Part shown: piece after piece, positions 1 to 35,053 of the stretch
Position numbering within the stretch: position 1 is the stretch's first letter
How the letters are laid out: every line of letters starts with the position of its first letter
From: a virus
Virus record (IMG/VR): IMGVR_UViG_3300025141_000359
Span: 1-35,053 of that record
Length of the DNA stretch: 35,053 nucleotides
Strand: one strand, 5' to 3'
The notes under the pieces: model-generated
Told to the model about the DNA's origin: nothing
The model's database searches: none
Seen by the model: the letters and a program-made list of their open reading frames with translations, nothing else
Position numbers and translations under genes: made by a program

Positions 1-2
1 AT

Positions 3-344
3 AATTCTGACTGTTCCTGTTCCACACCCCCTGGACCCATGGGTGATGAAAAGCCAAAACCATCTTGCGAGTCACTTTCAACAGATAATAACCCTTTGCA
101 GGATATTGACATAAATTCTGGGGGCTCTACTTTTCCTTGGAGTCCTAGTCTGTGTCCACAATTGTGGCGTCCTCCTGAGGGTGGATTGACCAACGAATGT
201 CAAAGTCAAGCTTTTAGCGCTAAGGCTGCATGTGACGCACTGCCTTCTGTGGAGCAAAGGGCTTGTTATGCCGCCGCTAAAGCGGCGTACGAGACCTGCG
301 TTGAAGATGCGAAAGCCATGGTAGAGTCTTGTAAAGAAGATTAA
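3..344 (+). CDS. Cysteine-rich protein of unknown function, probably 5'-truncated
   Basis: I do not recognise this protein. The frame stays open to the left window edge, and the first ATG (position 39) has no ribosome binding site before it, so the true start may lie outside the window. If so, the 12 codons before that ATG, which include two cysteines, belong to the gene. The visible protein is short and rich in Cys, Ser and Pro, with seven cysteines from the ATG onward. The N-terminal half looks disordered. The C-terminal 45 residues are Ala-rich and probably helical, with cysteines spaced as if for disulfides or a metal. It resembles the Cys-rich proteins at 2421-5350 in composition, so it may belong to the same virion module (inference). 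It ends 4 bp inside the convergent dCMP deaminase gene. Confidence 0.5.
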   Translation, partial: NSDCSCSTPPGPMGDEKPKPSCESLSTDNNPLQDIDINSGGSTFPWSPSLCPQLWRPPEGGLTNECQSQAFSAKAACDALPSVEQRACYAAAKAAYETCVEDAKAMVESCKED

Positions 345-751
345 ATTTTTTCTACCTGAACGCCTAAAGATTCAAGGAACGTAATACCTTCCAAGTCGTG
401 ATATTCCTCTGAATAAACAACACGGCTGATTCCTGCCTGATAAACTAATTTGGCGCAGTTGAAACACGGGGACAGGGTCACGTATAACGTTGACCCAGTA
501 CTACTCTGAGAGCTCTTACAAAGCTTTGTGAGGGCATTACTCTCAGCATGGAGAACTTCCCTCTTAGTATATCCTTCGGCGTCCTCGCACGCGTTAGACA
601 TGCCTGATGGCATACCATTGAATCCATCGGATATAATCTGATTACCTCTTACAATAAGAGCACCTACTTTCCTTCTTTCAGCAGAAGAGAGATTACCCCA
701 CTCCTGCGCCATGCGAAGATAGGTTTTATCTAAGTCTGATTGTTTTGCCAT
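341..751 (-). CDS. cd: dCMP deaminase (deoxycytidylate deaminase)
   Basis: This enzyme converts dCMP to dUMP, feeding thymidylate synthesis for phage DNA replication in the host cytoplasm. From the ATG at 751 the protein has 136 residues. It shows the zinc-deaminase signature: HAE at residues 68-70 (His ligand and catalytic Glu) and PCFNC at 95-99 (two Cys ligands). The upstream FNGMPSG stretch is typical of dCMP deaminases rather than cytidine deaminases. The frame extends further upstream to 844, but the extension is not deaminase-like and overlaps the divergent gene at 789. A second possible start at 769 would add six residues. The gene stands alone on the minus strand, divergent from the 789 gene, with only about 37 bp between the starts. 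Confidence 0.93.
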   Translation of the reverse strand: MAKQSDLDKTYLRMAQEWGNLSSAERRKVGALIVRGNQIISDGFNGMPSGMSNACEDAEGYTKREVLHAESNALTKLCKSSQSSTGSTLYVTLSPCFNCAKLVYQAGISRVVYSEEYHDLEGITFLESLGVQVEKI

Positions 752-770
752 CACTTTATAAGAGTTCATA

Positions 771-778
771 CCTAAATA
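771..778 (+). promoter_or_regulatory. Possible T4-late-type promoter element (CCTAAATA)
   Basis: TAAATA at 773-778 lies 10 bp before the ATG at 789 and there is no obvious -35 box. It resembles the 3' part of the T4 late promoter TATAAATA. The divergent intergenic region is under 40 bp, so a promoter for the 789 gene must lie here or inside the deaminase gene. An AT-rich match of this length can arise by chance. Confidence 0.25.
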
Positions 779-788
779 AAATGAACCC

Positions 789-2414
789 ATGAAAAAGGTA
801 CTAGAGAAAAATTTTACATTTATAGATTTCTTAGCTGAAGGCAATTTAGGTCAGGAGCTTAAGAAACGAGGCATTACTGGTAGTGGTGTTCCCGAGGAGA
901 CTGGTAAAGGCATGCCTACATCTGTAGGAGTGAATCCTAATCCTCCGAAGGGTGCCCACAAGAATACGACTGACCCGCATTATCAAGCTAAAGCTCATGA
1001 GTATGCTAGAAGCATTGCGGGGAAATTTCACCGTGGTATGGATGGCGACATGGAGCATTTTGCTGCTGTTAAGAAAAAGTTCCCTCATTATCACCCAAAG
1101 ACAGAATGGGGTACTAAGAAAGACCATCAAGAAGATTCGAATGAGCTCATAGAAGCTAAAGCTAAAAAACCTTTTACTCTTAAAGGCAGGGTCATTTCTG
1201 AAAAAAAAATAAGTAATGTGGAGTGGAGCAAACAGCAACATTTTGTTCATGGTAAAGGTGGTGTATTATTTGGTGACAAATCTGCTATTTCTAAATGGAA
1301 TAAATTGTATTCTGCGGAGCATGGTGAATATAAGCCAAAGAAAATTATTTCTATGTCTGCAGCGCATAAGCCTAAAGAGAAAGTGGATACTAACTGCGTA
1401 GCTCCCTCCGAGGGAGGGGCGAAGCTTAATGAAGCTCAAACTCGTAAATTAGTGGTTCTTTCTAAAGGAGGAGCTAAGCGAAGATTACATGAAATCGGGA
1501 TACCAAAATTTATATCTAAAGGAGTGGACTACATTAAAGGAAAGGCTAAGAAGGTTAAAAATACGCTTAGTGGGAAGTCGGAGGATAACTCCACCATGAA
1601 AAGGTGGGCGAGTCTGCAAAAGCCGAAGCCGAAGCCGAAGAAAAGACCCATCCCTAAGGATGTTCTCGACACCACGAGAGCACATGAACGTCCCCCAAGG
1701 CAGGACAATACGCCTAAAAAGGAGTGGGAAACTGACGAAAGCGGGACCGTGACGTCTCAGTCGCCAGGACGATACGGGAAGACGGTTCCTAAGAACCGAG
1801 TTCACAGCAGGGATGCCATGGAGGGCAACGTAGCTCCTCAAGGTCTTGATGTTATTATGGAGAAGTTAGGAAAGGAATTATCAAAATATAAAAAGACAAG
1901 ACCTGAGCCACAGTCTCCAGCTCGCACAGAGCCTCGCTCCCACGTGGAGGTCCCTAAAGGAACCAAACTCTCCACCAAAGCCCAAAATAAACTAGAAGGG
2001 CATGAACAAAGAAAGAGTGAAAGGAGAGAATCCGATACTTATTGGGCAAAGGATTACCAAGGTGGTGGAGACAGCGAAGACCGACGAGTTAAAGCTACGC
2101 GAGAACGACTAGGTAAACACTATAAATCCAGGGGAGAGAAAAAGGTTAAGGGAGAAAAAGTCGAAGCTGCACCAAAGCCAAGTAAATTGAAGCGTCTTGA
2201 AAAAGTTCAAATGTCGCACCTTAAAAGAAAGGGAGGAGTAGTGGGAGGAGATGACGCCATCCGTAGCAGTACCACCAAGCAAATTGCACAAACGTATGCG
2301 GATAAGCGAGGTGGTTCAGCAGAAGACCATATGGATACCGCGACGAAAAAGAAAGCAAAAGCTGAAGCTACTAGAGGGAAAAAGCTTAATGCTATGGGAT
2401 TACCAAAAAAATAA
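789..2414 (+). CDS. Large, very basic low-complexity protein; candidate internal head protein with prohead-protease sites
   Basis: No catalytic domain is recognisable in this 541-residue protein. It is dominated by Lys, Arg, Pro, Gly and Glu, including a run of KP repeats near residue 280, and is probably disordered and nucleic-acid binding. The first 17 residues form a short amphipathic segment ending FLAE-G. This matches the (L/I)xE-A/G/S site at which T4 gp21 removes the capsid-targeting peptide of internal proteins (T4 IP proteins begin with a segment ending FIAE-A). Further LxE-A sites are LIE-A at 120-123 and LNE-A at 213-216. I infer a protein packaged in the prohead, trimmed at maturation, and perhaps DNA-condensing or injected. 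Two other basic proteins at 5661-7478 look similar. A packaging or scaffold role is an alternative. The coding assignment is secure; the role is inferred. Confidence 0.75.
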   Translation: MKKVLEKNFTFIDFLAEGNLGQELKKRGITGSGVPEETGKGMPTSVGVNPNPPKGAHKNTTDPHYQAKAHEYARSIAGKFHRGMDGDMEHFAAVKKKFPHYHPKTEWGTKKDHQEDSNELIEAKAKKPFTLKGRVISEKKISNVEWSKQQHFVHGKGGVLFGDKSAISKWNKLYSAEHGEYKPKKIISMSAAHKPKEKVDTNCVAPSEGGAKLNEAQTRKLVVLSKGGAKRRLHEIGIPKFISKGVDYIKGKAKKVKNTLSGKSEDNSTMKRWASLQKPKPKPKKRPIPKDVLDTTRAHERPPRQDNTPKKEWETDESGTVTSQSPGRYGKTVPKNRVHSRDAMEGNVAPQGLDVIMEKLGKELSKYKKTRPEPQSPARTEPRSHVEVPKGTKLSTKAQNKLEGHEQRKSERRESDTYWAKDYQGGGDSEDRRVKATRERLGKHYKSRGEKKVKGEKVEAAPKPSKLKRLEKVQMSHLKRKGGVVGGDDAIRSSTTKQIAQTYADKRGGSAEDHMDTATKKKAKAEATRGKKLNAMGLPKK

Positions 2415-2420
2415 GAAAAA

Positions 2421-4118
2421 ATGAAAACAAATGATATCACAATTGCAGGTTCTTACGTTATTGTCGTAAAGCACATGGACCCAACGGGCAATGAATTTAA
2501 GCGTGAATGCATTCAACATTTACCACAGGTAGATGTGGTTGACGCTCCTATAGGTAATGATTTTGCTACTTATAATAAAGCAAGGAAATCAGAAAGAAAG
2601 AGTCCTTACGGAGGCATGTATGAACGCTCAACTAAATTTGCAAATTCACAAGGGGTGCCTTATGTTGTTATGCCTCAAATCTATGCAGTAGATGCGGCTT
2701 TAAATAGTGCAATTGCAGCTGCTCCGACTACTGTTGGTACCCTTCTTGGGGAAGATACTATTACGGCATTTATTGCATCGGGAAGTTCACCCGCTGCTGC
2801 TATTGCTAATTGGGGAACTACTTCCGATTTATCTGATTCATCTATATCTGGTGGTACATACTCTTTTAATGTAGGTGAAAACAAAGGATGGTTAACTTGT
2901 GAACACTCTAATAGCTTGGTATTTTCGGAGGCATGGTATCCTACCGTGGGTTCTGGGGATGACGGGGATATTAGTACAGCCATTCGTAGTTGGGACCGAA
3001 TGAGGGATTTTATAATCGCAAAGGCTGTTGGCTCAGATAGGTATGAAGCTAAAGTGATTGCGCACGATACAGCAAAAAGAAATCCTTCCACTATTACTGC
3101 TAGCAAGGCAGACGAGTGGCGTAAAAAATCGAGCGAATTTAGATTTAAAATTACTAATTTTCCCTCCTTTATGCCTAAAAGAGATTCAAATGATATTCAG
3201 AATGTTATTGATAATAATCTCGTTCTAGGACAAGAGTATTTTACAATTCTTCAGGATGGAGACAATTCATATGCCTACACTTTAAATAGTGAAGGCACTA
3301 ATTTTGCGTTTTTCTCACCTCAAAATAACAATAGCACCTCAAGTTTCTCAGCTGGACTCGGTATGGGGCTTGGTGCGAGTACGGATTCACCCAGTGGCTT
3401 TAAATGTTATAATATTTTCCATCAAGGAGGTGTTGACTCGATTACTCAACGCGTAGAGGATAAGTGCTGGAGAATAAGGTTCAAAAAATGCCAAGTACAA
3501 ACCATCCCAATTCCAGTCGCTTTTGCTAATGAACAATGGGAAGGTAACTTGGAAGCCTTTGAAGATTACCTTGTGGAGATGTATGGTAAATTTGAAGAAG
3601 ATTGTCCAGAGTGTGGGACAGGGCACCCACCTCCTGGTGGCGATAGATTCGACTTGCTGGGAGGCTTTGTAAATGATAATAGGAACGGGGACGGGGGCAA
3701 AGACTTGTATGACCCTTCAAACCCCAACAGCTACTGGGGAGGAGTAAGCGAAGACGCAAATGGTAATGGATATCCCGTGACAGGTTCGGACGGCAACGTG
3801 TATCAGAACTGGGACACCACGGACCTGGCGGATTCGAATGTTGACTTTTGCAAAGAAGTAAATGCTGGAACTCTGACGGCTGGAACTAACTGTGAGGAAG
3901 CAGTGTGGTCGTACATAATACTCTTAACCCGAGAAAAAGTACCATGTCTTGACGAGAAGAATGATGATTCATCGAATTCTTCTGTACTTGATGATTACAA
4001 CACATATTCTGCGGCGACTGGGGTGGATGCTGGATTTGACGTCTCAAGTCAACACTCTACTAGTACACCCGCAACAGGTGAAAATAATCCTTCAAGTGAT
4101 TCACCGCAAGCCCTCTAG
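2421..4118 (+). CDS. Unknown 565-residue protein, probable virion structural protein
   Basis: I do not recognise this protein. Its start is 6 bp after the stop of the basic-protein gene, in an A-rich tract, so the two are probably co-transcribed. Residues 1-370 look globular, with Ala- and Ser-rich stretches and beta-prone segments. A CPECG pair near residue 400 is followed by a Gly/Asn/Asp-rich region typical of exposed virion loops. The last 60 residues are Ser/Asn/Thr-rich and probably disordered. Cysteines cluster in the C-terminal half. No signal peptide or membrane segment is visible. The genes at 4137 and 4802 follow in the same direction with tight spacing and similar Cys/Gly-rich composition, suggesting one structural or adhesin module. 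That role is inference only. Confidence 0.7.
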   Translation: MKTNDITIAGSYVIVVKHMDPTGNEFKRECIQHLPQVDVVDAPIGNDFATYNKARKSERKSPYGGMYERSTKFANSQGVPYVVMPQIYAVDAALNSAIAAAPTTVGTLLGEDTITAFIASGSSPAAAIANWGTTSDLSDSSISGGTYSFNVGENKGWLTCEHSNSLVFSEAWYPTVGSGDDGDISTAIRSWDRMRDFIIAKAVGSDRYEAKVIAHDTAKRNPSTITASKADEWRKKSSEFRFKITNFPSFMPKRDSNDIQNVIDNNLVLGQEYFTILQDGDNSYAYTLNSEGTNFAFFSPQNNNSTSSFSAGLGMGLGASTDSPSGFKCYNIFHQGGVDSITQRVEDKCWRIRFKKCQVQTIPIPVAFANEQWEGNLEAFEDYLVEMYGKFEEDCPECGTGHPPPGGDRFDLLGGFVNDNRNGDGGKDLYDPSNPNSYWGGVSEDANGNGYPVTGSDGNVYQNWDTTDLADSNVDFCKEVNAGTLTAGTNCEEAVWSYIILLTREKVPCLDEKNDDSSNSSVLDDYNTYSAATGVDAGFDVSSQHSTSTPATGENNPSSDSPQAL

Positions 4119-4136
4119 ATAACATAGGAAAATAAA

Positions 4137-4802
4137 ATGACACCATCACCAACACCGACAGTTCCAAACTCTCCTTTTGGGGGGAAACCTGCACAAGGCG
4201 CCGACGCTGGCTTGAAACTACGCAAATTCTACGTCAGAGTTCAACTAACTCCTAAGGGTACAGTAGATGCACAAGACGAGCAAATAGGCGACCAAGATAA
4301 TATGACTCACTACCAAGGATTAGATGGTGTGTGGTTACACCCCATTGAGGCTTTTGCTGGTTACCTCACTAGAGTTTTTCTTGAGGTTGCAGAGGGAACC
4401 GCTGACAACCCACCTCCAGAAGCTCCAGATACCCTATTTACTTCTACACTGCCTTTTGACACCAAGGAAGAGGCTTGGGCAGGCTGGGCGGACGAAGTTG
4501 ATTGCTCTGGGGTTAGTGGACACGCAGGAGAAGTTTCAGGTGCTAGTGGTGTCAGCGGTTTCATTTCAGGCACGGCTTCTAATGTTTTGACAACTCACGG
4601 GGTTTTGTTGGGGTGTGACCATACCGATTGTGCTCATTACTTCAGTAAGTGTCTCCTACCAAAGAGAACTTTATTGGCGGGGTCTTACACAGGAGATGTT
4701 ATTTGTTATTACCCCGATACTCCTGGTGGAGACCCAGATACTGGTGAGGGCTGTGCTGGCGCTTATTACAGAACTAGATTAGGGTATAGGGACCCTTCCT
4801 GA
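4137..4802 (+). CDS. Unknown Gly/Ser/Cys-rich protein with SG repeats
   Basis: This 221-residue protein is not recognised. The start follows an AGGA ribosome binding site 7 bp upstream. The N-terminus is Thr/Pro-rich (TPSPTPTVP), followed by a probable beta-domain at residues 25-90. Around residues 120-145 there is a short repeat of the type SGxSG, HAGEVSGASG, SGFISG, reminiscent of repeats in tail-fibre or virion-surface proteins. The C-terminal third carries most of the cysteines (CDHTDC, FSKC, DVIC, EGC). The stop codon shares a base with the next start (TGATG), so translation of the 4802 gene is probably coupled. Similar ASG/SG stretches occur in the virion-like protein at 17197, so a virion role is plausible but unproven. 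Confidence 0.65.
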   Translation: MTPSPTPTVPNSPFGGKPAQGADAGLKLRKFYVRVQLTPKGTVDAQDEQIGDQDNMTHYQGLDGVWLHPIEAFAGYLTRVFLEVAEGTADNPPPEAPDTLFTSTLPFDTKEEAWAGWADEVDCSGVSGHAGEVSGASGVSGFISGTASNVLTTHGVLLGCDHTDCAHYFSKCLLPKRTLLAGSYTGDVICYYPDTPGGDPDTGEGCAGAYYRTRLGYRDPS

Positions 4803-5350
4803 TGAGTAATTACATCTGCATTAAAGTGTTAACTAGGGAACAAGGTCCTAGAGTCACCAATGAATCAGACACTCTAAGGTGTTATGATTTGTTTTATACC
4901 TGTGAGACGAAATACTGTCAAGTCCCAGGTCTTAGAGTCCGTACGAATGCCGCTGGGGAGGTATATTATGAGTTGGGCAAAGGGGCAATGTCTCAGTGGG
5001 AGGGGTGGATTACTGACTACTTCAGAGACGAGTACCCTGGTGGAAAAGGGGCTCTCAGTACATTTGGCGAGATAGTTCAGAGTGTCCCCGAGTGGGACGG
5101 CGTAAACCAGGTGAAGCTAAATGGCTGTGATTTTGACGTTTCACGCATCCCCTGTACTTCAGATAATACGCGAAAACAATGCAAGATATGCTATCCCAAA
5201 AACGTGGTTTGCGGGGAGCATGGGTGCTTTATTCCCCACATCCTCGGCACCGAACTCGGCTGCCCTGATTTGGATGAATACTGCAAAGGGGATTCCAACT
5301 CTAACGATGACCCCGTTTCGCCCATATATCCCGCACCGCCTGCGGACTAA
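4802..5350 (+). CDS. Unknown cysteine-rich protein
   Basis: This is a 182-residue protein without a family I can name. It is coupled to the preceding gene through a TGATG overlap. Cysteine content is high, with clusters at residues 27-40 (CYDLFYTCETKYC) and 110-160 (CDF, IPC, QCKIC, VVCGEHGC, GCPD, EYC). This suggests several disulfides or zinc sites, and disulfides would only form outside the cytoplasm or in released virions. The C-terminus is a Pro/Asp-rich tail. No signal peptide is visible, which argues against host secretion and fits a virion-surface protein. It is the last plus-strand gene before the convergent minus-strand block starting at 5356. Confidence 0.65.
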   Translation: MSNYICIKVLTREQGPRVTNESDTLRCYDLFYTCETKYCQVPGLRVRTNAAGEVYYELGKGAMSQWEGWITDYFRDEYPGGKGALSTFGEIVQSVPEWDGVNQVKLNGCDFDVSRIPCTSDNTRKQCKICYPKNVVCGEHGCFIPHILGTELGCPDLDEYCKGDSNSNDDPVSPIYPAPPAD

Positions 5351-5355
5351 AGCTG

Positions 5356-5637
5356 TTAAACTTTTACTCCAACCACGGCGCCTATTATAGTTAAAATAAT
5401 AAGTATTGTTTGGGGAGTGAGGACTTGTACCACCCATTTATAAAACCCTCTCTTATCGGCGTGCTGGTCTTTTGTTGCTTCCTTAATATCTGCTAGGGCT
5501 TCTTTGTAATGTGCCGAGTTAATCTCATCCATTTTATGGTGATTAATTAAATCCTTATAGGTCTGAGCTAAGTCAACCTTCACATCCGTAATACTATCTT
5601 CTAGCTTACCAATTCTGTTGTAGATGTCTTGTTCCAT
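5356..5637 (-). CDS. Small coiled-coil protein with C-terminal membrane anchor (XhlA-like, possible holin)
   Basis: This 93-residue protein has two visible parts. Residues 1-65 are a charged helix with heptad-like spacing (IGKLEDSITDVKVDL). Residues 72-93 are one hydrophobic transmembrane helix (TILIILTIIGAVVGVKV), with Lys/Arg/Trp just before it. This layout matches XhlA-type haemolysin/holin accessory proteins of phages such as PBSX: an N-terminal coil and one C-terminal membrane span, about 90 residues. I infer an inner-membrane protein that may help lysis or alter the host membrane. No endolysin gene is visible nearby, so the lysis role is not supported by context. The start lies 4 bp after a TATATAC element on the minus strand. 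Confidence 0.6.
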   Translation of the reverse strand: MEQDIYNRIGKLEDSITDVKVDLAQTYKDLINHHKMDEINSAHYKEALADIKEATKDQHADKRGFYKWVVQVLTPQTILIILTIIGAVVGVKV

Positions 5638-5660
5638 TACTGTATATAGCCTAAACTTAC

Positions 5661-6080
5661 TTACTTTTCGTCCTTATGCGCGGAGCCTGATAATTCTGCC
5701 TTAGCGGTTTTAACTCGCTTACGAGCTTTTACCACCGCCTCTGGACTTGTTCTGCGTCCTGCGGTTTGTTTTAAAGACTTTAGTGGGGCTTCTCTACCGT
5801 GTTCCTCACCTTCTTCGGTATGTCTTTCGTGTCTGCCAGATGGGGTTGTAAGAGCACCCAGCCCTGAAGTAACTCCCCTGTGGGTGATGCCTGAACGACC
5901 TAAAAGTTTTGCGGGGATGTTTTCTACACCACCCTTCACTGCGGTTTCCCAATCTATGCCCCCGTCCTCGGTTGATTTGGGAAGAGGTTTCAAAGTTTTT
6001 GAGGGTTTTGTCTTCCCATTCTTTTCTTCTTCTTTTTTATCAGCTTCGGTGAGAAGGTCTAAACACTTGAAAAGGTCCAT
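5661..6080 (-). CDS. Small charged protein, candidate prohead-core or internal protein
   Basis: This 139-residue protein is hydrophilic and mostly Lys/Glu/Gly/Thr-rich, without a catalytic domain that I recognise. It starts immediately after the stop of the 6081-7478 gene (stop and ATG abut), so the two are probably translationally coupled. The N-terminal 12 residues form a hydrophobic/amphipathic segment ending LLTE-A. This fits the T4 gp21 prohead-protease consensus (L/I)xE-A and closely resembles the T4 gp23 cleavage site, FLTE-A. The middle holds Gly/Thr-rich and His/Glu-rich stretches, and the C-terminus is basic (KARKRVKTAKAEL). I infer a protein built into the prohead core and cleaved during maturation. 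A regulatory DNA-binding role is an alternative. Confidence 0.6.
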   Translation of the reverse strand: MDLFKCLDLLTEADKKEEEKNGKTKPSKTLKPLPKSTEDGGIDWETAVKGGVENIPAKLLGRSGITHRGVTSGLGALTTPSGRHERHTEEGEEHGREAPLKSLKQTAGRRTSPEAVVKARKRVKTAKAELSGSAHKDEK

Positions 6081-7478
6081 TTAATTGTCCCCGTATACAT
6101 GTTCCCCCACATGCTCAGAGCCGTGTAGTCCTGCATCGTGATGCAAATGGTGAGGGTTTTCCTTGTAGTGAGCTTGTAGAGCTTTTTTTTCTTTGTGTGT
6201 AAGGGGTTTATCCACAACACCACCCAATCTAGCTCTGGCTAATACAGCAACGGGATTTATTTCGTTCTTTTTCTTGACTTCGAAAATAGAGTCCGCAAAA
6301 TTATCAAAAGATTTATGGTCGCCGAATAGAGTACCTTGCTTAAGATTTGATTTCTTTTTCTTTGGGGGTGTGCCGTAATTGTGTGGTGCGTGCTGTCTAG
6401 GGTTTTTAGGTCCAGCGGGTCCACCCATAGGACCCCATTTTCTTGGTCCTGATGCTAATCTAGCTAACTTATTTCCCATACCTGCTCGGTCTGGTTCGGG
6501 CTTTTGTTGAAGTCCTTTGTTACCAAATGGTAGGTTAGGCTGAACCAAAGGCTTTAGCTTTTTCTTTTGCCTATTTTCTGGTGCACCTGTGCCTTTGGGT
6601 GCTGGGAGGGCGAGTTTCCCTTTCGCCTTACCCAGCTCACTCTTGGGCGGTGGTGGTAATGCCAGTGCACCTTTTTTATTGACATCCTCGTGGTCTATCG
6701 TCTGACGATGCTTCCGTGGTGCCTCCAGTTTTTTCTTGGGCGGTGCTGGTATAATCTCACCCTCAAGCGCCGAGGATGTGCCCAAGGCTTTCATTTTCGG
6801 AGTGGTAACGGTAGTAGTCCCAGTGGCTTTAGATGCCGCCGCGCTTCTTTTTGATTTAAGACCTCCTATTATAGTGTTGAATCGGTCTCGTTTGGACATC
6901 CCTCCACCAGCTTCTTTTTCCGACCAAGGCTTTAGGTTAGGGTTAGAGCGTTTTGGTTCGTCTCCCCCCATCTCATGTGCTGCAGGCTTTTGGTACCCAG
7001 ACTTTCCTGGACGCGTTCCAGCTTCTGCAGGGTCTGCAGCTGCTCTTTTCATGGCTGCTGCTTTCATCTTAGCACGCCTTTCGAGAGTTGCATCACTAAA
7101 GCTACCGCCCCCCTTTCTTCTTGGTTGCCTTGATAGTGTATTATCAACTTTAATCTGTCCTTGACCTGGACGGCGGGCTTGACCACGACCTCCTGGTACA
7201 GGCGCTTGACCACTTTGACCCTCTGCGTTGTCTGATTTAAATTTATTAAGTCGGTCTGATACGTCTTGCTTTCCTATTATAGCTCTGGCTCGAAATCTGT
7301 CTGACAGACCCTGGGCTTTAGCGCGGCTTTTTTTACTTCTAAATGGGTTTGTTGCTTTGACGCTCTGCTGGTTTGCCATCTTCATCATGGCTCGGTACTC
7401 GTTGAGCACCTCGGTGATATAAGCCAATTCCTCAGGAGAGGCAGCTCTAACGTAAGATTCTAATAGTACTTTTTCCAT
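6081..7478 (-). CDS. Large, very basic low-complexity protein, candidate internal head or DNA-binding protein
   Basis: This 465-residue protein is not recognised as a family. Residues 1-40 are predicted helical and partly hydrophobic (SPEELAYITEVLNEYRAMM). The rest is a disordered, strongly basic region rich in Lys, Arg, Gly, Pro, Ala and Gln, with repeated KKK and PxPP elements (ALPPPPKSEL, LALPAPK). The last 60 residues are His-rich (HHLHHDAGLHGSEH) and could bind metal. Candidate prohead-protease sites near the N-terminus are LLE-S at 5-8 and ITE-V at 21-24, weaker than those in the two related genes. Composition and neighbourhood match the 789 and 5661 proteins. I infer a packaged, DNA-associated virion protein. 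An inverted repeat and a TAAATA element precede the start. Confidence 0.65.
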   Translation of the reverse strand: MEKVLLESYVRAASPEELAYITEVLNEYRAMMKMANQQSVKATNPFRSKKSRAKAQGLSDRFRARAIIGKQDVSDRLNKFKSDNAEGQSGQAPVPGGRGQARRPGQGQIKVDNTLSRQPRRKGGGSFSDATLERRAKMKAAAMKRAAADPAEAGTRPGKSGYQKPAAHEMGGDEPKRSNPNLKPWSEKEAGGGMSKRDRFNTIIGGLKSKRSAAASKATGTTTVTTPKMKALGTSSALEGEIIPAPPKKKLEAPRKHRQTIDHEDVNKKGALALPPPPKSELGKAKGKLALPAPKGTGAPENRQKKKLKPLVQPNLPFGNKGLQQKPEPDRAGMGNKLARLASGPRKWGPMGGPAGPKNPRQHAPHNYGTPPKKKKSNLKQGTLFGDHKSFDNFADSIFEVKKKNEINPVAVLARARLGGVVDKPLTHKEKKALQAHYKENPHHLHHDAGLHGSEHVGEHVYGDN

Positions 7479-7480
7479 GT

Positions 7481-7497
7481 CTCTAAGTTATTTAGAG
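7481..7497 (-). promoter_or_regulatory. Inverted repeat with TAAATA element just upstream of the 7478 start
   Basis: Read on the minus strand this is CTCTAA-ATAAC-TTAGAG, a perfect 6-bp inverted repeat with a 5-bp spacer, ending 2 bp before the ATG at 7478. It contains CTAAATAA, similar to the element before 789 and to the T4 late consensus TATAAATA. It could be a promoter with an operator, or a small hairpin at the mRNA 5' end that masks the start. The two cannot be separated by eye. Confidence 0.35.
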
Positions 7498-7520
7498 GCA
7501 TTGTCAAAATTTAGTATCCT

Positions 7521-7808
7521 TTAAATCTCGCCTCTAGATAAAAAGTAGCACATTACGTATAAAATCCAACATATACCACTCCCTAAAAACATATCTAAAA
7601 TTAGTCTGTCTGTTGGGGAATACCAAAGTAAGCTAAGTAACCCTGCTACCCAAAAACCGAGGCACATAGGACAAATGAGTAATTCACCTAGAAAATGGAG
7701 AATGACGTTTTGAGATTCTATAAGTTTATCGACGTACGGATACGTTAGTTTGGAGTTGCCTAAACTGTAGACTATCCCAAAAAGTGTTAATGCCCATGTT
7801 GCTAACAT
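7521..7808 (-). CDS. DUF1360-like integral membrane protein with CPMC motif
   Basis: This 95-residue protein has three to four hydrophobic segments (about residues 1-15, 38-62 and 70-90) and is almost certainly an inner-membrane protein. Residues 44-52 read LICPMCLGF, followed by WVAGL. This matches the CPxCxGFW signature of DUF1360 proteins, small membrane proteins found in Firmicutes and some phages whose function is unknown. The two cysteines could be redox-active or bind metal. It lies upstream of the basic-protein genes on the same strand and diverges from the 7857 gene across a 48-bp gap with promoter-like sequences in both directions (TATTATATTGT ends at this ATG). The family call rests on the motif; the role is unknown. 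Confidence 0.65.
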   Translation of the reverse strand: MLATWALTLFGIVYSLGNSKLTYPYVDKLIESQNVILHFLGELLICPMCLGFWVAGLLSLLWYSPTDRLILDMFLGSGICWILYVMCYFLSRGEI

Positions 7809-7842
7809 ACAATATAATAGACTAATTTTATGAAAAATAATC

Positions 7843-7848
7843 TATAAT
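7843..7848 (+). promoter_or_regulatory. TATAAT element upstream of the 7857 gene
   Basis: A perfect TATAAT (within TCTATAATG) ends 8 bp before the ATG at 7857. There is no -35-like hexamer at the expected distance, and no Shine-Dalgarno sequence fits in the remaining 8 bp. Transcription from it would start within a few bases of the ATG, giving a nearly leaderless mRNA. The same geometry appears at 16106-16111. Confidence 0.35.
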
Positions 7849-7856
7849 GTTTACTA

Positions 7857-8375
7857 ATGGAAGACCAAGATTTCGATATTAGCGATGTACCAAAAAATGA
7901 GATTGTCGGGCTCTTTGGGGACTTCACGTTCCCCAGGAGTGGTGCTGGGTATGATAATAACAAGAAGAGAAATGCTACACAGTCAATAATAAATATCTTA
8001 AATACCATTAAACCTAAATTAGTATACCTTATTCCATCGAAAGGAGTTAATTTATATTGCACATTTGCGCTATCTCTTTTAAATATTCCTTATATTTTAG
8101 TCACCCCTCATAATAAATATTATTTAAGTTTATCCGCAAAAGATAGAAAAAGACTAATATTTGCCTGTAAAAATTCCAAGACTTTAATAGCGCTTTCAGA
8201 TGGAGGGGAGGCAGGGAAATTCTCGAGTAAAATGCATGAGGCGGTTGAATACATTTCTAATAGTAGTGGTGTTATGCTGGGTGTATCCTCGCGCAAACCA
8301 ACTGAAGAATTTATACGTCAAATGGACATTTTTACCGACAACGATAAACTCTGTGTTTGGACTAGGTACCGCTAA
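7857..8375 (+). CDS. Unknown 172-residue protein, possibly a SLOG/Rossmann-type nucleotide-binding fold
   Basis: I cannot assign a family securely. The N-terminal half alternates predicted strands and helices: VGLFGDFTF at about residues 17-25, PKLVYLIPSKG near 53-63, then IPYILVTPH near 77-85. A glycine-rich turn and the sequence GVN follow the second strand. This order of strand, G/S-K-G turn, helix, strand and P-H is reminiscent of SLOG/DprA-like Rossmann domains, which bind nucleotides or nucleotide-derived signals, but the match is by pattern only. A second strand-rich half (TLIALSDGGEAG, then VMLGVSSRKP) fits the same fold. The gene is a single plus-strand unit whose stop overlaps the convergent glycosyltransferase stop by 4 bp. 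Confidence 0.5.
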   Translation: MEDQDFDISDVPKNEIVGLFGDFTFPRSGAGYDNNKKRNATQSIINILNTIKPKLVYLIPSKGVNLYCTFALSLLNIPYILVTPHNKYYLSLSAKDRKRLIFACKNSKTLIALSDGGEAGKFSSKMHEAVEYISNSSGVMLGVSSRKPTEEFIRQMDIFTDNDKLCVWTRYR

Positions 8376-9100
8376 CCATTAACCACAAGTGGTAGTTTCG
8401 GTAGAAATCTTTCTATGTATGCCGCTCTGTTTAAATGCCAAGATTCCCTTCCCGCTAGATTACCATAGGATTCATGGTAAACTACAATAGGGATTGTATA
8501 GTTATCAAGACCCTTTAAGAATGTTTGTGTGGTATAATATATGTCACAAAAATCCCAATGCCCCTTAAAATATGAAGGCTTTTTCATATTTAATTGGAGT
8601 AGTGTTACCCCCTTCACACAAAGAAACAGCCCGTCTAATACCGCGACTTTGCCGTAAGGACCAAAGGTATTCATATACATAGAATTTCTTGAATTTCCTT
8701 GCAGAACGGCGCCTGACAACGGAGAACTATTGAAGGGGTGCTTTCCATGTTCATGCCACCAAATAGCGTTGTCCGTAAACACTTTAGCTCCCGCAACTCC
8801 TAAAAAGCCTGTATTGTCCTTATTTATGGATTGTTCAATAATTTCATTGAATCTCGATGCGTTGGTCTGGATTTCTATATCGTCATGACACAAAATAACC
8901 CAATCATCCCCTTTAATATTAAATTCATCCACGGCTCGTGAAAAGGCACTAAACAAACATGACTCCCCAACTAAAAGGTTAACCTCCCATCCAGCCTCGG
9001 ATAAAAACGCAAGTAGTCTTCCTGCTGTGGAATTTTCGTCAACTGCTTCGTCGGCGGCAGCTGGAACGTCTCGTGTGGGAATAAAAGCTATTTTCTTCAT
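8372..9100 (-). CDS. GT2-type glycosyltransferase, StrF-like
   Basis: This 242-residue protein is predicted to transfer a sugar from a nucleotide-sugar donor. The N-terminal strand MKKIAFIPTR, a long helical linker, and the strand-turn WVILCHDDIEI (residues 67-77) are typical of the StrF-like glycosyltransferase family (Pfam Glyco_tranf_2_5). There the HDD motif is the DXD-like metal and donor-binding site. Later conserved-looking blocks are GVAGAKVF (106-113) and an aromatic/Asp-rich GHWDFCDIYY, the position of the likely catalytic Asp. No membrane span is visible, so a cytoplasmic location is likely. Possible targets are phage DNA bases, virion proteins or host surface glycans; the sequence does not decide. 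It is transcribed alone, divergently from terL with 27 bp between starts. Confidence 0.75.
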   Translation of the reverse strand: MKKIAFIPTRDVPAAADEAVDENSTAGRLLAFLSEAGWEVNLLVGESCLFSAFSRAVDEFNIKGDDWVILCHDDIEIQTNASRFNEIIEQSINKDNTGFLGVAGAKVFTDNAIWWHEHGKHPFNSSPLSGAVLQGNSRNSMYMNTFGPYGKVAVLDGLFLCVKGVTLLQLNMKKPSYFKGHWDFCDIYYTTQTFLKGLDNYTIPIVVYHESYGNLAGRESWHLNRAAYIERFLPKLPLVVNG

Positions 9101-9127
9101 TACTAGATACTATGATTAATACTGCCT

Positions 9128-10600
9128 ATGAAAACAGCACAAGAAATAAGAGATGAGTGGTTGAAATGCTCTGACGACCCAATATACTTCATTAAGAAGT
9201 ATATTCTTATCTCACACCCTATTAGAGGTATTATACCCTTTAATTTGTACAGGTTTCAGGAAAGAATTGTATCTGAAATAACAAGTCACAGATTTTCTAT
9301 TGTTAGGAAATTTAGGCAGGCTGGAATCACTACCTTGACAGCTGCGTACGCTTTGTGGCAAATCATCTTCAATGAAGAGAAGGTTGTTATGGTGGTGTCT
9401 ATTGGTGATAGGGAGTCTCGAATGTTTTTAGAGCGTCTAGTAAATATGTTTGATGATTTACCACCTTGGTTAAAACCTCAAGAAGTAGAGAGAAATAAAC
9501 ATACCCTTAAGCTGTCTACGGGAAGTAGAGTTAAGGCTCAGCCTGCAGGCGCGGGTCGAGGAGAGGCTGTATCTCTTTTGATTGTTGATGAGGCGGCATT
9601 TGTTGACAAGATGAGGGAGTTCTGGATGGCGGTGTATCCAACTATCTCTACAGGTGGTTCGGCTGTTCTTATCTCTACTGTGAATGGTATGGCTAACTTA
9701 TATTACGAAATTTATCGGGATGCTGATAAAGGGAAGAACAATTTCCATGTTGTTGATATTAAGTGGCAAGAACATCCAGAGTATACAGAAAAGTGGGCTT
9801 CGGAGATTAAGCCAAACATTGGTCGTAGGGCGTGGTTACAGGAATATGAATGTGAGTTCTTAGGGACTGGTGACACCTTCATCGACGGAGAAACACTAAA
9901 AAGAGTCTACGATAACGTATCAAGTGAGTATACCGTAAAAAATAATAACATGATGCGGGTGTGGAAAGAGCCACAACCATACCACACATACATGTTAGCA
10001 GCAGATGCATCTTTTGGTAGAGAACGTGACTATTCTGCATTTCATATTATAAATTTGTATAATGGTGAGCAGGTAGCTGAATTTTATTCTAACAAGATTT
10101 CTTTACGAAATTTTGCAAAAGTTATCTCTGATGAAGGAAGGCGCTATAATCTAGCGCATGTTATTGTGGAAAGAAATGGTCTAGGTATTGCATTAATCGA
10201 AGAACTTTTTGAAGTTCAAGAATATGATAATATTTGGACAGATGAAAAGAATGAATTTGGATTCTTGCTTACACCTAAGGTTAGAGAGGCTACTCTAAGT
10301 TCCTTAGAGGAAAGTATTAGAAGCTCTAGGATTAAAATTAATTCTCAACGAACCGCAGACGAGCTCGGGGTATTTATTTTTACTGATACTGGAAAGGTCG
10401 AGGCTGAGGAAGGATACCACGATGACTTGGTTATGAGTCTTGCTGTGGGGTGTGATGTTATGAAAGATATATCAGCTAAATCCCCTATTGCTATAACAAC
10501 TAAGGAATCTGATAAATCTACTCCACCTCCTACGCTCAGCACGTCTAAATACAGTGAGCATACTGACATAAAGGACTATTCTAAATGGCTTCTGAAATAA
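9128..10600 (+). CDS. terL: Terminase large subunit (gp17-like ATPase/nuclease)
   Basis: This 490-residue protein is the DNA-packaging motor and headful nuclease, docking on the portal. The ATPase domain shows a Walker A-type loop KFRQAGITT at residues 61-69, Walker B LLIVDEAAF at 150-158 and the coupling motif LISTVNG at 181-187. The Walker A Lys expected before TT (T4: GKTT) is Ile here. A Lys sits at the start of the loop instead, as in several other phage terminases, so the ATPase is probably active. The RNase H-like nuclease has Asp293 (LAADASFG), Glu348 (VIVERNG) and Asp432/433 (YHDDLVMSLAVG), matching the T4 gp17 triad. It is shorter than T4 gp17 (610). The portal gene overlaps its end by 16 bp. 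Confidence 0.96.
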   Translation: MKTAQEIRDEWLKCSDDPIYFIKKYILISHPIRGIIPFNLYRFQERIVSEITSHRFSIVRKFRQAGITTLTAAYALWQIIFNEEKVVMVVSIGDRESRMFLERLVNMFDDLPPWLKPQEVERNKHTLKLSTGSRVKAQPAGAGRGEAVSLLIVDEAAFVDKMREFWMAVYPTISTGGSAVLISTVNGMANLYYEIYRDADKGKNNFHVVDIKWQEHPEYTEKWASEIKPNIGRRAWLQEYECEFLGTGDTFIDGETLKRVYDNVSSEYTVKNNNMMRVWKEPQPYHTYMLAADASFGRERDYSAFHIINLYNGEQVAEFYSNKISLRNFAKVISDEGRRYNLAHVIVERNGLGIALIEELFEVQEYDNIWTDEKNEFGFLLTPKVREATLSSLEESIRSSRIKINSQRTADELGVFIFTDTGKVEAEEGYHDDLVMSLAVGCDVMKDISAKSPIAITTKESDKSTPPPTLSTSKYSEHTDIKDYSKWLLK

Positions 10601-12240
10601 ACGAAAATCAATCCAACCTAAACGAGGACCAATCAAGCTTCCCAAGATATAATCCTGATGGGGGTTATCAAACTCCAGCGGGTCCTTTTAGGGCATTCTT
10701 CTCTAAATTCTTTAGTGGAAAAAAGAAAAGGGGGAGACCGTCTCTAAAACAAGAAAAGAGGCTTATGGGGGACGCGGCATCATCTGATGATGTAATGGCT
10801 CAGGCTAATGGGGCTATTGGGGTTACCAAGGGGATGTACAAACTCCCTAAGGTCGAGTACTCCAGAAGAAAGCGGTATGCGGACTATGAGCGAATGGAGG
10901 AGTATCCTGAGATAGGCTCATCTCTTGATATTTATGCAGACGATTCATGCCAGAAAGACAACGAGAGCAAGGTGTTCCGCGTAGTCACAGATAGTGACTT
11001 GGTTAAAGACGCCGTGCATTCTTTTATGGATTCAACCAATCTTAACAAGTACATCTGGGACATTGTCCGCAATACGGTAAAGTTTGGTGATTGTTTTGTC
11101 GAAAATATTGTTGACTTAAACAATCCTACCGCAGGCATACAAAGATTAAAGATATTAAATCCAAATTACATATACCGCTCCGAAGATAAGTATGGCTACT
11201 TAAAAGAATTCATTCAAGAGATTCCTAAGGAGGGCGCTCAGAACCAGGACTTTACACCCTCCTTAGACCACAAAACCAAAAATGTCCTTAAGTTAGATAA
11301 AAATCAATTAGTTCACTTTAGGTCATACACTTCTGACTCAAATTTTTATCCATACGGAAAATCTATTCTATCTTCTGCTGTTAGAGCATGGAAATCTCTG
11401 AGAATGATGGAAGATGCTATGATTATCTACAGACTACAAAGAGCTCCTGAGAGGAGAGTCTTCTACATTGAAACAGGAAACCTACCCCAAACAAAAGTAG
11501 AAGCGTTTATGGAAAGAATTAAGCAGAAATTCAAGAAGGAGAAATTTCTGGACCCAAGAAGCGGGAACGTGGACGAGAGGTACAATCCATTATCTGCGGA
11601 TGAGGATTTCTTTGTGCCCGTTCGTAATGGTCAAGGCACAAAAGTTGATGTACTGCCAGGTGCTCAAAATCTAGGTGATATCGATGATGTTAAGTATTTT
11701 AGAGATAAGTTACTATCAGCACTTAAGATACCTAAAGACTTTATTGTCGAAAAAGATTCGTCCCCAGAGAGAAAGGCTAACCTTTCTCAGTTAGACGTTA
11801 AGTTCGCAAAAGTAATTGCCAGGGTACAAAGAGAGGTGGAGATTGGGATTAATACCATTGTACGTAGGCACCTTAGGTTGCGTGAGTTCCCTGAGTCTAT
11901 GGTAAAGGAGCTTGCTGTTGAGTTTCAGCCACCCTCTGACATGTTCCTTAAGAGAAGGCTTGAAACGGACGAACAGAAAATTAGAATTGTGTCAGCTGTG
12001 AAAGGACTAGCACTATTCCCAGATGAGTACATCTACAAGTACTATTTCCAACTTTCGGATATGGAAATTAAAGATATCAAAAATGAGTTGGAAAAACAAC
12101 AGGAAGAAGAAGCCGAGGCTCAACCCGATATGGGTATGGGAATGGGCGGAATGCCTATGGAAGGTGAAGAGCCTCCCGTGGGAGAGAATATGGCTCCTGA
12201 AGAGGGAGCACCTCCGCCACCTGCGGAAGAAGGTCAGTAA
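10585..12240 (+). CDS. gp20: Portal protein (gp20-like)
   Basis: This 551-residue protein forms the dodecameric ring at the head vertex through which DNA enters and to which the tail joins. The family call rests on conserved gp20 blocks. There is a YADYERMEEYPEI block near residue 95 with SSLDIYADDS after it, and the hallmark YRLQRAPERRVFYIETGNLP segment near residue 280. A later segment matching the gp20 pattern begins LKIPKDFIVEKDSS. Length is close to T4 gp20 (524). The last 25 residues are a Met/Gly/Glu/Pro-rich low-complexity tail. The start has an AAGGA ribosome binding site and overlaps the terminase end, so the two are co-translated. T4 has sheath and tube genes (18, 19) between 17 and 20; here they are absent. 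Confidence 0.95.
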   Translation: MASEINENQSNLNEDQSSFPRYNPDGGYQTPAGPFRAFFSKFFSGKKKRGRPSLKQEKRLMGDAASSDDVMAQANGAIGVTKGMYKLPKVEYSRRKRYADYERMEEYPEIGSSLDIYADDSCQKDNESKVFRVVTDSDLVKDAVHSFMDSTNLNKYIWDIVRNTVKFGDCFVENIVDLNNPTAGIQRLKILNPNYIYRSEDKYGYLKEFIQEIPKEGAQNQDFTPSLDHKTKNVLKLDKNQLVHFRSYTSDSNFYPYGKSILSSAVRAWKSLRMMEDAMIIYRLQRAPERRVFYIETGNLPQTKVEAFMERIKQKFKKEKFLDPRSGNVDERYNPLSADEDFFVPVRNGQGTKVDVLPGAQNLGDIDDVKYFRDKLLSALKIPKDFIVEKDSSPERKANLSQLDVKFAKVIARVQREVEIGINTIVRRHLRLREFPESMVKELAVEFQPPSDMFLKRRLETDEQKIRIVSAVKGLALFPDEYIYKYYFQLSDMEIKDIKNELEKQQEEEAEAQPDMGMGMGGMPMEGEEPPVGENMAPEEGAPPPPAEEGQ

Positions 12241-12269
12241 ATCTTCTACAAAGATATATTTACGTTGCG

Positions 12270-12276
12270 TATATAA
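12270..12276 (+). promoter_or_regulatory. TATATAA element before the 12279 gene
   Basis: The sequence GCGTATATAAC ends 2 bp before the ATG at 12279 and resembles the T4 late element TATAAATA. If it is a promoter, transcription would begin inside the first codons. Translation would then start at the sixth codon, an in-frame ATG at 12294. The match could be chance in this AT-rich intergenic gap. Confidence 0.25.
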
Positions 12277-12278
12277 CA

Positions 12279-14513
12279 ATGGAAACAATTAGAATGGAAA
12301 TCTCAAATATTTTTAATAATCGTGATAGGTTCTTCTCACAACTAAGTGAGGCAGAAGATTATCTTGCTCGTACTCTCAGACAAAATTTAACTATTTTTGA
12401 CGTAAATAATTTAAAATCAGAAGTGGTATTTCTTTCTGAAAACAACAATTTTATTAAGTGTAATTACAATTTTGAGGATGATAAAACATCTTTATCTGAT
12501 TTTAAAATTACTCCTGCGTCTACCGTGTATTCAGATGAGTACGTTGATGATGCCGTAGCTGGGTGTGTTACTGATTTTGTTGGTAGCTTGCGTACTAGCA
12601 ACTATGACAGCGCCGATAATAAATTTGAAAATATTCTTGAGATGTTTAAATTTCGTAACCAAATAAATGAAACTAGAGCTAAAATTGAGAAGAAATCACT
12701 AATTTTTGACTCCACATTAAAACTCTCTTCATCTAAGCAGTATCAAAAACTAGAAGATGCAAAACCTCTAATTCTGAAGTACATTAAAGAAAACGCAGAG
12801 ACCATCCTAAACAATGAAGACATTGTTAACTCTATTAAACTGTCCAATGCTATTACTCGAGGTTTTAACACCCCCTCTAGAAATTTAGAGGATTTGGAAG
12901 GTGCTATTTTGGATATACCTAGCCACGACAAGAAGTCTCTATATGAGATGATTTGTTTTCAGGAATTGGTAAGGAAGGAATTGATGGAGTCTAAGAAAGG
13001 ATTTGCTAACCTATGGGCTGGCAATGAGACGATTTCCAGATTGGCTTCGTGCATTTATTCTGCAGACGAGGTTCTTAAGCGCACATTAGCTGAAAGTATT
13101 TCTGAGGTTCCTTATATCGCGCTCTCGACTAAGGCTGATTTAATGAGCGTCTTCGCGCCAGCTTACGATATCACAAACCCAGGTACAATTACAAAGAAAG
13201 AAATTAAAGAATTTGTTTCTAAAATTTATGAGTTTAAAAAGCCTGCAAAGACCTTTATTCTTAAGGAGTTGAATGATACTTACGGAATTAACGTCCAAAA
13301 CTTAAAGACCTCACCTACATTCTCTAATCTATGCAAAACGCAGTCCGTGTTCTTCGAGGTTTTCGCTAAGCTGGCTAAGGACAATGCCTTAGTATCTGAT
13401 GTTATGGCTGATTTTGGCACGAACATTAAGAAGCTTGGGGGAGTTGCTGCTTTAGATGTAAACGACTTTATTCTAAGTTTGTTCGGTGACGAAACAAACA
13501 AACTAAGAGAGGCAAAACATGATTCCTACGTGGATTTGAACCACATCGCTGAGAAGGTGAAAATATATTACTTTGATGAAGTCGGATTAGGAGCGGGAGA
13601 CGACGCCGATGACGACTTAGGCGATGATTCAGAGGGAGACAATAAGCCCAAAAAAGCCAAAGGAAAAGGTAAGAAAAGCCTAAAAGATGCAAAAGATAAG
13701 CTGGAAAAGATTAAGCAAAAGGTAGGCGACGAAGGTCAAGACGAAATCGAAAGTATGGACGACGACGGTGCTCCTAAGGAAATGGACCCTGCCAAAAAGA
13801 CAGGTGAGAAAGACGTCGATATGGATGGTGATGAAGATAACGTCGATGAGAAGATAACTTCCGATAGAAAGAAAATCAAGGCGGAAAAAAAGAAGAAAGC
13901 TAAGAAGGGCAAGAAAGGTGAAAACCCGTTCGCAAAGAAAGGGGAGGAGCCAGTTACGGAAGCTAGTGAAGGCTATGATGAAGACGATGTAAAAACCGCC
14001 AAGCGTCAAGTTAGGCGAGATAACGAGGGAGAAGGATGGCTTCACTCAGATGAAGACCCTACTTTTAAAGCATCGCTAAATGATGAACTGGCTAAGGGAA
14101 CAAAAGAAGGTGCGTATAAACGGCGTACAAAAAAGAAAAAAGCTAAGCCAGTTAAGGAAGCCATAGAGGGAACTGAAGAGATGGTGGAGGATGAATTTGC
14201 TGTCGGAGGAGAAGAGCCCACCCAGGAACCAGGCATGGGGGAGGGGGGTGAAATGACTCCAGAGGAAAAAGAAATGGAAGAGCAAGACCTTCCCGATGCA
14301 CCAGCGCTATCTGATGAAGAGGTTCTGGAATTGGTGGCTGATTTAGAAGATGTTTTTGACGCTATCGACTTCGATGGTATCCAGAAGGAAGCCGAAGAAG
14401 AGGTATCTCCTGAGCCTAGCGAAGAAGAATTAGCTATACAAGCCTTGGCTGACGAGGATGCCGTGGATGTGGAGGGGGACGGCGATGCTCCAATGCCTGA
14501 CGAAAACGTTTAA
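12279..14513 (+). CDS. Probable prohead core/scaffold protein with hypercharged C-terminal tail
   Basis: This 744-residue protein follows the portal gene, where T4 has core genes 67, 68, 21 and 22. Residues 1 to about 435 look like a helical globular domain. From about 440 the sequence is extremely charged, with alternating acidic blocks (DDADDDLGDDSEGD, DVDMDGDEDN) and Lys-rich blocks (KKKKAKKGKKG), ending strongly acidic. Candidate T4 gp21-type cleavage sites are LSE-A at residues 22-25 and LRE-A at 409-412, at the edge of the charged tail. T4 gp22 and gp67 likewise combine such sites with acidic regions. I infer a prohead core component, perhaps a fusion of functions that T4 splits between genes. 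No Ser/His protease motif was recognised, so it is probably not the protease. An in-frame ATG at 12294 is an alternative start. Confidence 0.6.
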   Translation: METIRMEISNIFNNRDRFFSQLSEAEDYLARTLRQNLTIFDVNNLKSEVVFLSENNNFIKCNYNFEDDKTSLSDFKITPASTVYSDEYVDDAVAGCVTDFVGSLRTSNYDSADNKFENILEMFKFRNQINETRAKIEKKSLIFDSTLKLSSSKQYQKLEDAKPLILKYIKENAETILNNEDIVNSIKLSNAITRGFNTPSRNLEDLEGAILDIPSHDKKSLYEMICFQELVRKELMESKKGFANLWAGNETISRLASCIYSADEVLKRTLAESISEVPYIALSTKADLMSVFAPAYDITNPGTITKKEIKEFVSKIYEFKKPAKTFILKELNDTYGINVQNLKTSPTFSNLCKTQSVFFEVFAKLAKDNALVSDVMADFGTNIKKLGGVAALDVNDFILSLFGDETNKLREAKHDSYVDLNHIAEKVKIYYFDEVGLGAGDDADDDLGDDSEGDNKPKKAKGKGKKSLKDAKDKLEKIKQKVGDEGQDEIESMDDDGAPKEMDPAKKTGEKDVDMDGDEDNVDEKITSDRKKIKAEKKKKAKKGKKGENPFAKKGEEPVTEASEGYDEDDVKTAKRQVRRDNEGEGWLHSDEDPTFKASLNDELAKGTKEGAYKRRTKKKKAKPVKEAIEGTEEMVEDEFAVGGEEPTQEPGMGEGGEMTPEEKEMEEQDLPDAPALSDEEVLELVADLEDVFDAIDFDGIQKEAEEEVSPEPSEEELAIQALADEDAVDVEGDGDAPMPDENV

Positions 14514-14529
14514 TAATTTCGTTTTTTTT
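14503..14529. terminator. Hairpin plus T-tract between convergent genes
   Basis: AAAACG (14503-14508) pairs with CGTTTT (14520-14525) around an 11-nt AT-rich loop, and the T-run continues to 14529. An outer CCTGA (14496-14500) can pair with TCAGG (14532-14536). It sits between the convergent stops of the 12279 gene and the 14528 gene, so it probably ends transcription from the plus strand and perhaps from both sides. The A-run before the stem supplies a shorter U-tract on the minus strand. Confidence 0.5.
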
Positions 14530-14764
14530 ATTCAGGGTCTAGAATATAATCTTGTTTTAGCCATTGAATTAAGCATTCGGAGTATTTTGAACGTAAAATA
14601 AGTAATTCACTTATTACGCTATCGAGGGCTTTGACAGTATCTTCTGTTATAAGCCCTCTATCTTTTATACTGCCAATAGCGTCAATCAGGAGTTCAATAT
14701 TTTTTGTATCTAATTCCTGTATTTTGTTAATGTTTCTTTTCTTTTCAGTTCGATTTTCCATCAT
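14528..14764 (-). CDS. Small helical protein downstream of uvsW
   Basis: This protein of about 78 residues is not recognised. It begins with a Lys/Arg-rich stretch (NRTEKKRNINKIQ) followed by three predicted amphipathic helices. It contains one cysteine and no membrane segment. Its start, one of two adjacent ATGs at 14764 and 14761, lies inside the end of the uvsW gene by about 20 bp, so it is co-transcribed and probably translationally coupled with the helicase. In T4 a small gene, uvsW.1, also follows uvsW. The positional analogy is suggestive but I see no clear sequence identity. The gene stops at the shared terminator region. Confidence 0.6.
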   Translation of the reverse strand: MMENRTEKKRNINKIQELDTKNIELLIDAIGSIKDRGLITEDTVKALDSVISELLILRSKYSECLIQWLKQDYILDPE

Positions 14765-16100
14765 CAATATCTACATCTAATTTAAGTGATTTATACGCTT
14801 TTATCCTATCTTTTGAATGTTTAGTTAGATACGGCGCATTATCATAGTAATCTATTATAGTGGCTTTGTCTTTAGATTTGTGCTTTCTTAATGCTCTTCC
14901 TAAAGCTTGTAGGGTTGCTATTTCCGATTTTAGACCCCTCGCATTTATTAAGTGGGTTATTTCAGGAATATCTATGCCTGTCTGCATTACGTTAGTCCCT
15001 ATCAAAACTGAGCCCTCCTCATCTATAAACGTCTTAATCGTTGATTTTCTAGACTTTAAGTTGTCCTTCCCTTCCAACGTTAGTGAGCCAGGAATCATTT
15101 CTTTTAGTATCTCTAAGTGCTTTAAATTTTTAACTAAAATTAAAATCTTTCCATTTTTTATTTCTGCGCATTCTTCTGCTATCCTACTATTCCTGGATTC
15201 ATTATTAATAATATAGGAATCATACACTTCCATGTATGGGGCGTGGTCTAACCCCTCAATCTCCTCATTCTCGCGAATAATAACTTCAGCGTTTGATAGG
15301 TAATCCAACTCAATCAAATCTTTAGCGGTAGCGTCATTTACGACCTCCCCTAATCCAGTTATTAGGTTTAATTTAGAGAATTTATCGTTGGGTACGGTAG
15401 CTGTGAACCCAAACCTATAAGCTGCATTAGGAAAAGAACTTATGGCTTTTGTTGCAATTTTCCCTTTGGAGAACTCATGCACTTCGTCAAATATAATAAA
15501 ATTAGCTGTGGTTAAATGAGTATCGAGGACCTTGTCGATAGATTGTATTGTGCATAAGGTTATTGGTTTTATATCAACCCCCTCTCCAAATGCAATACCA
15601 CACTCAATCCCATGCTCTTTAAGAAACTCCCAAGTTTGGAGCATTAGTTGTTTCTTTGTGAAAAATATCAATCCAACATACGACTCTAACGCTTTCACAA
15701 TACTGGCAATGACAATTGTTTTCCCTGACCCTGTAGGTGCTTGGATTATACATCTCTTTTTGCTTAGAGCTTTTTCAATGGCTATTTTCTGGTAATCCCT
15801 AGCTTCTATACCTGGTATGGTGTAGTCCTGATACTCTGGTATATCCCTCAAATCTACGAGGTCGTACGGATAGTCTAGATACTCAAGGTCACGGATAATT
15901 TCGGACAATAAACCCGTTTTAAACTTGCCCGTCTTTTTGGAGAAGTGTTTTTTATCTCCCCTCCATCTATTTGCGCGATATTGCGGTGTGTACTCATAGC
16001 CTGGAACTTTACAACTATACTTTTTCTCTAAAGCTGTTTTTAGTTCTTCGTTATCAGATTTTAGAATACACTCTGTATTATTGATTACAATTTCATCCAC
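14745..16100 (-). CDS. uvsW: UvsW-type superfamily 2 DNA helicase
   Basis: This 451-residue ATP-dependent helicase would unwind branched DNA and R-loops and support recombination-dependent replication. Visible motifs are motif I APTGSGKT at 121-128, motif II DEVH at 205-208, motif III FTAT at 232-235, the later ATP-site motif QTGIDIPE at 373-380, and motif VI QALGRALRKH at 398-407. The N-terminal 90 residues precede the helicase core, as in T4 UvsW (503 residues). The start codon is GTG at 16100, with no in-frame ATG near. It lies 20 bp from the divergent 16121 gene with a palindromic TATAAT sequence between them. It is placed among virion genes rather than in a replication cluster. Confidence 0.93.
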   Translation of the reverse strand: MDEIVINNTECILKSDNEELKTALEKKYSCKVPGYEYTPQYRANRWRGDKKHFSKKTGKFKTGLLSEIIRDLEYLDYPYDLVDLRDIPEYQDYTIPGIEARDYQKIAIEKALSKKRCIIQAPTGSGKTIVIASIVKALESYVGLIFFTKKQLMLQTWEFLKEHGIECGIAFGEGVDIKPITLCTIQSIDKVLDTHLTTANFIIFDEVHEFSKGKIATKAISSFPNAAYRFGFTATVPNDKFSKLNLITGLGEVVNDATAKDLIELDYLSNAEVIIRENEEIEGLDHAPYMEVYDSYIINNESRNSRIAEECAEIKNGKILILVKNLKHLEILKEMIPGSLTLEGKDNLKSRKSTIKTFIDEEGSVLIGTNVMQTGIDIPEITHLINARGLKSEIATLQALGRALRKHKSKDKATIIDYYDNAPYLTKHSKDRIKAYKSLKLDVDIDDGKSN

Positions 16101-16102
16101 AC

Positions 16103-16115
16103 TACTATAATAGTA
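16103..16115. promoter_or_regulatory. Palindromic bidirectional promoter candidate
   Basis: TACTAT-A-ATAGTA is a perfect palindrome around a central base and occupies most of the 20-bp gap between the divergent uvsW (GTG at 16100) and gp26-type (ATG at 16121) genes. It contains TATAAT at 16106-16111, 9 bp before the plus-strand ATG. No Shine-Dalgarno sequence fits on either side, so both mRNAs would be nearly leaderless. It could also be an operator. Confidence 0.4.
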
Positions 16116-16120
16116 ATACC

Positions 16121-17008
16121 ATGACAGATTCTGAAAAAACGATTATAGATTTAGCGGCGGAGCATATGGCGACTCCCCCTGAATCTAATGCTACCCCCTC
16201 CGAACAACCTCAACCTGAGCCACAGCCTGAGACACCTAGAAAAAGGTCTCAAGGCAAAGAAGCACCACGTAAGTCAGCAGACAAACCTGTTGAGGATATC
16301 TTAGCGGGTTTATTAAAGGAAAAATCTAACACTACTTCAGTCCTAGTGGACCTACCCTCTGGTGGTAAAGCTTACCACGAACACGCAGGTCACGTTAATA
16401 TTAGCCCTTTTACATACGCGGACGAAAAGCATCTCAGGGGGGTGACAAACATGTCTGGGGCACAAAAAGCTATCGGAACTATCTTTGACCGCTGCGTAGA
16501 GGGTCTTAGTTACGAGGAATCTACTATACCAGATAAAAACTATTTATTGTTTAAGCTTAGAGAGATTTCATACGGGGATGATTACCCAATCACTTTAAAT
16601 TGTGATACGTGTGGTGCAAATAACATGCTTAAACTAAAAATATCTTCAATTCCCGTTAACACGGCTAAAGAAGATTTGGAAGACCCTATTAAGGTGACAC
16701 TTCCAGACACCGAACAAGAAGTCGAAATTCGACTTCCCCGCTCAAGAGACGAGAGCTATATGGAAAATTTAGGAAGTATAACAAACAATTTATGGAGATT
16801 TGTTATTTCAGTAGGCGGGTATACTGATGGTGTCGTCGTGAGGAAATTTATTGAGCAGACGTCGGTTAGGGATGTAGACGTTATGAGAGCAACTGTGTTG
16901 AATGTAGATTATGGTTTAGACCAGAAGATGTCTTACCACTGTCTTGAATGTGGTCATCTTAACAAGGGTATGATACCCCTTAATGAGAATTTTTTCTCAG
17001 CGAGCTAA
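16121..17008 (+). CDS. T4 gp26-type baseplate hub protein with zinc ribbon (zero-frame product)
   Basis: The zero-frame product has 295 residues. Residues 1-60 are a Pro/Glu/Lys-rich disordered leader. The rest matches the T4-like base plate protein pattern (Pfam PF12322 type, gp26). There is LPSGGKAY at 78-85, PFTYADEKHL at 96-105 and YLLFKLREISYGDDY at 141-155, followed by two Cys pairs, CDTC (161-164) and CLEC (274-277), that should form a zinc ribbon. In T4, gp26 acts in baseplate hub assembly. The gene ends with a slippery T_TTT_TTC at 16990-16996, three codons before the stop, and a downstream hairpin. Part of the product is therefore probably extended in the -1 frame to 356 residues (see 16996-17190). 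It shares a 20-bp divergent promoter region with uvsW. Confidence 0.8.
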   Translation: MTDSEKTIIDLAAEHMATPPESNATPSEQPQPEPQPETPRKRSQGKEAPRKSADKPVEDILAGLLKEKSNTTSVLVDLPSGGKAYHEHAGHVNISPFTYADEKHLRGVTNMSGAQKAIGTIFDRCVEGLSYEESTIPDKNYLLFKLREISYGDDYPITLNCDTCGANNMLKLKISSIPVNTAKEDLEDPIKVTLPDTEQEVEIRLPRSRDESYMENLGSITNNLWRFVISVGGYTDGVVVRKFIEQTSVRDVDVMRATVLNVDYGLDQKMSYHCLECGHLNKGMIPLNENFFSAS

Positions 17009-17032
17009 CGGAAAGAGAGAAGGTTAGCGCGT
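16990..17032 (+). promoter_or_regulatory. Programmed -1 ribosomal frameshift signal
   Basis: The heptamer T_TTT_TTC (16990-16996) is a canonical X_XXY_YYZ slip site in the reading frame of the gp26-type gene (codons AAT TTT TTC). It is followed by a hairpin. GCTAAC (17004-17009) pairs perfectly with GTTAGC (17023-17028) across a 13-nt purine-rich loop. After one A/G mismatch, GCG (17000-17002) pairs with CGT (17030-17032), including one G-U pair. The spacing from the slip site to the 6-bp stem is 7 nt, within the usual range. The zero-frame stop (17006-17008) lies inside the stem. All this is read directly from the sequence; frameshifting itself is inferred. Confidence 0.8.
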
Positions 17033-17190
17033 ACACCAAGGAAACATACACGTTAGTTCACCGATGTGGGTTCTCTCTGCGTGACTCACTTCTCCTATCC
17101 CCCAAGGAGGGGTTGGAGTATTTGCAGCTATATAAAGAGGAGTTAGACCGAGAAAAGGAGGAGTATGATAAGCTCGGGAGCTCTAAATAA
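16996..17190 (+). CDS. Frameshift extension of the gp26-type protein (tail-assembly-chaperone-like T domain)
   Basis: These 64 codons lie in the -1 frame relative to the gp26-type gene, ending at TAA 17188-17190. The open stretch starts just after a TGA at 16984-16986 and has no ATG or GTG. The only TTG codons are at 17113 and 17122, too late to be useful, so it cannot readily be translated on its own. The peptide looks real: charged, helical and Glu/Lys-rich (LSELTEREKVSAYTKETY, then a short CGFSLRD turn and LEYLQLYKEELDREKEEY). It recalls the C-terminal extensions of phage tail-assembly chaperones such as lambda gpGT. Fused to 292 upstream residues it gives a 356-residue protein. In T4 the neighbouring hub-assembly gene is 51, so this may be its functional counterpart (inference). 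Confidence 0.75.
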   Translation, partial: LSELTEREKVSAYTKETYTLVHRCGFSLRDSLLLSPKEGLEYLQLYKEELDREKEEYDKLGSSK

Positions 17191-17196
17191 TATGAC

Positions 17197-18087
17197 ATGT
17201 CAGATTTCCCCAATAACAATAGTGTTTCTGTTACTCGCAGGCACCAGCATCCCGCTGTAAACGAAAGAACATTCTTAGAGTTATATTTTTCTAAGAATGG
17301 TGCGTACCTCGACCCAAACGAAGTAAAATCAGTCCATATATTCCAGGACGATATTAGCACCTCTAATGGAGATGCGGGGTATTTCATCGATGCCAGTGGT
17401 CTAGTGAATGCTAATTATGAAAAGGACGCACTGTTTATCTTCTCTGGGGCTGGTGTGCAGGAGACCTTTACAGGCGGTGTACTCGACTCTAGTGGTATAT
17501 TCAACCTATCTGGTATTAGCGGATATTTGGGCGTTGTACTAACCCCTACGGCTCAATACATGGATGCTAGTGGTAATATCAAGACCAACACGCTCACAGC
17601 AAATGGTAGTTATTTCGACATCTGGACATTAAAGAAGGGTCCACATTTGAATTTCACTACCTATCCTCATTCTTTTACTATGTCGGATAAGAATGTTATT
17701 ACCTTTACGGAACCAATAAATTACACAGTATCACACAGAGTTTCTCAGAGGTATGGCAATGTAGGCTCAGTCATGCAAGTAGACTGTCTGGTGGATATCT
17801 CTATTATTAATCAGAACATTGACGACGAGACTAAGAATATCATAGAAGACACTATTGTCAATGATGCTGACGTTAGAATTCTAAAAATAAATCACGAAAT
17901 GTCTGGAGACCCATTCACTGAGATTAGGGCTTGGGGTGATTCGGGAGTCAACATAACGTCTATGAATACCATTCAGCTCCTGTGGGACACATCTGCACTC
18001 ACCTCTGGTGACTATCAGATACAAATCAGGCACAGATTACACAGCGAATATGTCTACTCTGATAAGTTTACGATAATTTTGAAGTAA
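17197..18087 (+). CDS. Beta-rich probable virion structural protein
   Basis: This 296-residue protein is not assigned to a named family. It is rich in Ser, Thr, Asn, Asp and Ile, with alternating short predicted strands, and it has no cysteine-based motifs or membrane span. Residues 60-135 hold repeated D/S-ASG or SSG turns (IDASGLVN, LDSSGIFNLSGISG, MDASGNIK), as often seen in phage fibre, collar or tail-surface proteins. The C-terminal third resembles an Ig-like or carbohydrate-binding beta-sandwich, ending in a DYQIQIRHRLHSEY strand pair. It follows the frameshift extension by 6 bp without a good ribosome binding site, so coupling to frameshifted ribosomes stopping at 17190 is possible. 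Its stop overlaps the convergent primase gene by 20 bp. A virion location is inferred. Confidence 0.65.
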   Translation: MSDFPNNNSVSVTRRHQHPAVNERTFLELYFSKNGAYLDPNEVKSVHIFQDDISTSNGDAGYFIDASGLVNANYEKDALFIFSGAGVQETFTGGVLDSSGIFNLSGISGYLGVVLTPTAQYMDASGNIKTNTLTANGSYFDIWTLKKGPHLNFTTYPHSFTMSDKNVITFTEPINYTVSHRVSQRYGNVGSVMQVDCLVDISIINQNIDDETKNIIEDTIVNDADVRILKINHEMSGDPFTEIRAWGDSGVNITSMNTIQLLWDTSALTSGDYQIQIRHRLHSEYVYSDKFTIILK

Positions 18088-19051
18088 GAAAATACTCAAA
18101 ATCAATTTTCTTAATGTTTGCAGTGATATAATCACTTATGTTAGATTCATTAGAATCTACGTGAAATTCGTTCCAATCCTTGTATTTTTCTGGAGGATGA
18201 AGAACGTACAAATTGTCCATGTTTTTATATAAACAATTAGTTCTTGATTTCACTATCCCCTTCTTACCTGCTTCATCATTGTCGTAAGACAGAATAATTT
18301 TTCTGTCTCCTAACTGTTTAATCTGGTTAGCCGATAAGTTACTTCCTTGTGTACAAGTAGAATTAAACCCATTAATTTGTAGACTCATAGAGTCCAGGGG
18401 ACCTTCAGTTACTATAATATAATTCTTATCTTTATTAAAGGGGTATAAGATATCTGAAGACTTAATTCCATATTCAGAAGCTTTAGGATTTAAGTATTTC
18501 ATACCAAAGCTTGTTAAGTTTCTTGCTTGAAAGTAATAAGGTTTTTTATTCTTTGTGTAGGGTATAATTATTCTGTTGATGTATTGACCGCTAAGAGATA
18601 CATAGAATTTACATCTATGTAATTTTCTCTCCCTAACAAAGTTAGAGGCTAATTTCTCCGATAAATGAATCGAATTCTTGGAGTTTTTCAAATCAACCTC
18701 TTTGAAGTTTTTAAACTCATCTCCTATGTTATTGCTGTATAAGGACTTCTGCTCTTTCTTTATTTCTGAGATATTTTGGAACAGTTTTTCTGGGGTGTCG
18801 AACATTTTGGACATAATAAACGCTCTAGCCCTGTCCAATGGGATTCCCTCCAAGTAGGATATAAGATGGAAAAAGTTGCCGTTATCGCCAGACTTGAAGT
18901 CTTGCCAAAGACCAGTAGATAAGTTAACAGACAAATGCATCTTGTAGTCCTCAGCCAGAAACGAGTTCGCTAAGAATTCTTGATGAGCTACTTTAAATGT
19001 GTCAAATTTTGACTCGAGGTAGTCTCTTATAACTTCAGAAGGTATATCCAT
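18068..19051 (-). CDS. DNA primase (gp61/DnaG type, Toprim) lacking zinc-ligand cysteines
   Basis: From the ATG at 19051 this primase has 327 residues, close to T4 gp61 (342). It makes RNA primers for lagging-strand synthesis, with the replicative helicase as partner. The Toprim domain shows EGPLD at 216-220 (catalytic Glu and metal Asp) and SYDNDEAG at 255-262 (DxD-type metal site). The N-terminal region keeps the shape of a primase zinc domain (LSTGLWQDFKSGDNGNFFHL) but has no cysteine before residue 147, so the usual zinc ligands are missing. The frame continues upstream only to a TTG at 19084, which would overlap the divergent nuclease gene. ATG 19051 is preferred and shares the sequence CATG with the nuclease start. 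It stands alone on the minus strand. Confidence 0.85.
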   Translation of the reverse strand: MDIPSEVIRDYLESKFDTFKVAHQEFLANSFLAEDYKMHLSVNLSTGLWQDFKSGDNGNFFHLISYLEGIPLDRARAFIMSKMFDTPEKLFQNISEIKKEQKSLYSNNIGDEFKNFKEVDLKNSKNSIHLSEKLASNFVRERKLHRCKFYVSLSGQYINRIIIPYTKNKKPYYFQARNLTSFGMKYLNPKASEYGIKSSDILYPFNKDKNYIIVTEGPLDSMSLQINGFNSTCTQGSNLSANQIKQLGDRKIILSYDNDEAGKKGIVKSRTNCLYKNMDNLYVLHPPEKYKDWNEFHVDSNESNISDYITANIKKIDFEYFLTSKLS

Positions 19052-19835
19052 GTTTTTAAATAAATTAAGTCCCAGCAAAATCAAAGTCTACGACGAGTGT
19101 AAACAGAAGTACAAATTTCGATATATTGATTATTTGTCGGATGATTATAATGATGGCACTAATACGGACGCCCTACAATTTGGCTCATTTATCCATAAGG
19201 TTTTTGAGGATGGCTACACCTGTGATAGCGTAGACGGGTTGTTAGATATAGCTAAAGCTCTACGCAGCCAGTTTACTTTTGGGCAGGAAAAGGGGAAGCT
19301 TACCGAAAGGTGCATTCATAATTTCTTCCATTTTAACAAGAACTTAGAGGAGACTGTTAGCGCAGAGATGCAGTTCTCTTTGGATGTTGGTGATGACCTA
19401 AAATTAAATGGTATTATTGACCGAGTAATAAAGGGCACGTCTGGGAAGTACTTAGTGATTGACTACAAGACGTCAAAGCGACCAGCATCTAAAAAAGACC
19501 TGTACAACGACCCTCAGATGATTATGTACACACTGGCAATCCACAAAACATACAATGTGCCGATACCAGACATTACAGCCGCACATTACTACCCCCATCT
19601 GGACAAACTAGTCCCTATTAAGTACATGGAAGCCCAAGTTCTTGCGTTTGAACGTAAAATGAAAGAGAAGGCTTGGGAGATAAGAAAGAGGAAGAAAGTG
19701 GAGTTCCCCCCGTGTATTAATAGGTTTTGCGACTGGTGTGGCTATAAGGATATATGCCCCGCTTTCGGCGCTACAGAAATGGATATCGAAAAGGCTATAA
19801 AAGAATCCAGAGAGAAGAAAGCTAAATCTACTTAG
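19050..19835 (+). CDS. Cas4/RecB-type PD-(D/E)XK nuclease with Fe-S cluster cysteines
   Basis: This 261-residue protein is predicted to be a single-strand DNA exonuclease that could process recombination or replication intermediates. It shows LSPSKIKVYDEC (6-17), GSFIHKVFEDG with His49, GIIDRV with Asp124, VIDYKTSKRP with Asp138 and Lys140, and the QMIMY block at 156-160. Together these form the RecB/Cas4 active site. Cys17 with the C-terminal cluster Cys227-x2-Cys230-x5-Cys236 matches the four Fe-S cluster ligands of Cas4 and AddB. The ATG at 19050 has an AGAAGG ribosome binding site and overlaps the divergent primase ATG in CATG. No CRISPR genes are present, so a phage recombination role is more likely than spacer acquisition. 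Many T4-like phages carry such a gene. Confidence 0.88.
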   Translation: MFLNKLSPSKIKVYDECKQKYKFRYIDYLSDDYNDGTNTDALQFGSFIHKVFEDGYTCDSVDGLLDIAKALRSQFTFGQEKGKLTERCIHNFFHFNKNLEETVSAEMQFSLDVGDDLKLNGIIDRVIKGTSGKYLVIDYKTSKRPASKKDLYNDPQMIMYTLAIHKTYNVPIPDITAAHYYPHLDKLVPIKYMEAQVLAFERKMKEKAWEIRKRKKVEFPPCINRFCDWCGYKDICPAFGATEMDIEKAIKESREKKAKST

Positions 19836-19846
19836 TAGATTTCTTT
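19818..19846. terminator. Bidirectional hairpin terminator between convergent genes
   Basis: AAATCTAC (19824-19831) and GTAGATTT (19835-19842) form a perfect 8-bp stem with a 3-nt loop. After a 2-nt bulge, AAAG (19818-19821) can pair with CTTT (19843-19846). It overlaps the stop codons of the nuclease (plus) and the 19828 gene (minus), exactly where a shared terminator is expected. The trailing T-rich tracts are short on both strands. Confidence 0.5.
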
Positions 19847-20130
19847 GCCCTTTCCTCATAGACCAGTGGGTAGTATAAGGATAAATCTATTTCCTTAAAG
19901 AAGTCTTCTACTACCTCTAGTTGATACTTATACTTTTTCGTGTACGTGGATATGATTGAAGACTTTTTAACTGGCTTCTGAGACTCAAACGCCTTTATTA
20001 GCTTTTCTTGGAATATCGAGATAAAGTGCACGGAGAATTTATGTCTCCATTTATCTCTGAATCTTAAGGATAAGGCATAATCAACCTGGTCCATAAATTC
20101 TAGCATGTCTATTGGGTTTACTTCTTCCAT
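19828..20130 (-). CDS. Small helical protein of unknown function (possible gp33-like coactivator)
   Basis: This 100-residue protein is rich in Lys, Glu, Phe and Tyr and predicted to be fully helical, with no cysteine or membrane span. It begins with an acidic helix (NPIDMLEFMDQVDYAL), then a basic middle and a hydrophobic segment (VVEDFFKEIDLSLYYPLVY). Size, all-helical character and single-gene minus-strand position recall T4 gp33, the late-transcription coactivator. One short block has a similar Y/L/F/I spacing to T4 gp33, but the C-terminal clamp-binding hydrophobic end is not evident. I regard gp33 as a weak guess and the function as unknown. The start is 10 bp from the divergent TATATAATA element used by the 20160 gene. 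Confidence 0.55.
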   Translation of the reverse strand: MEEVNPIDMLEFMDQVDYALSLRFRDKWRHKFSVHFISIFQEKLIKAFESQKPVKKSSIISTYTKKYKYQLEVVEDFFKEIDLSLYYPLVYEERAKKSTK

Positions 20131-20139
20131 ATACTTACG

Positions 20140-20148
20140 TATATAATA
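20140..20148 (+). promoter_or_regulatory. T4-late-like promoter (TATATAATA) heading the tail operon
   Basis: CGTATATAATAAG lies in the 29-bp divergent gap and ends 11 bp before the ATG at 20160. It resembles the T4 late consensus TATAAATA and also contains TATAAT. No -35 box is evident. The long uninterrupted plus-strand operon from 20160 to the right edge needs a promoter here, which strengthens the case. Initiation about 6 bp downstream would leave a leader of only a few bases. Confidence 0.45.
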
Positions 20149-20159
20149 AGAGTGATGTT

Positions 20160-20675
20160 ATGCCAGAAAAACCAAGAAATACTCAAAAAATCAAAGGAAA
20201 ATTCTTCACAAGCCTAAGAAGAAGTGCTTGGGGTATATTTGAAAATAAAAGTAGATTTTTCGAGAGTCCCGTAAAAGCCAAATACGCCAGTGGGTATTCC
20301 CGTAAGTTTTTAGGGGAGACCGCAAGAGCAGACTCCCAGCAAGGCAGTGTGTACCATTTTAATTACAGGAGCGCAACTGCTACGGTTCCATGGGTTCTAC
20401 TTTTGGTGGTTACCCACAAAGGCTCCAAAATTCGACTTGCGCACAACGGGTATAGATATATGAGGGGACTTAATCTTTATCTCGCTCCTCCTGGGGTAAG
20501 AGATTACTTAATAGATAAATTAGGTAAGAATGATGTGGTTTCCTATAATGACATGCTAATGGCTTCTATTATTATCGCCGATAAATTTAGAACTTACGAT
20601 ATACGTAAGATTCGTAGCTTTTCGGCTATTTCTTTAGACGAGGATGAGGATGATACCTTTGGAGGGTTATTCTAA
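20160..20675 (+). CDS. Conserved-looking T4-like tail/hub protein, unassigned
   Basis: This 171-residue protein starts at the ATG at 20160; the frame is open from 20112, but that overlaps the divergent gene and promoter. The N-terminal 50 residues are basic. Residues 80-150 hold a block reading HFNYRSATATVPW, then LNLYLAPPGVRDYLIDKLG. This pattern (aromatic/Pro strand, then GLNLxYLxPxxRxxLxxxL) recurs, as I recall, in small proteins next to hub genes of T4-like phages. The C-terminus is acidic (LDEDEDDTFGGLF). T4 gp28, the small hub protein encoded just before tape measure gene 29, is a positional analogue, but I cannot confirm homology. Its stop and the tape measure start overlap as TAATG, with GGAGGG as ribosome binding site. 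Confidence 0.6.
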   Translation: MPEKPRNTQKIKGKFFTSLRRSAWGIFENKSRFFESPVKAKYASGYSRKFLGETARADSQQGSVYHFNYRSATATVPWVLLLVVTHKGSKIRLAHNGYRYMRGLNLYLAPPGVRDYLIDKLGKNDVVSYNDMLMASIIIADKFRTYDIRKIRSFSAISLDEDEDDTFGGLF

Positions 20676-22666
20676 TGGCTGACTCTACCGCTGACGTTCT
20701 AGCGAAACTCACCGCAAATATTGCGAAGTTAGATAAAACTCTTGAAAACCAGGGCAAGAGGGATAAAAGGTCTCACGAAGAACGGATGGAATCCAACGCC
20801 GACGCCATCAAGGGGCAACGGGGAGTTGTGAGTAAGTTTAACCAGGTAACCTTTGGAGCGTTCTCTCTCGGTGGTGCTCTGGCGAAGATGCTCTATGGAA
20901 GTATCGCTCTTATGGGGAGCGTAGCAGACCTATCTGCTACCCTCATATCAGTCGGCAAAGGGCAGCAGCTCCATTCGGGGGGATTAATGCGTGGAATGAC
21001 TGACCTCGGGTTGAATATGTCGGAAATCGCGAAGATGGCTGATGTTGTGTTTGCCGAAGGTATTGAATCATTGAATAGGTCCCAATCGGAACTTATAGCT
21101 GGTATGCAGTTCTTAGGTAAAGATGTGGGTTCCTTCGCTAGGAATATGGCGTTTAATCGGGAAGCTTTGGGGATGTCGAATGAGCAGACAGCGCACTTAG
21201 CGGATATTATAGCATCCACCGCAGCACAGAGCCACCAAGACCTTAACATGCTCATCAGAAGCATAAACAACCTGCAACCTCTTTTCCAAGAGATTGCCGC
21301 TACTTTTGGTACCGAAGCTGGCATTGCTATGGAGATAGCCAGCACGAGGCTTATCGCGACATTTGGAGCCCAACAAGCACAGATAGCCCAACAGATGCTA
21401 AAAGATTTCGCAGGCGCCTCCTCGGATGCCTTAGTACGCCAGATGATGCTGGGGATAAATCCCGCTACTATGCAATCAGGGGATGCGGAAGTTACAGGTG
21501 CTGGGTTAGAACAAATGCTCGCAAAGGTTGAGCAGGTTCGACAACAAGCAGGTGAAGGTCCTATGGCGGCTATATTGCTTGAGTCTTTGGGAGATATTTA
21601 TGGTATTTCTAAGCAGCAATTTAATCTTGCTAGGCAATTAATGGACGAACACGGAGGAAAATTAGACTTAGCTGCTGAAGCTGCAGTGCAGCAGATGAAG
21701 GAAGCCCAGAAGGAGGCAGACGCGAGCAGAGAGTTGCAAAAAGCTATTTTCGAGATGCAGAAGGTTGCTGTACCAGTCATTATTTGGATATCAAAATTAG
21801 TAGGTAAGGTGGTTGACGCTTTCGGCAAAACTCTCCCCTTCGCCATTGCAGCCGCTTTCGGGGCAGTTTTATGGTCAACTGCGGTTGCCCCTCTTATGAT
21901 GCAATTGACATCCATAAAATCAACCATGATTGCGATTCATAATGCAGAGATGGCACAAATGAAGATATCTGGAATGGGTGGAGTAGGGAGAGGAGTTGGA
22001 TTCGCAGCCATTGCAGCTGTTTTGATTGCGGGTATAGCGGCAATATTCACTGGCAAATCTGGTGAGGAGGGGGAAGAAGGTGAGGAAGGGAGCAAAGGCT
22101 CCTTTATGGGTGCACTTACGATGGCATTCGTAGCGGCTCTATACCCTCTAATTATGGTATCAAGATTAATGCTCGCAACGCAAGGCTACCAAAAAATGCT
22201 AACAGAGCAGCAACTGCTAACCGCCAAGTCGGGTCTCTTTAGAAATACGATTCATCAAGGATGGCAAAAGACCATGGGTTTTCTCACTAAGATTTGGCAA
22301 ATGGGTATGTTGGCGAAAGGGGGAGTCGTGGGGCTTATATTGGCTGCTGTAATTTTAGTAGGTGTGGGGATTGCCAAGCTCTTCAAGTGGTGGAATAAAA
22401 CAGAAGATAAGAAAATAGAAATAGCACAACAAGAAGTTGCTCTTACTGAACGCCAAACTACTATGAAAGAATTAGAGAATTTACAAGGGTCACCCATGTA
22501 TAATATTGAGAAGACACTAGAATCTCAAGTAGCAGTCCTTAATCAACTCACCAGAATCTCAAAAATGCAAAATCAGCAAATGACCCAGCTACGGCAAAGG
22601 GTAGAAAATGACTCAGTCGATAATAAACCTATACGAGATGCCGTAGGGAACTTGGTAATGAACTAA
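20675..22666 (+). CDS. Tape measure protein (gp29-like in role)
   Basis: This 663-residue protein is predicted to set tail length by spanning the tube during assembly. It has the usual features. It is long, helical and Ala/Gln/Met-rich, with a charged N-terminal coil (residues 1-45) and several hydrophobic segments (about 55-85, 375-400, 425-445, 475-500 and 550-575), the last near a KGGVVGLILAAVILVGVG stretch. An acidic Gly/Glu linker (GEEGEEGEEG) lies near residue 465. The C-terminus is a coiled coil (LTERQTTMKELENL). At about 0.15 nm per residue, the relation known for tape measures, it implies a tail near 100 nm. T4 gp29 has 590 residues. It follows the 20160 gene and precedes tube-junction and baseplate genes, as expected. 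No sequence identity to T4 gp29 is claimed. Confidence 0.8.
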   Translation: MADSTADVLAKLTANIAKLDKTLENQGKRDKRSHEERMESNADAIKGQRGVVSKFNQVTFGAFSLGGALAKMLYGSIALMGSVADLSATLISVGKGQQLHSGGLMRGMTDLGLNMSEIAKMADVVFAEGIESLNRSQSELIAGMQFLGKDVGSFARNMAFNREALGMSNEQTAHLADIIASTAAQSHQDLNMLIRSINNLQPLFQEIAATFGTEAGIAMEIASTRLIATFGAQQAQIAQQMLKDFAGASSDALVRQMMLGINPATMQSGDAEVTGAGLEQMLAKVEQVRQQAGEGPMAAILLESLGDIYGISKQQFNLARQLMDEHGGKLDLAAEAAVQQMKEAQKEADASRELQKAIFEMQKVAVPVIIWISKLVGKVVDAFGKTLPFAIAAAFGAVLWSTAVAPLMMQLTSIKSTMIAIHNAEMAQMKISGMGGVGRGVGFAAIAAVLIAGIAAIFTGKSGEEGEEGEEGSKGSFMGALTMAFVAALYPLIMVSRLMLATQGYQKMLTEQQLLTAKSGLFRNTIHQGWQKTMGFLTKIWQMGMLAKGGVVGLILAAVILVGVGIAKLFKWWNKTEDKKIEIAQQEVALTERQTTMKELENLQGSPMYNIEKTLESQVAVLNQLTRISKMQNQQMTQLRQRVENDSVDNKPIRDAVGNLVMN

Positions 22667-23859
22667 TGGCACACGAACTTAAAGATATTGGAATGAATGT
22701 GGCGGCTGGCTTTGTCGGTGGCTTAATAAATGAACTTGTAAATGGCAAAGACCCAAGGAACCTAGACAGATTGTACAAAGTATCTGACATTAGGTATAAT
22801 AAAGCTATTGAGGAGCGAGGTGGCATTAGATTATTTTTCACGGACGGGTTTGACCAATCAGGAGATAGTGATAATAAAAAAGGTGCACGAACAGCAGCTT
22901 TACCCACTGGGTATTCCAGGTGGATACCCTTCTTCGAAAATCCCCGAATAACCGAAAGTAAGGCGTCCAGTTACGCAAGCTCTAGAATTTTTGGTCGTAA
23001 CGAGCCTGTTAGGTTGTGGACGGGAGCCGAGCCTAGAAGACTAGAGCTTGAGATGACTTATACCATACCTCATATAGCATTATTTTATTCCAGAGACCTT
23101 TTGAGTAGAATGAATAATAAATATAAGAGCCGAGAACCAAATCCTAACGAAAGCTCCACCGATACGTACATGTACCAATTAGAGAAGGTGCTACATTCTT
23201 TAATTATGTACGATATCCACAAAGACCCTTCCGTGTACGAAAGTATGATACGTGATTTTGATGTACAAGGACCAGGAGATAGTGCGATGTTGGATGCAGC
23301 AAAAACAAAACAAAGCGCATCACAGAGAACAGAAGGTATGCGAATGCCGTCAGCCCTAGCTGAGATTGTACCCGCAGATTTTAAAGATTCTTTAGGGCTA
23401 GGAATGCTGGAACTTAATGACCCGCACAGTCCCGCCCATTTAGCAATGATGAAGCTAGTTCATTATGTTGTAGACCATATAAGAGCTTCCGTAGTAGGAA
23501 CAGTAACTTACCCGTTAGTAGGTCCACCATTAGCATATTTAAAATGGGGAACTATGTACAATGAGGTACCATGCATAATAAAGGATTACAATATAACTTT
23601 AGATGATGAAGGAGGCATGGACGCTAAAACATTAATTCCTAGAGTATTAAAAATAAGAATGAATCTCGAAGAAATTCATGCTGTAAACAGGCTAACCGAT
23701 TTAACCCACTACTCACGCTCCACGACTTCAACCAATTTAGGTTTACTTGAAGAACACGAGTTAACAGATGCTAGTAGAGGGTTGCCAGGGTGGGATAAGT
23801 TTGTCCGCCCCGAACGTGGTATAGAAGGAGGTATGTGGGGGAGGAGGATAATTAGGTAA
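22666..23859 (+). CDS. Tail tube/baseplate junction protein (gp48/gp54-like, tentative)
   Basis: This 397-residue protein follows the tape measure gene (TAATG overlap) and precedes gp53. T4 has genes 48 and 54, the tube initiator proteins on top of the baseplate, right after gene 29, so position suggests the same role. The sequence starts with an amphipathic Gly-rich helix (MNVAAGFVGGLINELV). Near residues 85-130 it has IPFFENPRITESKASSY, then IFGRNEPVRLWTGAEPRRLELEMTY. This block recalls the first domain of XkdP-like or LysM-containing baseplate proteins, where a target is displayed as a beta-sheet. A C-terminal strand-rich part (VPCIIKDYNITLDDEGG) resembles tail-tube folds. The assignment is by context and pattern, and an internal hub role is possible. 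Confidence 0.6.
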   Translation: MAHELKDIGMNVAAGFVGGLINELVNGKDPRNLDRLYKVSDIRYNKAIEERGGIRLFFTDGFDQSGDSDNKKGARTAALPTGYSRWIPFFENPRITESKASSYASSRIFGRNEPVRLWTGAEPRRLELEMTYTIPHIALFYSRDLLSRMNNKYKSREPNPNESSTDTYMYQLEKVLHSLIMYDIHKDPSVYESMIRDFDVQGPGDSAMLDAAKTKQSASQRTEGMRMPSALAEIVPADFKDSLGLGMLELNDPHSPAHLAMMKLVHYVVDHIRASVVGTVTYPLVGPPLAYLKWGTMYNEVPCIIKDYNITLDDEGGMDAKTLIPRVLKIRMNLEEIHAVNRLTDLTHYSRSTTSTNLGLLEEHELTDASRGLPGWDKFVRPERGIEGGMWGRRIIR

Positions 23860-24155
23860 TGAGTAGATTCAAATCCAGAAATAAAGTATTTTCAACTTTG
23901 AATAGAATTCACAGGGATAAATCTGTTCCAGATATTACTGCAAGTTTTGCCTGGGGAAACTTTTATTCTAATATAGAAGAGTCTGATTATAAAATTGGGA
24001 TTATACCGCCAGAGATGGAGGGGAGACCTGACTTGTTAGCCGTGTCTGTTTATGGAAACACAAGTTTTTGGTGGGTTATCTGTATCGCTAATGACGTACT
24101 TGACCCTTTAGAAGATTTATGGAGTGGCAGGGAAATTATTTTTCCCTTAATATAA
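23859..24155 (+). CDS. gp53: Baseplate wedge protein gp53-like
   Basis: This 98-residue protein is about half the length of T4 gp53 (196). In T4 gp53 clamps neighbouring baseplate wedges around the hub. The diagnostic region is residues 55-98: LAVSVYGNTSFWWVICIAND, followed by VLDPLEDLWSGREIIFPL. This is the typical gp53 end, where a short Y/F-x-x-x-W-W helix is followed by a LysM-like G-x-x-I-x-x-P strand. The N-terminal half (SRNKVFSTLN) is basic. The gene overlaps the preceding one as TAATG and is followed after 3 bp by the hub gene, which fits the baseplate operon of other contractile tails (tape measure, LysM/gp53 protein, hub, spike). Confidence 0.8.
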   Translation: MSRFKSRNKVFSTLNRIHRDKSVPDITASFAWGNFYSNIEESDYKIGIIPPEMEGRPDLLAVSVYGNTSFWWVICIANDVLDPLEDLWSGREIIFPLI

Positions 24156-24158
24156 ATT

Positions 24159-27100
24159 ATGACAGGAACAGGACCATCTCAGTGGCTAGCACACGAACCA
24201 ACTCGTGTTGAATCCTACACCACAAACACCAGAGCGTATGATGACAGAAGCACAACAACGGCTCTTTTGTATATGGACTGGGACAGGCACGCAGTTGAGG
24301 ATTTAAGCACATACAAGGACCCGTTTGATTTAAGAAATTGTTTATTAGATTTTTCCTACGGGTTCGAAAAGAAGGGAGATAAGTTAAGGTTTACCATTAA
24401 GTTGTTAAATCCATCCTCTGAAGTAGAAGCGGTGTTTATTAAACATTATCGACACCTGTACAAAGACGTTTATGATTGGGTGGAAGACAATGGCTTTGAA
24501 GCTCCTAGTGACGACCCTACGGGTTGGAATCAGCGCAGGCACAAAGCCATGATGGACAATTTGCCAAAAAATGACTTTCCTAGAGTATTTTTAAGATGGG
24601 GTTATGGGGAAGAGCTGAATCAAGGATTATCTCATGTACACAAAGGAATTTTAGCTAAGATTGATTATGATTTCCGTGATAATAAAGACAAGTTACTAAC
24701 TTTGACATTCGTTGATATTTCTACTTTTTTAAGTGATTTAGAGCAGAGGGACTATACCGACGTGACAATATCTGTCCCCTTTGGCATTCAAAAACCTGAC
24801 AAAGGCAAAATGCAACGGAAGCTCAACACATTTTCCGATACAGTTACTAAACTATTAAGTGACTACGTCCAGCAACAACCTAATGTTATTGGCATGGTGG
24901 ACTTAAGGTCGAATGAAACTCTTAGGCGCAACCTGGACCATTTTCTGTGGCGTGTTGTAATGACCTTTAAAAAACCCGATAACTTTCAGAAGGCTAAGAA
25001 TGCTTACCAGGGAAAAGATGATACTTTTGACTTTGAATTAGGGAGTGGGTGGCATTTTACTGAAGAAGATATTAAGACTTTAGAGGGTATATTTGGCAAG
25101 GATAAAACACCTGCTCAAGGTAGTTGGGGTTACAACCCAAGTGACCTCGCTGCCTACACAGGAGAGATTACCCCTTACTTAGTAACCGTAGCTTATAATT
25201 GGTGCTTAAAAGCGTTAGGGTGTGGTGTTTCAAAGCATATAGAATCCCCACCTAAGAAACCCTCCCAAGGCACTTTAGCGGGCAATCAAGTTGACTCACC
25301 AAGTCAATCCAGTGCACCAGCCGTTAGAATGCCAAATGACTGGGACGGGAGAAGATTCGCCACAAGAGAGGACGTCGTTAAGTACGCCAAGATTGGAGCA
25401 AAGGACTACTATATTAATACTGGTTCCACCCTAGGTTATGTCCTACACCCAGATATTATTTTTATAGAGTGCACAGATGATGGTGGTACTGTAGCTCCGC
25501 GTGGTCTTGTGAGGGACTTCGTCTCTGAACACAAGAAGAGGCATCATGGAAAGACCCCTACAGTTTCTGTGTTTGGCTTGGATGACAAGACTGCTACTGG
25601 CTACGGGATGTCAGTCAAATATAGGGAGGAAATAACATGTACACTTACGCAATCAGGCTATGATATGCTGCAAGTACTATTCCAGGAGTTTGAGGATAAT
25701 TTAGACGCTTATGAAGAGTCGATGGACGAGCAATTGGCAGGCAACGAACTAGACCCAGATGCAAGTGGAATTGATTTTGCCGAGCCCAAGTTCTCCGCCC
25801 CCAGCGAGGAGCTAAACTGGGTGGGTCATGACGGGTACACGGTTGGAACATTAGAAGCTCAAGCTGTTGAGTGGAGAGCCTCCTTACCATGTGGAACTCC
25901 AAGAAAAGCAAGAAATGTAGTAAGACAATTTTTAGGCGTTGAAAGTGGTTCCAACTATCTTGGATTAAATGCTATAGCCAGCGAGCACTCATTCCAAAAA
26001 TATGATGTTGTCTGGCTGGATGCTGCTAACATCCAGGACAAAGAGGCTTTTGTCCAATCTTGGAATAAAAACTTTGGAGCCGATAGCTACTACAACAAAG
26101 GAGAGCAGGATGTCAACACCATTAATGATAGTGAACGCGACACCCCGTGGGACGCAGAAGAAGTAGCAGAACTAACCGTAGCAGAGGCGGATAAGTGTGA
26201 TGGTTTTTTGTTTGTTACCGACATGGAAAAATTACATACAATCTGGGATTTAGGTGTAATACGAAAAATAGATTCGTTCCCACATACAAGCCATGTCAAT
26301 AAATACCCCCATGTGATGTGGTTAAAATATAATGCACCCAACTCTATTATTACTAAGTTAAAATTTAGAGGAGATAATAAATACTTGGCTAAATTAGCGT
26401 CCACACCCACAACGATGCTGGCGAGGACGTCCCTATCCGAGAGCCTGTTGTCGGATAAAGTAGATATACCTAAATTAATTTACATCTTGATTAATTCTAA
26501 CTCAGAAATAACCCCAGGAGATAGAGATTCTTCGACTTCAGAAATAGAAAATGTGGCAAGGTTAGAAATCAGTAACCGTCGCAGCAGCATCAATATGACT
26601 ATGGAAAAGCATGGTGCGTGGGAGCAAGGGGTTAACAGCATCGCTAAAGAGTATGAGATTATAGGTTCTGACGCCCTGCAATATGTCGCCAACCTGAAAG
26701 AAAGTCTTAAAGACCCTGAACTAAAAAAGGAGTTAATGGAAGAGTTCAAGAGCCATAATAGTGACTATACGGAAGAGCAAGCAAGACTTCTAATATACGC
26801 ACTAAACAATCAAAATTTTATAAATATACTATTCCCACCTACAAATGATGGAATTCAGTTTTTAAGTAGGTCAGGAATCACGGAGGATGGAGGCAATATA
26901 GATTACCAAGGCGCTGTAGGGACTTTAACTATATTGAAACTACAAAGGGGGACTATCCAAAGAAAATCAAGCTCTAAACGTGTTTTTAGACACTATTATA
27001 ATCCAATGACATTGAATGACTTAGACCCTAGAGATGTTATGAATATGGAAGTACAGTTAATAGATTCATTACAGGAAATACCATGGGAGGTTAAAATACA

Positions 27101-27350
27101 AACCTTAGGTATACCAGAGATGGATGTCCCTTTAGTGGAGATGCAGAGTAGGAGAGTTATTCTCCACGTGCACGAAACCAGAGACCCTGATTTGCTTCAT
27201 TGGTTATCTGGTATTTATCGAGTTACAGAGATTAATCACTCACTAGGAAGTGGGGGATACTTCACCAACCTAACACTTCTTAAGTACCCTAAAGGTATGT
27301 CAGAAGAAGGGGTAATGGAATATAGTGTAAGGGGTAGGGAGGACAAATAA
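24159..27350 (+). CDS. Very large baseplate hub protein (gp27/gpD-like)
   Basis: This 1063-residue protein lies between gp53 and the spike gene, the position of the hub protein (T4 gp27, 391 residues; P2 gpD) that forms the central ring and carries the spike. The first 250 residues look like the hub beta-barrel: DLRNCLLDFSYGFEKKGDKLRFTIKLLNP, where a 'curvature/definedness' strand pair is followed by FPRVFLRWGYGEE and VHKGILAKIDYDFRDNKDKLLTLTF. The last 150 residues hold a second hub-type strand set (RVILHVHETRDPDLLHWL, then SGIYRVTEINHSLGSGGYFTNLTLL), which is characteristic of late hub domains. The middle 600 residues are unrecognised insertions. The start has no ribosome binding site. The 27350 gene overlaps the stop as TAATG. 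Confidence 0.75.
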   Translation: MTGTGPSQWLAHEPTRVESYTTNTRAYDDRSTTTALLYMDWDRHAVEDLSTYKDPFDLRNCLLDFSYGFEKKGDKLRFTIKLLNPSSEVEAVFIKHYRHLYKDVYDWVEDNGFEAPSDDPTGWNQRRHKAMMDNLPKNDFPRVFLRWGYGEELNQGLSHVHKGILAKIDYDFRDNKDKLLTLTFVDISTFLSDLEQRDYTDVTISVPFGIQKPDKGKMQRKLNTFSDTVTKLLSDYVQQQPNVIGMVDLRSNETLRRNLDHFLWRVVMTFKKPDNFQKAKNAYQGKDDTFDFELGSGWHFTEEDIKTLEGIFGKDKTPAQGSWGYNPSDLAAYTGEITPYLVTVAYNWCLKALGCGVSKHIESPPKKPSQGTLAGNQVDSPSQSSAPAVRMPNDWDGRRFATREDVVKYAKIGAKDYYINTGSTLGYVLHPDIIFIECTDDGGTVAPRGLVRDFVSEHKKRHHGKTPTVSVFGLDDKTATGYGMSVKYREEITCTLTQSGYDMLQVLFQEFEDNLDAYEESMDEQLAGNELDPDASGIDFAEPKFSAPSEELNWVGHDGYTVGTLEAQAVEWRASLPCGTPRKARNVVRQFLGVESGSNYLGLNAIASEHSFQKYDVVWLDAANIQDKEAFVQSWNKNFGADSYYNKGEQDVNTINDSERDTPWDAEEVAELTVAEADKCDGFLFVTDMEKLHTIWDLGVIRKIDSFPHTSHVNKYPHVMWLKYNAPNSIITKLKFRGDNKYLAKLASTPTTMLARTSLSESLLSDKVDIPKLIYILINSNSEITPGDRDSSTSEIENVARLEISNRRSSINMTMEKHGAWEQGVNSIAKEYEIIGSDALQYVANLKESLKDPELKKELMEEFKSHNSDYTEEQARLLIYALNNQNFINILFPPTNDGIQFLSRSGITEDGGNIDYQGAVGTLTILKLQRGTIQRKSSSKRVFRHYYNPMTLNDLDPRDVMNMEVQLIDSLQEIPWEVKIQTLGIPEMDVPLVEMQSRRVILHVHETRDPDLLHWLSGIYRVTEINHSLGSGGYFTNLTLLKYPKGMSEEGVMEYSVRGREDK

Positions 27351-28591
27351 TGGCATTTACCAATGATTTAACCTCGGTAACCTTACCTATTCTTTCGAAA
27401 CTGGCTGAGGATGAAGCCAAAGATTTACTTGCGGCTCTGGTAGGGTTAGATGAAAGCTTAACAACCTTAAAAGATGAAATCGGGAAAGCCCAAATAAGTA
27501 ATATTTACACGGCGCGAGTAAAGAGTATTGTTGACGGTGACAAATCAGGAGTAATTCATGTAGAGGCTGACGTTCCAGGTATGTCCCCTTCATTTGATGT
27601 TGAGTGTGCTTCTACCTATGCTGGTGGGGGGTATGGATTCTTTAGCGTCCCATGTAGAGGAGCAATTGTACTAATAACGAGACCACAACCCTCAAAGATA
27701 TGGAACACTCAGTATGTTTGGTTTTCTTGTCTATACGCCTTGTCTGAGGAGTCGGCGGATACTAGATACCAAACTTATGGAGATACGGAGGGTGAAAAAG
27801 TATTAACCGCCAAAGATAATCAAGAAAGGGATGATGACGGCAAAAATGAGATAACGTTGATGCATGGTGTACCAGACCCATTTAACGTATACGCAGACAA
27901 CGACAAACCCCAACAGTTTATTTGGATGTGCCCAAATAAGAGTCACTTTATAATGTCAGATAAAAAACTCGCCAATGGAGAGCAAGATTTTATAGGATTA
28001 CAATCAGGAAAGACGGGCAAAAAAATAATGATAGATGAGCTGCCTACGGACTCTATTATCATACAAGATGGGGAGGGCGACCCAAATAGGATTATAATAA
28101 GAACGGCTGGGCTGGATAAGGACCCAGATAACCCAGACCCAAACAGTATAGAGATGTATGCGGGCGAGAATATTTCTGTGGAAAGTCGCCAGGGAGGAAT
28201 ATCTGTAAATGTTAAGAAAGATTCAGAAGCGGATATCGATATTTCTAATATGGGTCAAGGGGCTGTTAAGTTAACAACTATTAATAATGATGTGATTACT
28301 TCAACACCACGAAATTTTATAGTTTCCTCAGGTATCCAAAATCAAAACATAACAATAAAAACGGAGGATGATAGAGTTCTGACCCCAACGGGTCTTACAA
28401 AAAAACTTGTCATTACAAGGCATGTTAAGTATTACAACACGGACCAAACACAGAAGATTACCATTGATACAGACGGCATAACCTTAGAGAATGGACAACA
28501 AAAAATGAGAATGACTACTGGGTATGTTGAATTTGATGTAGATGCGTTTATTGTCAATGCGGGCAGTATAGAGTTTAAGAAGAAAACATAA
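27350..28591 (+). CDS. Central spike protein (gp5/gpV-like), no lysozyme domain
   Basis: This 413-residue protein is predicted to form the trimeric needle below the hub that pierces the outer membrane. Residues 1-45 are helical. Residues 48-130 look like the OB-fold of gp5/gpV spikes: YTARVKSIVDGDKSGVIHVEAD, then VPCRGAIVLITRP and IWNTQYVWFSC. The part after residue 200 is built of short repeating strands (SIIIQDGEGDPNRIIIRTAG, DISNMGQGAVKLTTI, QKITIDTDGITLENG), typical of a triple-stranded beta-helix. There is no lysozyme domain between them, unlike T4 gp5 and like P2 gpV. The ribosome binding site is GGGAGG, 7 bp before the start. The next gene encodes a probable PAAR-like tip, completing a hub-spike-tip set. 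Confidence 0.82.
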   Translation: MAFTNDLTSVTLPILSKLAEDEAKDLLAALVGLDESLTTLKDEIGKAQISNIYTARVKSIVDGDKSGVIHVEADVPGMSPSFDVECASTYAGGGYGFFSVPCRGAIVLITRPQPSKIWNTQYVWFSCLYALSEESADTRYQTYGDTEGEKVLTAKDNQERDDDGKNEITLMHGVPDPFNVYADNDKPQQFIWMCPNKSHFIMSDKKLANGEQDFIGLQSGKTGKKIMIDELPTDSIIIQDGEGDPNRIIIRTAGLDKDPDNPDPNSIEMYAGENISVESRQGGISVNVKKDSEADIDISNMGQGAVKLTTINNDVITSTPRNFIVSSGIQNQNITIKTEDDRVLTPTGLTKKLVITRHVKYYNTDQTQKITIDTDGITLENGQQKMRMTTGYVEFDVDAFIVNAGSIEFKKKT

Positions 28592-28593
28592 TA

Positions 28594-28977
28594 ATGACAC
28601 TACTCACACTTTTACGCTCAATTTTCAGCCCCACACCCGTGGAGCCAGAAGCCCCTTTCGGAGTAGGCGCCGCGAAAGCAGTAGCTGTTATCGATGTATC
28701 GGATGTCGGAGGTGGGCTCTTAAACTCCACTACAAATTCTTTTGTTAAAGTAGACGGCAATTTCATTGCTGTAACTGGGGCTACTGGAGCTTTACACTCA
28801 CCCTGTGGAGGCTCAAATCCAACAGACCCAACACATTGTGCAGGTGCATGGAACGTCACTGTCGCTAGTAGATTTTTTACAATCGACGAAAGTCCCGTAG
28901 TCCTAGAAGACGACAATGCAACCTGCGTACCCCCTCATTCAGTTGCCAACGGAGCGTCTTTTTTCACCGTAACCTAA
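28594..28977 (+). CDS. PAAR-like spike tip protein
   Basis: This 127-residue protein directly follows the spike gene, as in T6SS and many phages where a PAAR protein sharpens the spike (T4 gp5.4, about 97 residues). It has Gly/Ala/Val-rich strands and a set of metal-binding candidates: His68, Cys71, His81 and Cys82, then Cys111 and His115, in ALHSPCGGS, PTHCAG and CVPPHS. PAAR proteins use three His and one Cys to bind a metal at the tip; here there are three His and three Cys in that region. The N-terminal 25 residues are Pro-rich and hydrophobic. The family call is by context and composition, not by a perfect motif. A 2-bp gap to the spike gene indicates one operon. Confidence 0.7.
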   Translation: MTLLTLLRSIFSPTPVEPEAPFGVGAAKAVAVIDVSDVGGGLLNSTTNSFVKVDGNFIAVTGATGALHSPCGGSNPTDPTHCAGAWNVTVASRFFTIDESPVVLEDDNATCVPPHSVANGASFFTVT

Positions 28978-28987
28978 ATATAGTATA

Positions 28988-31927
28988 ATGCCTCTTTTAA
29001 CTAAACAATCCCTAAGCTTAGTACCGAGTACATCACTCGTTAGTATGCAGAATGCATTCATAGTAAAGAAAGGCTCATTGTTATCAAAATTATCCGCATT
29101 AAATACTAAGCAACAAAAATTATCTGGAATAACAACAATAACCGATGTAAGTAAAGGTCGCACAAATGTTGTCTCAACATCCATGAATTCACAGAGGGAT
29201 AGGCAAAAAAGATTAATTTTGCCTTCTGTAACTTTTAAGGAGACCGTAGAGAGGATTATTGAAGTATCAGGTCACGGAAGCGTGTTTTGTTCAGGAACCT
29301 CCAACCCACCGTCAGCGTCCCAGATTGACCAGATGGTGGATGATATAGATAGCGTATATGAAGATACTAACGTTTCTGGAGTTTTGGCTGCAGATTTATT
29401 TTTAGAATCACAGTTACAGCTTAATTCCAAATCAATTAGTTCTGTTAGAATTGAGATAGAAACTTTAAGAACAAACATAGCAACTATAAATGAAGTTCTA
29501 GATGAGAGGGCGAAAGGTACCGTTGAGGAGCCTTGCATAAATTCAGATATATTGGGAAACTTCCCACTAAGCCAAGTCCTTTCTGATACAATCAAACAAT
29601 ACGAGGGATTTGTTGAGAATGCAATCGTGGTCCCATACAACGAGAACCAAAGAATTATACAAGCTTTGTTATCTCAAGTAGTAACAAAGGGAGAGGATGC
29701 ACCCAAGTTTGATTTAGTTTACGGACCTCCAGTATCAACGAAAGGACAGTTTGTTCTGTCAGAGGATGGTTTATATTATGACTCAAGGTCTGGCGGGTTA
29801 CCACCCGACATTGTCCAGGAATGTTGTAACTCAAATTTATGGAACTTAGCATATGCGGCGAATAAAGGAGGCAGAGGAGTTGATTTCTCAAAAATAGATT
29901 TAGATAAGATTAAGGATACTGCATTTGACATAGATATCGACATTGAAAACGCCGTGGTCAAAGCCTTTTATGAAGTTGACCCACTATTATCTTCCTATGA
30001 ATCTGATAAGAATGTCCATATTAATAAGGTATCAGACCAAATTAATGAGCTTCTAGCATACTCTGAGTATGATGCATCATCAGCTATAGTTATAAACTAT
30101 AAAGAAAGTTTAAGAGCGGTAAGCCAAACCTACGACTCAAAAATAAATAAAAGAAAGAAACAAGTTCAGCTAGCTGCATTATTTGGTCCGTTTAGTTTAA
30201 CAGACTACGATAATGCTCTGGGAGCAGGTCACGTGGTTGAGACTACATACGACATATCGGGAAATGTTGAATCAACAAAAATTATACCACACGTACCTGT
30301 AAATGACTTTACATATCTAAGAGGCGTTTTAAACCCGACTTTAGACCAACAGAAAAAACTAACACTGTTCTCTGAGGACTTAGATGATATAATTAAACCC
30401 GTACAGCCCGTTTACCTGGTTTTACCAGAACCCTCGTTTACATTCATAAAACAGTTTTCTGTTGATAGACTATCGGTAGGAGACTGGACTAAAATAGAAG
30501 GTGCTTCTGGTAGTGCATCTGGCAGCTCTCCTTATGTTAAGAGTTTGACAGATGACATCATAACCGATAATTTACTTATTTGTTATAATTTTACTAACTC
30601 TAAAGTAGACCACGTCAGTGGGAATTCATTTAATATATCTAATGCCGCTGAAGGTTCAAACGCCTTAAACGGAAGACTTGTAGGTGAAACCATGGCGGAC
30701 ACGTTCCCCAAAGGATTATCCATCCCATATCTTACTGGTGTAGAGCGTACTGATTATATAAACAGGGTCCCACAATTTGTTGAGTTACCAAATAACTGGA
30801 GGATGGGGGCGGATGGTGTATGGTCTCTTTATCCTGGTTCTTCTCGCTTAGATGATTTATTAGTAAGGAATGAAGGCGCCACTTTTGATAGCTGGGTACA
30901 CGTTCCAGATTTTTATGAAGACGGTTATAAGGGATGGCTTGCAAGATATAGATTGTTGTTAGCTTGTGAAAATTCTGGTGGCGATATTGGTGATTATATC
31001 ACAGCTGGTATGAATTATTCATTAAGTGGCAATAGAGATGACAGAAAGGTTCACGGGATGATGATAGGTTGGAGATTCGACCCAGGAACGGCAAATTTTT
31101 ATAACAAAGGAGATTTACAATTTGTTGTGTTGCCAACAGTTTCCCAGAACCCAGATGGCGGGGAGTTTGGGAATAGTGTGGCAATTGCAGAGAAGAGACT
31201 AGAGGGTGACTGTTCTACATCTGAAGGTGTGGTAGAACTCGGTATGAAAGTTTCCGCGACTAAACAAACGGCTAGTGGGTATAAGATGAGTGACGTATCG
31301 GCAGGATTTTATCATATCTCTGTTAATTTTGATTACAAACAGGACACATTAAGTTTATATTTAGACGGTGAGTTACTTGAAGCATCATCAATAACAACAT
31401 GTTTTAATAGAGTGGCTGGGGAGAAGCTTAATACACCATCCCCAATAAAGATAGGATTTAATGATTTTAGGGATAGTTTTAACACCCATCCAAGTAACCA
31501 ACGAGGTGTGTCAATTTACGACCCTAACCAACTCCCGTCTGTACCAGTAACAACCCCCTGGATTATAGGTGGTGGGTTTACTGATAATATTTGGGATAAA
31601 GACCATCTTCAGGATTACTGGAATATTAGACCAATTGGACCACAGGGATTTATGGGTACTAACACCAACGATACATATAACAATAGAGATATCCTCGAAG
31701 TGTCTGGCGGTCCATCTCCAGGAGGTCTTCCAGACGGGAATAATTGGATTCTAGGACAACATTACCCACCAATATCGGGAAGAGGTGGCACATCACGACA
31801 AACTCGAAGCGGGCTCGAAGGATATGTTGGTAGTTTTAAGGTGTACACAAAATCCCTAACTACTAGTGAAGTTCTATCAAACTACAATGCCCAAAAGGGG
31901 TTTTTCAAAAATATTGATATAACATGA
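28988..31927 (+). CDS. Large virion protein with C-terminal LamG/concanavalin-like domain
   Basis: This 979-residue protein sits between the spike tip and gp25 genes, where T4 has no counterpart. Residues 1 to about 510 are mainly helical with coiled-coil-like stretches (STSLVSMQNAFIVKKGSLL; ESQLQLNSKSISSVRIEIE). From about 525 to the end there is a laminin-G/concanavalin A-like fold. It shows LLICYNFTNSKVDHVSGNSF near 530, a strand pair HISVNFDYKQDTLSLYLDGE near 780, and the hallmark end VGSFKVYTKSLTTSEVLSNY with NAQKGFF. Such domains bind glycans and occur in tail adhesins. I infer a baseplate-associated protein, perhaps receptor-binding or a plug around the spike. Translation is coupled to gp25 through ATGA. 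The start lacks a ribosome binding site; a TATAGTATA sequence precedes it. Confidence 0.75.
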   Translation: MPLLTKQSLSLVPSTSLVSMQNAFIVKKGSLLSKLSALNTKQQKLSGITTITDVSKGRTNVVSTSMNSQRDRQKRLILPSVTFKETVERIIEVSGHGSVFCSGTSNPPSASQIDQMVDDIDSVYEDTNVSGVLAADLFLESQLQLNSKSISSVRIEIETLRTNIATINEVLDERAKGTVEEPCINSDILGNFPLSQVLSDTIKQYEGFVENAIVVPYNENQRIIQALLSQVVTKGEDAPKFDLVYGPPVSTKGQFVLSEDGLYYDSRSGGLPPDIVQECCNSNLWNLAYAANKGGRGVDFSKIDLDKIKDTAFDIDIDIENAVVKAFYEVDPLLSSYESDKNVHINKVSDQINELLAYSEYDASSAIVINYKESLRAVSQTYDSKINKRKKQVQLAALFGPFSLTDYDNALGAGHVVETTYDISGNVESTKIIPHVPVNDFTYLRGVLNPTLDQQKKLTLFSEDLDDIIKPVQPVYLVLPEPSFTFIKQFSVDRLSVGDWTKIEGASGSASGSSPYVKSLTDDIITDNLLICYNFTNSKVDHVSGNSFNISNAAEGSNALNGRLVGETMADTFPKGLSIPYLTGVERTDYINRVPQFVELPNNWRMGADGVWSLYPGSSRLDDLLVRNEGATFDSWVHVPDFYEDGYKGWLARYRLLLACENSGGDIGDYITAGMNYSLSGNRDDRKVHGMMIGWRFDPGTANFYNKGDLQFVVLPTVSQNPDGGEFGNSVAIAEKRLEGDCSTSEGVVELGMKVSATKQTASGYKMSDVSAGFYHISVNFDYKQDTLSLYLDGELLEASSITTCFNRVAGEKLNTPSPIKIGFNDFRDSFNTHPSNQRGVSIYDPNQLPSVPVTTPWIIGGGFTDNIWDKDHLQDYWNIRPIGPQGFMGTNTNDTYNNRDILEVSGGPSPGGLPDGNNWILGQHYPPISGRGGTSRQTRSGLEGYVGSFKVYTKSLTTSEVLSNYNAQKGFFKNIDIT

Positions 31928-32352
31928 CATTAAACAGAGAATTATCAACGGTTGATTTTGTAACCACTTCTAAAAGAAATCCAATTTACGGGTTCTCTTT
32001 TCCAACTTCCGTGGGTCTTGGTGGCAGTTTCACTAAAAGTGAGGGACTTAGCGCAATAAAAGCGGGACTTATACAACTGCTTCTTACATCAAGAGGTGAG
32101 CGTGTTATGAGACCTGGATTTGGGTGCAGTTTAAGAGGTAATATTTTTGAGCCCAATGATACTAGCACCTTAACTGATATAAGAAGAAGTATAATTGAGA
32201 CCATAGCAGCATATGAGGACCGAGCTGTCGTGCACTCGTTACAAGTTACCTCTGACCCAAAAGATATATCTGATTCACGTATAAAAATATCATTAGCGAT
32301 AGCATTAAAAAATGACCTAGCAACAATACAAACTTTAGAGGTAATAGTATGA
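31924..32352 (+). CDS. gp25: Baseplate wedge protein gp25-like
   Basis: This 142-residue protein has the size and pattern of T4 gp25 (132) and of the T6SS TssE/gpW family, which nucleates sheath assembly on the baseplate wedge core. Residues 40-78 carry the hallmark: a helix with AIKAGLIQLLLTSRGERVMR, then PGFGCSL and IFEP. This is the conserved R-G-E-R-x-x-x-P-x-F-G-C/S block with the Glu-Pro-Arg contact to gp6. The C-terminal half (DSRIKISLAIAL) forms the second strand pair. It overlaps the preceding gene and the gp6 gene, both as ATGA, so the three are translationally coupled. Confidence 0.93.
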   Translation: MTLNRELSTVDFVTTSKRNPIYGFSFPTSVGLGGSFTKSEGLSAIKAGLIQLLLTSRGERVMRPGFGCSLRGNIFEPNDTSTLTDIRRSIIETIAAYEDRAVVHSLQVTSDPKDISDSRIKISLAIALKNDLATIQTLEVIV

Positions 32353-33992
32353 CAGACACTAATTTTTTCGACGGGCTATACAATTCATCGGGTTTTGATG
32401 GAACTGTACAGTCTGATTTTCTTAGGCTGGGCTTACTAGCTGCTCCTGAAAAGAGAAGCCTAATTGATTATTCCGTTATTACATTTGACGAGCATAGGGA
32501 AGCTTTTGATAATTATATTAAAGCTGTGTACCCAACGGATTATTCTAATTTTTATAACTCGGATTTAGGTGGTATGTTAATGGATTTGATTGCGTACATG
32601 GGAAGCGTAATTTCTCTAAGAACTGACATGATAGCCAATGAGATGTATCTCCCAACTGTAAAGAACAAAACTAATCTAACAAAATTATTGCAGCTAATCG
32701 GAGTATCCATGAAGGGTCCCACAAGTGCTAAAGCAACGGGACTAGTATCTCTAACCGATGCGGATAAGCTCACAGACGCAGCCCACGCAATAGTAATACC
32801 ATTCTCCCAGAGAAGCGTTGCCGCCCAAAATTCCAGAGATACTACCCCTGTTACTTATACAATGTATAAAATGAGTACAGATGGCTCTTTAAATACCGAA
32901 AGCACTCAATTAGAGGATTTAGAGTTAACTTATTCGGAATCAGATGACACTGGTGGGCGAGAATGGTCTAATGTTATTCTTCTAGAGGGTTCACTCGGAC
33001 AACAAACAGGAACTTTCTCCACGGCATCAACATTACAGTCAATTGAGATTGCTAACCCATCTATTATTGAGGGGAGTATTTTTGTTGTATTAGATGATGG
33101 GTCTGTGTATTCAGAAATAAAGAATTTGTTCTTGGCGTCGGATGGTACTCACGAAGTTTTTGAAAAAGTATATAATTCAAATTATTCTTGTACGTTGAAT
33201 TTTGGTGATAATATCCGAGGCAAATCACCCACCCCAGGAAGCGGGTACACAGTTTATTATCGCTCTGGTGGAGGTTCAAGAGGAAATATACTGGAGAACA
33301 CGATAAATTTAAGTTTTGACGTAACCAAGACAGATAGCTCCTCCCCCGTAGCTACATTAGTAGCATCAGTAGTTAACTCTACTCATGGAAGCGGTGGATT
33401 TGAAGCGGAAACTATAGAGCACGCCAAGCGGTATGCACCATACTTCTTCAAAACACAGTATCGCGCTGTAACAGGTGAGGACTATACAACGCTTGCATCC
33501 ACCTTCGTTGGAACTGCTGGGTCTACTGCAAAGGCTAATGCCGTTCTTAGACAAGCTGGCTCTTCAGCAAATATGATTGATATTTATGTATTAGGAAAGG
33601 CTACAGCGTTGCAATTAGAGCGAGCATCTATCGCGTTCAAGAAAGAGTTACTTGACCATCTTAATGAGTATAAAATGTTAACGGATGAGGTTACCATAGT
33701 AGATGGGGTGGTGAGAACAGTTGATTTAGTTTGTTCTCTTTATGTGGATGCACACAGAGAAAAGACTGAAGAGGAGATTAAGCAGAAAGTTGCCGACAAA
33801 CTCCTCTCCTATTTTAATGTGGATAATAGAGACTTCGCACAATCCCTGGAAATCGCTGATTTAGTCGGAGATGTCCTTAGTGTGCCAGAGGTTCGGTTCT
33901 TTAGAATTAATAATTTTGATGACGATATTCGTGTTGGGCACAACGAAATTATACAACTTAATAATTTTGAGTTAAACGTGGAGTTTGTATGA
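32349..33992 (+). CDS. gp6: Baseplate wedge protein gp6-like (baseplate J family)
   Basis: This 547-residue protein matches the baseplate_J/gp6 family, the wedge core protein that dimerises into the ring around the hub (T4 gp6, 660). The N-terminal region (SVITFDEHREAFDNYIKAVYPTDY, then SDLGGMLMDLIAYMGSVISL) is typical: a 'D-x-x-F-N/D-S' strand, then a Leu-rich helix. Mid-protein GSGYTVYYRSGGGSRGN (about 295-315) and IEHAKRYAPYFFKTQYRAVTGEDY (355-380) are the classic J-family blocks, and the C-terminus has a DREF-type strand. Stop and next start are one base apart (TGA, then ATG at 33994), and AGAGG serves as ribosome binding site. Position after gp25 is as in other contractile tails. Confidence 0.92.
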   Translation: MTDTNFFDGLYNSSGFDGTVQSDFLRLGLLAAPEKRSLIDYSVITFDEHREAFDNYIKAVYPTDYSNFYNSDLGGMLMDLIAYMGSVISLRTDMIANEMYLPTVKNKTNLTKLLQLIGVSMKGPTSAKATGLVSLTDADKLTDAAHAIVIPFSQRSVAAQNSRDTTPVTYTMYKMSTDGSLNTESTQLEDLELTYSESDDTGGREWSNVILLEGSLGQQTGTFSTASTLQSIEIANPSIIEGSIFVVLDDGSVYSEIKNLFLASDGTHEVFEKVYNSNYSCTLNFGDNIRGKSPTPGSGYTVYYRSGGGSRGNILENTINLSFDVTKTDSSSPVATLVASVVNSTHGSGGFEAETIEHAKRYAPYFFKTQYRAVTGEDYTTLASTFVGTAGSTAKANAVLRQAGSSANMIDIYVLGKATALQLERASIAFKKELLDHLNEYKMLTDEVTIVDGVVRTVDLVCSLYVDAHREKTEEEIKQKVADKLLSYFNVDNRDFAQSLEIADLVGDVLSVPEVRFFRINNFDDDIRVGHNEIIQLNNFELNVEFV

Positions 33993-33993
33993 C

Positions 33994-35053
33994 ATGTCTG
34001 GATTTGAGGAGCCTGTAAGTAGACAGTATTTTAAATATAATTATATTGAAGGATTAAAAAAGTTAATCCCTTCTTTATATGAGGATATTGAGTATTTAAA
34101 TCACGGGGAAGAGGACGACCTCTTATACACTGTACTTTCTAAATTACTCTACTCTGGCGTAAATTCAGACTCTATTTTTAATGTATCTGGATTTGAAGCT
34201 AGCGGCTACCACCCTTACTTTGTTCCAGGAAATAAGAAAAGTACAACAACAACGTCAGAATTTAATAAAAATATTTTAAGGGCGTTTGATAAATCATTTG
34301 GAGATTTTGAGAATAAAGATTCATTTGAGGCTTTTATTACTGACACAGTTCTTCCCAATATAAGGATAAATTCCCCAACGTCAACATTTTTTACAGGCGC
34401 CTCGAGCAGGGTGGTAGCTTCCGTGAGTGGGGAGCCAGAAGCACATCAGTTTTTAATTGATTCTCTAGGTATTCTTTACTTTTTAAATTTCAGTGCTGCG
34501 TCCAACTTCCATGCAGATGCCACTTGGAACCCAACTGAAGGCGTAATAAAGCTTATCATGGATAAGTTATATCTTGGTAAAGATATAACAGATTCAGATA
34601 CTATTCAACTTTTCATGGAAAGTATATGGAGGAATAGAGAGGATGTCGCCCCATTCCCACCATACTTACCACACCCATACACATTAACTGATACTGAGCT
34701 TGGGGAAATGAGCGTAGAGCCAGAGGATTTAATACAGACATTGAAAGTCTATATTGATATCTTATGTAATAAGAACGATGCCGAGTTTCCTCATCTTCTT
34801 GGGTACATGGAAGCATACCTAAACACACAGGATTTAGGAGGAAACTTAACTATTCGTAGGGAACCAGGCGGACCTTTGTTTAAGTTTATACGGGCTATGT
34901 CCTATAACTTCTACGATTTAAAGAATTTATCTAATGATTTATCGAACTTATTAAGCATCGATAAATGCCCTAGAGAGTTCTTGGATTTTTTATCTCACTA
35001 CATTGGATGGAAACTATTCACAGATGATATTGAGTCGTGGAGGGGACAATTAA
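33994..35053 (+). CDS. Tail protein I-like/gp7-like baseplate protein, 3'-truncated by the window edge
   Basis: The reading frame is open for 353 codons and runs off the right edge, so the C-terminus is missing. It directly follows gp6 (one base between stop and ATG). In contractile tails the gene after gp6/J usually encodes the gp7 or P2 gpI family wedge protein that joins the ring to the outer baseplate and fibres. The visible sequence fits: an N-terminal helix-rich region and a block near residues 325-352 reading CPREFLDFLSHYIGW, then KLFTDDIESWRG. This resembles the 'LP-x-L-A-x-x-L-G' region of tail protein I. A gp7-type protein (1032 in T4) would be longer. Exact family is not certain, but the position and the conserved region support a wedge protein. 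Confidence 0.75.
   Translation, partial: MSGFEEPVSRQYFKYNYIEGLKKLIPSLYEDIEYLNHGEEDDLLYTVLSKLLYSGVNSDSIFNVSGFEASGYHPYFVPGNKKSTTTTSEFNKNILRAFDKSFGDFENKDSFEAFITDTVLPNIRINSPTSTFFTGASSRVVASVSGEPEAHQFLIDSLGILYFLNFSAASNFHADATWNPTEGVIKLIMDKLYLGKDITDSDTIQLFMESIWRNREDVAPFPPYLPHPYTLTDTELGEMSVEPEDLIQTLKVYIDILCNKNDAEFPHLLGYMEAYLNTQDLGGNLTIRREPGGPLFKFIRAMSYNFYDLKNLSNDLSNLLSIDKCPREFLDFLSHYIGWKLFTDDIESWRGQL

Follow-up and report, generated by a model that had tools for sequence, protein, structure and literature searches.

A probable tail assembly chaperone gene of gp26 type with a predicted -1 frameshift in an uncultured T4-superfamily myovirus

The window, meaning the whole 35,053-nucleotide stretch of DNA analysed, carries a gp26-type gene that very probably (about 0.88) specifies a tail assembly chaperone pair, a short TAC-N of 295 residues and a long TAC-NC of 356 residues made via -1 slippage. 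Conservation, covariation and purifying selection, seen in every relative examined, all speak for programmed -1 frameshifting in this gene. That ribosomes slip here, how often they would do so, and that the products act as chaperones is inferred.

By its sequence the window is a fragment of a T4-superfamily myovirus. Other recognised genes are a UvsW-like helicase (14745-16100, minus strand, adjoining the gp26-type gene), terminase (9128-10600), portal (10585-12240), primase (18068-19084, minus strand), PD-(D/E)XK exonuclease (19050-19835) and baseplate genes of gp53 type (23859-24155), gp25 type (31924-32352) and gp6 type (32349-33992). No gene for a tube, sheath or tape measure protein could be recognised there. 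No DNA-level relatives of the window were found in the phage collection.

The 0-frame gene lies on the plus strand at 16121-17008, stop codon TAA (17006-17008) included, and encodes 295 amino acids (TAC-N). Its product matches PF12322 (E 1.9e-18, profile positions 6-218 of 219), the match ending at residue 292, which is the slip site, and PHROG 150 (E 1.3e-17). The 3' end reads AAT TTT TTC TCA GCG AGC TAA and therefore holds an in-frame slip heptamer T_TTT_TTC at 16990-16996. The -1 extension (TAC-C, plus strand, 16996-17190) consists of 64 codons and a stop TAA (17188-17190); its assignment rests on the lack of ATG or GTG, on selection and on homology. The -1 frame is open from 16987 only, being closed upstream by TGA at 16984-16986. 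It contains no ATG or GTG in the window, and the near-starts are limited to CTG 17077, TTG 17113 and TTG 17122. The predicted 0/-1 fusion has 356 residues and the unshifted form 295. The initial annotation had described the 64-codon frame without usable start and the two product lengths, and both descriptions hold, the lengths as those of predicted products read from the ORFs. It had also called the gene a gp26-type hub gene. The gp26 type is borne out by PF12322; "hub" is a database label, and tape-measure or tail assembly chaperone is the better reading.

The heptamer is followed by a 7-nt spacer (16997-17003, plus strand), conserved in the clade of relatives described below as TCAG(T/C)GA, and by a putative stimulatory hairpin (17004-17028, plus strand; arms 17004-17009 and 17023-17028, loop 17010-17022 of 13 nt). 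The helix begins 7 nt past the heptamer, within the expected range of 5-9 nt. Heptamer, spacing and 6-bp hairpin had been placed correctly to the base in the initial annotation. Three outer pairs, 17000-17002 with 17030-17032 (17000-17032, plus strand), include one G-U and are separated from the inner helix by a 1x1 mismatch. These further pairs, also annotated before, are present in the window and are not conserved among relatives, in which the inner helix is conserved. The local fold of the window has an MFE of -11.0 kcal/mol (z -2.8).

When IMG/VR was scanned with the 0-frame protein and with its alignment, 36 loci of 36-44% identity came up. The heptamer, the stop three codons later, the hairpin and the open -1 frame are kept in every relative that covers the 3' end (36-46% identical); loss of the slip site or of the open -1 frame in close relatives had been proposed beforehand as an observation that would tell against frameshifting. 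The heptamer is T_TTT_TTC in 31 of 32 members of the clade and T_TTT_TTT in the remaining one. The frame offset is identical in more than 30 relatives, and the -1 ORFs of the clade extend 54-60 codons beyond the 0-frame stop. Past the part that holds the signal, the -1 ORF has a median dN/dS of 0.24 (Nei-Gojobori, 94 pairs), below 1 and indicative of purifying selection, as the alignment proposed in the initial annotation was expected to give along with a conserved slip site. In the more distant L006 (32% identical to the window) the window's AATTTTTTCTCAGCGAGCTAACGGAAA is shared to the letter. In L042 (3001-3880) an apparent indel, due either to a sequencing error or to decay, disrupts the gp26 frame far ahead of the slip site; slip site and hairpin are intact. 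L007 was a false tblastn match and was dropped.

The hairpin covaries. Among 24 aligned relatives, double changes occur at 4 of 7 pairs and 95.7% of cells are paired; paired cells fall to 9-40% when the helix is slid by 1-3 columns, and none of 500 shuffles matched the observed covariation score. The aligner moved the 2-nt shorter loop of the window into the 3' arm, so that some pairs of the window were set aside or misplaced. Read by eye, the window helix is GCTAAC/GTTAGC, with six perfect pairs and two compensated changes.

The same arrangement is present outside the clade. The 3' ends were also read in 16 deposited phage genomes, once PF12322 had been placed in them. T_TTT_TTC followed by a -1 ORF is found in P-SSM2, Syn9, KVP40, PhiW-14, Atu_ph07, GAP32 and RaK2, and T_TTT_TTT followed by a -1 ORF in Cr30, phiM12, HTVC008M and XacN1. 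In cyanophage-type IMG/VR loci T_TTT_TTC is invariant (80/80) and stands exactly 3 nt ahead of the stop.

In cyanophage and KVP40 records the -1 ORF is annotated as a separate gene, and an ATG stands just past the stop in 68 of 80 cyanophage-type loci. A free gp51-like peptide, unfused and made by re-initiation after the gp26 stop, could account for both facts. It is an improbable reading of the window, in which, as in its clade, ATG and GTG are lacking at this place. The ATG is also missing in 12 of the 80 loci whereas the heptamer is missing in none, the annotated starts in Syn9 and HTVC008M cut into the conserved region, and T4 gp51 carries the domain as a fusion with PF12322. In Syn9 and HTVC008M the genes named "baseplate hub assembly catalyst" (L194, Syn9, 1749-1892; L195, HTVC008M, 2367-2504) begin at an internal ATG and omit the opening stretch of the conserved -1 frame. 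The truncated starts are probably an annotation artefact of an unrecognised frameshift.

Joining of the frames by transcriptional slippage on the T6 run, in place of ribosomal slippage, is very unlikely. T runs of 6-8 are present in all members (L031 has TTTTTTTTC) and would suit it, but a run of six T is short for a polymerase to slip on. The exact X_XXY_YYZ heptamer, in frame, and an RNA hairpin that covaries and keeps a fixed distance of 7 nt suit the ribosome. The window by itself is suggestive only, because its plus strand holds six copies of TTTTTTC and an open frame of 64 codons has a p of about 0.02 in its sequence; a chance open frame, a sequencing error or a decayed gene is nevertheless dismissed, given the same frame offset in the relatives and in 80 cyanophage-type loci, the purifying selection and the covariation. 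The frameshift signal is settled by these comparative data, namely the conserved slip site, the open -1 frame, the covarying stem and the dN/dS of about 0.24.

Under ribosomal -1 frameshifting the majority of ribosomes would translate 16121-17008 and release the 295-residue TAC-N. A minority would shift one base back at U_UUU_UUC, probably with help from the hairpin that begins 7 nt further on; these would read on to 17190 and yield TAC-NC, of 356 residues. If the proteins behave like lambda gpG/gpGT, the tape measure protein would be bound by many copies of TAC-N and few of TAC-NC, tail tube subunits would be brought in by the C-terminal domain, and both forms would be absent from the virion. 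In T4 the same two products would come from gene 26 (short) and gene 51 (long).

In T4, gp26 (E 5e-63) and gp51 (E 4e-52) each match nearly the full length of the PF12322 profile. T4 gp51 goes on for about 48 residues past this part, and its residues 200-245 align with the -1 peptides of cyanophages, KVP40 and others (probability 67%, E 5e-5). T4 gp26 has no gp51-type tail and does not align with the -1 peptides. The KVP40 record itself annotates the -1 ORF product as resembling the C-terminus of T4 gp51. The clade -1 peptide and the cyanophage-type -1 peptide match each other (probability 94%, E 1.3e-7). PHROG 634, "baseplate hub assembly catalyst", is matched by 7 of 7 cyanophage-type -1 peptides. 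Of the 21 -1 peptides from the clade, 10 match it at a loose threshold, the best with E 5e-4; the window's own peptide gave no match in HMM searches of Pfam and PHROGs. The clade -1 profile matches T4 gp51 directly only weakly, so homology to the gp51 tail runs via the cyanophage-type intermediates. On these alignments T4 gp51 is a gp26 paralogue with a C-terminal tail homologous to the -1 peptide. Since both T4 proteins are PF12322 members and only gp51 has the tail, gp51 would correspond to the long form and gp26 to the short form. The correspondence of the T4 26/51 pair with a frameshifted chaperone, suggested in the initial annotation, is thus upheld through the intermediates.

In a further group of gp26 homologues, the SP-15-type relatives (L159-L190, L013-L015, L073; 3' ends), it is the +1 frame that encodes the C-terminal chaperone domain. 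"+1" names the frame at these junctions; a -2 shift gives the identical frame. The +1 and -1 domains are homologous (probability 96%, E 3.6e-9), so the direction of shift seems to have changed within one family. The commonest junction is TTT_CGT, preceded by a codon for Phe and seen in 16 loci, with two near-identical pairs among them; it is found as UUU_CGU in GXN1 and many uncultured SP-15-type relatives. UUU_CGU is the +1 motif of influenza PA-X. Where FF is followed by an Arg codon, this codon is CGN in 19 of 19 loci and CGT in 16 of them, whereas 311 of 412 Arg codons in the genes of this group are AGA or AGG. Other junctions are TTT_CAC (SP-15), TTT_AGT (LIS04), TTT_TGG (RM378) and, in a subgroup, TTA/CTA TTY AAT CCC. 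The sequences make it fairly likely that one homologous chaperone gene changed its mode of joining, being joined by -1 (U_UUU_UUC) in the window clade, cyanophages and KVP40, by +1 (mostly UUU_CGU) in the SP-15 type, and by duplication and fusion in T4 26/51. The +1 placement in SP-15-type relatives is possibly unreported.

The AlphaFold model of the 0-frame protein has a pLDDT of 88.5. Among solved structures re-aligned by VIA-align, 2ob9, the tail assembly chaperone of HK97, comes first (Z 5.8; rmsd 5.2 over 87 residues; model residues 57-151), ahead of a next row at Z 3.7. The match agrees with a chaperone role, but a Z of 5.8 by itself might reflect a common arrangement. A Foldseek search of the PDB with this model gave no significant match, and searching PDB sequences with a profile of cyanophage gp26 gave no credible one. 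The -1 peptide is modelled as helices (pLDDT 86); a fold search with it returned just middling helical matches. Two CxxC pairs (residues 161-164 and 274-277 of the 0-frame protein) are conserved in the clade, and VIA-align places model residues 157-288 weakly on small LysW proteins (Z 3.7); because of both, a zinc-ribbon-like part is possible.

The gene directly after the -1 ORF (17197-18087) belongs to no known family. A product with a similar N-terminus is encoded after the -1 ORF in relatives (e.g. L001, L002, L005) and in L006. In HTVC008M the tube gene is followed by gp26, "gp51", a small ORF and the tape measure gene, in that order; in SP-15 and LIS04 gp26 stands behind sheath and tube and ahead of the tape measure. 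The position of gp26 between tube and tape measure in these three is the place of lambda G/GT.

In lambda gpG/gpGT a -1 shift near the end of the chaperone gene gives a minor, C-terminally extended form (PMC5009743). According to the same 2016 review, long-tailed phages conserve the G-T shift "except T4". The T4-like chaperones were treated by Vladimirov, Gautam & Davidson (2022, Virology 566:9-15), as cited in PMC10885494 and PMC12846349; the former describes the T4 solution as a short gene accompanied by a longer, fused one, and the latter notes that TAC-N genes of T4-like phages have polyT slippery sites. The inference of a frameshift and of its relation to 26/51 is therefore already published in substance, and the window is a new, well-supported example. 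The 2022 abstract reportedly has the shift kept in several T4-like groups, with T4 using genes 26 and 51.

T4-type phages would thus obey the short/long chaperone rule of long-tailed phages, with covariation evidence from an uncultured clade. By implication, many cyanophage genes named "gp51 baseplate hub assembly catalyst" would make up the latter half of a single frameshifted gene. With -1, +1 and duplication alternating within one family, there would be a way to test why a fixed short-to-long ratio matters.

The window and lambda gpG/gpGT are alike in shift arrangement, a likeness not based on sequence homology; the lambda slip site differs from that of the window. With the "gp26" and "gp51 baseplate hub assembly catalyst" of cyanophages and KVP40 the window shares heptamer and -1 ORF, but those records show two annotated genes, mostly with an extra ATG beside the stop, and the window has no ATG there. 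The T4-like chaperones of 2022 have in common with the window the short and long forms and the polyT slippery site in the TAC-N gene; the window differs in its uncultured clade and in the covarying hairpin worked out here. In T4, 26 and 51 are two divergent adjacent genes and the end of gene 26 lacks a slip site, whereas in the window one gene would be read in two frames.
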